Shown here: in pieces, positions 1 through 64,000 of the stretch
How positions within the stretch are numbered: position 1 is the stretch's first letter
Layout: each line of letters begins with the position of its first letter
DNA from: Boseongicola aestuarii
Lineage (GTDB): Bacteria > Pseudomonadota > Alphaproteobacteria > Rhodobacterales > Rhodobacteraceae
NCBI RefSeq assembly: GCF_900184815.1
Contig: NZ_FXXQ01000002.1
Coordinates: 124,001 to 188,000, forward strand
Length of the DNA: 64,000 bases
Reading direction: 5' to 3'
The notes under the pieces: generated by a model
Told to the model about the DNA's origin: nothing
Seen by the model: only the letters and a program-made list of their open reading frames with translations
Database searches by the model: none
Translations under genes and position numbers: made by a program

Positions 1-538
1 ACTCAACTGCGAATGGTCGGTCAACGAGTGGGACTCGATCATTCCGAACCTGACCTCGGGCAACTACGATGCGATCATCGCCGGCATGTCCATTACCGAC
101 GAACGCGACGAAGTGATCGACTTCACGCAGGCCTACACGCCACCAGATCCATCCGCCTATGCGGCGCTTTCTGCCGACGTTGACTTGGCCGGAGGTGTGA
201 TCGCAGCGCAGGCCGGCACGATCCAGGCAGGCTTTGTCGCGGAAAGCGGTGCGACTCTGGTCGAGTTTTCCTCGCCCGACGATACCATTGCTGCCATCGT
301 AAACGGTGAAGCGGATGCAGTTCTGGCGGATGCTTCGTTCATAGGCACGGCCATTGAAGCCAACGGCGACATCATGTTTGTCGGTGATCCGGTGATGCTC
401 GGTGGCGGAGTCGGCATGGGTTTCCGCGAAAGCGACGGTGAACTGCGCGCCAAGTTCGACGCGGCCATCCAGTCGATGAAAGATGACGGCACGCTGAACG
501 CCCTGATCGCCAAATGGGAAGTCAGCAGCCAGTGGTAA
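1..538 (+). CDS. Amino-acid ABC transporter substrate-binding protein, 3' part
   Basis: This is the C-terminal part of a periplasmic solute-binding protein of the SBP_bac_3 family, which captures an amino acid and delivers it to a membrane importer. The frame is open from base 2, so the start and signal peptide lie outside the window. About 178 residues are visible. They carry the family signature IAGMSITDERDEVIDFT near the window start, a second-lobe segment (VLADASFIGTAI), and the usual C-terminal helix ending in GTLNALIAKWE. Two permease genes follow on the same strand, so this is the receptor of that importer. Its ATPase is not in view and may lie upstream. The ligand cannot be read from the sequence. 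Confidence 0.9.
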   Translation, partial: LNCEWSVNEWDSIIPNLTSGNYDAIIAGMSITDERDEVIDFTQAYTPPDPSAYAALSADVDLAGGVIAAQAGTIQAGFVAESGATLVEFSSPDDTIAAIVNGEADAVLADASFIGTAIEANGDIMFVGDPVMLGGGVGMGFRESDGELRAKFDAAIQSMKDDGTLNALIAKWEVSSQW

Positions 539-604
539 TCTGACAGCAAAACAACAGGTTGGGGCGACCTCACGCCCCAGCCAACCCGACGCGGGGACCA
601 AACT

Positions 605-1486
605 ATCTTTTCCTTTTGCACCGATCCAAGCACACTCGAAACGGCCCGGTGGTTTGCCTGTTACCTGACCAACGGCAAACACCTCATTGCCTATACGTCC
701 TTCGGCACGGTGCTCCTTTTGCTCGCCATCACAGCCCCCATCGCGCTTGCCTTCGGCTTTGCCGGCGCCATGGCCTCACGAAGCCGTATCCCGCCTGTCA
801 GTTGGTTCGGCAAAGGCTACACCGCCATCGTGCGCGGCGTGCCCGATATCGCGTTTTTCCTCTTTTTCGTGATCGCTCTGGACCAGGCATTCGAGTATCT
901 CCGACACAAGGCCAAATGCCCCGAGTGGACTGACTCCATCCGTCAGGGCAGCGATTTCGTCGTCTGCCAAAGCGCGAAACTGCCCCTGTCAAACGCCCCG
1001 CAATGGGTCCACGAAGTCTACGGCTTCTCGTTGGCCGTCCTGACCTTCTCCATCGTCTTCGGAGCCTTCGCCGCCAACGTCCTATATGGTGCGATGACAG
1101 CCGTACCGCGCGCGCAGATGGAAACAGCCGAAGCCTACGGCATGACGCAAAGACAAGCGTTCTGGCGCATTCTCGTGCCGCAAATGTGGGTCTACGCGCT
1201 GCCGGGCCTGTCGAACGTCTGGATGATCCTCATCAAGGCGACCCCGCTTCTGTTCCTCCTCGGCGTCGAAGATATCGTCTACTGGGCGCGCGAACTGGGC
1301 GGCACGAAAGGCGCGGTCTTCCAATACCCGCACCCTGACTGGCGGCTCTATTATTTCCTCGGCCTGTTGGTGTTCTACCTCAGCCTCACGGCCATGTCGG
1401 AGCGCGTGCTGAAGCGCGTGAACACCCGCCTCTCGCACGGGCAGGCAACCTCGGCGGGCGAAGACCTGCGCAAGGGTGTCGCATGA
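605..1486 (+). CDS. Amino-acid ABC transporter permease (HisQ/M type), start uncertain
   Basis: This is an inner-membrane permease of the polar amino-acid ABC importer family. It has several hydrophobic helices and the cytoplasmic EAA loop (ETAEAYGMTQRQAFWRI) that contacts the ATPase. Clear coding similarity begins well upstream of the first ordinary start, a GTG at 710: the frame reads TIFSFCTDPSTLETARWFACYL from 602. There is no ATG, GTG or TTG in that stretch. An ATC codon at 605 lies 7 bases after a GGGGA ribosome-binding sequence at 593-597, so 605 is given here. The GTG at 710 would remove part of the first membrane region. The 3' end overlaps the next permease by ATGA, which fits an operon with translational coupling. 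Confidence 0.82.
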   Translation: MFSFCTDPSTLETARWFACYLTNGKHLIAYTSFGTVLLLLAITAPIALAFGFAGAMASRSRIPPVSWFGKGYTAIVRGVPDIAFFLFFVIALDQAFEYLRHKAKCPEWTDSIRQGSDFVVCQSAKLPLSNAPQWVHEVYGFSLAVLTFSIVFGAFAANVLYGAMTAVPRAQMETAEAYGMTQRQAFWRILVPQMWVYALPGLSNVWMILIKATPLLFLLGVEDIVYWARELGGTKGAVFQYPHPDWRLYYFLGLLVFYLSLTAMSERVLKRVNTRLSHGQATSAGEDLRKGVA

Positions 1487-2307
1487 GCTGCTGGGAAACC
1501 ATCGCCGACTATGGCCTGCGCTCCATCGGGATCGGCGAACGCCTTCTGCCGCGCTCGGATTTCACGCTTTGCCAGCAATTTACGCTGATCGCGTCGGGGC
1601 TGATCTGGAACATCTACTTCGGCCTTCTCGCCCTAAGTTCCGGCTTCTTCCTTGCCACGGCGGTCGCCGTTGGCAAGGCGTCGCGCAATCCTCTCGTGCG
1701 AAAACCCTGCGACTGGTTCATCTTCATCTTCCGGGGCTCGCCGCTCTTTATCCAGTTCTTCCTCGCCTACGAGGCCCTTGTCCTGTTGCCGCGCGGAGGC
1801 ATCGAGATCTTCGGCATGACGGCCGAAACCAGCTGGCTCACACGCGCATGGGCAGGTGCCCTGATCGTCTTGTTCCTCAACACCGCCGCCTATTCTGGCG
1901 AGATTTTCTACGGCGCACTTCGCTCTATCCCCAAAGGCGATCTGGAAGCCGCCGACGCCTATGGCATTACCGGATGGAGTCGCTTCAGGCGCATCACTTT
2001 CCCGACCATGCTGCGTCTGGCATGGCCGTCTTACACGAACGAGGCGATCTTCCTCTTTCACTCCACGACACTGGTCTTCTTCTCGGGGTTTCCCGCATGG
2101 CAGCAACGCGGCGACGCGCTCTATTATGCCAACTATTTCGCTGACAAAACCTTCAATCCTTTCATCCCCTACCCGATCGTCGCCTTCTATTTCATCCTCC
2201 TCACCCTCACGATCATCGGCATCTTCTCACTGGTAAACAAGCGCCTGAACAGGCATATGCCGCAAGAGGCAAAGCGCATTCGCTATCGCCCGCAAATCAT
2301 TCGGTGA
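1483..2307 (+). CDS. Amino-acid ABC transporter permease (HisM type)
   Basis: This 274-residue permease is the second half of the importer channel. It has an N-terminal extension with two cysteines, then about five hydrophobic segments, and the EAA motif (EAADAYGITGWSRFRRITF) at about residues 155-175. The start ATG overlaps the stop of the upstream permease. The stop in turn overlaps a possible GTG start of the glutamine-synthetase-family gene. Binding protein, two permeases and ligase therefore form one tightly packed operon. That arrangement suggests the imported compound, or something made from it, is a substrate of the ligase, but this is inference. Confidence 0.9.
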   Translation: MSCWETIADYGLRSIGIGERLLPRSDFTLCQQFTLIASGLIWNIYFGLLALSSGFFLATAVAVGKASRNPLVRKPCDWFIFIFRGSPLFIQFFLAYEALVLLPRGGIEIFGMTAETSWLTRAWAGALIVLFLNTAAYSGEIFYGALRSIPKGDLEAADAYGITGWSRFRRITFPTMLRLAWPSYTNEAIFLFHSTTLVFFSGFPAWQQRGDALYYANYFADKTFNPFIPYPIVAFYFILLTLTIIGIFSLVNKRLNRHMPQEAKRIRYRPQIIR

Positions 2308-3644
2308 AGACGATGGAAGACTGGCTGAAAGACAACCCACAAGTTCGTAACGTGACCACTGCTGTCGCAGACCTGAACGGTCAGGCACGCGGCAAACGCA
2401 TGCCGTCCGGCTTTGCGCTCAAGGCACTGGAAGGCACCACCCGGATGCCTCTTTCTGTTTTGAACGTGGATATCTGGGGCGATGATATCGAAGACAGCCC
2501 GCTGGTGTTCGAAAGTGGCGACCGCGACGGCATTCTGCGCCCGACCGAACGCGGCTTTGTGCCGATGCCTTGGCTGACGCACCCGACTGCGCTCTTGCCG
2601 ATGTGGATGTATACCGAAGCCGGAGACCCATTCGCCGGCGACCCCCGCCACGCATTGAAATTGATCCTCGACCGCTACGCCGAGCACGGCTGGTCTGTCG
2701 TCGCGGCCACGGAACTGGAATTCTATCTCCTTGATGACACCGGCGACACGCTGCAGCCGCCCCCTTCGCCGCGCTCCGGCAAACGACGCCTCGGCGGCGA
2801 GATCCTGTCGATCCGCGCTCTCGACGCCTTCGACACTTTCTTCGCCGAGCTCTACGAGGCCTGCGAAGCCATGGGCATCCCGGCAGAAACCGCCATTTCC
2901 GAAGCGGGCATGGGACAATATGAAATCAATCTCGTGCACGGCCCCGCGATGCAGGCCGCCGATGACGCCTGGCTGTTCAAGATCCTCACCCGCGGACTTG
3001 CGCGCAAGCACGGCTTCGCCGCCAGCTTCATGGCCAAGCCCTATCCCGACTGGCCCGGTAACGGGATGCACGTGCATTTCTCGGTCGTCGACAAAGACGG
3101 CAACAACGTGTTTGACAATGGCGGCGACCGTGGCACCGATGCGCTGCTTTACGCGGTTGGTGGCTGTCTGCGCGCGATGAAGGACCAGACCCTGATCTTC
3201 GCGCCGCATGGAAACAGTTACGAACGCCTCGTTCCCGGGGCCCATGCGCCAACGGGCATCGGCTGGGCCTATGAAAACCGCACCGCCGCCATCCGCATTC
3301 CTGCCGGCCCCTCGTCTGCGCGCCGCATCGAACACCGCGTCGCGGGTGGAGACATCAACCCGTACTTGATGCTGGCCGCCGTTCTTGGCGCGGCGATCCA
3401 GGGCATCGAGGACAAAACCGTTCCGCCACAGGCGATCAAAGGCAACGCCTACGCGCGGCAGCTCGAAACCCTGCCCTCGGACTGGGAAACCGCCATCGAT
3501 ATCTTTGAAAAAAGCAAACTTATCCCGCACATTCTGCCGCAGGAATTGATCCACAACTACGTCATGACCAAGCGGCAGGAACTGCAATATTACGACGAAT
3601 TGTCGATCGACGAACGCATAGACCTCTACCTCGACACGGTCTGA
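2304..3644 (+). CDS. Glutamine synthetase family protein (gamma-glutamyl ligase type)
   Basis: This 446-residue protein belongs to the glutamine synthetase superfamily, which couples glutamate to ammonia or an amine with ATP hydrolysis. An N-terminal beta-grasp region (residues 1-110) precedes the catalytic barrel. Metal-ligand strands are visible (TELEFYLLDD near 135-145; GMGQYEINL near 200), followed by the ATP-site block NGMHVHFS near 250 and the substrate loop ENRTAAIRIP near 325. The divergent N-terminus and its place behind an amino-acid importer favour a GlnT or PuuA-like gamma-glutamyl-amine ligase over the nitrogen-assimilation GlnA. The start may be the GTG at 2304, which overlaps the permease stop, or the ATG at 2313. 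Confidence 0.88.
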   Translation: MKTMEDWLKDNPQVRNVTTAVADLNGQARGKRMPSGFALKALEGTTRMPLSVLNVDIWGDDIEDSPLVFESGDRDGILRPTERGFVPMPWLTHPTALLPMWMYTEAGDPFAGDPRHALKLILDRYAEHGWSVVAATELEFYLLDDTGDTLQPPPSPRSGKRRLGGEILSIRALDAFDTFFAELYEACEAMGIPAETAISEAGMGQYEINLVHGPAMQAADDAWLFKILTRGLARKHGFAASFMAKPYPDWPGNGMHVHFSVVDKDGNNVFDNGGDRGTDALLYAVGGCLRAMKDQTLIFAPHGNSYERLVPGAHAPTGIGWAYENRTAAIRIPAGPSSARRIEHRVAGGDINPYLMLAAVLGAAIQGIEDKTVPPQAIKGNAYARQLETLPSDWETAIDIFEKSKLIPHILPQELIHNYVMTKRQELQYYDELSIDERIDLYLDTV

Positions 3645-3647
3645 GGC

Positions 3648-4439
3648 CTAGGCCAGCCCAAGCTCGGCATCCGTCGCGCCGGGTCCGTACTTGTCGGCAG
3701 GCGGCATCGGGCGGCCCGGCCAGTCCGGCTCCAAGGTGAACGATGACACCGACCGCCCGTCCGGCAAGGCGCCGTTCCCCTTGCCCCGCGCATAGTCGTA
3801 ATACAGCTTGTTGATTTGCTCGGGCGTCACCTGCTGGGCGTGCGGCTCGGCCAGACAGGCCTCGCGCCAGCGGCGCACGCGGGCATACTCGGCGCCGTCC
3901 GGCAGATCAAAGCCTTCATAATACTCAAGAAACCAGAAGCGCATGAACATCGGCGTAAAGACCACCTCCGACCACCCAAAGCGATCAAAAAAGTAAGTGT
4001 CCCCCGGCGCATAATCCAAGAGAATATCGTTCATCCCACGATAGAGCCCAAGAATGCGGTCGCGGAACTCACCGCGTTTGCCCGCGTCCTGGTTCATCAC
4101 CATCATGTAGCCGGCCCCGGTAAAGGCCTCCTCCTGTTCGACCAACAGGCTCTCAAGCGCATGTTCATGCGGATCAAGGCGCGCCACGGGCGGGTCGGGG
4201 AACATGTCCTCGATCATCTGCAGGATCACCATGCTCTCCTTGATCGCGGTCTTGCCGGGCACATCGATCACCGGCAATGCCGTCGTCCCCTTGGTCAGCT
4301 CCAGCAGAAACTCCGGCCGAGGCTTCGTTATGTCCACCGTGTGAAATACAACCTGATCGGACAGGCCTTTTAGCGACAACAGGATCTCGACGCGTTGGCT
4401 GAACGGACAAACGGGGATGTGGTACATGGAAAGCGTCAT
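3648..4439 (-). CDS. Glutathione S-transferase family protein
   Basis: This 263-residue soluble protein starts with a thioredoxin-like domain. Its active-site region CPFSQR (residues 11-16) has the cysteine position typical of omega-class or glutaredoxin-like GSTs. The cis-proline region reads TALPVID (about 53-59), followed by KESMVILQMIED. An all-helical C-terminal domain spans about 90-215. The last 45 residues are a proline-rich tail beyond the usual GST core. It converges on the glutamine-synthetase-family gene with only 3 bases between stops. Its substrate is unknown. A single cysteine usually means thiol transfer or deglutathionylation rather than classical conjugation. Confidence 0.85.
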   Translation of the reverse strand: MTLSMYHIPVCPFSQRVEILLSLKGLSDQVVFHTVDITKPRPEFLLELTKGTTALPVIDVPGKTAIKESMVILQMIEDMFPDPPVARLDPHEHALESLLVEQEEAFTGAGYMMVMNQDAGKRGEFRDRILGLYRGMNDILLDYAPGDTYFFDRFGWSEVVFTPMFMRFWFLEYYEGFDLPDGAEYARVRRWREACLAEPHAQQVTPEQINKLYYDYARGKGNGALPDGRSVSSFTLEPDWPGRPMPPADKYGPGATDAELGLA

Positions 4440-4572
4440 GCCCCTTAACGTGACCGGTCACAGCGGCATTTCAATCCCAATTCCTGTTTCAGCCGCGCAT
4501 TTGTCGAAAAAGCACTAGCATTTCACAACCGCGAGGTCGAAACAGACACAGTTCTGTGAAAGTCTGCACCGC

Positions 4573-5811
4573 ATGCGCCTTCTGATTTCCTTCGCCGCCC
4601 TGTTCCTGTCGATCGTATTTCTGCAATTGGGCTCGGGAGGCCTTGGACCCCTAGATGCGCTGTCGGGCATCCAGCTTGGCTTTACCACGGCGCAGATCGG
4701 CCTCCTCGGCTCGGCGCATTTCGTCGGCTTCTTCATCGGATGCTGGCTGGCCCCCCGCCTGATGGGCGCCGTCGGTCACAGCCGCGCGTTCGCCGCCTTC
4801 ACTGCCATCGGCACCATCGGCGTCCTCGCCCATATGATTGTGATCGACGCCTATGCCTGGGCCCTGATGCGCGTCATGTCGGGCCTGTGCGTCGCCGGGT
4901 GTTATACCGTTGTGGAAAGCTGGCTGCAGGCGAAGGCCACGAACGAGAACCGGGGTCGCGCGATGGGGACTTACCGCGTCGTCGATATCGGAGGGTCGTT
5001 GGCCGCACAGTTGATGATCTCGGTCCTCGAACCGGCCAACTATGTGTCCTACAACATTCTTGCCATCATCTGCTGCGCAGCCTTGCTGCCGCTGGTCATG
5101 ACGCGCGTTGAACAACCTGCCATTCCGTTTGCCCCGCGCCTGCGCCCCGACCTTGCATGGAAACTCTCACCCCTGGCCTCGGCCGCCGTGATTTCGGCTG
5201 GTGTCACCACCGCATCGTTCCGCATGGTCGGCCCGATCTACGGCATCGAGGTCGGCCTCACCGTCGACCAGATCGCCCTTTTCCTTGCCGCTTTCGTTCT
5301 TGGCGGCGCTCTCAGCCAATACCCCGCCGGGTGGCTCGCCGACCGCTTTGACCGGCGCTGGGTGCTGGTGTGGCTCTCGGTTCTGGCGATCGTCACCTGC
5401 GCCATCACCGTTGCGGTTTCGACCGGCGGCTCGGTGGCCGTCTTTATCGCATCGGGCCTGTTCGGGTTTGCCACCTTCCCGATCTACTCGGTCGCAACCG
5501 CCCACGCACATGACTTCGCCAACGACGAGCAACGCGTCGAGCTGTCCGCCGCCTTGATGTTCTTTTACGCCGTCGGCGCGATCGCGGCACCCTATCTGGT
5601 GTCCACACTTATCGACGGGTTCGGTCCGGAAGCCATGTTCGCCTTCGTCTCGCTGGCACATGTGATTCTCATCGCTTTCAGCCTGCTGCGGATGCGCGTG
5701 CGCGAAGCAGAATCCAAAACCAATTATATCTACGCACCCCGAACAACCTTCATTATCGGGCGTTTGCTCGGAAAATCGCGCGAGAAAAAGCCAGACGCAC
5801 CAGACAGTTGA
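4573..5811 (+). CDS. MFS transporter
   Basis: This is a 412-residue major facilitator superfamily carrier with about twelve hydrophobic helices in two halves. The first loop carries GFFIGCWLAPRLMGAVGH. The motif-A-like sequence between helices in the second half is GWLADRFDRRWV near residue 255. It resembles the YcaD-like small-molecule permeases of Rhodobacterales (a Pfam MFS_1 member), but no substrate can be assigned. It reads away from the GST gene, with about 130 bases of shared upstream DNA. A short spacer separates its stop from the AraC-type regulator on the same strand. Confidence 0.87.
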   Translation: MRLLISFAALFLSIVFLQLGSGGLGPLDALSGIQLGFTTAQIGLLGSAHFVGFFIGCWLAPRLMGAVGHSRAFAAFTAIGTIGVLAHMIVIDAYAWALMRVMSGLCVAGCYTVVESWLQAKATNENRGRAMGTYRVVDIGGSLAAQLMISVLEPANYVSYNILAIICCAALLPLVMTRVEQPAIPFAPRLRPDLAWKLSPLASAAVISAGVTTASFRMVGPIYGIEVGLTVDQIALFLAAFVLGGALSQYPAGWLADRFDRRWVLVWLSVLAIVTCAITVAVSTGGSVAVFIASGLFGFATFPIYSVATAHAHDFANDEQRVELSAALMFFYAVGAIAAPYLVSTLIDGFGPEAMFAFVSLAHVILIAFSLLRMRVREAESKTNYIYAPRTTFIIGRLLGKSREKKPDAPDS

Positions 5812-5870
5812 CGGGCCGGGGTTGCTTTGCATAACCTCTGGTCTTCACCTGGTTGGGGGACCGGCTGCCT

Positions 5871-6749
5871 ATGTCATTGCCACGTCTGACACTTCTGCCC
5901 TTGGCAGAGGCGACACCAAACGCGCAGCGCCTGCATCTCAGCGCGCAGACGCGCCCGCTCCCCCGAGCCATTCAGGTCGCAGAAGTGACCTCGATCACCC
6001 GCATGGCGCAGGGCGGACGCTGGCGTACCGAAGCAATGCGCAGCTACGACCGCCCGGTGCTGATCTGGTTCACCCGTGGTCAGGGCCGCATCACGATCGC
6101 CGGACGCTCTGGCGGATACGGCGCTCACAGCGCGGTGTTTCTTCCCGCCGGCACGATGCACGGCTTCACCGTCAATCCGGCCGTGCTTGGCTCGGTGGTA
6201 CGCCTGTCGGAAGGCGATTGGCCGCAGGAACCTGCCCACCTGCGCCTGCGCGAAGTGCGCCTGCACCGCGAACTGACCGGCATGATCGACGCCATCGAGC
6301 GCGAGCAGAACTCCGGCGCAGCCGACACGGACCGCGCCATCGCCCATCACGAAGGCCTTCTGTCGATCTGGTTCGAGCGCACCCGTGCATCAGTCAGCGA
6401 GACCGACCACACGGACCCAAGCCTCGCCACCGCCCTGAAGCTGACCGAAGCCTTTACCAGCCTTGTCGAGCGCGACTTCAACCGCCCATTGGGCGTCCAG
6501 TATTACGCCTCGAAACTGGGCGTGACACCCACGCATCTGACCCGCACTTGCCGCAAGGCCTCTGGGCGAGCTGCCCTCGATATTCTGTCAGATCGCCGTC
6601 ATTTCGAAGCTTGCCGGTTGCTGAAAGACACCGATCTGGCCGTGTCCAAAATCGCCGCGAAAAGCGGTTTTGCCTCACCCGCCTATTTCACACGGGCCTT
6701 CCGGTCGCGCAGTGGTCTCAGCCCGACAGAATTCCGAGTCGCGAAGTGA
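5871..6749 (+). CDS. AraC family transcriptional regulator
   Basis: This DNA-binding regulator has an N-terminal cupin-like sensing domain (about residues 25-110) and two C-terminal helix-turn-helix units (about 195-290) that end in the AraC signature AAKSGFASPAYFTRAFRSRSG. The ATG at 5871 is preferred over the TTG at 5853 because a GGGGA ribosome-binding sequence sits at 5856-5860. The next gene downstream on the same strand is a peptide-type ABC importer, which it may control. The MFS gene upstream is the other candidate target. The 222-base gap after it holds the promoter region of the importer, but no clear operator was recognised there. Confidence 0.88.
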   Translation: MSLPRLTLLPLAEATPNAQRLHLSAQTRPLPRAIQVAEVTSITRMAQGGRWRTEAMRSYDRPVLIWFTRGQGRITIAGRSGGYGAHSAVFLPAGTMHGFTVNPAVLGSVVRLSEGDWPQEPAHLRLREVRLHRELTGMIDAIEREQNSGAADTDRAIAHHEGLLSIWFERTRASVSETDHTDPSLATALKLTEAFTSLVERDFNRPLGVQYYASKLGVTPTHLTRTCRKASGRAALDILSDRRHFEACRLLKDTDLAVSKIAAKSGFASPAYFTRAFRSRSGLSPTEFRVAK

Positions 6750-6971
6750 CGTAACGTAAATTGAGCCGACACAACTGAAATGTCGTTTTCGGCAAGCTGA
6801 AATGTCGCAAATGTTACATGAAATGACGTCGGGATCCGTTGACCTTGTTGCGGATCCATGCGGAACTGCGCGTGGAAAACGTGCGTGGGCGGGACCCTGC
6901 GCATTGCAGGCAGTCATAGCTCATGGCGCTGCATCCTACCTAAAAATAAGTCTGACAGGGAGAAAGACTTT

Positions 6972-8636
6972 ATGGAAACGAATGAAAACACGCTGTCGCG
7001 TGTGCATCCTGCTGCGGAAATGTATGCGCGAGAAGTAGCGGAAGGTAAGTTGAACCGCCGCGAATTCATCACGCGCGCGACGGCACTTGGCGTCGCGACG
7101 ACAACCGCCTACGGCATGATCGGTGCCGCTGCACCTGCACGCGCAGGTGGCCACGCCCAGATGGGCGGCACGATGCGCATCCAGATGGAAGTGCGCGCAC
7201 TGAAAGACACCCGCACATGGGACTGGAGCCAGATCGCGAACTATGCACGCGGCACGCTTGAGTATCTCGTGCAGTATAACAACGATGGTTCCTTCACGCC
7301 GATGCTTCTGGAAGGCTGGGACGTCAACGACGACGCAACACAGTATACCCTGCGCGTGCGCCCCGGCGTGACATGGAACAACGGTGACGCCTTCACGGCT
7401 GCCGATGTCATCAACAACATCGCGCGCTGGTGTGACAAGAACGTCGAAGCAAACTCGATGGCTGGCCGCTTTGCCACGCTGATCGACCCCGATACGAGCA
7501 AGCTGATCGAAGGCGCAGCCGTTGCGGCTGACGACCTGACCGTTGTCCTCAACCTGCCAGCCCCGGACATCTCGCTGATCGCTGGCATGGCCGACTATCC
7601 GGCTGCAATCGTGCACCCGTCCTTCGACCCGAACGACGTGATGAACGCCGTCGGCACCGGTCCGTTCCTGATGAGCGAATTGGAAGTCGGCGTGAAAGGG
7701 GTTCTGGTCAAGAACACCGAGCACAACTGGTGGGGCACCGAAGTCTTCGGCGAGCCACCGCTCGATTCGATCGAATTCATCGACTACGGCACAGACCCGG
7801 CAGCATGGCTGGCGGCGATCGAATCCGAAGAGGTCGATTTCCTCTACGAGTCGGTTGGTGAATTCATCGACATCATGAACGACCTCGGCCTCGTGCAGAC
7901 CGAAGTTGTCACGGGTTCGACCATTGTCGTACGTCCAAACCAACTTGCCGAGATCGACGGCATGAAGCCTTACGCAGACCCCCGCGTCCGCAAGGCCATC
8001 GCTATGGCCGTCGATAACTCGGTGTGTCTGGAGCTGGGCTATGGCAACCGCGGTGTGACGGCTGAAAACCACCACGTGGCGCCGATTCACCCAGAATATG
8101 CCGAACTTCCACCGCTTGTGCGCGACGTCGAAGGCGCGCGCGCTTTGATGGAAGAAGCCGGCATGATGGACTTCGAGCACGAGATCATCTCGATCGACGA
8201 CGACTGGCGCAAGAACACCACCGACGCCGTCGCCGCGCAACTGCGCGACGCTGGCTTCAAAGTGCGCCGGACGATCCTTCCGGGTTCGACCTTCTGGAAC
8301 GACTGGGCGAAGTATCCGTTCTCGTCGACCAACTGGAACCACCGCCCCCTTGGCGTTCAGGTTCTGGCACTGGCCTACCGTTCGGGTGAAGCCTGGAACG
8401 AATTCGGCTGGGCAAATGCCGAGTTCGACGGCCTGCTCGCCGAAGCTCTGGCCATCGCGGACGCAGACAAGCGCCGGGAAGTTATGGCCAAGATCGAGAA
8501 ACTGATCCAGGACGAAGGCGTCACGATCCAGCCTTACTGGCGCTCGCTCTATCGCCACGCCCGCGAAGGCCTTGTGGGGGCAGACATGCACATCTCGTTT
8601 GAGATTTACCCACAATATCTCGGCTTCGCAGCCTAA
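6972..8636 (+). CDS. Peptide-type ABC transporter substrate-binding protein with Tat signal
   Basis: This 554-residue periplasmic binding protein belongs to the SBP_bac_5 family of oligopeptide, dipeptide and nickel receptors. The N-terminus carries a twin-arginine export signal ([14 protein letters not shown], about residues 25-38) followed by a hydrophobic stretch and APARA cleavage region. The mature domain has the family pattern [22 protein letters not shown] near 120. The ATG at 6972 is chosen because an AGGGAG ribosome-binding sequence precedes it. The longer frame from 6858 would bury the Tat signal. It is the first gene of an importer operon and is separated from the permeases by a strong hairpin, as expected for a highly expressed receptor. 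Confidence 0.92.
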
Positions 8637-8650
8637 GCCAAAACAAACCA

Positions 8651-8680
8651 AGGGCGCCCGGATCAAACCGGGCGCCCTTT
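8651..8680 (+). terminator. Hairpin after the binding-protein gene
   Basis: A perfect 12-bp stem (AAGGGCGCCCGG paired with CCGGGCGCCCTT) closes a 6-base loop and is followed by TTTT. It lies 15 bases after the binding-protein stop and before the permease genes of the same operon. It therefore probably acts as a partial terminator or 3' stabiliser that gives more receptor than permease. Confidence 0.85.
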
Positions 8681-8763
8681 TCACAATGCGGGGCGGCCCC
8701 TGACCAAGACAGGGGTTCAGAGACAAAGTCCACACGGTCCGCAAAGACAACAGGGTAACCTAA

Positions 8764-9807
8764 ATGGGTCTATTCATCCTTCGCCGATTAGGCGTGATGA
8801 TACTGACGGCACTCTGCCTGACGTTCATCGTCTTCTTCCTGACGAACCTCTATCCGAACCTTGAAAAGCTTGCCAAAACGCAAGGCAACCAAAGGATGTC
8901 GGACGAGGCCGTGACCTCCTATCTTGGGAAAAACGGCTATCTCCAACCACTTCCGGTGAAATACGGACAATGGCTTGGAGTGCTGCCGGGTCACACCTTC
9001 ACAGATGACGAGGGCAAGATCACCGGCCGCTGCATCAAGCGCGGCATGGAGCCAGCCGACGCTCCAACATTCTGCGGCATCCTGCAAGGCGACTGGGGAC
9101 AATCGACCGTCTTCAAGGCCGATGTGGGTGAAATCGTCTCGACCCGCCTTGGCCTCACCGGATGGCTGATGCTGTTCGTGATGCTGCTTATGGTCCCCTC
9201 GGCCCTGATCGTCGGCGTGCTTGCGGGCATGCGCGAAGGCTCGAAACTGGACCGCTCACTCTCGACCTTCTCAATCGCCTCGACCGCCACCCCGGAATAT
9301 GTGTCGGGCGTGATCTTCATCACGCTGTTCGCCTCCTCGGCTGGTGTGAAATGGTTCAAAGGCACGGCCACCTCGGCGGCCGACGACATCACATTCGAAA
9401 ACTTCTTCCTGCCCGTCCTCACTATTGCCCTTTACGGCATGGGCTACATCGCGCGTATGACCCGCGCGTCGATGACCGAAGTGATGACAGCACAATACAT
9501 CCGTACCGCGCGCCTGAAAGGCGTGAGCTTTCCAAACATCGTCATGAAGCACGCGCTCAGAAACGCCCTGATCGCACCCTTCACGGTAATCATGCTTCAG
9601 TTCCCATGGCTTTTGAACGGCGTCGTCATCGTTGAGACGCTGTTCAACTACAAAGGCTTTGGCTGGACGCTGGTGCAAGCCGCTGGCAACAACGACATCG
9701 AGCTTCTGCTCGCCTGTTCCGTCGTTGCCGTCTTCGTCGTTCTGATCACGCAGCTGATATCCGACATCGGCTATGTGTTCCTGAACCCACGCATTCGTAT
9801 CGCTTAA
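8764..9807 (+). CDS. Peptide-type ABC transporter permease (DppB-like)
   Basis: This 347-residue inner-membrane protein belongs to the BPD_transp_1 family. It opens with the typical FILRRLGVMILTALCLTFIVFF helix. A periplasmic loop of about 90 residues contains four-residue hallmarks such as the GDWGQS segment. Further helices and the EAA loop (YIRTARLKGVSFPNIVMKHALRNA, about 240-265) follow. It pairs with the next permease to form the translocation channel. The spacing to the next gene is 15 bases and includes a strong GGAGG ribosome-binding site. Confidence 0.92.
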   Translation: MGLFILRRLGVMILTALCLTFIVFFLTNLYPNLEKLAKTQGNQRMSDEAVTSYLGKNGYLQPLPVKYGQWLGVLPGHTFTDDEGKITGRCIKRGMEPADAPTFCGILQGDWGQSTVFKADVGEIVSTRLGLTGWLMLFVMLLMVPSALIVGVLAGMREGSKLDRSLSTFSIASTATPEYVSGVIFITLFASSAGVKWFKGTATSAADDITFENFFLPVLTIALYGMGYIARMTRASMTEVMTAQYIRTARLKGVSFPNIVMKHALRNALIAPFTVIMLQFPWLLNGVVIVETLFNYKGFGWTLVQAAGNNDIELLLACSVVAVFVVLITQLISDIGYVFLNPRIRIA

Positions 9808-9822
9808 AGGAGGGACAGAGTT

Positions 9823-11262
9823 ATGGAACCACTTTCCTGGACCGGTAGCCTATCCGTCCTGAACCCGATCTACCTCGCACTGTGGGCCGCCTTTGGCATC
9901 GCGGTGATCGCACAAATCGTCCTCAGCTTCGTCTCGCCAAGCGCCGAAATGCAGGGGAGCGCCCTTGCGGCCAAGAAAACCCCAGGCGAAATGGCAGGCA
10001 CCGCCTCACGGTATCTGTTCCTTGGGATCATCGCGCTGACACTGATCTATCTGATCGGTGGCATCCTGATCCCTGGCATCGAGAACAAAGGCATCGTCGG
10101 TGCCATCTCAGCCCGGTTCTTGCCAGTCTGGATCGCCCTTGTGGTGACCTTCGCCCTGTCGATCACTTTCAAACGCAAGCTCGGCCTCTATGGCAAACTG
10201 TTCGACAGCTTCGTCGGCATGATCGGCTTTGCGATTGTGATGTTCTGGGTGTTCACCGGCGTCTTCAGCGCCATGGACCTCATCGTCACACATGACCCTC
10301 TGTCACAAGTCTCGGGCATGAAGAACAAATCACCGGGCGAACCGCTTGCGGGTGCGGAAGCAGGCGAATACGCCTTCTACCTCCTCGGGGGCGACAACCT
10401 TGCGCGCGACGTCTTCAGCCGCATGGTCTCGGGGTCGTGGGTGGTCATCCAGATCGCGCCACTGGCGACCCTCTTCGCATTCATGGTCGGCATCACGCTG
10501 GGCCTGCCCGCCGCCTACTACGGCGGCAAGCTGGACACCTTCCTGTCCTTCCTTGCGAACCTGATCCTCGCCTTCCCGGTCATCCTGTTGTTCTACCTTC
10601 TGGTGACGCCGGAAATCGTGGCAACAGGCCTGCCAAGCTATATGGCCTCGGTCCTGTTCCTCTTCCCGATCATCTTCCTCGTGGTCCTTTTCAACTCGCG
10701 GTTCTACACCCAACCGAGCAAACAGAAAGTCTACGTGGGCGGCATCCTGATCGTGGGCCTGCTGCTCTACTTCTCGCTGATCTCTCAGGACCGCACACCG
10801 CTGAACTTCTGGCCGGACGCGCTTGACCTGTTCGACATTCCGGGCGGCGTTCTGGTGGTCTTCGTGTCGGTGGTCTTCGTGAACTCACCAACCGTTTTCA
10901 GGATCGTCCGCGGCATCGCGCTTGATATCAAAACGCGCGATTACGTGGCCGCCGGTCAAACCCGTGGTGAAGGCCCCTGGTATATCATGCTCTGGGAGAT
11001 CCTTCCCAACGCACGTGGACCGCTGATCGTCGATTTCTGTCTACGCATTGGCTATACCACGATCCTCCTCGGCACACTGGGCTTCTTCGGCCTCGGACTG
11101 CCTCCAGAAAGCCCGGACTGGGGATCAACCATAAATGATGGCCGACGCCTTCTGTCGATCTATCCGCACCCTGCCCTTGCACCGGCAATAGCCCTGATGA
11201 GCCTCGTGCTCGGGCTTAACCTGCTTGCGGACGGTCTGCGCGAAGAGAGCCTTAAGGACTGA
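9823..11262 (+). CDS. Peptide-type ABC transporter permease (DppC-like), extended
   Basis: This is the partner permease. At 479 residues it is much longer than the usual 280-320 of DppC. The N-terminal 130 residues add two or three extra hydrophobic segments before the conserved GGDNLARDVFSRMVSGSW region near 190. A middle segment (about 270-340) adds two more hydrophobic helices. The EAA loop (DYVAAGQTRGEGPWYIMLWEILPNA) lies near 370-395. The overall core and the SPDWGSTINDGRRLL end are normal for the family. The stop overlaps a possible upstream start of the ATPase gene. The extra helices may be a clade-specific feature. Confidence 0.9.
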   Translation: MEPLSWTGSLSVLNPIYLALWAAFGIAVIAQIVLSFVSPSAEMQGSALAAKKTPGEMAGTASRYLFLGIIALTLIYLIGGILIPGIENKGIVGAISARFLPVWIALVVTFALSITFKRKLGLYGKLFDSFVGMIGFAIVMFWVFTGVFSAMDLIVTHDPLSQVSGMKNKSPGEPLAGAEAGEYAFYLLGGDNLARDVFSRMVSGSWVVIQIAPLATLFAFMVGITLGLPAAYYGGKLDTFLSFLANLILAFPVILLFYLLVTPEIVATGLPSYMASVLFLFPIIFLVVLFNSRFYTQPSKQKVYVGGILIVGLLLYFSLISQDRTPLNFWPDALDLFDIPGGVLVVFVSVVFVNSPTVFRIVRGIALDIKTRDYVAAGQTRGEGPWYIMLWEILPNARGPLIVDFCLRIGYTTILLGTLGFFGLGLPPESPDWGSTINDGRRLLSIYPHPALAPAIALMSLVLGLNLLADGLREESLKD

Positions 11263-11354
11263 TGAAAGCACCGCGCGGGCGCACCGACGTTATACCGACG
11301 TACTACAGACATCGCCCGCGCCGCCAAATACACGGCCCCAGGGAGGGACAGAAA

Positions 11355-13439
11355 ATGAAAAAAACCGACTACGACGGACCGATCCTCGAGATCGACAGCC
11401 TGTCCATCAGCTTCTTCACGCGCCTGCGGGAAATTCCCGCTGTGATGGATTTTTCCTGCACCGTTCAACCCGGCGAGGCCATGGGTCTTGTGGGCGAATC
11501 CGGCTGCGGCAAGTCCACTGTTGCACTTGGCGTCATGCAGGATCTGGGCGTCAACGGTCGCATTGTTGGCGGCTCGATCAAGTTCAAGGGCCAAGACCTT
11601 GGAAAGATGTCACTGGAACAGCTCCGCGACATTCGCGGCAGCGAAATTGCCATGATTTATCAAGAGCCTATGGCCTCCCTGAACCCGGCGATGAAGATCG
11701 GCAAACAGTTGATGGAAGTACCGATGATCCACGACGGCGTAGACGAAAAGGAGGCTTACAAGCGTGCCTTGGAAGTCGTCACGGACGTCAAACTCCCCGA
11801 TCCCAAGCGGATGCTCGACAGCTATCCGCACCAGCTTTCCGGCGGCCAGCAACAGCGCATCGTCATCGCCATGGCTCTCATGGCGAACCCGTCCCTCTTG
11901 ATCCTCGACGAGCCCACAACCGCCCTCGACGTTACCGTCGAAGCCGCCGTTGTCGAACTGGTCAAAGATCTCGGCAAGAAATACGGCACTTCGATGCTGT
12001 TCATCAGCCACAACCTCGGACTCGTCCTCGAAACCTGCGACCGTCTCTGCGTCATGTATTCCGGAGAAGCGGTCGAAACCGGCTCCATCGAAGATGTCTT
12101 CGACGAGATGCAACACCCTTATACACAAGCCCTTTTCCGCTCGATCCCGCTTCCGGGTGCAGACAAAAACTCGCGCCCGCTTGTCGCCATTCCGGGCAAC
12201 TTCCCCCTCCCTCACGAGCGCCCGCAAGGCTGCAACTTCGGCCCCCGCTGCGACTACTTCGAGGAAGGCCGCTGCAACGTCGGCGGCATCAAGATGCACA
12301 CAGTCAAAGGCAATGACCGACACGCCACGCGTTGCCTGAAGTTCGAGGAAATCGACTGGAACGCCCCAATCCAGCTCGGCGATACGACCAAGAAAACCGA
12401 ACCCGGCGACGTCGTCCTCAGGATGGAAGACCTCAAGAAATACTACGAGGTTTCCGCCAACGCCCTGTTCGGAGGCGCAAATAGAAAAGTAGTCAAAGCC
12501 AACGAGACCCTCAGCTTTGAAGCCCGCGAAAGCGAAACACTTGCCATCGTCGGCGAATCCGGCTGCGGCAAGTCGACCTTCGCCAAGGTCTTGATGGGTC
12601 TGGAAACCGCGACGGAAGGGCGCATTCTCCTCGACAATCGGGAAATCCAGGACACCCCCATAGAGCAGCGTGACACGAAGACCGTGTCGTCCGTGCAGAT
12701 GGTATTCCAAAACCCATTCGACACCCTGAACCCGTCCATGACAGTCGGTCGCCAGATCATCCGTGCGCTGGAAATCTTCAAGATCGGCAAGAACGAAGCC
12801 GAACGTCGCACCCGTATGCTCGAGCTTCTCGACCTTGTGAAACTGCCCCGCGAATTTGCGGACCGCATGCCCCGGCAATTGTCCGGAGGCCAGAAGCAAC
12901 GCGTTGGTATCGCCCGTGCTTTTGCGGGTGGCGCTCGGATCGTTGTGGCGGATGAACCCGTCTCGGCCCTGGACGTCTCAGTGCAGGCCGCCGTCACGGA
13001 TCTCCTTATGGAAATCCAGCGCAATGAGAAAACAACACTCCTTTTCATCAGCCACGACCTCTCGATCGTGCGCTACCTCTCGGACCGAGTCATGGTCATG
13101 TATCTTGGTCATGTCGTCGAAATGGGCACCACCGATCAGGTCTTCTCGCCTCCCTATCACCCCTATACCGAAGCGCTCTTGTCGGCCGTTCCGATCGCCG
13201 ACACCAGCATCAAGAAAACGCACATCGTCCTCGAAGGTGATATCCCTTCGGCCATGAACCCGCCCCCCGGTTGTCCGTTCCAGACGCGGTGCCGTTGGAA
13301 AAGCAAAGTCCCCGGCGGTCTTTGCGAGAAAGAGGTGCCACCCGTGCGCACATTGGAGGGCGGCCATCAGGTCAAATGCCACCTTTCGGATGCTGACCTT
13401 GACAGCATGGAACCGGTCATCAAGATCGCTGCCGAGTAG
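11355..13439 (+). CDS. Fused double ABC transporter ATPase (DppD-DppF type)
   Basis: This 694-residue cytoplasmic protein contains two complete nucleotide-binding domains that drive the peptide-type importer. The first has Walker A GESGCGKST at about 47-55, signature LSGGQQQR near 161 and Walker B ILDEPTTALD. The second has Walker A near 400, signature LSGGQKQR near 508 and VVADEPVSALD. Each half ends in an oligopeptide-transporter C-terminal domain with a cysteine cluster (CNFGPRC near 292 and CPFQTRC near 640), as in DppD/OppD-type proteins. The ATG at 11355 follows a GGGAGG ribosome-binding site. The longer frame from 11262 has no such support. Confidence 0.93.
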   Translation: MKKTDYDGPILEIDSLSISFFTRLREIPAVMDFSCTVQPGEAMGLVGESGCGKSTVALGVMQDLGVNGRIVGGSIKFKGQDLGKMSLEQLRDIRGSEIAMIYQEPMASLNPAMKIGKQLMEVPMIHDGVDEKEAYKRALEVVTDVKLPDPKRMLDSYPHQLSGGQQQRIVIAMALMANPSLLILDEPTTALDVTVEAAVVELVKDLGKKYGTSMLFISHNLGLVLETCDRLCVMYSGEAVETGSIEDVFDEMQHPYTQALFRSIPLPGADKNSRPLVAIPGNFPLPHERPQGCNFGPRCDYFEEGRCNVGGIKMHTVKGNDRHATRCLKFEEIDWNAPIQLGDTTKKTEPGDVVLRMEDLKKYYEVSANALFGGANRKVVKANETLSFEARESETLAIVGESGCGKSTFAKVLMGLETATEGRILLDNREIQDTPIEQRDTKTVSSVQMVFQNPFDTLNPSMTVGRQIIRALEIFKIGKNEAERRTRMLELLDLVKLPREFADRMPRQLSGGQKQRVGIARAFAGGARIVVADEPVSALDVSVQAAVTDLLMEIQRNEKTTLLFISHDLSIVRYLSDRVMVMYLGHVVEMGTTDQVFSPPYHPYTEALLSAVPIADTSIKKTHIVLEGDIPSAMNPPPGCPFQTRCRWKSKVPGGLCEKEVPPVRTLEGGHQVKCHLSDADLDSMEPVIKIAAE

Positions 13440-13453
13440 CCAACCCTTGGTGA

Positions 13454-13496
13454 AAAACTCAATTGGCCGGGCAAACTGCCCGGCCATTTGAGTTTT
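13454..13496. terminator. Long hairpin terminator after the importer operon
   Basis: The two arms of about 20 bases pair with one mismatch around a 3-base loop (AAC). The core is TGGCCGGGCA paired with TGCCCGGCCA, flanked by AAAACTCAA and TTGAGTTTT. The A-run on the left and T-run on the right make it a good intrinsic terminator for the importer operon. It sits 14 bases after the ATPase stop. Confidence 0.9.
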
Positions 13497-13537
13497 GCCC
13501 AGTCGTGAAAACCGTAAATCTGTGTTAAGATCGGCTC

Positions 13538-13816
13538 ATGTTTCGTTTACTGATCCCATTGGCCGTTATCGCCGCGCCTGCCTTCGCTCAGGACACCCCC
13601 GAGCCAAAGGGGCGCGATCTAATGAGCGAGGCCTTGCGGCTTTTCATGCGCGGCTTGCTTGAAGAAATGGAGCCAGCAATCGACGATTTCTCGGCCCTGA
13701 TCGAAAATCTCGACGCTTATCACGCACCGGAAGTTCTGCCCAACGGCGACATCATCATCCGTCGAAAAACCCCGTTGGATCCCGAGGAACCGGCCCCCGA
13801 GGAAATCGAGCTTTAG
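13538..13816 (+). CDS. Small secreted acidic protein of unknown function
   Basis: This 92-residue protein has a short signal peptide (MFRLLIPLAVIAAPAFAQ). The mature part of about 74 residues is acidic and ends in a proline- and glutamate-rich tail. The central helix (LMSEALRLFMRGLLEEMEPAIDDFSALIENLDAY) is amphipathic. I recognise the general type from Rhodobacterales genomes, where similar proteins are unhelpfully annotated as AAA-type ATPase, but it has no nucleotide-binding motif. It lies after the importer terminator and overlaps the 3' end of ppx by four bases. No function can be assigned. Confidence 0.75.
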   Translation: MFRLLIPLAVIAAPAFAQDTPEPKGRDLMSEALRLFMRGLLEEMEPAIDDFSALIENLDAYHAPEVLPNGDIIIRRKTPLDPEEPAPEEIEL

Positions 13817-15396
13817 CGCCAGCTCACAGCGATTTCCGTCGCCCTCAAAGCCGAACCAAGCGCATTCAGACGCGCTTCGGCGACTTCACCAAAAAGATCA
13901 CGCGTGCCCGGTGCAAGGCGGACTTCAAGGCGCTGCTTTTTCGGGAAGTATTTGAATTTCCCCATTTTTTCATCCTCGGATGCGGTCAACATGGCCCCGA
14001 AACGCATAGCCTTGCCCAACACTTCCGCCTGTTTCAGAAAATCTTCGTCAATCAGTTTGAACAACGGATCGAACCGTGAATTCTCGCGGCTGTTCTTGTA
14101 TCTGTGCAGCAATGCCACCCCGAGAAAAACTCGCTCGGGATGTGTCATGCCGCCAAGGTTGGCGCGCGTCGCCTCGTCAAAGCACACCTCGTGACGGTAG
14201 TCGGGATGCGCACGCCAGCTGACGTCATGCAACAGGCAGGCGGCTTTCACCAACCGATGCGGAGGCGCATTGCGCCCCGAAAAAAGCGGCAGCACGAAAT
14301 CATAGAGACGGCTTCCGAAACCCGGAATGCGTGCGTCCTTCGCTTCGGCAAAGCGGCAGGCTTCTATTAGAGGATCGCGGTCCCGGAGCCTCTGCGGCAT
14401 TTGCTCGTAAAGCATCCCTTCGCGGATACCGTAGCTTGAGATCGCGATGTCGTGCGGCTTGAGTTGTCGAACCAATTGCTTCAGCACCAGCGAAGCAAGC
14501 GGCACCAGCGCCATCCGGCTTTCGCTTAGTCCACAGCGCAGACGCAACTCCTCAATGTCGGTCTCCTGGATATAATTGACCGTCGCCAGGACAGACTTCC
14601 GCGACATCCGGTATTCATGCAAAACGGCCAGCGGATAATTACGCCGGTCCATATCGATCCGCGCCAAAGCGCGCCAGGATCCACCCACCAGAAACAGCCG
14701 GTCCTTTTGCGATCCCATCGCCTGCGCAAGTTCGGAAACTTCCGCCGCGATATGCGCTTTAACGCCCTTCTTGCCGCCCTTGATAGTCTTCAGACGCTGA
14801 GGTCCCAGCTTGGTCGATATTCGCTTGCCCACGCGCCCATCGCGCAGCTCCGCAAGCTCCATTGAAGACCCGCCGATATCACACACCAGCCCATAAGCCC
14901 CGGGCCAGCCCAGCAAAACGCCCTGTGCAGACAGACGCGCTTCTTCTTCGCCGTCGATTACCCAAAGGCGAAGGCCGGTCTCGCGTTCAAGCTCCTCCCT
15001 AAACGCGGGACCGTCCTCCGCCTCGCGCACCGCAGCTGTCGCAACAGCAGTAAGCGGCGCGATTCCCATGCTTTCCGCAAGCAATTGAAATCTCTTGATG
15101 GCGGACAACGCGCGCCGTTTCCCGTCCGGATTCAAGCGCCCGGTTTCGGCCAACCCGGCACCAAGCCCGGCCATTACTTTTTCATTGAAGAAATACGCCG
15201 GACTGCGGGCAGCGCCGTCAAAGACCACCATGCGAACCGAGTTCGACCCGACGTCCAATACTCCGACCCGACGCAAAGCGCGTGCGCTTGGGTCTTCGAA
15301 AAGCGGGCGACCAAACGGTCCCCAATCTTCGGTCGCTGCGTCGCCGCTAGCGTCCATGAGCATCCCCCCGACGCAAATCACGTGGCGACCATGCAC
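13813..15396 (-). CDS. ppx: Exopolyphosphatase (Ppx/GppA family)
   Basis: This 527-residue enzyme releases phosphate from the ends of polyphosphate or hydrolyses pppGpp. The ASKHA-fold phosphate-1 loop VGVLDVGSNSVRMVVFDG lies at about 43-60, the catalytic-glutamate segment VATAAVREAEDGPAF near 118, and phosphate-2 loop CDIGGSSMEL near 170. The C-terminal third is an HD-like helical domain (LHDVSWRAHPDYRH near 395). The first 40 residues are poorly conserved in character, so the true start may be the ATG of MLMDASGD. It converges with the small secreted-protein gene and has its own upstream region shared with no divergent gene. Confidence 0.92.
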   Translation of the reverse strand: MHGRHVICVGGMLMDASGDAATEDWGPFGRPLFEDPSARALRRVGVLDVGSNSVRMVVFDGAARSPAYFFNEKVMAGLGAGLAETGRLNPDGKRRALSAIKRFQLLAESMGIAPLTAVATAAVREAEDGPAFREELERETGLRLWVIDGEEEARLSAQGVLLGWPGAYGLVCDIGGSSMELAELRDGRVGKRISTKLGPQRLKTIKGGKKGVKAHIAAEVSELAQAMGSQKDRLFLVGGSWRALARIDMDRRNYPLAVLHEYRMSRKSVLATVNYIQETDIEELRLRCGLSESRMALVPLASLVLKQLVRQLKPHDIAISSYGIREGMLYEQMPQRLRDRDPLIEACRFAEAKDARIPGFGSRLYDFVLPLFSGRNAPPHRLVKAACLLHDVSWRAHPDYRHEVCFDEATRANLGGMTHPERVFLGVALLHRYKNSRENSRFDPLFKLIDEDFLKQAEVLGKAMRFGAMLTASEDEKMGKFKYFPKKQRLEVRLAPGTRDLFGEVAEARLNALGSALRATEIAVSWR

Positions 15397-15429
15397 CGAC
15401 AGACCCCATGCGTCAACGCGTGAAAACCA

Positions 15430-16425
15430 TTATATATCAAGCTCAACGGTCACGGGAAAATGGTCCGAAGCCGTGAAAAGCGCCTGCGCCAACTCTGGCA
15501 CCGCAGCAATCTTCGGGTCATCAACCGGATGCCAGATGCGCCAGCCCCCGGCGCGGTCCATAAGCGACGGAGAAACCATAACATAGTCCAGAAGAGTCTC
15601 CAGCCACCGCTTTTGATCCTCCAGCCAAAACCGCGCAGACACGGGGAAAGGGCCGACTGTCCGACCGATCATCATCTCCGCATGAGGGTCAAATAATTGC
15701 AGTTCACCGTTGCCGCCCAGTACGATTTCGACACCCGAGCGACCAAACAGCTTTTCGTATTCATCCAGCCCCGGACCGTCATTGAAGTCACCCAGAACAA
15801 CAAGATCGTCCCCTTGATCGAGATGGTCGTCAACGCGCTCGCGCAGCCAGATGCACTGCGCCAATTGCTTGCGCCGGTTCTGGATGGCAATCCGCATCGC
15901 TTCTGAATTCGAGCGCGCACCATGCGGTGCCTTGGACTTTGCGTGTACGCCGATCAACCGCAGTCTGGTGCCGTTCGTCGTCTCGATGGCAAGCTCAAGC
16001 GGAGGTTTGGACCATTGTACTTTTTCCGGCGCGGCGTCGGTATTCAGGTCGATTTTATAGTCCTGATCAAAGCGCGGGTCGCCTTTGGGATCATGCACAA
16101 CCGTCATGACGTCGGGATCGTAAAGAAACGCGATCTCCTGTTGTGTGTCGTTCACAAACCCCATCACGGCGCGGTTTGCCCTAAGGCCCATCTTGCGCGC
16201 GAAGGTCTCTAGAGCGGCCACGCCATCGCGTTTTCCATGACCATCGGGCGCTTCGATGATCATCACGCCGTCCGCATCCAATGCATTGAAAACAATCCCC
16301 AATGCCTCGATCTGTTCGAACCGCTTAACGTCATACCGGCCCGACCAATGCGTGTCCTCCATCAGACGCCCAGCATCGTTGAACAGGTTCGAAAACCACT
16401 CGACGTTGTAGGTTGCCAAACGCAC
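15430..16425 (-). CDS. Endonuclease/exonuclease/phosphatase family protein
   Basis: This 331-residue cytoplasmic protein has the EEP (DNase I-like) fold. Visible hallmarks are the N-terminal RLATYNVEWFSNLF, an acidic metal ligand region (MIIEAPDGHGKRDG near 55), the catalytic GVHAKSK near 160, the GDFNDGPG motif near 225, and the terminal SDHFPVTVEL with its catalytic histidine. Members cleave nucleic acids, phosphoinositides or other phosphodiesters, and the substrate cannot be told here. It lies 33 bases upstream of ppx on the same strand and starts immediately after the stop of the TerB/J-domain gene, so the three are probably co-transcribed. Confidence 0.87.
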   Translation of the reverse strand: MRLATYNVEWFSNLFNDAGRLMEDTHWSGRYDVKRFEQIEALGIVFNALDADGVMIIEAPDGHGKRDGVAALETFARKMGLRANRAVMGFVNDTQQEIAFLYDPDVMTVVHDPKGDPRFDQDYKIDLNTDAAPEKVQWSKPPLELAIETTNGTRLRLIGVHAKSKAPHGARSNSEAMRIAIQNRRKQLAQCIWLRERVDDHLDQGDDLVVLGDFNDGPGLDEYEKLFGRSGVEIVLGGNGELQLFDPHAEMMIGRTVGPFPVSARFWLEDQKRWLETLLDYVMVSPSLMDRAGGWRIWHPVDDPKIAAVPELAQALFTASDHFPVTVELDI

Positions 16426-17106
16426 CTAGGCCGCTTCCTTGTTGATCTCTTCCCAAGCGCGATTGATCGCGATGAGGCGTTTCTCAGCCATTTTCAACGC
16501 CTCTTCCGGCAAGCCGCGCGCCATCATGCGATCAGGGTGGGTTTCGCGAACAAGTTGTCGCCACGTCGCACGCACCTCGGCCATCGGCGTTCCGGGTTCG
16601 ACCCCAAGAACGGCCCATGGGTCAGGTGCTGCGTCCGCGACAAAGCGTGTTCGGATTGCGCGGAACTGGCGATCAGTCAGACCAAAAATCTCGGAGACGC
16701 GCGCCAGAAACTGGTCCTCATTCGGATGGTAATCGCCGTCCGCCACTGCGATATAAAACAACCCCTCAAGCAAGTCGCAAAGCGTGCCGTCCGCATCGTT
16801 AAACATACGCGCGATCCGCTCCGCATAGTCCTCGAAGCCCGCAACATCCTGCCGCGCAAAGTTGAAAAGCCGCGCCGCGTTCGCTTCCTCTGCTGGGGGG
16901 ATATGAAACACCTCACGAAAGGCCGTCACTTCGTCGCGGGTCACCAAACCGTCGGCTTTTGCCATCTTCGCGCCCAGTGCGATCACCGCGATCGTGAAGG
17001 CGATCGAACGTTCCGGCGGCGACCGCAGGGTATCGAAAACCGACGAAAGAGTTTCGCCAGAGCGCAGCGCGGCAAGCGCATCAGCTATGCGGGACCAAAT
17101 GGACAT
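16426..17106 (-). CDS. TerB-like and J-domain protein (DjlA-like)
   Basis: This protein of about 226 residues combines a TerB-like helical domain (roughly residues 25-140, with the acidic ADGLVTRDEVTAFREVF and VADGDYHPNEDQFLARV repeats) and a C-terminal J domain (about 155-220). The J domain has the HPD motif in ETHPDRMMARGLP, so it should stimulate a DnaK ATPase. There is no membrane anchor, unlike E. coli DjlA. The ATG at 17106 is chosen; the ATG at 17142 would overlap the upstream acetyltransferase. It is sandwiched in a dense minus-strand run of genes. Confidence 0.87.
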   Translation of the reverse strand: MSIWSRIADALAALRSGETLSSVFDTLRSPPERSIAFTIAVIALGAKMAKADGLVTRDEVTAFREVFHIPPAEEANAARLFNFARQDVAGFEDYAERIARMFNDADGTLCDLLEGLFYIAVADGDYHPNEDQFLARVSEIFGLTDRQFRAIRTRFVADAAPDPWAVLGVEPGTPMAEVRATWRQLVRETHPDRMMARGLPEEALKMAEKRLIAINRAWEEINKEAA

Positions 17107-17116
17107 GTCTGCAACC

Positions 17117-17626
17117 TTAGTGGGATCCAGACGTCTCGTCACCCGCCGGTTGCAACCATTTGCGCATCAGCGTCAAATCGAGCCAGCGGTTGAATTTGAA
17201 ACCAACCTTGGGCAGCACCGCCACCGTTTCGAAACCAAGTCGGTCATGAAACGCCACACCGCCAGGATTTTCGCCGCTGACACCCGCCCAGAGCGAACCA
17301 ACGCCCGCCGCGCGCGCGTGATCTTCAACAACCGCCATCAAGGTCCGCCCAATCCCATGACCCCGGGCTTCGGGCGCCAGAATGATCGAATGCTCCATAC
17401 TGCGTGCGTAGCCTGCCCCACGCCGGAACTGATCGTAAGACGCATAACCGACCACCTTGCCGTCGACCTCGGCTACAAAAATACCCGGCGCCATTGCGAT
17501 CAGTTCGCGAACTTCATCAAGCGAAAGCTCGTAGGGTTTGAACGAAATCGTCGTATTGCGAATAACGGGATTCAGCGCTGCCGCAATTGCGTCCGCATCG
17601 CGCATTTCAGCCGGCCGCACAATCAT
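17117..17626 (-). CDS. GNAT N-acetyltransferase, phosphinothricin-acetyltransferase-like
   Basis: This 169-residue acetyl-CoA-dependent enzyme has the Pat/Bar-type layout. IVRPAEMRDADAIAAALNPVI forms the N-terminal strand and helix. SMEHSIILAPEARGHGIGRTLM (about 82-103) contains the acetyl-CoA pyrophosphate loop. GVSGENPGGVAFHDRLGFETVAVLPKVGFKFNRWLDLTLMRK matches the C-terminal region typical of amino-group acetyltransferases acting on methionine sulfoximine or related amino acids. Its ATG overlaps the stop of the glyoxalase-like gene (ATGA), indicating translational coupling. Confidence 0.86.
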   Translation of the reverse strand: MIVRPAEMRDADAIAAALNPVIRNTTISFKPYELSLDEVRELIAMAPGIFVAEVDGKVVGYASYDQFRRGAGYARSMEHSIILAPEARGHGIGRTLMAVVEDHARAAGVGSLWAGVSGENPGGVAFHDRLGFETVAVLPKVGFKFNRWLDLTLMRKWLQPAGDETSGSH

Positions 17627-18249
17627 GCAAGGATCCGGTTGCCTTCCGGCGTCGCGATCGTCGCGATCAGGCGTTTTTCGGGACCTTCGCGCACAGATGT
17701 CGTCTGAAGCCTGTTAATGGACGGAAAGGCATCGACCAACTCACCCGCGCGCGGATGAAATACATCGAGCCGCACCAGGCGGAACCCGTGGTCGGGCAAA
17801 CGCCCCGACGGATGCGCGCTGTTGCCCCAATGGATCAGCGCCGGGCTTGCATCGTCAAACGGCAGCTTGCCGAATTCAGGGACGGCCATCTGCCAGCGCA
17901 TATCACCACGGGTCAGCCACATCTCACGGCCTGATCCCGGAGGGGCCTCCTCCAGTGCGGCGTCCAGATCATCCGTGCGACAAATCCAGTTCATCATCCT
18001 TGGCGCACCGACGTAGGTATCAAGGTTGAACCAGCGCCGATGCTTCGGCTTTGGCGCCGACGGATCAATCGCGATCACTTCCAGATAGACGTCGGGCCCA
18101 AGGGACAGCAGCTTGTTGTGAGTGCCCATATCGTCGTGCTTGCCACCGGACGAAAGCTCCGCACCCAACACCGCCTCGACATAGGAACAACCCTCTTCAA
18201 GTGTGCGCGCGACAACGGCTAGGTGATCAAGCTCAAGCGTGAATCTCAT
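17623..18249 (-). CDS. Glyoxalase-like (VOC, Glyoxalase_3 type) protein
   Basis: This 208-residue protein begins RFTLELDHLAVVARTLEEG, the usual first strand of Glyoxalase_3-type VOC proteins, and contains GTHNKLLSLGPDVYLEVIAID at about 40-60. The second half (RTDDLDAAL, then GLPDHGFRL) repeats the fold less clearly. The ATG at 18249 is chosen; a longer frame to 18426 has no homologous character. It is not the methylmalonyl-CoA epimerase of the nearby mutase, whose sequence pattern is different. The reaction is unknown. Confidence 0.82.
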   Translation of the reverse strand: MRFTLELDHLAVVARTLEEGCSYVEAVLGAELSSGGKHDDMGTHNKLLSLGPDVYLEVIAIDPSAPKPKHRRWFNLDTYVGAPRMMNWICRTDDLDAALEEAPPGSGREMWLTRGDMRWQMAVPEFGKLPFDDASPALIHWGNSAHPSGRLPDHGFRLVRLDVFHPRAGELVDAFPSINRLQTTSVREGPEKRLIATIATPEGNRILA

Positions 18250-18317
18250 GAAGATTGATGGCGCTAACTTGCCCCCTAGATCAAGAGAAATTCTCGCAAT
18301 TCTCTGTTGCCCCGACG

Positions 18318-18815
18318 TCAGAAAAGCCAAATCCCGACGGCCCAAAGCAGCGCGAAGATCGTCGCGTAAAAGGTCGCCGAAAACCCGAACAGCCGAAGCG
18401 CAGGCGAAATCCGATACCCGATCCAAAAGGCAATTCGCGCAAAGGGAAAGGCGATACTCAAAGCGGCAAGGAGTCCTGGCCCATCGTCAGCCGCCAAAAA
18501 TCCGATTGAAGGCCAGAGACATAGCGCCAAAACCACTTGCTCGATCGTGTTGCGCAATACACGTGCGTCAATATCGGCGTACGTGCCTTTCGCAGGCGCT
18601 TCACCGTCCCTCAGAGTATCAGTCCCGAACCGCCGCATGGCAGACCAGAACACCATCAAGGCAATCACCAGCCCCGGCCCCAGAAACGCCACCAAAAGCA
18701 TCGGCGTCAGCGCGAAAATCGGCAGTTCGATGACCCGCGCACCGAGCCAGACCACACTTGCGGCCCAAAGCGCGCCAAGCCCCCCGCCGATCAACATTTT
18801 TGCGCGGGCGCTCAC
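18318..18815 (-). CDS. Small membrane protein encoded with the mutase
   Basis: This 165-residue protein has four hydrophobic segments (about residues 8-28, 33-58, 97-112 and 140-163) and short charged loops, so it should be an inner-membrane protein. I do not recognise a named family. Its ATG overlaps the stop of methylmalonyl-CoA mutase by four bases (ATGA), so it is translationally coupled to the mutase. That context is the only functional clue. The gap of about 70 bases after it contains no obvious gene. Confidence 0.78.
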
Positions 18816-20929
18816 GCAGGACGCGCGGCGCGGATCAATTTCAGAATGTCGGACGCCGCATCCGGGATATTGGTCCCCGGCCCGAAGATCGCCTTCACGC
18901 CTGCCGAATACAGGAATTCATAGTCCTGCTGCGGGATGACTCCACCACAGATGACCAAAATATCGCCCGCATCGCGCTCATTCAGGATCTTGATCAGCTT
19001 TGGGGCAAGCGTCTTGTGTCCCGCCGCCTGACTGGAGATTCCGATCACATGCACATCGTTGTCGATGGCATCCTGCGCGGCCTCTTCCGGAGTCTGGAAC
19101 AACGGCCCGACGTCCACATCAAAACCGATATCGGCAAAGGCCGTCGCAATCACTTTGGCGCCGCGGTCATGGCCATCCTGACCCATCTTTACGACCAGCA
19201 TTCGGGGCCGCCGCCCCTCGGCTTCGGCGAAACCCTCGACTTCTTTCTGGATCGCGGCAAAGCCTGCATCACCCTCATAGGCTGCACCGTAAACACCAGA
19301 GAGTGTTTTAACTTCGGCGCGGTGACGTCCAAACACCTTTTCCATCGCCATGCTTATCTCTCCTACCGAAGCGCGTGCCCGTGCCGCATCAACCGCGGCC
19401 GCCAACAGGTTTCCACCCTCAGCCGCGCATTTCTCCAAAGCCGACAACGCGGCCTCGCACGCCGCCGCATCCCGCGTGGCGCGGATGTGCTCAAGTCGCT
19501 CGATCTGGCTGGCGCGCACGCTTTCGTTGTTGATGTCGCGGATATCGATCGGGTCTTCCTTGTCCTTGCGATACTTGTTGACCCCGACGATGACCTCGTC
19601 ACCCTTGTCGATCATCGCCTGACGCTTCGCTGCGGATTCCTCGATCCGAAGCTTTGGCATGCCCGTGGCCACGGCCTTGGTCATACCACCCATTTCATCG
19701 ACTTCCTCGATGATCGCCCAGGCCTTTTCAGCCAATTCAGCCGTCAGGCTTTCGACATAGTAAGACCCGGCCAAGGGATCGACGACATGCGTCACTCCGG
19801 TCTCTTCCTGCAGGATCAACTGCGTGTTGCGCGCAATCCGCGCCGAGAAATCCGTCGGCAAGGCAATCGCCTCGTCCAGCGCATTGGTATGCAGTGATTG
19901 CGTCCCGCCCAAGACCGCGCTCATCGCCTCATAGGCCGTGCGCACAACGTTGTTGTAAGGGTCCTGCTCCTGCAGCGACACGCCCGAAGTCTGGCAATGG
20001 GTGCGCAACATCTTCGAGCGATCGCTCGCCCCGAACTCGTCCATGATCCGGCTCCAAAGCAGACGCGCTGCCCGCAGTTTCGCCGCTTCCATGAAGAAAT
20101 TCATACCGATAGCAAAGAAAAAACTTAAGCGTCCTGCGAACTTGTCCACATCCATGCCGCGCGCGATGGCGGTCCGCACATACTCGCGCCCGTCCGCCAG
20201 CGTAAAGGCCAGCTCCTGCACAAGGTTCGCGCCAGCCTCTTGCATGTGATAGCCCGAGATCGAGATCGAATTGAATTTCGGCATGTGGTCCGAGGTGTAT
20301 TCAATAATGTCGGCAACGATCCGCATCGAAGGTTCAGGCGGGTATACATACGTGTTGCGCACCATGAATTCCTTCAGAATGTCGTTCTGAATGGTCCCGG
20401 CCAAAAGCGCCTTGTCGTGTCCCTGCTCTTCGCCGGCGACAATGAAACTGGCAAGGATCGGAATCACCGCGCCGTTCATTGTCATCGAGACGCTGACCTG
20501 ATCCAGCGGGATCCCGTCAAAGAGGATCTTCATATCCTCGACACTGTCGATCGCGACACCGGCCTTGCCCACATCACCCTCAACACGCGGATGATCGCTG
20601 TCGTATCCGCGATGCGTTGCCAGATCGAAAGCCACCGAAACACCCTGCTGCCCAGCCGCAAGGTTCTTGCGGTAAAAGGCATTGGATTCCTCAGCGGTCG
20701 AAAATCCGGCATACTGGCGGATAGTCCAGGGACGGCCAGCATACATCGTAGCCTTCACCCCACGCGTGAACGGCGCATACCCCGGCGTAGACCCCATATG
20801 ATCAAGCCCCGCGACATCGCTTTCGTCATAAAGCGGTTTCACGCGTATGCCTTCAAGCGTCTCCCACTCGATGTCGCTGATACTTTTGCCGCGAAGTTCT
20901 TTTTCCGCGAGGGACTTCCAGTCGCTCAT
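18812..20929 (-). CDS. mcm: Methylmalonyl-CoA mutase
   Basis: This 705-residue B12-dependent enzyme converts methylmalonyl-CoA to succinyl-CoA, the last step of propionate assimilation. The N-terminal barrel carries the substrate-binding region ([25 protein letters not shown], about 65-90, and [13 protein letters not shown]). The C-terminal cobalamin domain contains DGHDRG at about 580, whose histidine ligates cobalt, plus GGVIPQQDY and the terminal GTNIPDAA. Length and composition match a single-subunit bacterial enzyme. The carboxylase genes that supply its substrate lie upstream on the same strand, separated by a divergent DUF4174 gene. Confidence 0.96.
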
Positions 20930-21037
20930 CGAAACATCTCCTGATTGTGGGTCTTGCAGGTGAAATTGCCGTGACCTGACGATAAACCCCTACGCATTTC
21001 GCGAATGAGACATATATTCTCCCTGAACGGAGACCTT

Positions 21038-21526
21038 ATGACCGCACCGCGATTGACAGTTCTGATTGCATCCGCCGCTCTGGCGATGACCGCAACACTT
21101 GCGCCCGCCGCTGACGCAACAGTTAGCGAATTGACATCTGTCGAGCTTTGGCAAGAAGACAAAACAACCGTGTTCGACGCACAAGATGTTGATCTGGCTG
21201 ACTTTCTCTGGATCGCGCGCCCGGTAGTCGTCTTTGCGGATACTCCTGCCGACCCTGCATTCCAGCAGCAACTTGAGCTTCTGCTAGAGCGCGTGGATGA
21301 ACTTGTCGCGCGCGACGTCGTGATCATCACCGATACATCCCCCCGAGACCTCACGGACGTGCGCCGCAAATTGCGGCCGCGTGGGTTCATGCTGACGCTG
21401 ATCGGCAAGGATGGCGGTGTGAAACTGCGCAAACCGTTCCCTTGGGACGTGCGCGAATTGTCACGCTCCATCGACAAGATGCCGCTGCGGCGCCAGGAAA
21501 TCCGCGACAGCGCATCCCTTAACTGA
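21038..21526 (+). CDS. DUF4174 secreted protein
   Basis: This 162-residue protein has a signal peptide (MTAPRLTVLIASAALAMTATLAPAADA, first 26 residues) and a thioredoxin-like DUF4174 domain. Typical parts are LADFLWIARPVVVFADTPADPAFQQQL and the later DVVIITDTSPRD followed by GFMLTLIGKDGGVKLRKPFPWDVRELSRSIDKMPLRRQEI. It lacks a CXXC motif. The ATG at 21038 is preferred to the one at 21005 because the signal peptide starts there. It stands alone on the plus strand between mcm and pccA. Proteins of this type are common in Rhodobacterales and have no established role. Confidence 0.8.
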   Translation: MTAPRLTVLIASAALAMTATLAPAADATVSELTSVELWQEDKTTVFDAQDVDLADFLWIARPVVVFADTPADPAFQQQLELLLERVDELVARDVVIITDTSPRDLTDVRRKLRPRGFMLTLIGKDGGVKLRKPFPWDVRELSRSIDKMPLRRQEIRDSASLN

Positions 21527-21554
21527 AACGCCGCGCTTATTTTGGCACAATCGA

Positions 21555-23555
21555 TCACTCGAACTCCATGATGATCTCGTCCACCTGAAGACTGTCTCCG
21601 GCGGCGGCCTTGATGGCCGAAACGCGGCCCTTCCTTTCGGCGCGTAGGATGTTCTCCATCTTCATTGCCTCGATGGTACACAGCGCCTGACCTTCCTGAA
21701 TCTCCTGCCCCTCTTCGACGGCAATAGAGACGATCAGCCCCGGCATGGGGCAAAGTAGCATCTTTGAAGTGTCCCGCGGCACTTTCTCGGGCATTTTCGC
21801 AACCAGTTCAGCCTGCCGCGGCGTGCGCACGACCACGTTCAGGTCCGCCCCACGATAGCGAAGCCGTGCCCCGTCGCGAATGAAGTCGGTCTTCACGATC
21901 ATCGGCGTTCCGCCAACGCTCCCCTCGAACAAGCGACACCCCAGTGTCCAGTCCGAAACCACTTCCATGGTCTGACCATCCTCGAAGGCAACCGTCGTGC
22001 AACCATTGTCTTCGGTGATCGAAACCCTGAACTGGTCTTTACCAACATAGACGACCCAATCCGGTGCAATCCGACGCTTGTGGTTCGCCATCGCTCCGGA
22101 AATCTGCGCCGCGCGCGCTTCTTTGCGCATCTTCACATGCGCCGCCACAGCCGCAAGGCGGGCGTTTGTCTTCTCATCCGGCACAACACCCGAAAATCCA
22201 TCCGGATATTGCTCCTCGATGAAGGCGGTCGTCATGTCACCCGAAATAAAGATCGGATGGTCCATGACCGCTGCAAGAAACGGCAGGTTGTGGCCAATAC
22301 CTTCGATCTCGAATGCATCCAGAGCGTTGCGCATTTCCTCGATCGCATCCGAGCGTGTCGGCGCCCACGTACACAGTTTGGCGATCATCGGGTCATAGTA
22401 CATGCTGATCTCGCCGCCCTCGAAAACACCGGTATCATTCCGCACGGCATGGGTTTTCTCGGCCACTTCGGCAGGTGGGCGATAGCGTGTCAGACGCCCG
22501 ATCGATGGCAGGAACCCGCGATAAGGGTCTTCTGCGTAAAGTCGGTTTTCGATCGACCATCCGTTGATCCCGATGTCCGACTGCTTCAGCGACAATACCT
22601 CGCCATACGCCACACGGATCATCTGCTCGACCAGATCGACGCCCGTGATCAGCTCGGTCACAGGATGTTCCACCTGCAATCGCGTGTTCATCTCCAGGAA
22701 ATAGAAATTCTTCTCACCATCGACGATGAATTCGACCGTGCCAGCACTGGCATAGCCCACGGCCTTTGCCAATTCGCACGACTGCTTGCCCATCGCGGCG
22801 CGCGTTTCCTCGTCCAGAAACGGCGAGGGCGCTTCCTCGACGACCTTCTGGTTGCGACGCTGGATCGAACACTCACGTTCATTGAGGTAGATGGTGTTGC
22901 CGTGGCTGTCGGCCAGCACCTGAATTTCGATGTGCCGAGGCTGCGTGACGAACTTTTCAATGAATATCCGGTCATCCCCAAACGAGGACGCCGCCTCGTT
23001 CTTCGAGCTTTGGAAACCCTCGCGCGCTTCATCGTCGTTCCAGGCAATCCGCATACCCTTGCCACCGCCACCGGCACTGGCCTTGATCATCACCGGATAC
23101 CCGACCTCGTTCGAGATCTTCACCGCATCTTCGGCATCCGCGATCAATCCCATGTATCCCGGCACCGTCGATACACCGGCCTCCTGGGCGATCTTCTTGG
23201 ACGTGATCTTGTCACCCATCGCCTCGATTGCCCTCACAGGCGGACCTATGAACGCGACCCCTTCGGCCTCAAGAGCTTGAGCGAACTTCGGATTCTCCGA
23301 CAGGAACCCATAGCCCGGATGCACGGCCTCGGCGCCGGTCTGGCGGATCGCATCCATGATCTTGTCGATCACGATATACGACTGGTTTGCTTGCGGCGGA
23401 CCGATGTGAACGGCCTCGTCCGCCATCTTCACATGCAAAGCATTGCGATCGGCATCGGAATAGACGGCAACCGTCTTGATCCCCATCTTGCGGGCGGTCT
23501 TGATGACCCGGCAGGCAATTTCGCCCCGGTTCGCGATCAGGATTTTCTTGAACAT
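21555..23555 (-). CDS. pccA: Propionyl-CoA carboxylase alpha subunit (biotin-carrying)
   Basis: This 666-residue subunit carries out ATP-dependent biotin carboxylation and holds biotin on its own carrier domain. The biotin carboxylase part spans about 1-450 (MFKKILIANRGEIACRVIKTA at the start, glycine-rich ATP loop GGGGKGMR near 164, EMNTRLQVEHPVTE near 285). A linking BT-type domain follows, and the biotinylation motif EAMKM sits near 630. With PccB it makes methylmalonyl-CoA from propionyl-CoA. Two short lipoprotein genes and a hypothetical gene lie between it and pccB, all on the minus strand. Confidence 0.96.
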   Translation of the reverse strand: MFKKILIANRGEIACRVIKTARKMGIKTVAVYSDADRNALHVKMADEAVHIGPPQANQSYIVIDKIMDAIRQTGAEAVHPGYGFLSENPKFAQALEAEGVAFIGPPVRAIEAMGDKITSKKIAQEAGVSTVPGYMGLIADAEDAVKISNEVGYPVMIKASAGGGGKGMRIAWNDDEAREGFQSSKNEAASSFGDDRIFIEKFVTQPRHIEIQVLADSHGNTIYLNERECSIQRRNQKVVEEAPSPFLDEETRAAMGKQSCELAKAVGYASAGTVEFIVDGEKNFYFLEMNTRLQVEHPVTELITGVDLVEQMIRVAYGEVLSLKQSDIGINGWSIENRLYAEDPYRGFLPSIGRLTRYRPPAEVAEKTHAVRNDTGVFEGGEISMYYDPMIAKLCTWAPTRSDAIEEMRNALDAFEIEGIGHNLPFLAAVMDHPIFISGDMTTAFIEEQYPDGFSGVVPDEKTNARLAAVAAHVKMRKEARAAQISGAMANHKRRIAPDWVVYVGKDQFRVSITEDNGCTTVAFEDGQTMEVVSDWTLGCRLFEGSVGGTPMIVKTDFIRDGARLRYRGADLNVVVRTPRQAELVAKMPEKVPRDTSKMLLCPMPGLIVSIAVEEGQEIQEGQALCTIEAMKMENILRAERKGRVSAIKAAAGDSLQVDEIIMEFE

Positions 23556-23651
23556 GTCCCCTCCTTCGTCGTCCGGCGGGATGCCGAAACGACAACGGTC
23601 GCCGGGGCATTCAGCCCCGACGACCGTCGGTACGTCATTATCTTATTTGAA

Positions 23652-23858
23652 TTACCGGCAGAGTTCCGGTGTGAGATCGTCGCAGAACACCCCGGCCGCA
23701 CCGCCAATTGCAGCACCCGTGACCGCGTTGCCGCCTGTAAGCTCGGCACCAACGGCGCCGATGGCCGCGCCGGACACGCCGCGCTCAAGATCGTTGTCGC
23801 CGCATGCGGCAAGGGTGAGAACCGCAGCAACCGCCGCGAATGTAAGTGTCTTTTGCAT
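23652..23858 (-). CDS. Tiny glycine-zipper lipoprotein
   Basis: This 68-residue protein has a lipoprotein signal ending in the lipobox LAAC (Cys at about 18). The mature part of about 50 residues contains glycine-zipper-like repeats (GAAIGAVGAELTGG and TGAAIGGAAGVFCDD) and two more cysteines near the C-terminus. A perfect AGGAGG ribosome-binding site lies 9 bases before the ATG at 23858, so this start is preferred to 23891. It sits immediately upstream of pccA on the same strand. Similar short lipoproteins are known beside pcc genes in this group, but their role is unknown. Confidence 0.82.
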   Translation of the reverse strand: MQKTLTFAAVAAVLTLAACGDNDLERGVSGAAIGAVGAELTGGNAVTGAAIGGAAGVFCDDLTPELCR

Positions 23859-23995
23859 TGTCTTGTGCCTCCTAATTGGCCCGTTCCACATCCCCTAAAC
23901 GCATAAATGGATGTTCGTGCCCACGACGCAAGTCGGTTTGTCACGCACGGGCCCGCTTCGGCGACCGCTTGCCCAAAGTCAGCCGAAAGATGCGA

Positions 23996-24019
23996 CCTGA
24001 CCTGCTTGTGCAGGTCAGG
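23996..24019. repeat. Perfect 10-bp inverted repeat in the pccA-pccB spacer
   Basis: CCTGACCTGC and GCAGGTCAGG pair perfectly around a TTGT loop. There is no T-run on either side, so this is a weak terminator candidate for the minus-strand gene ending at 24190, or an RNA processing or binding site. The surrounding 23859-24189 stretch, about 330 bases, holds no convincing gene. Confidence 0.6.
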
Positions 24020-24189
24020 CCACCTCGAAGGGGAAGGGTAATAGTATCGATATGCAAAGGCGCGTTTCACGTCATAGGCCGACACCTTCGGAAGGACTCT
24101 GCGGCAGAATCGCCAAGCTGCAAAGCGCAAACGCGCTTGCGAGACGAAATCGGCAGCACCTCGCGCATCGCGGATTGCAAAAGGCGAAA

Positions 24190-24555
24190 TCATGCCACCC
24201 AGGTCCCGTCAAAGGCATCCGGAAAGGACGCTCGCGCCCTGTCCTCATCAATCACCAGCAATGCTTCATAACTCTCGGGATCAAACGGGTCCTCGGCGGC
24301 CACGACTTCGCGGCCAAACAACCAGCTCAGTCTCCCGGCATCCAGATTACCCCGCTCGAAAGGCTCGTTTCCGAAGTAATCCCACAAACAGGCCAGAAAG
24401 GCCGCATCCGCACGACGGTCGGCGGGTCGGCGGTCGGCAAAACGCTCGCGCTGAACGATCTTGGTGATCCCGCGCGGGTTGCCTCGTCGGATTGTGAATT
24501 GGAAATCAGTGCCGGGAAAACGACCCGGAAACCCCCTGTGCTTCAGCATGGGCAC
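24190..24555 (-). CDS. Conserved hypothetical protein of the pcc cluster
   Basis: This 121-residue soluble protein has the pattern LACLWDYFGNEPFERGNLDAGRLSWLFGREVVA in its middle and an acidic C-terminal part with DPESYEALLVIDEDR. The start could be the ATG at 24549 (MLKHRGFPG). There is no signal peptide and no catalytic motif I can name. I recognise it as a type of small protein found between pccA and pccB in Rhodobacterales, but without a function. It is on the same strand as both subunits and is likely co-transcribed with them. Confidence 0.72.
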   Translation of the reverse strand: MPMLKHRGFPGRFPGTDFQFTIRRGNPRGITKIVQRERFADRRPADRRADAAFLACLWDYFGNEPFERGNLDAGRLSWLFGREVVAAEDPFDPESYEALLVIDEDRARASFPDAFDGTWVA

Positions 24556-24618
24556 CCTCCTGACAAAGGGGCCGCGGGGTTTGGTCGGGTGCCGTTGGCA
24601 CCCGACCGGATAGATGGA

Positions 24619-24750
24619 TTACATCTTGTCCATTGTTGGCTCTTCCATGATCGGCTCTGGCTCGACCATGACAACTTCTTCTTGCTGTGCGCAAGCTGCA
24701 ACAACTGTGAACAGGCCAAGGGCCAAGATGGTTTTAATTGTGTTAGACAT
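24619..24750 (-). CDS. Very small lipoprotein (43 residues)
   Basis: The minus strand encodes MSNTIKTILALGLFTVVAAC followed by AQQEEVV and an acidic, proline-rich tail ending in EEPTMDKM. The lipobox VAAC places the lipidated cysteine at residue 20, leaving a mature peptide of about 24 residues. The ribosome-binding sequence AAGGAGG sits at ideal distance from the ATG. The signal and the perfect Shine-Dalgarno sequence make this a convincing gene although it is short. It lies between pccB and the hypothetical gene and resembles the second tiny lipoprotein in front of pccA in design but not in sequence. Confidence 0.8.
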   Translation of the reverse strand: MSNTIKTILALGLFTVVAACAQQEEVVMVEPEPIMEEPTMDKM

Positions 24751-24976
24751 AACTGCCTCCTTCGATGACTTTTGGCCGCGTTCTTTGCGCAGCCGGATTT
24801 CCCAATAGTCGTACTTCTTCGCACGCCTGCCGACAAACTATCCGACGCTGCGGAAATGCCAACCAAAAGATCACGAAAATGCGCGGATAAATGCTGAATA
24901 GCCATTATAGGCGCGAAAAGTTTGCATTCTCGCATCACTTTTTGGCTTTTGTCGCCAGCAAAGAGCGTTCTTATCA

Positions 24977-26509
24977 TCATAGCGGGATGTTGTCGTGCTT
25001 CTTCCAAGGATTGTTCAGCTTCTTGCCGCGAAGCGAGGCGAAGGCGCGACAGATGCGTTTGCGACTCGATTGGGGCATAATCACCTCGTCCACGAAACCA
25101 CGCTCGGCCGCACGGAACGGATTCGCGAAATTGGTTTCGTACTCCTCGGTGCGCGCAGCGATCTTTTCGGCGTCGTCCAGCTCGGACCGATGCAGGATCT
25201 CCGCCGCCCCCTTTGCGCCCATGACCGCCACCTGAGCCGTCGGCCAGGCATAGTTGAAGTCCCCGCGAAGGTGCTTGGACGCCATCACCACATAGGCACC
25301 CCCATAGGCCTTGCGCGTGATAAGCGTGACCTTTGGAACCGTCGCTTCGGCGTAAGCAAAGAGCAACTTCGCGCCGTGCTTGATCACGCCGTCGTATTCC
25401 TGCGCCGTTCCCGGCAAAAAGCCCGGGACATCGACCAAAGTCAGAATCGGGATCTCGAACGCATCGCAGAATCGTACGAACCGCGCGGCTTTCCGGCTGG
25501 AGGCAATATCCAGAACCCCGGCCAGAACCATCGGCTGGTTCGCCACGACACCCACGGTCGAACCTTCAAGACGAATGAACCCGGTCAGAATGTTGCCCGC
25601 GAAATCTTCCTGAATCTCATAAAAATCACCCTCATCGGCAATCTTGTGGATCAATTCCTTCATATCGTAGGGCTGGTTCGGGTTTTGAGGAATCAGCGTA
25701 TCAAGGCTCTCCTCGATCCGGTCCGGGTCGTCGAAGAAAGGCCGCACAGGCGGCTTTTCAAGGTTCGACGCCGGCAAAAAGTCGATCAAACGGCGCGTTT
25801 CCATCAGCGTTTCGACGTCGTCCTTAAACGCCGCATCCGCAACCGAGCTCTTGCGCGTATGCGTTGAGGCGCCACCCAATTCCTCGGCCGTCACGACCTC
25901 GTTGGTGACCGTTTTCACCACGTCAGGCCCGGTCACGAACATATAAGAACTGTCCTGCACCATGAAAATGAAGTCCGTCATGGCGGGCGAATAGACCGCG
26001 CCACCCGCACATGGCCCCATGATCAGGCTGATCTGCGGCACCACGCCCGACGCCAGAACGTTGCGCTGAAATACCTCAGCATAGCCTGCAAGACTTGCAA
26101 CACCCTCCTGGATACGCGCGCCACCGGAGTCGTTGATCCCGATGATCGGCGCGCCATTCTGCATCGCCATGTCCATGATCTTGCAAATTTTTTGCGCGTG
26201 CGTTTCCGACAGCGACCCGCCGAAAACCGTAAAGTCCTGACTGAACACATAGACCATACGGCCATTCACAGTGCCCCAGCCGGTGATCACACCGTCGCCC
26301 GCCGGCTTGCTGTCAGCCATGCCGAAATCGGTCGTGCGATGCGTGACGAACATGTCGAACTCTTCAAACGAGCCTTCGTCCAGAAGCAACTCCACCCGTT
26401 CACGCGCGGTCAGCTTGCCTTTGGCATGCTGCGCCTGCACCCGGCGCTCTCCTCCGCCCGCGCGGGCCGCCTCGCGGCGTCGTTCAAGTTCGGCAAGTAT
26501 ATCGGACAT
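24977..26509 (-). CDS. pccB: Propionyl-CoA carboxylase beta subunit
   Basis: This 510-residue carboxyltransferase subunit transfers the carboxyl group from biotin to propionyl-CoA. It has the two crotonase-like halves of the family: the N-terminal half contains [19 protein letters not shown] and the oxyanion region [16 protein letters not shown] near 145-160. The C-terminal half has [29 protein letters not shown] near 375 and [14 protein letters not shown]. The ATG at 26509 ([11 protein letters not shown]) is preferred over 26524. A TTTGCAAA palindrome lies 72 bases upstream of this start, consistent with control by the regulator encoded at 27974. Confidence 0.96.
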
Positions 26510-26580
26510 GTGTTCCCTCCGCACATCAGCACGTCAGAGCTATCGTTTCGTACGCGTCTCGGGAAGCAAAATATGGCATA

Positions 26581-26588
26581 TTTGCAAA
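26581..26588. promoter_or_regulatory. TTTGCAAA operator between pccB and the MFS gene
   Basis: This 8-base palindrome matches the core site known for RamB and PrpR, relatives of the ScfR/PccR regulators. It lies in the divergent spacer between pccB and the exporter gene. Looser half-sites with GCAAA follow at about 26616-26628. Only two other exact copies exist in the window, one of them in front of pccR. Confidence 0.7.
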
Positions 26589-26693
26589 TTTAATGCCAAG
26601 AGGGCGATGCATTCTGCAAATCCGCAAAGGCGGCCGAATTTACGGCCGATTGCTCTGTGGACATGCCCCCGTCAGGCGCGATAGCAGTGTGTA

Positions 26694-27926
26694 ATGTCTT
26701 CCCGCCCCGAGGTCCGGTTTCTGGACCGTTCCACACCCCCACATATCATAACCCTCGTGCTGATGGCCGGGGTTGCTGCGATGAATATGGCGGCATTCCT
26801 GCCTTCTTTGCCGCGTATGACAGTCTATTTCGAAACCGACTACAGCGTCATGCAGCTTTCGGTGTCGCTCTATCTTGCGGCCACCGCGATTCTTCAGCTT
26901 CTGATCGGCCCGCTCAGTGACCGCTACGGACGGCGGCCTATTGTGCTGATTTGCTTTGGTATCTTCATTGCCGCGTCCGTAGGCTGTATGCTTGCACCCA
27001 ACATCGAAGTCTTTCTCGCCTTCAGAATGCTTCAGGGCGCTGTCGCCGTGGGACTTGTGCTGTCGCGCGCCATCGTCCGCGACATGGTCCCGCAAAACGA
27101 GGCAGCGTCGATGATCGGTTATGTCACGATGGGCATGGCGCTGGTCCCGATGGTCGCTCCGATGATCGGCGGCGCGCTGGATCAGCTTTTCGGCTGGCAG
27201 GCGACCTTTGTCTTTTTGATAGCATCCGGGATCGGGGTCTTCGCGCTTTGCTATGCCGACCAGGGGGAGACCGCCTCGGGCGAAGGCAAATCCTTTGCCG
27301 CTCAGGCTCGCGAGTACCCCGAGCTTCTCGCGTCACGGCGGTTCTGGGGCTATGTCTTTTCGGCGGCCTTCGCCAGCGGAGCCTTCTTCGCCTTTCTCGG
27401 CGGTGCGCCGCTGGTCGCCAGCGACGTCTACGGTCTCAGCGCATTTTGGGCGGGCTTCGGCTTCGGCGCCCCCGCAATCGGCTATGCAACGGGAAACTAT
27501 ATTTCCGGGCGCTACTCGACTCGCATAGGCATCAACCGAATGATCCAGGCTGGCGCTTTGATCACCTCCGCCGGGATGGTTTTGGCCCTTGCCATCAGCC
27601 TCGCCGGATATGGCTCGGCCGTGACGTTCTTTGGTCTTTGCACATTTGTCGGCATCGGCAACGGCCTTATCATGCCGAACGCAACAGCCGGCATGTTGTC
27701 CGTGCGTCCACACCTTGCCGGAACGGCGTCCGGGCTTGGCAGCTCAATTCTCATCGGCGGAGGCGCTGTCTTATCGGCCTTTGCGGGCGTCGCGCTTGGG
27801 TGGGGAGCCACCGACGTGCCCTTGCTGATCATCATGGCGATCTCGGCCTGCCTCGGCTTTCTCTCGATCCTTTTCGTCGTCGCGCGCGAAAAACGCCTCG
27901 CCGAAAACGGAGCCTTGCCGGATTAG
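26694..27926 (+). CDS. MFS multidrug efflux transporter, Bcr/CflA type
   Basis: This 410-residue transporter has about twelve helices. It carries motif A in GPLSDRYGRRPIVLICFG (about residues 64-81), an RAIVRDMVP segment near 122 and motif-C-like GMALVPMVAPMIGGAL typical of drug/proton antiporters. It is divergent from pccB and precedes pccR by only 47 bases on the same strand. The placement inside the propionate regulon suggests it could export an acid or acyl by-product, or simply share regulation. That is inference; the family mostly exports drugs or amino acids. Confidence 0.9.
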   Translation: MSSRPEVRFLDRSTPPHIITLVLMAGVAAMNMAAFLPSLPRMTVYFETDYSVMQLSVSLYLAATAILQLLIGPLSDRYGRRPIVLICFGIFIAASVGCMLAPNIEVFLAFRMLQGAVAVGLVLSRAIVRDMVPQNEAASMIGYVTMGMALVPMVAPMIGGALDQLFGWQATFVFLIASGIGVFALCYADQGETASGEGKSFAAQAREYPELLASRRFWGYVFSAAFASGAFFAFLGGAPLVASDVYGLSAFWAGFGFGAPAIGYATGNYISGRYSTRIGINRMIQAGALITSAGMVLALAISLAGYGSAVTFFGLCTFVGIGNGLIMPNATAGMLSVRPHLAGTASGLGSSILIGGGAVLSAFAGVALGWGATDVPLLIIMAISACLGFLSILFVVAREKRLAENGALPD

Positions 27927-27944
27927 CAAAATACGACCACCCTG

Positions 27945-27952
27945 TTTGCAAA
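27945..27952. promoter_or_regulatory. TTTGCAAA operator in front of pccR
   Basis: An exact TTTGCAAA palindrome is located 21 bases before the pccR start, between the exporter stop and the regulator gene. Its position over the likely promoter or leader suggests autoregulation, as is known for RamB-type regulators. A TAGCAAAA half-site lies about 20 bases upstream. Confidence 0.7.
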
Positions 27953-27973
27953 CTTGCCAGCACGGAATCGCAC

Positions 27974-29368
27974 ATGAGCGTTCAGAAACTCTACGCCGGA
28001 GCCAAATTGCGCGAAACGCGCACGCATCTTGGCCTGACCCAAAAAGCCTTCGCTGAAAAACTCAGCATTTCGCTACCCTACCTGAACCAGATGGAGAACA
28101 ATCACCGCCCGATCAGTTCGGCCGTGATCCTCGCGCTGGTTCAGGAGTTCGGCTTTGATGTCAGCGAGTTGGCAATCGGCGACGGTGAACGTATGGTCAC
28201 TGATTTGCGCGAAGCCCTCGCCGATCCGCTTTTCAAGGACGCGGCCCCGGCGCTTTTGGACCTGCGCCTTGTGGCCACGAACGCGCCCGCCGTGGGCCGC
28301 GCATTTCTTGCGCTTCACCGCGCCTACATGCAAACCAACGAGCGTTTCGCTTCGCTTGACGAAGCCCTTGGCTCGGGCGAAGTGCGGCCTGGCGCTTCCC
28401 CCTGGGAAGAGGTGCGCGATTTTTTTCACTACTGCGACAACTACATCGACGCTGTTGATCGCGCCGCCGAACGCTTTGTCGCGGACCGGCCAACTGACCG
28501 AGCCATCGAGGACACGCTCGCCGACCTCGGCATAACGCTGCGCCTTACCACCGAAGACACCGCGATCCGTCAATTCGATCCGACCACCAAGACCCTCACT
28601 TTGCAGGCCTCCGCTGCGCGTTCAACGCGACGATTTCAGGCCCTGCATCAGATCGCCCTTCTGACGAAAGCCGACCTTCTGGACGCCACACTAGATCTGG
28701 CGCGCTTTCAGTCCGAACAGGCGCGCGACATCGCGAAAATCGGATTGGCCAACTACTTTGCCGGGGCCGCCCTCATGCCATACGCGCATTTCCTCAACCA
28801 CGCCAAATCCACGCGCCACGACCTTGAAAAGCTCGCCCACCACTTCGGCGCGTCGCTCGAACAGGTCTCACACCGACTGTCCACTCTGCAAAGACCCGGC
28901 GCAAAAGGCGTGCCGGTCTTCTTCGTGCGCGTCGATCAGGCCGGAACGATCACCAAACGTCACTCGGCCACACGCCTGCAATTTGCCCGCTACGGCGGGG
29001 CTTGCCCGCTTTGGAACGTGCACTCGGCCTTCGAAACGCCCGGACAGTTCATCCGCCAACTGGCCGAAACCCCCGACGGCGTGCGCTATCTTTGCCTTGC
29101 ACGTGAGGTCACACACGGAGGCGGTGCATGGCGCGCCCCGGTCCGCCGATATGCCATCGGGCTCGGATGCGAAATCAGCCATGCGACAGAATTCGTATAC
29201 TCGGACGGTCTCGATACCTCCGATGCGACGACGTTCGAAGCGATCGGCATCTCATGCCGCATCTGCCCGCGCGCGAATTGCCACCAACGCTCGCTGCCAC
29301 CTCTCGAGCGAACACTGCAAATCGACCACAACAGCAGGCGCACTCTGCCGTACGAGGTGCTGGACTGA
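27974..29368 (+). CDS. pccR: Short-chain acyl-CoA responsive regulator (ScfR/PccR family)
   Basis: This 464-residue regulator starts with an XRE-type helix-turn-helix (LRETRTHLGLTQKAFAEKLSISLPYLNQMENNHRP, about 10-45). The middle is an IrrE-like domain where the HEXXH position reads LHQIALL, so peptidase activity appears lost. The C-terminal DUF2083-type domain has a cysteine cluster (CRICPRANC near 433-441, with GGACPLW near 337). Relatives RamB, PrpR and PccR control propionyl-CoA or acetate genes in response to acyl-CoA. The start at 27974 is chosen; the much longer frame upstream lies antisense-free but out of frame over the exporter gene and is spurious. Confidence 0.9.
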   Translation: MSVQKLYAGAKLRETRTHLGLTQKAFAEKLSISLPYLNQMENNHRPISSAVILALVQEFGFDVSELAIGDGERMVTDLREALADPLFKDAAPALLDLRLVATNAPAVGRAFLALHRAYMQTNERFASLDEALGSGEVRPGASPWEEVRDFFHYCDNYIDAVDRAAERFVADRPTDRAIEDTLADLGITLRLTTEDTAIRQFDPTTKTLTLQASAARSTRRFQALHQIALLTKADLLDATLDLARFQSEQARDIAKIGLANYFAGAALMPYAHFLNHAKSTRHDLEKLAHHFGASLEQVSHRLSTLQRPGAKGVPVFFVRVDQAGTITKRHSATRLQFARYGGACPLWNVHSAFETPGQFIRQLAETPDGVRYLCLAREVTHGGGAWRAPVRRYAIGLGCEISHATEFVYSDGLDTSDATTFEAIGISCRICPRANCHQRSLPPLERTLQIDHNSRRTLPYEVLD

Positions 29369-29396
29369 CGCCGGGAACTTCCCGTAAGGACGCCTG

Positions 29397-30158
29397 CTAG
29401 GCAGATGCACCGGCGCCCCGCGCGGTCACATCATCCACCGCGGCCGCGATCAGCGCCAGACAATCGGGGTCGGAAAATCGATGGTCGGCGCCCTTTACCA
29501 AAGTCAGTCGGATATCGCCGCCCGTAGCGTGCTCCAGCAATCGATGCGCGACCGACAACTCGACATCCGGATCAGCCGTTCCCTGCAAGAAGCGCGTCGG
29601 AATCGGCAGGAGCAGCGGATCGCGCAGGACCAGACGTTTGCGCCCCTCCTCGATCAAATGCCGCGTAATGACGTAAGGCCCTTCCGAATAGTCAGACGGC
29701 AATTCAACACGCCCAAGGCGTTCCATTTCCGCCTTCTGATCCGCATCGAATTCGGCCCACATGCCGTCCTCGGTAAAGTCCGGCGCTGCCGCAATCGTCA
29801 CCAGCCCCCTCACCAGATCAGGACGGTCCCGCGCGACCAACAGGCTGATCCAGCCGCCCATCGACGAGCCCACCAGAACCTGCGGCCCTTCCGTCATGGC
29901 TTCGATGATCGCCACCGCGTCCTCGTACCAATCCCCGATCGAGCCATCCAGAAAATCACCCGACGACTGGCCATGCCCGGAGTAGTCGAACCGCAAAAAA
30001 GCACGCCGACGCCGCCTTGCCCAGTCTTCCAGAAAGATCGCTTTTGTGCCTTCCTTGTCCGAACGAAACCCGCCCAGGAAAACGACACCCGGCCCGTCGC
30101 CCTCGGTCTGGTTATAGGCCAGATCACGCAAACCGCTCTTGTAAATACTGTCCGACAT
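29397..30158 (-). CDS. Alpha/beta hydrolase
   Basis: This 253-residue soluble hydrolase has the nucleophile elbow GSSMGGWIS near 95-103, an oxyanion region VVFLGGFRSDKEGTKA near 23-38 and a late catalytic histidine in LVKGADHRFSDPD near 230. The aspartate in LQGTADPDVELSVAHRL is the probable third triad member. The general pattern resembles small carboxylesterases and palmitoyl-thioesterase-like hydrolases (ABHD10 type). The start at 30158 is preferred, since the longer frame to 30317 runs into upstream non-coding sequence. It converges with pccR and is divergent from thrS. Confidence 0.86.
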   Translation of the reverse strand: MSDSIYKSGLRDLAYNQTEGDGPGVVFLGGFRSDKEGTKAIFLEDWARRRRRAFLRFDYSGHGQSSGDFLDGSIGDWYEDAVAIIEAMTEGPQVLVGSSMGGWISLLVARDRPDLVRGLVTIAAAPDFTEDGMWAEFDADQKAEMERLGRVELPSDYSEGPYVITRHLIEEGRKRLVLRDPLLLPIPTRFLQGTADPDVELSVAHRLLEHATGGDIRLTLVKGADHRFSDPDCLALIAAAVDDVTARGAGASA

Positions 30159-30319
30159 CGCGTCCCTCCGATTTTCGCGCACGCTAGCGCATCGACAACA
30201 CGATGCAAGCAGATGGCGCAGGCATGTTGACTTTCGCGGGCAGGCTTGCCAAATCCACCGCAGATATAACCCGCAACCGGGCGTTCCGTGGGCGCCAAAC
30301 TGACGAGGAGCCAGCACCG

Positions 30320-32266
30320 ATGGCCCAGATTTCCCTTACCCTTCCTGATGGCAATTCGCGCGTATACGACGCCGGCATAACAGCCGCCGAAGTCGCTGCC
30401 GACATTTCGACCTCGCTTGCCAAGAAGGCCATCAGCGCAACTGTGAACGGCGCGCATTTCGACCTTCAGTGGGCGATTGAAGCGGACGCCGACATCGCGA
30501 TCCATACGATGAAGGATGACGACCAGGCACTTGAGTTGATCCGCCATGACATCGCGCACATCATGGCGCGTGCGGTGCAGTCGATCTGGCCCGACGTCAA
30601 GGTCACGATTGGCCCCGTCATCGAAAATGGCTGGTACTACGACTTCGACCGGGCCGAACCATTCACGCCGGAAGACCTCGGCGCGATCGAAGCCAAGATG
30701 AAGGACATCATCAATGCACGTGACCCGGTCCGAACTGAAGTCTGGGACCGCGCGCGCGCGGTGCAGCACTACACCGACAATAACGAACCCTTCAAAGTCG
30801 AACTGATCGACGCCATTCCGGGCGATGAACCTCTGCGCATGTATTGGCACGGTGACTGGCAGGATCTTTGCCGCGGCCCGCATCTGCAACACACCGGGCA
30901 AGTCCCCGCGGATGCGTTCAAATTGATGAATGTTGCCGGCGCCTATTGGCGCGGCGACAGCGACCGCGCCATGCTTCAGCGCATCTACGGCGTCGCCTTC
31001 AAGAACCGCGATGATCTGAAACAGCATCTTCACATGTTGGAAGAAGCCGCCAAACGCGATCATCGTCGCCTCGGCCGTGAGATGGACCTCTTCCACATGC
31101 AGGAAGAAGCCCCCGGTCAGATATTCTGGCACCCGAACGGCTGGACCATCTACACCGCGCTTCAGGACTATATGCGCCGCAAACAACGCGCGGGCGGCTA
31201 CGTCGAGGTGAACACCCCTCAGGTCGTTAACCGCCGCCTTTGGGAGGAATCCGGCCACTGGGAAAACTACCAGGAACACATGTTCATCGTCGAAGTCGAC
31301 GAGGATCACGCGCGCGAAAAATCAGTGAACGCGCTCAAGCCGATGAACTGCCCCTGCCACGTTCAAATCTACAATCAGGGACTGAAAAGCTACCGGGACT
31401 TGCCTTTGCGCATGGCGGAATTCGGATCCTGCAGTCGTTATGAACCCTCCGGGGCACTTCACGGCATAATGCGCGTCCGGGGCTTTACCCAGGACGATGC
31501 TCATATTTTCTGCCGCGAAGATCAGATCGAAGAAGAATGCGCGCGCTTCATCGACTTCCTCTCCGACGTTTATTCGGATCTCGGGTTCGAGAAATTCGAG
31601 ATCATGTTTGCGACCCGTCCTGAAAAACGTGTCGGAACCGAGGAAAGCTGGGATAAAATGGAAGACGCGTTGGAGAACGCGATCAAGAAAACGGGTCATT
31701 CCTACACCCTCGACCCCGGAGAAGGCGCGTTTTATGCCCCCAAGCTTGATTTTAAACTAACCGATGCAATCGGTCGTGTTTGGCAGTGCGGAACATTTCA
31801 GGTCGATCCCAACCTGCCCGAACGTCTCGGCGCTCACTACGTGGCCGAGGACGGCGACAAGCACCGCCCTTACATGTTGCATCGGGCCTGCCTTGGTTCG
31901 TTTGAACGCTTCATTGGCATTTTGATCGAAAATTACGCGGGCCGTCTGCCGCTTTGGCTTGCGCCACGTCAGGTGGTTGTGGCCTCGATCGTTTCGGATG
32001 CGGACGATTACGTGCGTGAAACGGTTGCGGCGTTGCGCGCGGCGGGGCTTCGTGCAGAAGCGGATACGCGCAACGAAAAGATAAACTACAAGATCCGCGA
32101 GCACTCCGTCGGCAAAGTTCCGGTGATCTTGGCCGTGGGACAGCGTGAAGTCGCAGAGAATACGGTCTCGGTTCGCCGACTTGGCGACAAACAGACCTCG
32201 GTTCGACCTCGTGAAGACGTTCTGGCGGATCTCAAGGCCGAAGCAACGCCACCCGATCTCGCCTAA
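30320..32266 (+). CDS. thrS: Threonyl-tRNA synthetase
   Basis: This 648-residue enzyme charges tRNA-Thr. The order is an N-terminal TGS domain (1-62), the editing domain with the zinc-like [12 protein letters not shown] and [12 protein letters not shown] motifs near 75-115, the class II catalytic core ([13 protein letters not shown] near 340, [31 protein letters not shown] near 370-400, [17 protein letters not shown] near 520) and the anticodon-binding domain (about 540-640). The ATG at 30320 gives the standard N-terminus [10 protein letters not shown]. The last bases overlap the stop of the convergent GGDEF-EAL gene. Confidence 0.97.
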
Positions 32267-34350
32267 GCGCGATCGGCCAGCCCACGTTCGGCACCTAATC
32301 GGGGCACGCGTGCCTTGTTTGCCGGCGGAAGGTCGTCCAGGGTTGGCAGTGAGTACGTAGCATCCGCAAGCGCCTCGGCCGCAGCAATTGGCTTGCCGAA
32401 CAGATAACCTTGCCCCACCTTGCACCCCAACCGGTGCAAAAAGCTGCGCTGTTCTTCGCGTTCAATGCCCTCGACAACAACCTCAAGCCTCAGACTATCC
32501 GCAAGGTCCAGCACGGCATCCAGAATGAAGCGCGCTTCTTCCGAGCCTTCGATTTCGTCGATCAGCGATTTGTCGATCTTCAGTTCATCGGCCGAAATGG
32601 TCTTGAGGTAAATAAGAGAGGAGTACCCAGTTCCGAAATCATCAATGGAAATCTTGCATCCGAGCGCCTTCAGACCTGTCACAATCTCTTGCGCGATATC
32701 CCACCTCGAAAGTTGCACGGTTTCCGTGATCTCCAGCGTCAGAAACTCCGGTTCGAATCCGTGTCGTTGCAACGCGTCACTTACGAATGGCAGCCCATCA
32801 CGACTGACGAAATGACTGCCTGACAGATTGACGCTGACGCCGAACGAGGTGCGATGCCGACGGTTCCAATCCGCCATGATCCCGACCGCGCGATCAAGCA
32901 CAAAGGCGTCAATCTCGCAGATCCGATTACTGTCTTCCGCAACAGATATGAACTGAGCCGGATTGAACAGCACCCCGTTGCGCCACCAGCGCACCAGCGC
33001 CTCGAAGCCGATAACCTCGCCGGTTCCGATAAGAACTTTGGGTTGCAGAAAGACTTCAAGTTCGTCGTTCTCAAGTGCTTTCGGCAGGTCTTCCAAAAGG
33101 GTGCGGCGTTCATCCATCTGCCGTTCGAGATCTGCATCATAGAGAGTCACCCGCCCGCGTCCGGCAGCTTTGGAGGCATAGAGTGCGAAATCAGCGACGC
33201 GCATCAGCTGATCATAGCCGCTGTAGATCGAGGCAGACACCTGCGTGGTCGTGGTCAAGCCGATGCTGACTCCAGAAATGACCCGCGTGCCAGCGAACTC
33301 CAACGGCTCCGCGCACAGACTAAGCAGCGACTGACAAAAACCCAACAGGAAGTCCGTGTCATCCGTCGGCATGAATACCGCAAATTCATCACCACCCAGA
33401 CGTGCCGCGATACCGCCTGTGACTTCAGCCTCGTCGCGAATAGCACGCGCCATCTGCTTCAAAACTGCGTCACCCGCCGCGTGTCCGTGACGATCATTGA
33501 TCTCCTTGAAACTGTCGAGGTCGATCAAGATCAGCGCGCCTCTTGCTTTCGGCCCAAGGAACTCGTCGACCTTGTCCTGAAACTGCACCCTGTTGGCCAG
33601 TCCGGTCAGCGCGTCAAAATACGCCAGTCGGTCCGCACGGCTTTCCGCTTTTTCGCGTTCCTTACGCGCCAGAACTTCAAGTCGTAACAGATGTAGGCTT
33701 ACAGCTCCTGCCAGCGTGACAATCGCCAGGAACACCAGGGTGGCGCGACTTAGAAAAAGGACCTTTTCCGTTTGCGAGGACATAAGCGCAGACTTCAATC
33801 GGGTGGAGCGCTGCAAATATTGAAACGAGGCTTTCCTCGCTGTCTCGATCGCTTGAATCAATTCCGGAGCTCTCAATGCGGCTATCGGATCCGGCGCGAC
33901 AAGTGCCTCATCCATCAGAGCAACAAGCGCTTCAATCGCGATGACCGTCGTCGTACCGTCTCCGATCAGTCCCTCGCCCTGGCCTGTCTTTGCATAGAGC
34001 GTGCTGGATGCACCCGCTTCAAGCCGTCTCGTGATATGATCCGCCCGCACATACAACGCATCGATCGCCGACTGTATTTCCGAAAAGTCGGCGTCCGACG
34101 CTTCGTTTTTCTCCAGAGCCGACAGAAGCTGGCCATTCAAACGCGCAATCTGGTTAAGCGCAGACTGGCTCCCGGTCGCCTGGTGCCTTTCGATTTCTTC
34201 CTGAACGGTCAGAATCGACTCCGCCGATCTGCGAAACTCCGTTGCAACAAGAAAGGTGAAGGCTGCGAGCGACGCCATGGCAATCCAGAACCCGCGCTTT
34301 GTCGCTAGCGCGTGCAATCGCGGAGGACCGGTTTTTTCCTTGAAGGGCAT
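32263..34350 (-). CDS. Membrane GGDEF-EAL cyclic-di-GMP protein
   Basis: This 695-residue protein makes and/or degrades cyclic di-GMP. Two membrane helices (about 15-35 and 203-228) flank a periplasmic helical sensor region of about 165 residues. The GGDEF domain has an intact [11 protein letters not shown] near 318, and the EAL domain has GFEALVRWW near 447 and [13 protein letters not shown] near 570, so both active sites look intact. It starts 2 bases after the stop of a secreted SUOX-fold-like protein, so the pair is an operon. This suggests the secreted protein feeds a signal to the periplasmic domain, which is inference. Confidence 0.93.
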
Positions 34351-34352
34351 TT

Positions 34353-34865
34353 CTAGCGCGACGCCTCAATACGCATAGCCATCCAAACGAGATGCGACTC
34401 GTCGAAAGCGTCACTGTCCGTCATATCCTGCTCGGCTATTACAAACTGAATGGGCCCCCGCGCACGACGCGAATGCGCCTCACCGTCCACGCGCGTTGCA
34501 ATAAGGATCGGAGCCGTCGTCATCGCGCGGCGGTCAAATGTCGCCGTAAACTCATTTTCAGCAGTCACAACGATCACGGACGCCGACAACAAATCATGGC
34601 GCGCCAAGACATCGGACAACAAAACGCCCGAGAAAAGCGCCGGCTGGTCACGCCAGGGCGTTCTCGTTTCAATCTCATATGTCGGAAACTCTTCAAGCTG
34701 TGCCGGAGAATAAACGGTCGACTGGCCATCCAATCCGATCACTTCAAGTGATGCAACGGCATGGTCGACTTCGGGTAGAACCACTCTTTTCGGCTCCGCC
34801 ATCGCCGTCATTCCACCAAAGGCCAGCAAGAAAACTGCAACACAACTGATGCGCAAGGATGTCAT
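34353..34865 (-). CDS. Secreted SUOX-fold-like (oxidoreductase molybdopterin type) protein
   Basis: This 170-residue protein has a signal peptide (MTSLRISCVAVFLLAFGGMTAMA, about 23 residues). The mature part resembles the core of molybdopterin-binding oxidoreductases: YSPAQLEEFPTYEIETRTPW, FSGVLLSDVLARHDLL and VVTAENEFTATF are typical. The cysteine that would bind the molybdenum cofactor is absent, so it is probably a ligand-binding, not catalytic, domain. Paired genes of this kind next to GGDEF proteins are found in other Proteobacteria. It lies directly before the GGDEF-EAL gene. The 270 bases upstream are AT-rich and hold no gene. Confidence 0.78.
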   Translation of the reverse strand: MTSLRISCVAVFLLAFGGMTAMAEPKRVVLPEVDHAVASLEVIGLDGQSTVYSPAQLEEFPTYEIETRTPWRDQPALFSGVLLSDVLARHDLLSASVIVVTAENEFTATFDRRAMTTAPILIATRVDGEAHSRRARGPIQFVIAEQDMTDSDAFDESHLVWMAMRIEASR

Positions 34866-35136
34866 CGGGGCCTCTCGAGGTTGATTACGAACCTCAGGCT
34901 AACGCACCAACCCCTAACAACACCCTGCTCGCAAATATCTGATATATATACAATTTTAGCCGCCTTTTGTTAAATTTCGGGCGACTTTCGTCAACCTTCG
35001 CTGAATGTTTCAATCCATAACGAGCGCGTCAAACACGCAGCCGTGAGTGGAATGTTAGCCAGACAGTTGCTTTCTGTAGGACAGCCGCAAAATGGCGGTC
35101 CGATATTAAGAAAACCAACACGAGGAAACTGAACTT

Positions 35137-35442
35137 ATGTCTAACGCTACAAAATCCATCGCCGTCGCTGGCGCCGTCGCTGCTGCTCTTGCTGCCTCGC
35201 TGTCCGCACCAGCTCACGCACAAGCCAAGGAAAAATGCTTCGGTGTTTCGCTCGCCGGTCAAAACGATTGTGCCGCTGGCCCAGGCACCACATGTGCTGG
35301 CTCTTCGGTTGTCGACTATCAGGGCAACGCCTGGACGCTGGTTGACGCCGGCACATGCGCCGACATCGAGCTGCCAGCAATGGCCGACGGTTCCGAGCGC
35401 ATGGGCTCGCTGGAAGCGCTCGATCGCGACCTGCCAGCATAA
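35137..35442 (+). CDS. bufA: Bufferin-type precursor peptide (DUF2282)
   Basis: This 101-residue protein is a DUF2282 member, a family recently shown to be copper-binding modified peptides called bufferins. It has an N-terminal signal peptide ending in APAHAQA (about residues 1-29). Four cysteines stand at 34, 45, 53 and 74 in the segments [24 protein letters not shown] and AGTCADIE. In studied bufferins the central cysteines are turned into thiooxazole rings by the partner MNIO enzyme while the others form a disulfide. The acidic tail after Cys74 ends [12 protein letters not shown]. The next gene is that enzyme, and a hairpin separates the two. Confidence 0.92.
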
Positions 35443-35458
35443 GCTGACCCACACGACC

Positions 35459-35485
35459 GACGCCCCCGCAATTGACGGGGGCGTC
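35459..35485 (+). terminator. Hairpin between the precursor and enzyme genes
   Basis: A perfect 10-bp GC-rich stem (GACGCCCCCG with CGGGGGCGTC) closes a 7-base loop, 16 bases after the bufA stop and 23 bases before bufB. No long T-run follows. It probably works as partial terminator or as a 3' stabiliser, giving much more precursor than enzyme, as is usual in RiPP operons. Confidence 0.8.
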
Positions 35486-35508
35486 ACCTTTAGCCGAGGC
35501 TGTGATCC

Positions 35509-36369
35509 ATGTTCGACGAAAATCCGAAACCCATTGATCGCCTGCCAAATGCCCCTGGCGTTGGCTATAAACCTCAGCATTTCGCCGACATAACGAACGA
35601 CCCGGGCGTCGTCGGCTGGCTGGAAATTCACGCTGAAAACTATATGGGAGACGGCGGTCGGCCGCTTGCGCAGCTTCGCCATCTTGCCGAGACCTTTGCC
35701 ATGTCCGCGCATGGCGTGGGCCTGTCGATCGGCGGCGAAACCCGCCTTGATCCGGACCACCTCAAGCGCCTGAAACACCTGAACGACTGGCTGAAGCCCG
35801 CCAGCTTCTCCGAGCATCTTGCATGGTCCACGCACGGCGCCGAGTTCCTCAACGACCTCCTGCCCCTGCCCTATACCGAAGCGACCGTCACCCGCGTCGC
35901 CGACCATGTGGATGAACTACAAGAGACCATCGGGCGCAAAGTGCTGCTCGAAAATCCGTCCTCCTATCTGGCCTTCACCGAAAGCACGATGTCCGAAACG
36001 GATTTCCTGCGAGAGATCGCCCGACGCACCGGCTGTGGACTGCTTTTGGACGTCAACAATGTCTTCGTCTCGGCCACGAACCTCGACACGGACCCCATCG
36101 CCTACATCGACGATTTCCCTCTCGATCATGTGGGCGAAATTCACCTCGGCGGTCACGACGAAGACGAAGACGACCACGGCGCACCCCTGCTGATCGACAG
36201 CCATGGCCGCGAGGTCGCAGACCCGGTCTGGGCGCTCTATGACTATGTCATCGCCAAAGGCGGCGTACGTCCGACGCTGATCGAATGGGACAACGACGTC
36301 CCCGACTGGCCTACGCTTGAAGCCGAAGCACAGCGCGCACAGGCGATTCTGCAGAAAGCCGTCGCGTGA
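35509..36369 (+). CDS. bufB: MNIO (DUF692) multinuclear iron oxidase, bufferin-modifying enzyme
   Basis: This 286-residue TIM-barrel enzyme belongs to the DUF692 family, now known as multinuclear non-heme iron-dependent oxidases that oxidise cysteines in ribosomal peptides. Metal-ligand-rich strands are visible: [12 protein letters not shown] (about 42-53), [11 protein letters not shown] (65-75), [10 protein letters not shown] (105-114), LLENPSSYL (146-154), [13 protein letters not shown] (180-192), EIHLGGH (212-218), LIDSHG and [11 protein letters not shown] (near 260-270). These carry the conserved His, Glu, Asp and Asn residues of the family. The ATG at 35509 lies after the hairpin. The next gene overlaps its stop, so this enzyme and its partner are coupled. 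Confidence 0.94.
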
Positions 36370-37115
36370 ACGTCGATCAGGATACCTTCCGGCAGGCGCT
36401 TCTCGACCCCAAGGCCCCCCGCCCGACTGGATTGTCAGATGGCCACGGCCTTGAGGCCGGCAGGCGCTTCGACGTCTACCGCAACAACGTCACAGTGTCC
36501 CTCGCCGAAGCCCTCGAAACAGCCTTCCCAACCATCGCCAAACTGGTCGGCGCGCAGAACTTCAAACTCCTTGCCACCTCGTACCTGCGGCAATACCCGC
36601 CAACATCGCCTTTGATGATGTTCTACGGCAAGGACATGCCCGCGTTTATTCAGACCTTCGAACCCACGAAATCCATCGGCTACCTCCCCGATATCGCCCG
36701 TTTGGAATTGGCCCTGCGTCACAGCTACCACGCAGCGGACGCCACACCGCTCGACCCAGCCATTCTACAATCCACGCCACCTGACACCCTGATGGCGTCA
36801 AAACCCACCCTTGCCCCGGCGACCCGGCTGATCCGCTCAAAATGGCCAATCCATGCGATCTGGGCCTTCAACACCCTGCCCGGCGCCCCAAAGCCGACAA
36901 TGGCCGCACAGGACACGCTGATCCTGCGCCCCGACCTTGACCCCGAACCCCATCTGCTTCCGCCAGGCGGAGGCGCCTTCGTCGCCGCGCTTCTCGACGA
37001 AACCACCCTCGCAAACGCCATCGAGGCTGCCACCACAGAAGACCCTGCCTTCGATCTTTCCGCGATGCTGGCCCTTCTGATCACCAACAACGCCCTCACC
37101 GACCTTAAGGACTGA
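36366..37115 (+). CDS. bufC: DUF2063 partner protein (bufferin recognition subunit)
   Basis: This 249-residue soluble protein belongs to the DUF2063 family, which in characterised systems partners the MNIO enzyme and helps recognise the precursor. The N-terminal helical domain has the signature [31 protein letters not shown] (about 31-61). A later part with [11 protein letters not shown] and [19 protein letters not shown] fits the C-terminal region of the family. A GTG start overlaps the bufB stop by GTGA, indicating translational coupling. It has no signal peptide, so modification takes place in the cytoplasm before export. Confidence 0.9.
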
Positions 37116-37119
37116 CCCC

Positions 37120-37692
37120 ATGATCCGCGCCCTGACCTCGCTCCACGATACGGTTGTCTCTGGCCTCGAACGGATCACCGTGCCCGTCATGACTACACTC
37201 GCCCGGTTCATCTTTGCCGCGACACTGCTGGTCTACTACTGGAACTCGGGCGCGACGAAACTGGGTGACGGGGTGCTTGGTTTCCTCTTCCCCTCCGACG
37301 GCGCCTACATCCAGATCTTTCCAAGAACCATCGAAGCCATCGGCTATGACTTCTCGCAACTCGGCGCGTTCCACTGGGCCGTGGTCACCGCGGGCACATG
37401 GGCCGAATTCGTCCTGCCGCTTCTCATCGTCCTCGGCCTGTTCACCCGCCTCGCCGCCTTCGGCATGATCGGCTTCGTCGTGGTGCAAAGCTGGGTTGAC
37501 CTCTTCGGCCACGGAGGCCTGGCAAACGGCACCTTGGGCGCATGGTTCGACCGCATGCCCGACAGCCTGATCCTCGACCAACGCGCCTTCTGGGTGTTCG
37601 TCCTCGCCTACCTCGTCCTGCGCGGCGGCGGCCCCCTCTCCGTCGACCGCGTCCTCAAGGGCAGCACTTCGCCACGCCAAGCCACCACCTAG
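37120..37692 (+). CDS. DoxX family membrane protein of the bufferin operon
   Basis: This 190-residue protein has four hydrophobic helices (about residues 24-48, 80-112, 118-140 and 150-168) and the DoxX-type pattern FVLPLLIVLGLFTRLAAFGMIGFVVVQSWVDLFGHGG. DoxX proteins often accompany DUF692/DUF2063 genes and are the usual fourth member of bufferin operons (sometimes called bufD). They are thought to act as a membrane redox partner, but the exact role is unsettled. It starts 5 bases after the DUF2063 stop. Its stop shares bases with the stop of the convergent ArsC-like gene. Confidence 0.9.
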   Translation: MIRALTSLHDTVVSGLERITVPVMTTLARFIFAATLLVYYWNSGATKLGDGVLGFLFPSDGAYIQIFPRTIEAIGYDFSQLGAFHWAVVTAGTWAEFVLPLLIVLGLFTRLAAFGMIGFVVVQSWVDLFGHGGLANGTLGAWFDRMPDSLILDQRAFWVFVLAYLVLRGGGPLSVDRVLKGSTSPRQATT

Positions 37693-38021
37693 CCAAGATG
37701 CGCGGCCTGAGCCGCCTTGTCCCACCCAAGGGTCAACCCGCCCGGACCTTCAATAACCGGCCGCTTCATCAATGTCGGGTGCGCCGCAATCAAAGTCTCC
37801 GGCGCGCCGCCGCGCTCACTCTCCGACAACCCCCGCCACGTCGTTGACCGCGTATTCAGCAAACTGCCGCCAAATTCAGCCAAAAACCGAGCGATCTCGT
37901 CCCCCGACAAAGGCGCGGCCCGCACATCCCGAAACTCAACACCTAACCCGCTGTTTTCCAACGATTTGCGCGCCTTTCGGCAGGTGTCACAACTCGCAAT
38001 CCCATACAAAACCGCCATCAC
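37689..38021 (-). CDS. ArsC/Spx family thioredoxin-fold protein
   Basis: This 110-residue protein is of the ArsC/Spx type (often annotated as arsenate reductase-like, YffB group). It has the motif ASCDTCRKARKSLE at about 9-22, with a CXXC pair, and the later NTRSTTWRGLSESE and LMKRPVIEGPGG, where the arginine-proline region forms the substrate pocket in the family. It could reduce arsenate with glutathione, but YffB-like members lack that activity, so the substrate is open. It converges tightly with the DoxX gene. Nothing else links it to the bufferin operon, which lies on the other strand. Confidence 0.86.
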   Translation of the reverse strand: MMAVLYGIASCDTCRKARKSLENSGLGVEFRDVRAAPLSGDEIARFLAEFGGSLLNTRSTTWRGLSESERGGAPETLIAAHPTLMKRPVIEGPGGLTLGWDKAAQAAHLG

Positions 38022-38196
38022 GATCCCCCTCTGTCACAGTAATTTGCCTTGTTTTTCATACGAATCTCCCCACTTTCAAGGGTGTAGACGCACGTCGTCT
38101 GCAAAACGCGCCCCACGGGGGCCACACGGTCGCTCGTCGGGGCTCAATGCCAAGGCCCTTCCGCCTGCGCGAAGGGAAAGACGAGAAGGAAGACCG

Positions 38197-38403
38197 ATGC
38201 CGACAGGCACAGTGAAATGGTTCAATGCAACCAAAGGGTTCGGATTTATCGCACCCGACGAGGGCGGCTCTGATGTGTTCGTCCATATCTCAGCCGTGGA
38301 ACGCGCCGGAATGACCGGCCTCGCCGATGATCAAAAGATCGGATACGAGCTGATCGAAGGCCGCGATGGCCGCACCATGGCCGGAGAGCTGAAAGCCATC
38401 TGA
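38197..38403 (+). CDS. Cold-shock protein
   Basis: This 68-residue protein is a single cold-shock domain that binds single-stranded RNA and DNA. It contains both RNA-binding motifs: KWFNATKGFGFIAPDEGG (about 7-24) and DVFVHIS (26-32). An AAGGA ribosome-binding site precedes the ATG. A leader of about 155 bases separates it from the divergent ArsC-like gene and contains a CCCTT/AAGGG hairpin just upstream of the ribosome-binding site (about 38158-38177). Such leaders often regulate cold-shock genes post-transcriptionally, but this was not established here. Confidence 0.92.
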   Translation: MPTGTVKWFNATKGFGFIAPDEGGSDVFVHISAVERAGMTGLADDQKIGYELIEGRDGRTMAGELKAI

Positions 38404-38419
38404 CCCGGAACGACCCGGT

Positions 38420-38854
38420 TCAGAAACGCACCCCCGACTGACGCGCCCCGGCGGAGGCTTCCACCGGATCAAGGAACGGCGGCGGAGTGAGAGACGGCGA
38501 TGCGGTCGTGCCGCAGCGCACATAAACCGTCTGACCTTCGGCCACCGACACCGCCTCGCGCGCCTGCCCCCCTTGCGTGATCGAGCCCACCACATAGTCC
38601 CCTGCCGCCAGCCGGATCACCAACGGCGCCCCGATCCGGCAGGTCCCCATCGAGCGTTCATCCAAAAACAACGCCGGGTTCGTCGCGACATTCCCAAGGA
38701 ACCCCACTTCTGAGGCACGGTAGATGACAATCGCCGAGCCGGGTTCCGAGCCCTGCCCGATGATCGTCGGCGTCGGGTCAGGAGCCGGGTCGCCGACTTG
38801 GATGGTAGCGGCACAGGCGGAAAGGAGGAGCGGGAGGAGAGCGAGGTGTTTCAT
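38420..38854 (-). CDS. Putative lipoprotein of unknown function
   Basis: This 144-residue protein has a lipoprotein signal (MKHLALLPLLLSAC), with the lipidated cysteine at 14. The mature part has strands typical of a beta-rich fold: GSAIVIYRASEVGFLG, GTCRIGAPLVIRLAAGDYVVG and EGQTVYVRCG. The family is DUF2846-like in its look (VYR, then cys-containing glycine-rich strands), which is a tentative reading. It ends 17 bases after the cold-shock gene on the opposite strand, and the VOC-family gene lies upstream of it. Confidence 0.72.
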   Translation of the reverse strand: MKHLALLPLLLSACAATIQVGDPAPDPTPTIIGQGSEPGSAIVIYRASEVGFLGNVATNPALFLDERSMGTCRIGAPLVIRLAAGDYVVGSITQGGQAREAVSVAEGQTVYVRCGTTASPSLTPPPFLDPVEASAGARQSGVRF

Positions 38855-38894
38855 TCTCCAACACTAGCACTGCTAAAACGGGACGCAGTGGCGC

Positions 38895-39359
38895 TCAGTC
38901 CAACACTTCTTCCATCTCAAACAGATTGCCCCACGGGTCTGCGAAAAAGGCGATCTTCCGCCCAATGACTTCGACAACAAACGGCGGCGCAACAATCGTC
39001 ACCCCGTCTTCTTCAAGCCGCGCCACGGTCGCCTCGATGTCCGGCACGGTGAAACACGCATGATGAAACCCCTGATGCGCAAACGTCCCCGGAAAGTCCT
39101 CCGACGCGCGCGGCGACGGCGCAGGATCATTCCCGCCCACGATCTCAAACAGCGCCCTGTCGTCATTCGGAGCCGCAAAATACCCCATGTCCACCTTGAG
39201 CATCGGCTCCGGCCACTCATGCACAACCCGGAATTTCAGAACCGACGTATACCAGTCCTTGGCCGCTGCGTAGTCGGGCACCCGAATGCAAATATGCGAA
39301 TGCGTCAGCTCAGCATACCGCGCGTCGGGTGTTCTTGGAGGGAGGGAGAAGGCGGCCAT
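38895..39359 (-). CDS. VOC family protein (glyoxalase/bleomycin-resistance type)
   Basis: This 154-residue protein has the paired beta-alpha-beta-beta-beta fold of VOC enzymes. SHICIRVPDYAAAKDWYTSVLKFRVVHEW (about 21-49) forms the first half and HHACFTVPDIEATVARLEEDG (about 98-118) the second. The C-terminal FADPWGNLFEMEE holds the usual metal-ligand glutamate. Histidines at 22 and 98 and Glu near 149 are plausible metal ligands. The substrate is unknown. Its 5' region abuts the decayed PIN-like gene. Its start at 39359 lies about 70 bases downstream of where that gene's homology ends. Confidence 0.86.
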   Translation of the reverse strand: MAAFSLPPRTPDARYAELTHSHICIRVPDYAAAKDWYTSVLKFRVVHEWPEPMLKVDMGYFAAPNDDRALFEIVGGNDPAPSPRASEDFPGTFAHQGFHHACFTVPDIEATVARLEEDGVTIVAPPFVVEVIGRKIAFFADPWGNLFEMEEVLD

Positions 39360-39895
39360 AGGATGTTCCTTTCAGCGATGACTGGCTGAGAGGGTAGCAT
39401 GGATTGGGGTGTGCATGGAGTTAGGGTGGGACGGTAGCCTAGGGAGAATCGTTTTCTTGCTAGGCTGCGCAGCTTAATTTTCTCCGTATGGTCGCGATCG
39501 AGAGAATACGGAGTGCCCTTTTTGAAGACCCTCATCAATGCCTTGTAGACATCGTCATGTTGCTGAGGCCTTATTAAGACACTCTCTACTTTGTTGACAG
39601 TTTTCTTAAACTGCTGGATCGCCTCAGCAACGTTCTTCTTCATCATATTTGCTGGCTGATACTCTGAAAGGAATGGGGGCATTTTCTGTTCGTCCGGTTA
39701 CTTAAGGTCCCTTATTGACTCAAGAACCACATTTTAGCGATGCTTCAAAAACTCCATTTGGACTTGTTCGGTTACTATCAATTTCGCTCGATTCTGCTCT
39801 AGTGCTTTTAATTGCTTCAAAGCACTGGCGCCGCGAAAACGATAGAAATCCAGGAGAATGTTCGTATCGACAAAGACTAGCCAATTGTCCGACAA
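39305..39895 (-). pseudogene. Decayed PIN-like domain gene (PIN_8 type)
   Basis: Reading the minus strand from a TTG at 39895 gives LSDNWLVFVDTNILLDFYRF, a PIN-like domain start with its FVDTN metal-binding motif. The frame then meets TAA stops at 39734-39736 and 39698-39700, and after them continues in the same frame into MPPFLSEYQPANMMKKN and finally RSLARKRFSLGYRP near 39428. In intact relatives (about 350-420 residues) this stretch continues into further conserved blocks. Here those blocks are gone, so the 3' part is deleted. The sequence is clearly more AT-rich than its neighbours, suggesting acquired DNA. GGAG lies 8 bases before the TTG start. Confidence 0.75.
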
Positions 39896-39925
39896 AGTTA
39901 TTTCTCCGTGATCTCGTCGCCCCCT

Positions 39926-39950
39926 AAAATCAGTCCCCCGGACTGATTTT
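39926..39950. terminator. Terminator at the thyX end
   Basis: AAAATCAGTCC pairs perfectly with GGACTGATTTT around a CCC loop. A second hairpin of CCCGGGC/GCCCGGG (39952-39968) overlaps the thyX stop. The A and T runs make the first stem a bidirectional terminator candidate for thyX on the minus strand, and it marks the edge of the AT-rich remnant region. Confidence 0.8.
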
Positions 39951-39958
39951 CCCCGGGC

Positions 39959-40873
39959 TTAGCCCGGGTCGGAGACGACCCCCATAAACTCCCGCCATTC
40001 CCCCTTCGACATCCCCGACGTCTCCTGCGTCACCTCTTCACCGGCAACCATCCGCCGAACGCACTCCACGCCCTTCGCACTCAGCTGCGCGCCGCCCAGC
40101 CGGTAATCCTCGAACGCGCCGTAAGCGAAGGGCACCCAGTCCTTCACCAGCTGGCACATCAGTTCCGCATAGACCCGGATCTCGTATTGCGCATGGGAAT
40201 CCGCCCTGAGCCGCAAGAAGTGGAACAGGTTGTGCAGATCGACCTTCCAATACCACTGCGTGTAAACATTCGCCGGCAGGTTCATCCGCGCCAATTCCCG
40301 CGCCAGCCCGTCCTGACCGTCCTGAGACAGCATCTCCTCGTAATGGTCATAAGACCGCGTCGCGTCACCCTTCAAAATCTCCAGCACCCGCGCCGCCTCG
40401 GCCCCTTCCAAAACCGCCCCGCGGCCCTGATTGTTGATCGTCGACTGCGCGCTCAGAACCTCGGGTTCGGGAATGTAAAACTCGCGGTCCAAAATCGAGT
40501 AACGCGCTGAATATTCATTCACATTCGCCGTCCGGTGCCGGATCCACTGACGCGCCACGAAGACGGGTAACTTCACATGGAACTTCACTTCGCACATCTC
40601 GAAAGGCGTCGAATGCCAGTGCCGCATCAGATACCGGATCAGCCCCTCGTCGTTTGAGACCGCCTTGGTTCCCTTGCCATAAGACACCCGCGCGGCCTGC
40701 GTGATCGCGTTGTCGTCGCCCATGTAATCAATGACCCGAACGAACCCGTGGTCCAGAACCGGGTAAGCCGTATAGAGGTGTTCCTCCATCCCTTCCGACA
40801 CAACGCGCCGCGTGGTGCGCGTCTGTGCGCGTTCTTCGTCAATTTCGGCCTGTTGTTCAGGTGTCAGCGGCAT
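39959..40873 (-). CDS. thyX: Flavin-dependent thymidylate synthase
   Basis: This 304-residue enzyme makes dTMP from dUMP using flavin and methylene-tetrahydrofolate. The ThyX motif is present as [19 protein letters not shown] (about residues 106-124), with RHR and the serine seven residues later. WHSTPFE near 88 and [28 protein letters not shown] near 205-232 complete the FAD- and substrate-binding surfaces. The ATG at 40873 is preferred over 40879 because GGGGA then lies at a normal distance. Use of ThyX, not ThyA, is common in Rhodobacterales. It is divergent from the surface-lipoprotein gene, with about 190 bases between. Confidence 0.95.
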
Positions 40874-41065
40874 GGTCATTCCCCAGTCAAATCGAGTCGC
40901 TCCGCCACAGTATCTATGTGCACGCCCGGTTTGAACCACAATATGCGCCACATCGTTGCGAAAGAACCGCATTCTGGCTAGGGTCTGCCCAATAGGGTTA
41001 ACGAATATTGACTTATCCACGGGGTCTGTCAGGATTCCGAAAAACCAGACAAGGGCAGTATTATC

Positions 41066-42058
41066 ATGAAACCACATTATGCTTTCTTCGGAGCGGCAAT
41101 GCTTCTCGCAGCCTGCGGCGGCACAAGTGACATCGACATCGGTGGCGGTGGTGGCGGCGGCGGAAACCCGGTGCCCGAGAACCCTACAATCGATCAGGGT
41201 GACCTGCCCGTTGACGGCACCGAAACCTGCGGCGCTTTTGTCTGTTCGGGTGATGTGACCAACATTACCTTCAGCGCAGGAGCCCTCGCAGGTGACCCAA
41301 GCGACGACTCGCTGATCCTCACCGGCCTGCCCTTCGACGACGACCCACTCGGAGCCGAATTCACATACTTGACGACTGTCACGGGTGGGAACGGCATTGA
41401 TTACGACATCTACGAAAACCAGGAGATCACGCCGATCCCGGGCTTCAATCGCTATCTGGCGATCTACAAACAGACATCTGGCGGAGAAATCACGGTCGGT
41501 GTCGCGGCCATCGAAGGCTATCAGGAGTTCGGCTATTCCGGCGCATGGTATGATGTCGACGATGTGACGACATCCATCCCGACGCTTGGCCTTGTCGGCT
41601 ACACCGGTGACTACGCCGGAACCCTGACGCTCGACGGCTCTGGCGCGCTTTTCCTCACGGATGGCACGCTGAGAATGGAAGTCGACTTCACGGACAGCTA
41701 CCTCAAAGGCTTCATCGAGGATCGTGACGTCTACTCGGTTGACGGCGCCGGAACCCTGACCAACCTCGCGCGCGGCCCGGGCACGGACAGACCAACGCTC
41801 GTGCTGAACGATACGATCATAACTGACGGATCTTTCGAAGGCACAGTCAACAGCTACAAGGATGATGGCAGCGTTCTTGAAACCGGGACCTACCAAGGCT
41901 TCTTCGGCGGCTCGGACGCCTCGGTCGTTGGTGGCCTTGTACGCGCTATCGGAGATTTCGACATCGACGGTGACGAAGACACCGATCCGAACGAAGACAT
42001 CTTCAGCGCCCGCGACCTCGGTGTCTTCACCGCGGATTGCACGCTCGCCTGCCCATAA
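41066..42058 (+). CDS. TbpB-like surface lipoprotein, predicted Slam substrate
   Basis: This 330-residue protein has a lipoprotein signal with lipobox LAAC (Cys at 17). An eight-glycine run and an acidic linker follow (about 26-45), a typical flexible anchor of surface-exposed lipoproteins. The rest is strand-rich and ends in a TbpB-like beta-barrel pattern ([23 protein letters not shown] near 283-305). Two cysteine pairs (about 53/58 and 325/329) may be disulfides. The following gene encodes a Slam-type outer-membrane protein, which is known to flip such lipoproteins to the cell surface. No TonB receptor is adjacent, so the ligand is unknown. Confidence 0.82.
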
Positions 42059-43461
42059 TGCAAGGCACAATGAACGCAATGGGAAGCCGCCTTCGGGCGG
42101 CTTTCCTGTCGCTTGGGGTCTCACTTCTGCTTCTGGTGGCGGGTCCGATGCAGGCCCAAACTTCCCCTGAAAGCACGCAGACGCTTTCGGTGCCGCAGGC
42201 CCGCGTTCTAGCACGGCAGGCCTTTCAGTCGGGCAACCTTGCTCTGGCGGATCAACTGGCAACCGTCCTGCTGCAGCGCGACTCAAAAGACGCCGAAGCC
42301 CTCATCTTGCGGGCGCTCGTCGCGCGCCGCGCAGGTGCACTTGATATCGCTGAAAAGGCCGCGACCGACGCCTATCGGTTCTCGGACAACCCCGCCTTGC
42401 AGTTCGACGCGGCGTTTCTCGTGGCCGACATCAAGACCCTCAACGAGCAATTCACCCGCGCCGAGTTCTGGCTGCGCCGCGCCGACAATGTCGCAACCGA
42501 CGATGCCCGTCGCGAGGCCGCACGACGCGCGTTCCAGAACGTCTCGCGCCTGAACCCCCTCAGCGTCCAGCTTCGCTTTACCGCGCGCCCGTCAAACAAC
42601 GTGAACAACGGTGCGGAAACGCTGGTCATCGATCTTGGCGGTTTGCCGTTCTTTCTGGACCCGTCTGGCCAGCAACTTGGCGGCTACGAAGCCTCGACAG
42701 GCATATCCCTTGCCTACCGACTGTTCGAAAACGAAACACAAAAGACTGAAGCCCTCGCTGAACTGTTTTATCGCAAGATATGGCTGGACTCGGATGCAAA
42801 GGAACTCGTTCCGACCGCCCAAGGATCCGACTTCGACTATGGTGTCGTGATTGTCGGCATCCGGGATCAGCGCCTGATCTGGCCGGACCTTGGCATCACC
42901 GAAATCACCACGCTTGTCGGGCAAAGCGCGTATGGCCACGCCGATCTGGCGCGCTGGGGCGAAGTGAAAATCGGTCAAACCGTCCGGCAAAGCGACACAC
43001 AGCAGCTTCGCTTCGCCACCACCCTGCGCACCGAAAAACGGCTTGATAGCGATGTGAACTCGTCGGACTCGCTGGCCTTTTCCGTCGACATGACCCGCGC
43101 CGCCGAAAGCGGCGGGACGTTCGGTGTCGGTGCAACATTCAAGAACGTCTGGTCCGACTCCGGCACCGTCGATCTGGCATCAGTCGCCTTGCGCGCAAAC
43201 CGCGCGCTTGATCGGATCGGCGCAATCCAGCCGCGCTTCAACACGTCAGTCGAACAACGTAACTACCACAAATTCAGCGCAATCGCGGGCGGTCGCGACG
43301 ATACGACCCTGTCTCTCGGGATCGACGTGACCTTCCCGGATGTCAGCTACTTCGGCTTTGTCCCCCAGGCTTCGCTACAGGCCCGACGCACCTGGTCAAC
43401 CGTCGATATCTATGACCGCAACGAATACTCCTTCGGCATCACGGCCGTCTCGCGATTTTGA
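42058..43461 (+). CDS. slam: Surface lipoprotein assembly modifier (Slam, DUF560)
   Basis: This protein of about 467 residues sits in the outer membrane. A signal peptide (hydrophobic core [18 protein letters not shown]) precedes a helical TPR-like periplasmic domain (about 40-155). A C-terminal beta-barrel of the DUF560 type follows, and the chain ends in VSRF with the terminal phenylalanine used by the Bam machinery. This two-domain layout is that of Slam proteins, which deliver lipoproteins to the cell surface. The start overlaps the lipoprotein stop (TAATG), with alternative ATGs at 42070 and 42079. The pair is an operon, so the lipoprotein is its probable substrate. Confidence 0.85.
42084..42103 (+). 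promoter_or_regulatory. UUCG-tetraloop hairpin at the Slam start
   Basis: AAGCCGCC pairs perfectly with GGCGGCTT around TTCG, giving the extra-stable C(UUCG)G tetraloop. It lies just inside the 5' coding end of the Slam gene, 25 bases after the lipoprotein stop. It may act as an attenuator or as an mRNA 3' stabiliser that keeps lipoprotein levels above those of the exporter. Confidence 0.7.
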
Positions 43462-43470
43462 TGCGTGGGC

Positions 43471-43489
43471 GCCTGCGCCCGCCGCAGGC
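43471..43489. terminator. Hairpin after the Slam gene
   Basis: GCCTGCG and CGCAGGC pair perfectly around a 5-base loop 10 bases after the Slam stop. No T-run follows, so termination would be weak or Rho-assisted. Confidence 0.5.
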
Positions 43490-43576
43490 ACCCCTCGCCA
43501 ACCGAGCGCAATCCGCCTATCGTAACGAGGCCTCCGACCAGACCGGAGCATCAATCGTTTCAGGAGTTTTGCCACA

Positions 43577-44005
43577 ATGGGCATCGAATATCTGCACACA
43601 ATGGTCCGCGTCAAAGACCTAGACGCGTCGATCGCTTTCTACAAACTGCTCGGCCTCGAAGAAACCCGCCGCTACGAGAACGAAGGCGGCCGATTCACTC
43701 TGGTGTTCCTCTCGCCACCCGGACAGGAAAACGCAAGCGTCGAGCTGACTTACAATTGGGATGGCGACGAAGGCCTGCCGTCGGACAGCCGCCATTTCGG
43801 GCACCTCGCCTACCGCGTCGACGACATCTACGCGACCTGCCAGCACCTCATGGACAACGGCGTCACCATCAACCGGCCCCCGCGCGATGGTCACATGGCC
43901 TTCGTCCGTTCGCCCGACAATGTCTCGATCGAGCTTTTGCAGCGCGGCGACGACCTGCCACCTCAAGAGCCTTGGGCCAGCATGGAAAACACCGGCAAGT
44001 GGTAA
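43577..44005 (+). CDS. gloA: Lactoylglutathione lyase (glyoxalase I)
   Basis: This 142-residue enzyme converts the methylglyoxal-glutathione adduct to lactoylglutathione. The sequence follows the GloA pattern: YLHTMVRVKDLDASIAFYKLLGLEE at the start, ASVELTYNWD near 52, FGHLAYRVDDIY near 74, and SPDNVSIELLQ near 113. The likely metal ligands are His7, Glu56, His76 and Glu121, all present. It is separated from the Slam gene by about 115 bases with a hairpin, and lies just before a DUF1194 gene. Confidence 0.93.
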   Translation: MGIEYLHTMVRVKDLDASIAFYKLLGLEETRRYENEGGRFTLVFLSPPGQENASVELTYNWDGDEGLPSDSRHFGHLAYRVDDIYATCQHLMDNGVTINRPPRDGHMAFVRSPDNVSIELLQRGDDLPPQEPWASMENTGKW

Positions 44006-44060
44006 ACGCGCCGGTTGTCAACCGTCGCGCGGGGCGGCCTGCGCGCGTGGCTGCTTTCCC

Positions 44061-44852
44061 ATGAGAGTGGCGCTGGCATTTCTTTCGGTGTTGCTGCTTG
44101 TTGCGCCCGGTCTTGCCAACGCCGCCTGCCGCCTTGCCCTGGTTCTGGCGCTTGACGTCTCGGGGTCAGTGGACAGCGCTGAATACGTGCAACAAATGCA
44201 CGGTGTCGCCGAGGCCCTGTCCGACCCCGAGGTTCAGGCCGTGCTATTTGCGACGCCAGACGCCCCGGTGAGTATCGCGATATTTGAATGGTCGGCCTCG
44301 TCCTATCAGCAAATCGTTGTGGATTGGACGACACTGAACGGCCCGTCGGATGTGGCCGTCATCGCCGAGAGGCTCGTGAACTGGCAACGCGCCCCCGCCC
44401 CCGAAGCCACCGGCCTCGGTGCCGCTTTGCAGTTTGCCAACACCATGGTCGCGCGCGCCCCGGCTTGTTGGGATCAAACACTCGACATCTCTGCGGACGG
44501 CAAGAACAACGACTGGCCACTGCCCTACCGGTTACGCGAAAACGGACAATTGGGCGACATGAACGTGAACGCGCTGGTGATCGCAACCGACTTTGCCGGC
44601 ACCGTGGATCGCACCCCTAATGGAGTTGCCGAACTGACGGCCTATTTCAAGGCTCGCATCATTCACGGCCCGGACGCGTTCGTCGAAGTCGCCCAAGGCT
44701 ATGCGGCCTATGCAGATGCCATGAAACGCAAACTTCTGCGAGAACTGGCCACACGCCCCGTCGGCATGGTTCCAGGTTGGACCCCGGCTCCCCAAAAGCC
44801 AAGCGCGACACGGGCCCGCACGATCCCTGCAAACTTCACCCCGAACCGCTAG
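44061..44852 (+). CDS. DUF1194 secreted von Willebrand-like protein
   Basis: This 263-residue protein has a signal peptide (MRVALAFLSVLLLVAPGLANA, about 21 residues). A von Willebrand factor A-like domain follows: ALVLALDVSGSVDSAEYVQQ near 27-46 has the DxSxS metal site, and ATGLGAALQFAN near 115 and VIATDFAGTVD near 170 complete it. DUF1194 proteins are widespread in Rhizobiales and Rhodobacterales; the role is unknown. The ATG at 44061 is chosen; upstream reading runs into gloA in another frame. It converges with the LdtR-like gene and shares the last bases with it. Confidence 0.86.
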   Translation: MRVALAFLSVLLLVAPGLANAACRLALVLALDVSGSVDSAEYVQQMHGVAEALSDPEVQAVLFATPDAPVSIAIFEWSASSYQQIVVDWTTLNGPSDVAVIAERLVNWQRAPAPEATGLGAALQFANTMVARAPACWDQTLDISADGKNNDWPLPYRLRENGQLGDMNVNALVIATDFAGTVDRTPNGVAELTAYFKARIIHGPDAFVEVAQGYAAYADAMKRKLLRELATRPVGMVPGWTPAPQKPSATRARTIPANFTPNR

Positions 44853-45349
44853 TAGATATACCTGATCTGATCACTCCAGAAACGCTCGACCCGCGCCAGC
44901 GCGCCGTTGATCGTGTCGATCGTTTCGGCGCCCATCGTCGATGACCCCTCAATTCCCTCCGCATGTCGCGAGAAAAGATCATCGACGATCCCGCGCACCT
45001 TGCGACCCTTTTCGGTCAGGCGCACCCGCACCGAGCGGCGGTCGATCTCGCAGCGCTGATGATGCATGAAGCCCATCTCGACCAGTTTCTTGAGGTTATA
45101 CGACACGTTAGAGCCCTGATAATACCCTCGCGACTTCAACTCGCCCGCTGTCACTTCATGATCCCCGATATTGAACAGCAATAACGCCTGCACGGCATTG
45201 ATCTCCAATACGCCAAGCCGCTCGAATTCGTCCTTTATCACGTCCAGCAAAAGCCGTTGAAGCCGTTCGATCAAGGCCAGACTTTCAAGATAGTCGCCCT
45301 TGAACGACGCCTGGCCAGCGCCATCGCCCACGTGCTGATAAATGCTCAT
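44849..45349 (-). CDS. MarR-type regulator resembling LdtR
   Basis: This 166-residue winged-helix protein has the MarR core: INAVQALLLFNIGDHEVTAGELKSRGYYQGSNVSYNLKKLVEMGFMHHQRCEIDRRSVRVRLTEKG in pieces from about 50 to 115, including the DRRSV wing. The N-terminal helix ends in DVIKDEFERLGVLEI, and the closing helix carries RVERFWSDQIRYIY. This matches the alphaproteobacterial LdtR type, which controls L,D-transpeptidase and stress genes in Liberibacter and Sinorhizobium. An inverted TTCAGGT/ACCTGAA pair lies upstream, within 45354-45397. The DUF1194 gene converges with it. Confidence 0.82.
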   Translation of the reverse strand: MSIYQHVGDGAGQASFKGDYLESLALIERLQRLLLDVIKDEFERLGVLEINAVQALLLFNIGDHEVTAGELKSRGYYQGSNVSYNLKKLVEMGFMHHQRCEIDRRSVRVRLTEKGRKVRGIVDDLFSRHAEGIEGSSTMGAETIDTINGALARVERFWSDQIRYIY

Positions 45350-45457
45350 ACTTCAGGTCTCTCCGCCCATCTGCTCGCTAAGGGCAGAAAGAACCTGAAA
45401 ATCCGAAAATTACGTTAAAGCGTGGAAATTTTGCACGAAAACTTCCGGAACTTCTAT

Positions 45458-45718
45458 TCAGACGCTCGGAGCACCCAACAAGACCGCCCGAATAAGCCCC
45501 TGATATTGCTCAGGAGTTTCCTCCTGAGCACTGATCCAGCGATAGATTTCCTGATCGTTTTCCGCAAGAAGCTGCTCGTAGATATCCAGCTCGGCGTCCG
45601 ACAATTCGCTCAAAGGGCCATCCGAAAATGGCCCAAGCAGCATGTCCATCTCGCGCATCCCGCGCCGCCAAGACCGGATTCTAAGCCGTTTCAGGCGGAC
45701 TTCACGTGTTTCACTCAC
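45458..45718 (-). CDS. sdhE: FAD assembly factor SdhE
   Basis: This 86-residue protein attaches FAD to the flavoprotein subunit of succinate dehydrogenase. It has the family signature RSWRRGMREMDMLLG (about 16-30), with the conserved RGxxE, and a helical remainder ending in ISAQEETPEQYQGLIRAVL. Length is typical. It overlaps by four bases with the end of the upstream XRE-type regulator on the same strand (ATGA), which is an unusual and probably co-regulated arrangement. The succinate dehydrogenase genes are not in the window. Confidence 0.92.
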   Translation of the reverse strand: MSETREVRLKRLRIRSWRRGMREMDMLLGPFSDGPLSELSDAELDIYEQLLAENDQEIYRWISAQEETPEQYQGLIRAVLLGAPSV

Positions 45719-46110
45719 GCGGCCTGCTCCGAGATCGCTGTCTTCAGCCGCTTCTCCAGAACCCCGATCCGTTCGGCGGCCTGGCTCATCTGCATCCGCA
45801 AAACCCGCATCTCCGTCATCACGTCGCTCAGATCGTACGGGTCTTCCTCCAGCACGTCGTCAGGCGCCTGTCCTTCGCCGGTCAAGAGCCAGGGGATGGA
45901 TACATTCAAGACGCCAGAGAGCATCTGAAGCTTGTTGGCGCGCGGTTCGGCGACATCGTTTTCCCAATGCTCCAGGGTCTTCAAACCAATACCAAGCTTC
46001 TTGGCCAACTCCTTCTGATTCAAACCCTGGCCTTCGCGCGCCGCTGCAACGCGATCACCAAAGGTTGCTGTCTCATCGGAATACCAGTCGGAAGTCGTGG
46101 TCTCGGACAT
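45715..46110 (-). CDS. XRE family regulator coupled to sdhE
   Basis: This 131-residue regulator has a single helix-turn-helix domain (about residues 18-72: RVAAAREGQGLNQKELAKKLGIGLKTLEHWEN, then RANKLQMLSGVLNVSIPWLL). A C-terminal coiled-coil-like helix (MRVLRMQMSQAAERIGVLEKRLKTAI) could mediate oligomerisation. Its stop overlaps the sdhE start. A 10-bp direct repeat lies in front of it, shared with the divergent aminotransferase gene, and is a candidate operator. Targets are unknown. Confidence 0.85.
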   Translation of the reverse strand: MSETTTSDWYSDETATFGDRVAAAREGQGLNQKELAKKLGIGLKTLEHWENDVAEPRANKLQMLSGVLNVSIPWLLTGEGQAPDDVLEEDPYDLSDVMTEMRVLRMQMSQAAERIGVLEKRLKTAISEQAA

Positions 46111-46139
46111 TATATCATCCTTATCTCTTGCGGGCAGTA

Positions 46140-47796
<1,657 letters not shown>

Positions 47797-47799
47797 CCC

Positions 47800-47823
47800 C
47801 TTCACCCTTTCCTAAATACCAAA
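47800..47823. repeat. 24-base element, copy 1
   Basis: The string CTTCACCCTTTC, then C, then TAAATACCAAA lies right after the stop at 47796 and before the convergent GNAT gene. A near-identical copy (23 of 24 bases) occurs at 60391-60414 in an equivalent place, again between convergent genes. It may be a shared 3' UTR or processing element. Confidence 0.6.
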
Positions 47824-47839
47824 AAACGCGCCGGTCGTC

Positions 47840-48322
47840 TCACGCGCTCCAGCGCCGCACAAGACCGGTCACGTCTTTCCAGCTCCCGGATACGATTTCG
47901 CGCCCCAACACCCGATCCGGGTTCGTCGGCGGCGGCATCTCGACCCCATCAAGCCGCCTGAATCCGAACCGGCTGTAATAGGGCGCATCCCCGACCAGCA
48001 TCACACGATCCCAGTCAGCCGCCCGCCCCAGACTTTCTTCAATCAGCAATCCGCCCAGACCTTCGCCCTGTCGGGTCGGGTGCACCGCAATCGGCCCCAA
48101 AAGCAATGCAGGCGCGTCCCCGACCCGAACCGGCCAATAGCGCACGGCCCCCGCCAGAATCCCATGCGGGTCGCGTGCCACAAGGCTCAAATCTGCAACC
48201 GGAGCGACCCCATCGCGCAAACGATACGACGACAGCGCCTCACGCCCGGGCGCAAAGCAAAGATCGAAAAGTGCTTCGACCTCCCAGATATCCGCATACC
48301 TTTCCCGCCGAAGCTCGTACAT
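47840..48322 (-). CDS. GNAT N-acetyltransferase
   Basis: This 160-residue acetyltransferase has the GNAT core: ALLLGPIAVHPTRQGEGLGGLLIEESLGRA near 73-102 includes the acetyl-CoA loop Q/R-x-x-G-x-G/A, and VMLVGDAPYYSRFGFRR near 110-126 is the usual YYxxFGF segment of YhbS-like enzymes. The substrate is unknown. It is divergent from the flavin reductase gene, with about 100 bases between the starts that hold two small hairpins. Confidence 0.86.
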   Translation of the reverse strand: MYELRRERYADIWEVEALFDLCFAPGREALSSYRLRDGVAPVADLSLVARDPHGILAGAVRYWPVRVGDAPALLLGPIAVHPTRQGEGLGGLLIEESLGRAADWDRVMLVGDAPYYSRFGFRRLDGVEMPPPTNPDRVLGREIVSGSWKDVTGLVRRWSA

Positions 48323-48424
48323 ACTGCCCTGTCCCGCCCCTTTCAGCGCTTTTCGCTGGAAAACCGCCTAGCACGAGGCTAGTTCCGAAACAAACCTCAT
48401 GTCAGCAAAAGGCGCGCGCTCTCC

Positions 48425-49033
48425 ATGTTCTACCGCCCAGAAGACGGTCACGGCCTCAAGCACAACCCGTTCAACGCAGTCGTTACGCCCCGCCCGATCG
48501 GCTGGATTTCGACACGCGGCGCGGATGGCTCGGAGAACCTCGCACCCTACTCCTTTTTCAACGCGGTCGCCTATGTGCCACCACAGGTCATGTTCGCCTC
48601 CACGGGGACGAAACCCGACCGCGACGGCACCAAAGACAGCCTCGCCAATATCCGCGAAACAGGCGTGTTCTGCGTCAATATCGTAGAATACGAAATGCGC
48701 GACGTGATGAATGTCTCATCTGGCAGTTGGGACCGCGATGTGGATGAATTCGACAAAGCCGGGATCGCCCGCTTCGACTGCGAGACCATCCCCGTATCCC
48801 GCGTCGCCGACGCACCTGCGTCACTGGAATGCAAAGTCACCCAGATCGTGCAACTGCCGGGCGAGGCGAACTTCGTCACCTTCGGCGAGGTCATCGGCGT
48901 CCACCTGCGCGACAATTGCATCGTGGACGGCAAATTCGACGTTCTGAAGTACCAGCCGCTAACGCGCCTCGGCTACCGGGACTATTCCCGCATCACGTCG
49001 CTTTTCGAATTGAAACGCCCCGACGAGAAATAA
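48425..49033 (+). CDS. Flavin reductase family protein
   Basis: This 202-residue FMN-binding protein has the flavin-reductase-like split-barrel fold. NPFNAVVTPRPIGWISTRGADGSENLAPYSFFNAVAYVPPQVMFAS in pieces (about 15-60) contains the FMN phosphate contacts RPIGW and NLAPYSFFN. FVTFGEVIGVHLRD near 155-168 is typical of the C-terminal strand. It may supply reduced flavin to a partner or act directly on small phenolic compounds. It ends 3 bases from the convergent end of the large membrane protein gene. Confidence 0.88.
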   Translation: MFYRPEDGHGLKHNPFNAVVTPRPIGWISTRGADGSENLAPYSFFNAVAYVPPQVMFASTGTKPDRDGTKDSLANIRETGVFCVNIVEYEMRDVMNVSSGSWDRDVDEFDKAGIARFDCETIPVSRVADAPASLECKVTQIVQLPGEANFVTFGEVIGVHLRDNCIVDGKFDVLKYQPLTRLGYRDYSRITSLFELKRPDEK

Positions 49034-49036
49034 ACT

Positions 49037-51103
49037 CTACCGCCGCCCCTCGCGAAGCCACCCGGCCACCGCCAGAAGCGACGCCAGCAATAGCAAAGCC
49101 CAGGCCGGCAATAGCGGTGACACGCGGACATCCGCCGTCACATAAGCTTCGCGTGGTGTAATCCCGATCCAGCCACGCCCCGCAGCGACCCGGCCTTCCC
49201 GCACCTCACGAATATCCGGGACACCATCGCGCAAGAACCGAACGCCCCCTCGCGTGGCCGCCACAACCGGCTCCAGAACCGCCCCACTCGCAATCGTCTC
49301 TTCAAACTCCCGCGGCGCTGACGGTCCCAACGCAATCACCGCCTCCTGATCGCCCTCGACCAGGCGATAAAGCCCAATTTCCGGCCCTTCAAACGTCGCC
49401 TCGAACCGCCCCGGAGAGACCTCCTCCAATGGCACCAAGACCACCGCCCCATCCGGCCCGGTGATCTCCACCGGCGCCACGTCTTCCCCCAAAGTCCGGC
49501 GCGTCACGACCATGGTCTGCCCTTCAGCCGCCACGCTCAGCGCCTCTTCCTCAAGGTCTGGCTCTTTCATCATCCAATGCGCCAGACGCCGCAGCAATTC
49601 CAACTGCGGCCCGCCCCCATCATACCCCCGCGACCAAAGCCAGGCATGATCCGACGCCAACAGCGCCACGCGCCCCTCGCCCACGCGGTCCAACACCAGC
49701 AAAGGCCGCTCATCCACGCCCGACATCACCGACGCACCCCGTTCCGGAATGACATCCACAATCCGCAACCACCGCCCCCAGGGCGGCCCGTCGCCCGCCA
49801 CTTCTGGTTGAAACCCTTCCGTCACCGGATGGCGCTGCCCGATCTCCGTCACGGTCGGCAAATAGGCCTCCTCCAGCACCCGACCCGAAGGAGACGCTGG
49901 AATGATCTCCGCCAGCGGCGAGCGATAAATCGAATCCGCCCCCGCAAAATCCGGCCCCGCAGCAATCAGCAAAGCGCCCCCGTCCTCTACATAGCGGCGA
50001 ATGTTATCGAGATAGATCGACGGCAAAATGCCCCGCCGCTTATAGCGGTCGAAAATTATCAGATCGAACTCATCGACTTTATCGAGAAACAACTCCCGCG
50101 TCGGAAAAGCAATGAGTGACAACTCATTGACTGGCACCCCGTCCTGCTTTTCAGGCGGGCGCAAAATCGTGAAATGCACCAGATCGACTGAAGCATCCGA
50201 CTTCAGCAGGTTCCGCCATGTTCGTTCGCCCGCATGAGGCTCGCCCGACACCAACAACACCCGAAGACGATCCCGCACCCCGTTGATCTGCACCACGGCC
50301 GCGTTATTGCGCGCGGTCAGCTCACCTGGCTGCTCGGGCAGGTTGAACTGAATGACATTCATCCCCCCATGCTCCAAAGTGACCGGCAACTCCAGATCCT
50401 CACCAATCGGCACATTGAAAAGCTGAGGCTCGCCGCCATCCACCGAGATCTCCAGTTCCGCCCGCTCCGGCAATCCAACTGGCACCACCCCTTGATCCTC
50501 GATCCGCAACGTCAGCGTCACCGGCTCGTCCAGAATCGCAAACGCCGGCGCATTCTGCACCATCAACCGACGATCCCAATCCGTCTCGCGCCCCGTCAAC
50601 AAGGCATGCAATGGCGCGGGCAAATCGGGCGCGCGCTCCACATCATGCAACTGCCCGTCGCTCAACAAGATCGCCCCCGCCAGCCGAGACCGCGGTTCTT
50701 CCGCCATGGCATTCGCCAAGGCCTCCATCAGCAAAGTGCCCTGATTGCCCTCGCTGTCCCCCAAAGTGACAACCCGCAACTCCACATTGTCCAGCCGCGC
50801 AATCTCCGCCTCGATCCCGGCAATCGCCTCCGCCACCTGCGCGGGGCGATCCGAAATCCCCTGACTGGAGCTTTCATCCACCACCAACAGCACAACATCG
50901 CTCAGCGCCTCGCGGTCCTCGACCTGCAACGACGGATTGGCGAGTGCCAAGACCAACACCGCAAACGCCAGCCCGCGCAGCCACCAGCCCGAAAGTCCGC
51001 GCCACACCGCGACGCCCACAAACAACACCGCCAGAATCGCTCCCGCCAAAACCGAAGGCCATGGCAGCAGCGGGTCAAAAATGATCGTCCCCGTCTCCAT
51101 CAC
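49037..51103 (-). CDS. Large membrane protein of the MoxR/DUF4159 cluster
   Basis: This 688-residue protein has membrane helices near its N-terminus (about 15-35 and 40-58) and at the C-terminus (about 662-684). Between them is a long periplasmic region with a von Willebrand-like start (VVLLVVDESSSQG near 68-80 has a DxSxS-like pattern) and a later glutamine-amidotransferase-like part (FDLIIFDRYKRRGILPSIYLDNIRRYVEDGGALLIAAGPDFAG, near 345-390). It matches the proteins often annotated as membrane protein or glutamine amidotransferase at the end of MoxR-DUF58-DUF4159 clusters. The role is unknown. A spacer of 160 bases with a structured RNA precedes it. Confidence 0.82.
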   Translation of the reverse strand: MMETGTIIFDPLLPWPSVLAGAILAVLFVGVAVWRGLSGWWLRGLAFAVLVLALANPSLQVEDREALSDVVLLVVDESSSQGISDRPAQVAEAIAGIEAEIARLDNVELRVVTLGDSEGNQGTLLMEALANAMAEEPRSRLAGAILLSDGQLHDVERAPDLPAPLHALLTGRETDWDRRLMVQNAPAFAILDEPVTLTLRIEDQGVVPVGLPERAELEISVDGGEPQLFNVPIGEDLELPVTLEHGGMNVIQFNLPEQPGELTARNNAAVVQINGVRDRLRVLLVSGEPHAGERTWRNLLKSDASVDLVHFTILRPPEKQDGVPVNELSLIAFPTRELFLDKVDEFDLIIFDRYKRRGILPSIYLDNIRRYVEDGGALLIAAGPDFAGADSIYRSPLAEIIPASPSGRVLEEAYLPTVTEIGQRHPVTEGFQPEVAGDGPPWGRWLRIVDVIPERGASVMSGVDERPLLVLDRVGEGRVALLASDHAWLWSRGYDGGGPQLELLRRLAHWMMKEPDLEEEALSVAAEGQTMVVTRRTLGEDVAPVEITGPDGAVVLVPLEEVSPGRFEATFEGPEIGLYRLVEGDQEAVIALGPSAPREFEETIASGAVLEPVVAATRGGVRFLRDGVPDIREVREGRVAAGRGWIGITPREAYVTADVRVSPLLPAWALLLLASLLAVAGWLREGRR

Positions 51104-51120
51104 AGACCTTCTTCTTGGCT

Positions 51121-51226
51121 AAAAAATATTGGTGGAGTGCGAGGGGCCTTTCGGCGATTGCAGGCAACCGCCTGCCGGCAACACATTGCTGTGCGATGTG
51201 TGAGAGGCAAAGCCCCCTCGCCCACC
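51121..51226 (-). ncRNA. Structured multi-branch RNA or complex terminator
   Basis: On the minus strand, outer arms GGTGG/CCACC (51222-51226 with 51131-51135) and GGCGAGGGG/CCCCTCGC-type (51214-51221 with 51039-equivalent 51139-51146) enclose two further hairpins: one of 8 bp with one wobble (51181-51188 with 51194-51201) and one of 6 bp (GCAGGC/GCCTGC, 51160-51175). AATATTTTTT follows immediately at 51130-51121. The whole forms a three-way junction with a U-tail. It lies between two same-strand genes. It is not a tRNA because no T-loop or acceptor end fits. It may be a terminator, a riboswitch-like leader or a small RNA. Confidence 0.5.
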
Positions 51227-51263
51227 GCGTTTGCAAAGCAAGCGCAATATGTCTCATGCACAC

Positions 51264-54035
51264 TCACTGCCCCAACCGATCCAGCAAAGCAGGCACATGC
51301 ACCTGATCCGACTTATAATTCCCGGTCAGCACATGCATGATCAGATTCACGCCAAATCGATAGGCAATCTCGCGCTGCCGCTCTCCGGCAAACCCGCGCC
51401 CCACCGGATATATCGGCGCGCCCACCGCATCCATCGCCCAGGCCGCCGCCCAGTCGTTGCCGCCAATAATCACCGGAGTCACATTGTCATTGAGATTGCG
51501 AAACGGCATTCCGTCCGCCCGCTCCGCATCCGCCGGTGAGGCTTCAACCCAGACATCCCGGCTGGCATAACGCCCCGGAAAATCCTGCAACAAATAAAAC
51601 GTCCGCGTCAGAACATGGTCGCCGGGGATCTGCTCCAATGGCGGCACATCCAGCGGCAAAGCCAACTCGCGCAGCTTCCGCTCATTCGGGCTCGATCCCC
51701 CAAATTGCGCCGTATCCGCATCCCGCGTATCAAACAGGATCATCCCGCCCGTGCGCAAATAGCGATTGAGCTTGGCATAAGCCTCCGACGAAGGACGCGG
51801 CTGATCTGGCGTGATCGCCCAATACAAGAACGGATAAACCGACAATTCATCCGTCTCCAAATTCACAGCCGTCGGGTCCGTCGGCTCGATCGAGGTTCGA
51901 CGAAACAACACATTCGACAAGCCTCTCAACCCCGCACTCGAGGTCGCATCCACCCGTCCGTTGCCTGTCACTACATACCCCAAAGACAACTCCGACGCCG
52001 CAAACAAGGACTTCTCAATATCCTCAACCGTCTCTTGCGCTTGCGCCTCGGGCGCCCCCATCAACAGCGCCGCAACCAACACTACAGCCGCCTGCGCCCG
52101 TGGCCCCGTCAACTTCCCCGATAACCAAAGCGAGGCCAGAATATCAACCATCAGTGCAAGCATCCCCAAGGTCAGAACCAGCCCCTTAAGAGGCGTCTCC
52201 CGCGTCACCGCCAACCCTTCAACCGGCACGTCCGCAGGCCAGACCACGCGCTCCAACATGTCATCAGCCCCGATCACATTCCGCGCAATCCGCCTGTCCT
52301 CGCCCGCATAAAGCCCCGGCGGCAAATCCGCACTCAAAGCCCCTTGCGCCAAGTCCTCGCCCCGAACGCCCGCCAAAGCGCCTGCGTCTTCAATCTGGCC
52401 CGTCGCCGTCAAAACCTGATCCGGCGTCCAGACCGTACCGGCCAAATCCTCCGCCGTCACAGCCGCCGGCGTCGACGACACGGCCAAACGCTCCAACATC
52501 TGCACGAACAACCCTGACAAGGGCAACGTCGACCACTCCGCATTCGCCGTCACATGGAACAAAACGACCTGCCCGGCGTCCAAACGCTTCCTCGTCACCA
52601 AAGGCGTGCCATCGCTCAAAGCAGCAATCGTGCGCGAGGCCAGAGACGGGTCCGGCTGCGCCATCACCTGCGCAGACACCACCACGTCATCCGGCACCGC
52701 CAATCCAAAAAACGGGCTCTCCGGCAAAAATGCCCGAAGCGCCTTCGGCTCGCCCCATGACATCGCGCCACCCACATTGCGCCCTCCCGCGCGCAAGCGC
52801 ACCGGCATCAGGATGTCTTCCACGTCCCGCCCAATATCCGACGCCGCAACACGCGGCCCGGCAAAGCGCACCAGAATCCCCCCACCCCGCACCCATCCTT
52901 CAAGGTCCGACGCCTCGCTCTCTGCCAAAGTCGCGATATCGGCCAGAACGATCACATCCGGGTTCGCCAAAACGATATCCGACAGATCACCCTCGATGAG
53001 GTCCGCATTCGGCAACAAAGCCTGCTCCAAGTAATGCGTCGGCGTCAAAAGCTGCAAACCCTCGCGTTCATCGCGCGCCGCCAGCAAGGCCACCTCGCGC
53101 CGCCGCAACGCATCATCCGTCAGGCTCACCGCTCCCGCCGAGCGCTGCCCCGACAATTCGAACCGAGTGATCCGGTTGCGCAACTCCGGCGGCAAGGACA
53201 AAGCCAAAGACGCTACAGGCTCGCCATCGCCAAACTCAAACGTCCCGCTCGTCAACTGCCGAGGCGTGCCCGCCGGATCAAGCCCATGCCCAATCACAGT
53301 GACTTCCGAAGCCCCCGTCGTCCGACTGCGCACCGCCTCCAAAGCAATCGCGCCGTCTGCAAACCGCGCTGGCCGCAGCCCAAACACAGGCCGCTGCGCC
53401 TCAAACACCGAAACCGCGCCTGCGCTCTGCAAAGCGGTCAAAAGCCCGTCGCGCCACGAGTAATCCAACCCATCCGACACCCAAAACGTATCAAACCCGG
53501 CTCCCAAATCATCGGCCCAGCCAAGAACCACATCCGCATCCGGCGCCCAGGCTGCAGGCTCCAAACCGGGCAACTCGGAAACCCATGCATCCGCCGACCG
53601 GAATGGCACGTCGCCTGCCGGAATATCCGTCAACACAATGACAGCCGTCTCGCGCCCGGCCTGCAAAGCCTCGCCAAGAACCATGTCCACCCGCTCAATC
53701 CGCCGCGTCCAGTCCGACGCCCCGGCCCAGGTGCCATCCATCAACACCAATAGCGGCCCATCGCCCCCGGTGCGATCCTGAGGATTCAACACCGGCCCCG
53801 CAAAACCGATAATTGCTGCCGCCACGGCCAAAGTCCGTAGCAACAACAACCACCACGGCGTGCGATCCGTTTGCGTTTCGTCGTCCGTCAGCCCTAGCAG
53901 CAACGCCACACCTGGAAACCGCCGCCGGATCGGCGCTGGCGGCACCGCGCGCAGCAAAATCCAGAGGATCGGCAAGGCGATCAACCCCAGCAGCAACCAT
54001 GGCGCGCTAAATCCTATGGGCCCAATGCTCCACAT
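51264..54035 (-). CDS. DUF4159 membrane protein with BatA-type N-terminus
   Basis: This 923-residue membrane protein opens with a BatA-type domain (WSIGPIGFSAPWLLLGLIALPILWILLRAVPPAP, two helices within about the first 80 residues). A long periplasmic part includes a von Willebrand-like region (PLLVLMDGTWAGASDWTRRI near 95-115). A helix near 655-680 precedes the cytoplasmic or periplasmic DUF4159 domain at the end (LRTGGMILFDTRDADTAQFGG near 800, then the ALP-rich part). The start at 54035 overlaps the stop of the DUF58 gene by one base, indicating coupling. These clusters are linked to surface or chaperone functions in other bacteria, but the role here is unknown. Confidence 0.88.
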   Translation of the reverse strand: MWSIGPIGFSAPWLLLGLIALPILWILLRAVPPAPIRRRFPGVALLLGLTDDETQTDRTPWWLLLLRTLAVAAAIIGFAGPVLNPQDRTGGDGPLLVLMDGTWAGASDWTRRIERVDMVLGEALQAGRETAVIVLTDIPAGDVPFRSADAWVSELPGLEPAAWAPDADVVLGWADDLGAGFDTFWVSDGLDYSWRDGLLTALQSAGAVSVFEAQRPVFGLRPARFADGAIALEAVRSRTTGASEVTVIGHGLDPAGTPRQLTSGTFEFGDGEPVASLALSLPPELRNRITRFELSGQRSAGAVSLTDDALRRREVALLAARDEREGLQLLTPTHYLEQALLPNADLIEGDLSDIVLANPDVIVLADIATLAESEASDLEGWVRGGGILVRFAGPRVAASDIGRDVEDILMPVRLRAGGRNVGGAMSWGEPKALRAFLPESPFFGLAVPDDVVVSAQVMAQPDPSLASRTIAALSDGTPLVTRKRLDAGQVVLFHVTANAEWSTLPLSGLFVQMLERLAVSSTPAAVTAEDLAGTVWTPDQVLTATGQIEDAGALAGVRGEDLAQGALSADLPPGLYAGEDRRIARNVIGADDMLERVVWPADVPVEGLAVTRETPLKGLVLTLGMLALMVDILASLWLSGKLTGPRAQAAVVLVAALLMGAPEAQAQETVEDIEKSLFAASELSLGYVVTGNGRVDATSSAGLRGLSNVLFRRTSIEPTDPTAVNLETDELSVYPFLYWAITPDQPRPSSEAYAKLNRYLRTGGMILFDTRDADTAQFGGSSPNERKLRELALPLDVPPLEQIPGDHVLTRTFYLLQDFPGRYASRDVWVEASPADAERADGMPFRNLNDNVTPVIIGGNDWAAAWAMDAVGAPIYPVGRGFAGERQREIAYRFGVNLIMHVLTGNYKSDQVHVPALLDRLGQ

Positions 54036-54913
54036 CAGTGCACCCGCTCCAACGCCCCATAAAGCCACAACAAGGCCGCCGAGGCCGACGCATCCGTGTG
54101 ATGGCAATGAAATTGCCACCCTGTCGCACGGCACAACGACTGCAACTCATCCTTGCGCGCCGCCAACCGCTGCAAATAGCGATCCCGCAAATCGCCCGCC
54201 TTCAACGTCTCATGTGCCAAAGTCCCGCCAACACTCTCAAAGATCGTGCGCCCATCAAACGGAAACGCCTCTTCCTGAGGATCCAGAACCTGCACCAATG
54301 CACCATCAACGCCCCGATCCGCGGCCCGCGTCAAGGCCGCCTTCACAGGACCGATATCGCCCAGGAAATCCGATACGAACACCGCCCGCGACCGCGCAGG
54401 CACCCCCCGCAACTCCGGCGCAATATACTCCGCCGCCTCGGCGCTCTCCGCCAAAGACGCCGTCAACCGCATCAACTGCACCTGTCCCGAACGCGGTGGC
54501 AACCCCGCGTTGGTCAACCCAACCCGCTCGCCGCCCCGGATCAGCAAAACCGCCATCGCCAGCGACAACACCCGGGCGCGATCCGCTTTCGTCGGCAGTG
54601 CCTTATCGCTGGAAAATTCCATCGACTGCCCGGTATCCAGCCAGATCATCACCGACTGCGCCGCCTGCCATTCCTTCTCGCGCACAAACAAGCCGTCATC
54701 CGACCGGGCCGAACGCCGCCAGTCAATCGACCGCGCTTCATCACCCGCATGGCTGGGCCGATACTGCCAGAACTGATCGCCCTGTCCCACGCGCCGCCGC
54801 CCATGCTCGCCAGCCATCACCGAAGACGCCAAATGCTCCGCCGCCGCCAAAAGCGGAGGCAACGGACCTGCAAGGGTCTCGGCGTCCTGCCTTAAGCGGG
54901 GCGCTTGTCTCAC
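54035..54913 (-). CDS. DUF58 domain protein
   Basis: This 292-residue protein has the DUF58 pattern: GEHGRRRVGQGDQFWQYRPSHAGDEARSIDWRRSARSDDGLFVREKEW (about 35-82) with its RxxxGxGxEF and DIDWRxSAR-like elements, and a von Willebrand-like part with IWLDTGQSMEF near 90-100. It lacks a membrane anchor at the start. DUF58 proteins are the usual partners of MoxR ATPases, which here overlaps it by four bases upstream. The two genes downstream in the same strand form one cluster with it. Confidence 0.9.
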   Translation of the reverse strand: MRQAPRLRQDAETLAGPLPPLLAAAEHLASSVMAGEHGRRRVGQGDQFWQYRPSHAGDEARSIDWRRSARSDDGLFVREKEWQAAQSVMIWLDTGQSMEFSSDKALPTKADRARVLSLAMAVLLIRGGERVGLTNAGLPPRSGQVQLMRLTASLAESAEAAEYIAPELRGVPARSRAVFVSDFLGDIGPVKAALTRAADRGVDGALVQVLDPQEEAFPFDGRTIFESVGGTLAHETLKAGDLRDRYLQRLAARKDELQSLCRATGWQFHCHHTDASASAALLWLYGALERVH

Positions 54914-55917
54914 GCGGCAGCCTCAGTCCGGGTCACAACCTCGGTCACCTGAGAAATCACGGTGTTCAACTCCATGCCCCGCGCCCGCGCCGCAAAGGTC
55001 AGCGCCATACGGTGCGTCAGAACCGGCGTCGCCATCGCGGCCACATCCTCAATGGAAGGCACCAATCGCCCTTCCAGCAACGCACGCGCCCGCACCGTCA
55101 GCATCAACGCCTGCGCCGCGCGTGGCCCCGGCCCCCAACCGACATTCTCGCGCACGATATCGCTCGCGCCCGGCTCGTCAGGGCGACACGCCCGCACCAG
55201 ATCAAGGATCATCTCGACCACGGCTTCACCCACCGGCATCCGCCGCACCAGGCTTTGCGCGGCCATCAACTCCTCGGGCGAGAATACTCGCGTCGACTGC
55301 GCTTCACCGGCCCCCGTCGTCGCCATCAGGATATCCCGCTCGGTGTCGCGATCCGGATAAGGCACATCAATCTGTACCAAAAACCGGTCCAACTGCGCTT
55401 CCGGCAAGGGATAGGTCCCCTCCTGCTCAATCGGGTTCTGCGTCGCCAACACATGAAACGGAGCCGGCAAATCATGCGGCACACCGGCCACCGTCACCGA
55501 TTTCTCCTGCATCGCCTGCAACAAGGCCGACTGCGTCCTCGGAGACGCCCGGTTCACCTCGTCCGCCATCAACAACTGACAGAAAATCGGCCCCTTGATG
55601 AACTTGAACGCGCGTGACCCATCCGCCCCCGTCTCCAGCACTTCCGACCCCAGAATATCGGCCGGCATCAAATCCGGCGTGAACTGCACCCGCTTGCCAT
55701 CCAGTCCCAGAACCGTCGACAGCGTATCCACCAGCCGCGTCTTTCCGAGCCCCGGCAAACCGACCAGCAACCCATGCCCGCCACACAAGATCGCGCTCAA
55801 CACAAGATCGACCACCCGTTCCTGTCCAATGAACCGATGGGTTATGCTCGCCTTCGCTTCGGCCAGCTTTCCACCAAGCGTTTCGATCTCGGCGACAAGG
55901 TCCGGGGTTTCACTCAT
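54910..55917 (-). CDS. MoxR family AAA+ ATPase
   Basis: This 335-residue ATPase has Walker A GLPGLGKTRL near 55-64, Walker B LLMADEVNRASPRTQSALLQAMQE near 114-137 (the MoxR-type ADEVNRA), sensor-1 VLATQNPIEQEGTYPLPEAQLDRF near 155-175 and an arginine-finger region. MoxR proteins are chaperone-like ATPases that help assemble or insert metals into partner complexes, typically with VWA-containing proteins such as those encoded downstream. It is the first gene of the minus-strand cluster and is divergent from the DUF1285 gene. Confidence 0.94.
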   Translation of the reverse strand: MSETPDLVAEIETLGGKLAEAKASITHRFIGQERVVDLVLSAILCGGHGLLVGLPGLGKTRLVDTLSTVLGLDGKRVQFTPDLMPADILGSEVLETGADGSRAFKFIKGPIFCQLLMADEVNRASPRTQSALLQAMQEKSVTVAGVPHDLPAPFHVLATQNPIEQEGTYPLPEAQLDRFLVQIDVPYPDRDTERDILMATTGAGEAQSTRVFSPEELMAAQSLVRRMPVGEAVVEMILDLVRACRPDEPGASDIVRENVGWGPGPRAAQALMLTVRARALLEGRLVPSIEDVAAMATPVLTHRMALTFAARARGMELNTVISQVTEVVTRTEAAA

Positions 55918-55976
55918 GGCAACGCGCTCCTAATGATCTATGATCTCAATAGAACGAAGTATGGCGAACGGGACAA

Positions 55977-56576
55977 ATGGCAAAAGAGGAAATGGCACAA
56001 AACATCGTGAAACCCTCCGCCGAGGGCATCGCAGCCAGCGCACGCGCCGTAAAAACGCGCGGTTTACCGCCGGTGCACCTTTGGAATCCCCCAGATTGCG
56101 GCGATCTGGACATGCGCATCGCCCGTGACGGGACGTGGTTTTACCTTGGCACACCCATCGGACGCCCCGAGCTGGTGCGCCTTTTCTCGACGATTCTGCG
56201 AAAAGACGGCGACCGCTATGTCCTCGTCACGCCTGTTGAAAAGGTCGGTATCCAGGTTGATGATGCGCCCTTCGTCGCCGTCGACTTCACCGCAACCGGC
56301 GTAGGTACTGACCAAAGCCTGACCTTTGAGACCAACTTGGGCGACACCGCCACCGCCAGCACCGACCACCCCATCCGCGTCGAACGCGATCCCGAGACGG
56401 GCGAACCCTCGCCCTACATCCTGATCCGCGCCAATCTCGAAGCGCTCATCGACCGCAAAAGTTTCTATCGCCTCGTCGATATCGGCGCGCATCACGACGT
56501 CGACGGCAAAAGCTGGTTCGGCCTCTGGTCCGAGGGCCAGTTTTTCCCGGTCATCCCAAGCGCCGAACTGGGCTAG
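55977..56576 (+). CDS. DUF1285 protein
   Basis: This 199-residue protein has the DUF1285 pattern: LPPVHLWNPPDCGDLDMRIARDGTWFYLGTPIGRPELVRLFSTILRKDGDRYVLVTPVEKVGIQVDDAPFVAVDF in pieces from about 30 to 105. The family is a small beta-rich domain of unknown function. It is divergent from MoxR with about 60 bases between starts, an arrangement that recurs in this group. The start could also be the ATG at 55992 (MAQNIV). It is followed by the frameshifted YdeI-like gene on the same strand. Confidence 0.86.
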   Translation: MAKEEMAQNIVKPSAEGIAASARAVKTRGLPPVHLWNPPDCGDLDMRIARDGTWFYLGTPIGRPELVRLFSTILRKDGDRYVLVTPVEKVGIQVDDAPFVAVDFTATGVGTDQSLTFETNLGDTATASTDHPIRVERDPETGEPSPYILIRANLEALIDRKSFYRLVDIGAHHDVDGKSWFGLWSEGQFFPVIPSAELG

Positions 56577-56583
56577 CGCCTCG

Positions 56584-57203
56584 ATGATTGAGGACATCGA
56601 AGACTACTTTACCAAAGGCTGTGGTCGCTGCCCACGCTTTGATACACCCGATTGCTCAACCAGACAGTGGCACAAGGGCCTTCTGGCCTTGCGCAACATC
56701 TGCCAGATGGCGGGCCTCACCGAAACGCTCAAATGGGCGCACCCCTGTTACATGCACGCCGGACGCAACATCGTGGTCTTCGGTGCCTTTCGGGGGACTT
56801 CCGCCTCAGCTTCTTCAACGCCGCCCTCATGAAGGACCCCTATGGAGTCCTTGTACGCCAAGGGCCCAACGCCAAACACCCCGACTCGATCCGCTTCACC
56901 GACAACGCCGCTCCCGACAGTCAAAAGGCCACGATCCAGGCCTACCTGAAAGAAGCGATGGGCTACGCCGAACAGGGCCTGAAGCCCCCAAAGGACGTTA
57001 CCCTGCCGGAAATGCCGGACGAATTGACGGACGCACTTGATGCCGACCCCGAACTTGCCGATGCCTTCCACCGCCTCACACCGGGCCGCCGCAAAAGCTA
57101 CATCCTAAATCTTAACCGGGCCAGGCAATCCGCAACACGCATCAATCGCATCGAGAAATTCCGCGATAGAATCCTTTCCGGCAAAGGCGCGACAGAGAGA
57201 TAG
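56584..57203 (+). pseudogene. Frameshifted DUF1801/YdeI-type gene
   Basis: Two frames together encode a normal DUF1801-plus-YdeI-tail protein. The first frame (56584 on) runs IEDYFTKGCGRCPRFDTPDCSTRQWHKGLLALRNICQMAGLTETLKWAHPCYMHAGRNIVVFGAFRG in parts, and the second frame continues DFRLSFFNAALMKDPYGVLV to the stop at 57203. The switch is at 56792-56796, where a run of five Gs should hold six to keep frame (or the ribosome would have to slip back by one). It is a one-base deletion in a homopolymer, either real or a sequencing error. Apart from this the gene looks intact. Confidence 0.8.
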
Positions 57204-57285
57204 GGAAGGCCTTATTGGCCCACCCTCTCACCTTGGGCTCAGATCAGCACATCAGCCACGCCAAGATAACGACACCAATTTGCCG

Positions 57286-57705
57286 TCACTCCGGGAAAAT
57301 TGCATCCCGTTCGCCGTCAAAGTCCAGCAAGCCAATGCAAACCACCTCACCGTCACAGCGATCCGCGTGGAACACACCGCCTTCGACAAACGCGTAATCC
57401 CCCGCCGTCGTCGCGGTTTCCGAACCGTCCTCATGCACGTGGACCCAAGTCCCCTGAATGGTCAGACCCCAGTAATCATTGGTATGCGCATGAGACGGGA
57501 TGCCAACACCGGGTGCCATCCGAAGAAGCCAGATGTCATCCCCCGCTGCCGGACCGCCCCAACCGAGCGCAAGCTGAACGCCCGGAATAACGTCCTGCCA
57601 GGCCACTTCACCAAGAAAAACAATATGATCGTCCTTATGCGCATCCGCCAAAACCGGGCTCGACAAAAGGGCCGCCGCGCAGACGGCAGTGAGAAGCTTC
57701 TTCAT
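57286..57705 (-). CDS. Secreted cupin-domain protein
   Basis: This 139-residue protein has a signal peptide (MKKLLTAVCAAALLSSPVLADA, about 22 residues) and a cupin barrel. The metal-site pattern appears as PSHAHTNDYWGLTIQGTWVHV (about 72-92), with two histidines, and EGGVFHADRCDGEVVCIGLLDF near 110-130, with another histidine. It resembles DUF4437-type cupins. The start at 57705 is chosen for its signal peptide. It is divergent from a TetR gene, and a palindromic operator lies between them, so it is probably controlled by that regulator. No substrate can be named. Confidence 0.82.
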   Translation of the reverse strand: MKKLLTAVCAAALLSSPVLADAHKDDHIVFLGEVAWQDVIPGVQLALGWGGPAAGDDIWLLRMAPGVGIPSHAHTNDYWGLTIQGTWVHVHEDGSETATTAGDYAFVEGGVFHADRCDGEVVCIGLLDFDGERDAIFPE

Positions 57706-57771
57706 GTCCTGATATCCTTTCAGACAAAGTTGACCGGGTGCCTCAACCAAGTCTAACCCGGCGTTGCTTAA

Positions 57772-57789
57772 TTACGGACCAATCGGTAA
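57772..57789. promoter_or_regulatory. Palindromic operator between cupin and TetR genes
   Basis: The 18-base site follows TTAC-n-GA-nnnn-TC-n-GTAA with both arms fully matching. It is typical of TetR-family operators and lies 48 bases before the TetR start, in the spacer shared with the divergent cupin gene. Confidence 0.75.
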
Positions 57790-57836
57790 CCTATTAAAAA
57801 GCCCCTCGTCAATAATTAATTACCACATGGTATAAA

Positions 57837-58427
57837 ATGTCTGAAAAAGCCAAACGCGGCCGCCCCAAAACGCTCAATAAATCCGACGTGGTCGATATCG
57901 CGATGCACGCCTATTGGCAGGACGGCCCCGAAAACGTCTCGCTCAATTCGGTGGTACAGCGCGCCGGCGTCGCCAAACCGTCGATCTACCGCGAGTTTGG
58001 CAACGAAGACGGCCTGACCAAAGCGGCACTCGCCCATTACGCCGAATGCGTGCTCACCAAAGTTATCGAGATCCTCTCCAGCGACGCCAGCTTTCGCGAC
58101 CGTATCAACGCCGTCGCCCGCCTCTCCGCCGAAGATCCGCTGCACAAGCACGGCTGCCTCTTCGTCAAAATGCGCGCCAACCAGTCGGCATTCGGTGAAA
58201 CCACCCGCGCGCTCATTGACCAAATGGACGCAATGGCCCTCGCCGCTTTCGAAAAAGCCCTGCACGATGGCCTCGAAAACGGCGACTGGTCAGGCAACAT
58301 CCCGGTGCCGCAAGCCGCGCAATATCTCCACGCTCAGATCGGCCTCGCCCTCGACATGCGCGCCCGCGGCGAAGATCCAAAAGACGTGATCGCCCTCGCC
58401 CTGTCGATCTTCAAACGTCCAACTTAA
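57837..58427 (+). CDS. TetR family transcriptional regulator
   Basis: This 196-residue regulator has an N-terminal helix-turn-helix (KRGRPKTLNKSDVVDIAMHAYWQDGPENVSLNSVVQRAGVAKPSIYREFGNEDGLTKAALAHY in parts, about 6-70) and a ligand-binding helical domain (about 75-195). PLHKHGCLFVKMRANQSAFG near 100-120 resembles the AcrR/TetR C-terminal type used by Rhodobacterales repressors. It is divergent from a cupin gene with a clear palindrome between, which suggests auto- and cupin-gene control. The region upstream is AT-rich. Confidence 0.9.
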   Translation: MSEKAKRGRPKTLNKSDVVDIAMHAYWQDGPENVSLNSVVQRAGVAKPSIYREFGNEDGLTKAALAHYAECVLTKVIEILSSDASFRDRINAVARLSAEDPLHKHGCLFVKMRANQSAFGETTRALIDQMDAMALAAFEKALHDGLENGDWSGNIPVPQAAQYLHAQIGLALDMRARGEDPKDVIALALSIFKRPT

Positions 58428-58435
58428 GACACGGC

Positions 58436-59140
58436 CTAACGCCCAACCACTTCCTCCAGAACCCGCAGAAACGGCTCGCCCGCCTCCGCCCGCGCGATCA
58501 ACTCCAATAACCCCGCACGCCCCGCGCGACGATCGATCTCGGCCACCTCCGCCGCTGCCGATCCATAGGTCCGCCCCACGCCCAACTCATCGAACACCGC
58601 GCGCAACTGCCAGAACCGCGTCACCTCACGCACCCGCGCCCGAGACGCCTCCGTCACCGCCCCGCCTCCACGCGGATGATCCGCCACATAGGTCGCAAGC
58701 CCCTCATCAAACCATGTGGGGTAAGGCTGGCGCACCAAATTGCGCAATCCCATCGACCGGTGCAGCCGGGCATGCATCATCTCGTGGCTCAACGTGCCAA
58801 GCGTCAATCCACCCGGCGCCACCATCACCGCCAGATCCGCCACCGAAAGCCCATTGCCGCCAATCCCGAAATCCCGCGCACAGGCACGGCTCGCACAAAG
58901 CACCATCACTGGACGCGGTGCCGCGTCCCCGAAAAACTCCTCGACCCGCACGCGCGCCGCATCAACCAACCCCAGATAATCCCCCGCCCGCTCGGGCCGA
59001 TCCGTCCAGACATGCGGCGCAACCTCGACCAGGCCATAGGCCTCGGGCCAGACAAACCGATGGCTGCCCGGCAGCGCCACTCCAACGAGCAGAGCCGCAA
59101 AGCACGCATTCGACAAGAAACTGAAAACCCGTCCAAACAT
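58436..59140 (-). CDS. Putative zinc metallopeptidase
   Basis: This 234-residue protein has an N-terminal hydrophobic helix (about 5-25) that anchors or exports it. A gluzincin active site appears as SHEMMHARLHRSMG near 115-128 (HEXXH) and a likely third ligand glutamate in WFDEGLATYVADHP near 145. This fits an M1/M61-like or DUF-type metallopeptidase core of small size. The ATG at 59140 is chosen. It lies between the TetR gene and a divergent VOC gene. Its substrate is unknown. Confidence 0.82.
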   Translation of the reverse strand: MFGRVFSFLSNACFAALLVGVALPGSHRFVWPEAYGLVEVAPHVWTDRPERAGDYLGLVDAARVRVEEFFGDAAPRPVMVLCASRACARDFGIGGNGLSVADLAVMVAPGGLTLGTLSHEMMHARLHRSMGLRNLVRQPYPTWFDEGLATYVADHPRGGGAVTEASRARVREVTRFWQLRAVFDELGVGRTYGSAAAEVAEIDRRAGRAGLLELIARAEAGEPFLRVLEEVVGR

Positions 59141-59282
59141 GCCACTGTCAAAGCCGGGAAAGCTTCGGGTTTCAACCACATTAGCCGTCCGCAAATTCGC
59201 GCGCCACCAAATCCTCCTGACACAACCCTGTCAGGAGGCGTGTGTCAAAAGGGGTCATCAACTCAACAAAGGAAAGCGAATC

Positions 59283-59660
59283 ATGACCACCACTCCTGCC
59301 AATTCCGTCGTCTGGACTGAAATCCCCGTGCGTGACATCGACCGCGGCATCGCGTTTTATAAGGCCGTGTTCAACTTCACCCTCAACCGTGACGAAAGCG
59401 GGCCAAATCCGATGGCAAACTTCACCGATGACATGACCGGCGTGTCTGGCCACCTCTACCCCGGCGAGCCTGCCGCCCCGAACCAGGGTCCTACAATCCA
59501 CCTGATCGTTCCCGACACGCTCGAAGCCGCCGCCGACCGCTGTTGGAAAGCAGGGGGTACCGTGCAAGGCGATCCGATCCCGCTGCCCGTCGGGCGCTTC
59601 CAATAGGCGCTCGACCCCGACGGCAACTCCATCGGCCTCTTTGAAGCCAAGGCCGCCTGA
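59283..59660 (+). pseudogene. VOC family gene with internal amber stop
   Basis: The frame encodes a VOC protein: SVVWTEIPVRDIDRGIAFYKAVFNFTL near 8-34, GPTIHLIVPDTLEAAADRCWKAGG near 70-93. It meets TAG at 59604-59606 right after PVGRFQ. The frame then continues as ALDPDGNSIGLFEAKAA to a TGA at 59658-59660, which overlaps the start of the next gene (TGATG). The continuation is the normal metal-site end of VOC proteins (DPDGNSIGLFE), so TAG replaces a former codon, often a tyrosine-like position. The protein would lose one metal-ligand glutamate unless the stop is read through. Confidence 0.8.
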
Positions 59661-60367
59661 TGCGCCGGGCCGACCGTCTCTTTCAGATCGTGCAATATCT
59701 GCGCGACGGTCGGCTCACCACCGCCGCCATACTGGCCGAAAAACTCGAAGTCAGCGAACGCACCATCTACCGCGATATCGCTGATCTCATAGGCACCGGC
59801 GTGCCGATCGACGGCGAAGCAGGTGTCGGCTACATCATGCGCGAAGGCTATGACGTCCCGCCCCTGATGTTCACACGCTCCGAAATCGTCGCCCTCACCG
59901 CCGGTGCGCGCCTGATCCGCGCCTGGGGCGGCACCGCCATGGCAGAAGCCGCCGAAGAGGCATTGGTAAAAATCCGCGCCGTCCTGCCAGACGATGCCCG
60001 CTCCAGTGCGGCCAAAGTGCAGGTCCACGCCTTCCAGATGCCCGAACTTGACGCGGAAACCCGCAAGCGCCTCGACCTCCTGAAAGCCGCCGTCGAAACG
60101 CACACAAAGCTCGACATCACCTACACAACCGAAGACGGCACCGCGTCCATGCGCAGCATCCGCCCCTTGGGCCTGTGGTTCTGGGGCAAGGTCTGGACCC
60201 TCGTCGCTTGGTGTGAACTGCGCCAAGACTTCCGCATGTTCCGCGCCGACCGCATCACATCAACCACCGGCGCCGGGCACTTCCGCGAAGAACGCGGCAA
60301 ACGTCTCAGCGACTTCTACGCCTCCAAAGACCCGAACCGCCCTTCGAACCTGACCCTCAGCGGATAA
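59660..60367 (+). CDS. YafY-type WYL-domain transcriptional regulator
   Basis: This 235-residue regulator has an N-terminal HTH_11 winged helix (RRADRLFQIVQYLRDGRLTTAAILAEKLEVSERTIYRDIADLIGTGVPIDGE in parts, about 2-55) and a C-terminal WYL domain (about 140-215: STEDGTASMRSIRPLGLWFWGKVWTLVAWCELRQDFRMFR). WYL domains sense nucleic acids or small ligands. Its ATG overlaps the ancestral stop of the VOC gene (TGATG), so the two were a coupled operon before the VOC gene was damaged. The VOC gene and itself are the likely targets. Confidence 0.91.
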   Translation: MRRADRLFQIVQYLRDGRLTTAAILAEKLEVSERTIYRDIADLIGTGVPIDGEAGVGYIMREGYDVPPLMFTRSEIVALTAGARLIRAWGGTAMAEAAEEALVKIRAVLPDDARSSAAKVQVHAFQMPELDAETRKRLDLLKAAVETHTKLDITYTTEDGTASMRSIRPLGLWFWGKVWTLVAWCELRQDFRMFRADRITSTTGAGHFREERGKRLSDFYASKDPNRPSNLTLSG

Positions 60368-60390
60368 AGACAAAGGCACCGCCCCTTCCT

Positions 60391-60414
60391 CTTCACCCTT
60401 TCATAAATACCAAA
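60391..60414. repeat. 24-base element, copy 2
   Basis: The string CTTCACCCTTTC, then A, then TAAATACCAAA matches the copy at 47800-47823 except at one base. It lies 23 bases after the WYL-regulator stop and before the convergent acetyltransferase gene, the same context as copy 1. Confidence 0.6.
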
Positions 60415-60435
60415 TCCGACAGCTACCCAAAGGCG

Positions 60436-61017
60436 CTACCCGTCGACCTTACCGCGCCGATCCCCACGCAAATTCGCGTATAGAACATGGTTCCGCCACC
60501 GCCCGTCGATCTGCAAATACGACTGCGCCACGCCCTCGTATTTGTACCCGCATTTCTCCAGCAATCCCCGAGACGCCTTGTTCTCGGGCAAACACGCGCT
60601 CTCCAACCGGCTGAGGTCCAACACCTCGAACGCGTGATGCACCATCGCTGTCAGCGCCTCGCGCATATAGCCTTCACGCGCATGGGGCGCACCGATCCAA
60701 TACCCGATCGTACCGGCCTGCGCCGGCCCGCGCCGGATATTGTCCAAGGTGATCGCCCCGATCAAACGCCCGTCCTCGCGCCGCTCCAGAAACAACGGCA
60801 AAGCCGTCCCTTGCGCAATTGACCGGCTGGCCCAATAGACCCGGTTCACAAAGGACTTCCGAGACAGATGGTCCCGCGCCCAGCGCGGCTCCCAAGGCGT
60901 CAGAAACTCCGCCGATTGCTCGCGAAGCGCCGCCCAGTGGCGAAAATCTGAATGCACGGGCGGGCGCAAAATCATCCGCCCGGTATCGATCCGGACCTTG
61001 CGCCCGAACTTCAGCAT
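60436..61017 (-). CDS. RimJ/RimL family GNAT acetyltransferase
   Basis: This 193-residue enzyme follows the RimJ/RimL type: RMILRPPVHSDFRHWAALREQSAEFLTPWEP (about 13-43), GAITLDNIRRGPAQAGTIGYWIG near 93-115, YMREALTAMVHHAFEVLDLSRLESACLPENKASRGLLEKCGYKYEGVAQSYLQIDGRWRNHVLY in parts at the C-terminal side. RimJ acetylates the N-terminus of ribosomal protein S5, but homologues have other targets. Its ATG overlaps the stop of the M16 peptidase gene upstream (TAATG), indicating coupling. Confidence 0.9.
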   Translation of the reverse strand: MLKFGRKVRIDTGRMILRPPVHSDFRHWAALREQSAEFLTPWEPRWARDHLSRKSFVNRVYWASRSIAQGTALPLFLERREDGRLIGAITLDNIRRGPAQAGTIGYWIGAPHAREGYMREALTAMVHHAFEVLDLSRLESACLPENKASRGLLEKCGYKYEGVAQSYLQIDGRWRNHVLYANLRGDRRGKVDG

Positions 61018-62279
61018 TACGCGACCAACCTGCCCGCCAGAGCCTCGCGCTCCGGTGCGCGCGAAATCGGCCCATACAATGCCAGAGCCGTGTCGGCCTT
61101 CTCAACCAAGTCCGCCGCAAAGGCCTTCGCATCGCCCGTCGTCACAGCATCAATCAACTCAACCGTTTCTTCCAGCGGCGGCACCCGGTCCCAGATCGAC
61201 ATCAAACGCGCCAGACGCTCGGCGCGGTTCGACGGGCTCTCCAGCCCCATCAGCATCCCCGCCTTCATTTGCGCCCGCGCCCGCGCGATCTCGGCAGGCG
61301 TCATATCGTCCGCCGACCGCTTCAATTCATCCACCGTCAGGTTTACCAACCCTTCGATGTCCTCCGCGCCGGTCCCGGCATAAATTGTCAGCAAGCCGCT
61401 ATCTGCATAAGCCCCGGTCTGCGCAAATATCGTGTAACACAAACCGCGCTTCTCACGCGCCTCTTGAAACAGCCGCGATGACATGCCGCCGCCCAAAACG
61501 GTCGAGAAAATCTGCGCCGTATATACAGCCGGATCGCGATAGCCGGGCGTTTCGAACGCCAAAGCGAAATGCGCCTGCTCAAGGTCCTTCTCAACCCGGT
61601 GCTCGCCGCCCCGGAAAACCGCCGGATCGGTGCCACCGCCATCATGCGCCGCCAGATGCCCGAACGCCTCCTCCGCCGCCTTCACAATTGCCTCGTGATC
61701 CACAGCCCCCGCCGCCGAGACGATGATATTGCCCGGCGCATACCGCTCGGCCACAAACCCCGAGAGATCTTTGACACCAAAAGACGACACCTTCTGGGAC
61801 GGCCCCAAAATCGTGCGCCCCAAAGGCTGATCCGGAAACGCCGTCTCCTGCAACCAGTCGAAAATCACATCGTCCGGCGTATCATGCGCCTGCCCGATCT
61901 CCTGCAGGATCACATGCCGCTCGACCTCGACCTCGCGCGGGTCAAACGCCGGATTGAGAACGATATCGCTGATCACATCAAACGCCAGCGGCACGTCATT
62001 CTCCAAGACACGCGCATAATACGCCGTCATCTCGCGGCTGGTGTAGGCATTGATATACCCGCCTACATCTTCAATCGCCTCGGCAATATCCAAAGCAGAC
62101 CGCTTCGCTGTCCCCTTGAACGCCATATGCTCCAGAAAATGCGCGATGCCGTTCTGATCCAGACGCTCATGCCGTCCACCGGCTGCAACCCAAACCCCGA
62201 GCGACGCCGAAGCCAGCCCCGGCATATGCTCCGTCACGACACGCACGCCGTTGCTCATACGATGAATTTCAACCGTCAC
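61017..62279 (-). CDS. M16 family zinc peptidase (processing-peptidase-like)
   Basis: This 420-residue peptidase has the inverted zinc motif HFLEH at residues 47-51 and the distal glutamate in the segment near 125 (about 70 residues later). The N-terminal half is the catalytic fold and the C-terminal half is the inactive-type second domain. It is the alphaproteobacterial relative of mitochondrial processing peptidase. A cytoplasmic or periplasmic location is uncertain, since no signal peptide is visible. It overlaps threonine synthase upstream by four bases, and its stop overlaps the RimJ start. Confidence 0.93.
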   Translation of the reverse strand: MTVEIHRMSNGVRVVTEHMPGLASASLGVWVAAGGRHERLDQNGIAHFLEHMAFKGTAKRSALDIAEAIEDVGGYINAYTSREMTAYYARVLENDVPLAFDVISDIVLNPAFDPREVEVERHVILQEIGQAHDTPDDVIFDWLQETAFPDQPLGRTILGPSQKVSSFGVKDLSGFVAERYAPGNIIVSAAGAVDHEAIVKAAEEAFGHLAAHDGGGTDPAVFRGGEHRVEKDLEQAHFALAFETPGYRDPAVYTAQIFSTVLGGGMSSRLFQEAREKRGLCYTIFAQTGAYADSGLLTIYAGTGAEDIEGLVNLTVDELKRSADDMTPAEIARARAQMKAGMLMGLESPSNRAERLARLMSIWDRVPPLEETVELIDAVTTGDAKAFAADLVEKADTALALYGPISRAPEREALAGRLVA

Positions 62280-63667
62280 GTTTTGCGCATCTTTCGGATC
62301 AAAGCCTCAATCTCCCCCAGGTCATTTTTCACGCGCGTGACGCGCTCCGGCCTTTGATAAAGATCCCCCATCCGGTTTGGAAGAGGCGGCCTGATGCCGG
62401 TCGCAGCCTCCACCGCATCCGGGAACTTAGCCGCGTGCGCGGTGGCCAGCGTGATCATCGGCACCGCCGACAAACCCTGCTCCTCAGCCACCTTCACACC
62501 CACCGCCGTATGCGGGCAAAGGATCTCCCCCGTACGCTCCAACATGGTCGCAATCGTCGCGCTCGTCTCCGCTTCCGACGCCCGACCCGACGCATAGATA
62601 TCCCGCAAAACCTCAATCGCGCCCTGGCTCACAGGAAATCCGCCCGACGCTTTCAACTCGTCCATCAACTGCGCCACCGCGCCCCCGTCCCGGCCATAAG
62701 CCTCGAACAAAGCGCGCTCAAAGTTCGACGAGACCTGAATATCCATCGACGGCGAAATCGACGGCGTCACACCTTCCTTGGTGTACGCGCCACTCTCCAA
62801 CGTCCGGTGCAGAATGTCGTTCTGGTTCGTCGCAACCACCAACCGCTCAATCGGCAAGCCCATCCGCTTGGCGATATAGCCCGCAAAGATGTCTCCAAAA
62901 TTCCCCGTCGGCACGGTGAAACTCACCGACCGCTTCGGCGCACCCAAAGACACAGCGGATGAGAAGAAATACACCACCTGCGCTAGCACCCGACCCCAGT
63001 TGATTGAATTCACCGCCGCCAGCCGCACCTCGTCGCGAAACGCAAAGTCGGCGAACATATCCTTCACCGCCGCCTGACAATCGTCAAAATCCCCGTCCAG
63101 CGCCAAAGCATGCACATTCGCCTCAACCGGCGTCGTCATCTGCCGCCGCTGCACTTCCGACACGCGCCCATGCGGATACATAATGAACACATCCACCGCA
63201 TCCAGACCCCGAAACGCCTCGATTGCCGCCGACCCGGTATCGCCCGAGGTCGCACCCACGATCGTGACCTTCTCGCCTCGTCGCGTCAAAGCTGACTCGA
63301 ACATCTGCCCGATCAGCTGCATCGCAAAATCTTTAAACGCCAAGGTCGGCCCGTGGAATAACTCCAACAGGAAATGATTTGGTCCCAACTGCACCAAGGG
63401 CGCCCGCGCATCATGCCCGAACGAGGCATAGGCCCGCGCAATGATCGCCTCGAACTCCGCGTCCGTAAACGCGTCCCCAATAAACGGACGCATCACCCGA
63501 AACGCCTGTTCCTCATAGGTCAGCCCGGCCAACGCGGCGATATCCCCGGCCGACATGACCGGAATGCTCTCAGGCACATACAGCCCGCCATCCCGCGCCA
63601 AGCCCGTCAGCATCGTCTCTTCAAAATTCAAAACCGGAGCCTGCCCCCGGGTCGATACGTATTTCAT
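62276..63667 (-). CDS. thrC: Threonine synthase
   Basis: This 463-residue PLP enzyme converts O-phosphohomoserine to threonine. It has the class of fold-type II enzymes with N-terminal MKYVSTRGQAPVLNFEETMLTGLARDGGLYVPE, the PLP lysine in LAFKDFAMQLIGQMFE near 113-128, and the PLP-phosphate glycine loop ATSGDTGSAAIEAFRG near 142-157. Length fits the long (yeast-like) type. It overlaps the M16 gene downstream and the SURF1 gene upstream by four bases each (ATGA), making a tight operon. Confidence 0.96.
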   Translation of the reverse strand: MKYVSTRGQAPVLNFEETMLTGLARDGGLYVPESIPVMSAGDIAALAGLTYEEQAFRVMRPFIGDAFTDAEFEAIIARAYASFGHDARAPLVQLGPNHFLLELFHGPTLAFKDFAMQLIGQMFESALTRRGEKVTIVGATSGDTGSAAIEAFRGLDAVDVFIMYPHGRVSEVQRRQMTTPVEANVHALALDGDFDDCQAAVKDMFADFAFRDEVRLAAVNSINWGRVLAQVVYFFSSAVSLGAPKRSVSFTVPTGNFGDIFAGYIAKRMGLPIERLVVATNQNDILHRTLESGAYTKEGVTPSISPSMDIQVSSNFERALFEAYGRDGGAVAQLMDELKASGGFPVSQGAIEVLRDIYASGRASEAETSATIATMLERTGEILCPHTAVGVKVAEEQGLSAVPMITLATAHAAKFPDAVEAATGIRPPLPNRMGDLYQRPERVTRVKNDLGEIEALIRKMRKT

Positions 63668-64000
63668 GTCATGTCCTCACGGCGTCCCCGCCTCATACGC
63701 CAAAGAAAAAACGCCGTCATCCCCGCCCAGACAATTGCCAGTCCAAACCACTGAACCGCATAGCCGAGATGGTTGTTCGGGATGCCAGCACTGGTCACCG
63801 GCAATGGCGTCGCCCGCAGGTCCGTTCCCGACACCTCCCGCGCCACGACCAGTACAGGCTCCGCCCCCAACGCCTCGGCCATCACATCGACATCCCGCGC
63901 AAAAACCAACCCCGCTCCCAAGTCCGGCTCCGGCGTAAAACTATCCACCTCGCGCGGCCATTGCAGATTGCCCACAACCGTCATCGCAACGCCGGGCCGC
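63664..64000 (-). CDS. SURF1 family protein, C-terminal part
   Basis: This is the C-terminal part of a SURF1-type inner-membrane protein that helps assemble cytochrome c oxidase. About 110 residues are visible: VVGNLQWPREVDSFTPEPDLGAGLVFARDVDVMAEAL, then PNNHLGYAVQWFGLAIVWAGMTAFFLWRMRRG, the second membrane helix with the conserved NNHLxYAxxWFG. The N-terminal helix and start lie beyond the window edge. It overlaps threonine synthase by four bases. Oxidase genes are expected upstream, outside the window. Confidence 0.9.
   Translation of the reverse strand, partial: RPGVAMTVVGNLQWPREVDSFTPEPDLGAGLVFARDVDVMAEALGAEPVLVVAREVSGTDLRATPLPVTSAGIPNNHLGYAVQWFGLAIVWAGMTAFFLWRMRRGRREDMT

Follow-up and report, generated by a model that had tools for sequence, protein, structure and literature searches.

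A complete Buf1-type bufferin operon in Boseongicola aestuarii with a conserved control region that appears to work without sigma-F/NrsF

The window (the whole stretch of DNA analysed, 64,000 nucleotides) contains four adjacent open reading frames on the forward strand between positions 35137 and 37692, identified from the list of open reading frames and their translations. They encode a precursor peptide (BufA), an MNIO enzyme (BufB), a DUF2063 partner protein (BufC) and a DoxX membrane protein (BufD). The GTG start codon of bufC overlaps the TGA stop codon of bufB in the sequence GTGA. All four proteins match their Pfam families above the gathering cut-offs, and the genome holds one gene each for DUF2282 and MNIO. 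Bufferins form a large family of RiPPs that was recognised only recently. An earlier note, made from the sequence alone, had assigned these genes to it; when the reading frames were re-read, the gene coordinates, the gene order and the GTGA overlap it gave proved correct, and its four precursor cysteines lie exactly where it had placed them. Every feature of that assignment that can be tested by sequence is present, namely a Buf1/DUF2282 precursor together with MNIO, DUF2063 and DoxX proteins, the set that forms the core of a bufferin cluster (PMC12452194). The features of the locus are listed in Table 1.

Table 1. Genes and control features of the bufferin locus (positions in the window).
Feature	Description	Position	Strand	Basis or remark
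Tandem element	15-bp element in tandem, TAACGAGCGCGTCAAACACGCAGCCGTGA	35018-35046	+	followed by GTGG to 35050; candidate regulator binding site
-10 hexamer position	TTCTGT, weak	35072-35077	+	comparison with relatives
5' hairpin	at the predicted mRNA 5' end	35079-35101	+	z = -2.7; position kept in relatives
bufA	DUF2282 bufferin precursor, 101 aa	35137-35442	+	PF10048, E = 1.5e-23; cysteine spacing
bufA-bufB GC hairpin	GACGCCCCCG-CAATTGA-CGGGGGCGTC	35459-35485	+	66-nt region, z = -2.9
bufB	MNIO bufferin maturase, 286 aa	35509-36369	+	PF05114 (MbnB_TglH_ChrH), E = 3e-102; MNIO_BufB
bufC	DUF2063 partner protein, 249 aa	36366-37115	+	PF09836, E = 1e-22
bufD	DoxX membrane protein, 190 aa	37120-37692	+	PF07681, E = 5e-8

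A search of the precursor against DUF2282, which the earlier note had suggested, returned PF10048 with 83 bits (cut-off 22.4). BufA has a conserved hydrophobic N terminus with an AxA-like site, which suggests a signal peptide with a putative cleavage site near A28 (between APAHA and Q), judging by eye and by conservation. Its cysteines, Cys34, Cys45, Cys53 and Cys74, follow an 11-8-21 spacing that is common to all precursors in ~170 loci: 111 of 111 in the first set (where two rows repeat the window's own gene and the signal peptide of six contains an additional cysteine) and 60 of 60 in the second set. The EGKCG motif is absent from the translated precursor. Buf1 bufferins are defined as DUF2282 precursors with four cysteines; the central pair is modified, and a disulphide joins the outer pair (Antoine et al., PMC12452194). 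By analogy with the characterised bufferins, Cys45 and Cys53 of this copy would be converted to thiooxazoles and the product would bind copper. A second bufA-like coding sequence lies immediately 5' of bufA at three Tropicimonas- or Aliiruegeria-type loci (L049, L107 and L195). In a plasmid collection, DUF2282 relatives occur in 247 records (60 from Escherichia and 17 from Klebsiella among them), and 109 of the 247 are predicted to be conjugative. No relative of BufA was found in viral contigs.

BufB scores 371 bits against the NCBIfam model MNIO_BufB, over its cut-off of 310; its scores against PRK05409 (the HvfB family; 230 bits, cut-off 360) and the methanobactin MbnB model (51 bits, cut-off 325) are under the cut-offs. 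The comparison with MNIO structures proposed in the earlier note showed BufB to be similar to 3BWW, which is described as closely related to HvfB (PMC13419390). Three residues essential in HvfB, N175, D242 and H244 (PMC13419390), correspond in the alignment to 3BWW to N184, D230 and H232 of BufB, which are invariant in all 111 BufB sequences compared. BufC and BufD are also recognised by the HvfC and HvfX models, but with scores under the NCBI equivalog cut-offs, and no solved structure matches BufC by sequence. This operon is a complete, ordinary Buf1-type bufferin operon of a known family, whose protein chemistry is not new.

The novelty appears to lie in the control region. The Caulobacter bufferin operon is transcribed from a sigma-F promoter, GTAACC-N16-CGAA (PMC3511200). 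Among the loci that we compared, those with sigF and nrsF have a promoter of the Caulobacter type ~75-105 nt 5' of bufA, with GTAAC-N15-19-CGAA in 13 of 17. No GTAAC-N16-CGAA promoter precedes bufA in the window (locus L001). As the earlier note had remarked, no sigma factor or regulator gene adjoins the operon; NrsF is also absent from the genome as a whole (99.96% complete), and the ECF sigma factors found there include no close relative of sigma-F, the best full-length identity being ~28%, compared with 42-66% among the sigma-F orthologues compared (sigma genes adjoining NrsF). No sigma-F encoded elsewhere in this genome was found. The note's guess that control here differs from that of the sigma-F copies was borne out across the Rhodobacteraceae loci. 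With one genome taken per genus, DUF2282 occurs in 214 of 298 Rhodobacteraceae genera, and comparison of the lists places NrsF over its cut-off in 33 of these 214 genomes, leaving 181 without it. The sigF label changes at least six times on a BufB tree, which alone cannot separate gain from loss. Since several genera (L044, L047, L051, L073 and L074) have sigF-nrsF at one and the same thrS locus, and since it is found in Caulobacter, we read this pattern as repeated loss.

Loci that lack the sigma factor instead have TNACGNNNNYGTGANNCACGNNNNYGTGANTGG, a tandem element with the general pattern TNACG-N4-YGTGA-N2-CACG-N4-YGTGA, in most cases 105-130 nt 5' of bufA. Its form in the window, including the terminal GTGG, is TAACGAGCGCGTCAAACACGCAGCCGTGAGTGG (35018-35050), and it is kept in congeners. 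In a set of 61 loci whose sequences upstream of bufA share less than 60% identity with one another, the mean pairwise identity of the element is 0.64, against 0.27-0.33 for its flanks. The matrix built from the first set was then tested out of sample on 60 additional loci (a single one from each genus), 53 of which are not near-copies of the first set. With a score above 15 counted as an element (the maximum in shuffles was 12), it was found in 39 of 49 loci with no sigF in the fetched DNA and in 0 of 4 sigF loci; 34 of the 39 lie beside thrS. About a fifth of the independent sigma-less loci (10/49) have no recognisable element. At most sigma-F promoters, one unit of the element is located a few nucleotides before the -35 region, which suggests that control is partly common to both kinds of promoter.

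Genome-wide, the full pattern is matched best at buf, with one mismatch, and the other listed matches have two or three; 15 matches are listed in total, versus 8 for a reversed control pattern. We searched the genome for the regulator and its regulon using both the full element and a single palindrome. The remaining matches examined fall within coding DNA (rpsD), close to a recombinase gene or next to genes that are unrelated, and hence no regulator could be named.

A consensus scan found no sigma-70 promoter in the window, and its weak -10 hexamer is visible by comparison only. A TANNNT hexamer is located at element offset +54 in 34 of 61 loci, and matches to a -35 hexamer are poor in the loci compared. 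The 5' hairpin starts at about offset 62-69, near the expected transcription start, in most of the 61 loci. It is found in 27 of 38 independent loci, compared with 21% of shuffles, and its stem sequences vary between genera. The hairpin between bufA and bufB is GC-rich and occurs with both promoter types: a stem of at least 7 pairs is found in 93 of 100 loci, and one of at least 8 pairs in 48 of 52 independent loci (14% of shuffles). In the window it is not followed by a U tract. Neither hairpin matches a known RNA family in Rfam. We propose that the second hairpin protects the mRNA or causes partial termination that favours the precursor.

The nearest named relatives, which include Ruegeria, Roseovarius, Leisingera and Silicimonas, have the order thrS, bufABCD, an arsC-like gene and csp, nearly always in the same place. 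In these relatives the buf operon looks like an inherited core locus. The distance from bufD to the arsC-like gene is ~380 nt in many of them (L033-L112); in the window the stop codons abut. The sequence CTGTAACA is frequent ~220-270 nt 5' of bufA (47/80 loci) and is perhaps linked to the end of thrS. The window and its congeners have an insert of two genes between thrS and bufA (32263-34865, reverse strand): a GGDEF-EAL gene and a molybdopterin-domain gene, whose product is a small secreted protein that matches molybdopterin oxidoreductases weakly. Among the loci compared, the insert is confined to the window's genus. We do not regard the molybdopterin-domain gene as part of the operon because it is encoded on the other strand, its Pfam score is under the cut-off and it occurs in this genus only among those loci. 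Elsewhere in the window, positions 9384-9562 (reverse strand) match the Ruegeria cis52 sRNA (Rfam RF02647, 116.8 bits), antisense to a predicted ABC-transporter permease gene. Positions 49037-55917 (reverse strand) encode a MoxR-type ATPase, a BatA/DUF4159 protein and a glutamine-amidotransferase-like protein, an aerotolerance-type cluster.

In characterised relatives, BufBC form thiooxazoles, and the exported product sequesters periplasmic copper (PMC12452194, PMC13097082). On this model, BufA would be made with a Sec signal peptide, and a cytoplasmic BufB-BufC complex would oxidise Cys45 and Cys53 to 5-thiooxazoles. The modified peptide would then be exported, a disulphide would form between Cys34 and Cys74, and the product would sequester excess periplasmic copper, with BufD in a putative accessory role. 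The housekeeping RNA polymerase probably transcribes the operon without sigma-F/NrsF, probably with the help of a candidate DNA-binding regulator whose site would be the tandem element, immediately 5' of the -35 region, and copper would be the presumed signal. Both hairpins, at the mRNA 5' end and between bufA and bufB, probably serve to protect or process the transcript, which would yield more precursor than enzyme. We put the probability of this explanation as a whole (a Buf1 operon for copper buffering by thiooxazoles, with a sigma-F-independent activated promoter and mRNA hairpins) at roughly 0.8. A more specific scenario seems to us evenly balanced. It holds that sigma-F/NrsF was repeatedly lost in the family and that a single dedicated metal- or redox-sensing factor acts instead on the tandem TCACG-N4-CGTGA, also aiding the sigma-F promoters of relatives through the single unit, while the two mRNA hairpins set the ratio of precursor to enzyme.

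The evidence bears unevenly on other readings. It is improbable that the same bufferin chemistry serves another metal or stress (chromium, cadmium, gold or oxidants) as both signal and cargo, with copper incidental: the sigma-F of Caulobacter does respond to chromium and cadmium (PMC3511200), and roles beyond copper are expected for bufferins (PMC12452194), but the characterised ones bind copper and protect against it (PMC12452194). The tandem element could also be the operator of a repressor, or the site of a general regulator that does not sense metals, in which case the operon would be derepressed or tuned rather than activated. Palindromic half-sites of the type TCACG-N4-CGTGA would also suit a repressor, the genome search named no regulator, and single units adjoin sigma-F promoters too. 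However, the element is located 5' of the inferred -35 to +1 region and not over it, and the poor -35 matches are usual for activated promoters, both of which count against a repressor; the near-restriction of the full element to buf in this genome counts against a general regulator. We thus consider control of this kind a serious but somewhat unlikely alternative to activation.

It is very improbable that the element and the hairpins are part of the adjacent thrS gene, or that they reflect shared ancestry and not function. The thrS neighbourhood is indeed common to most loci, but the flanks have drifted much further than the element. Furthermore, the two-gene insert parts thrS from bufA in the window's genus and the element has stayed with bufA, and five independent sigma-less loci with no thrS match in the fetched DNA also have it.

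In the literature examined, the sigma-F promoter is the only form of bufferin control described in detail. A search found no paper on bufferin control in roseobacters, and the conserved sigma-independent control region appears to be undescribed there, although absence from the literature searched is not proof. A sharply defined DNA element now marks the sigma-less promoters in a family where 181 of 214 DUF2282 genera have no NrsF. Through the control region it becomes directly testable how a need for bufferin is sensed in these bacteria, and the 29-bp element is a concrete bait to find the regulator and the signal. The conserved hairpin 3' of the precursor gene might explain the dosing of precursor versus enzymes, a possibility that can be tested.

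Compared with known systems, methanobactin biosynthesis (MbnB/MbnC) shares with this operon the MNIO superfamily and a copper-related product, but its precursor lacks a signal peptide, its product contains oxazolone/thioamide groups (PMC12452194, PMC13097082) and MbnB has much lower similarity to BufB. Oxazolin (HvfABC) and fontiphorin, which are captophorins of the EGKCG type, also pair an MNIO with a DUF2063 partner and carry 5-thiooxazoles on cysteines (PMC13097082); the residues essential in HvfB are kept in BufB. The oxazolin and fontiphorin precursors, however, contain EGKCG repeats instead of DUF2282, and BufB falls under the HvfB-family cut-off. The Caulobacter bufferin 1 operon (CC3254-CC3257, sigma-F regulon) has the same four-cysteine DUF2282 precursor, MNIO, DUF2063 and DoxX genes in one operon. 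It is controlled by sigma-F/NrsF (PMC3511200), whereas the present operon has the tandem element and a genome without either protein. The sigma-F/NrsF loci of the same family (e.g. L044, L047 and L074) share the genes, the thrS neighbourhood and the bufA-bufB hairpin. These loci keep sigF, nrsF and the sigma-F promoter, where the CACNNNNNCGTGA unit occurs once, while sigma-less loci such as that of the window have two units and a -10 hexamer of the TANNNT type.
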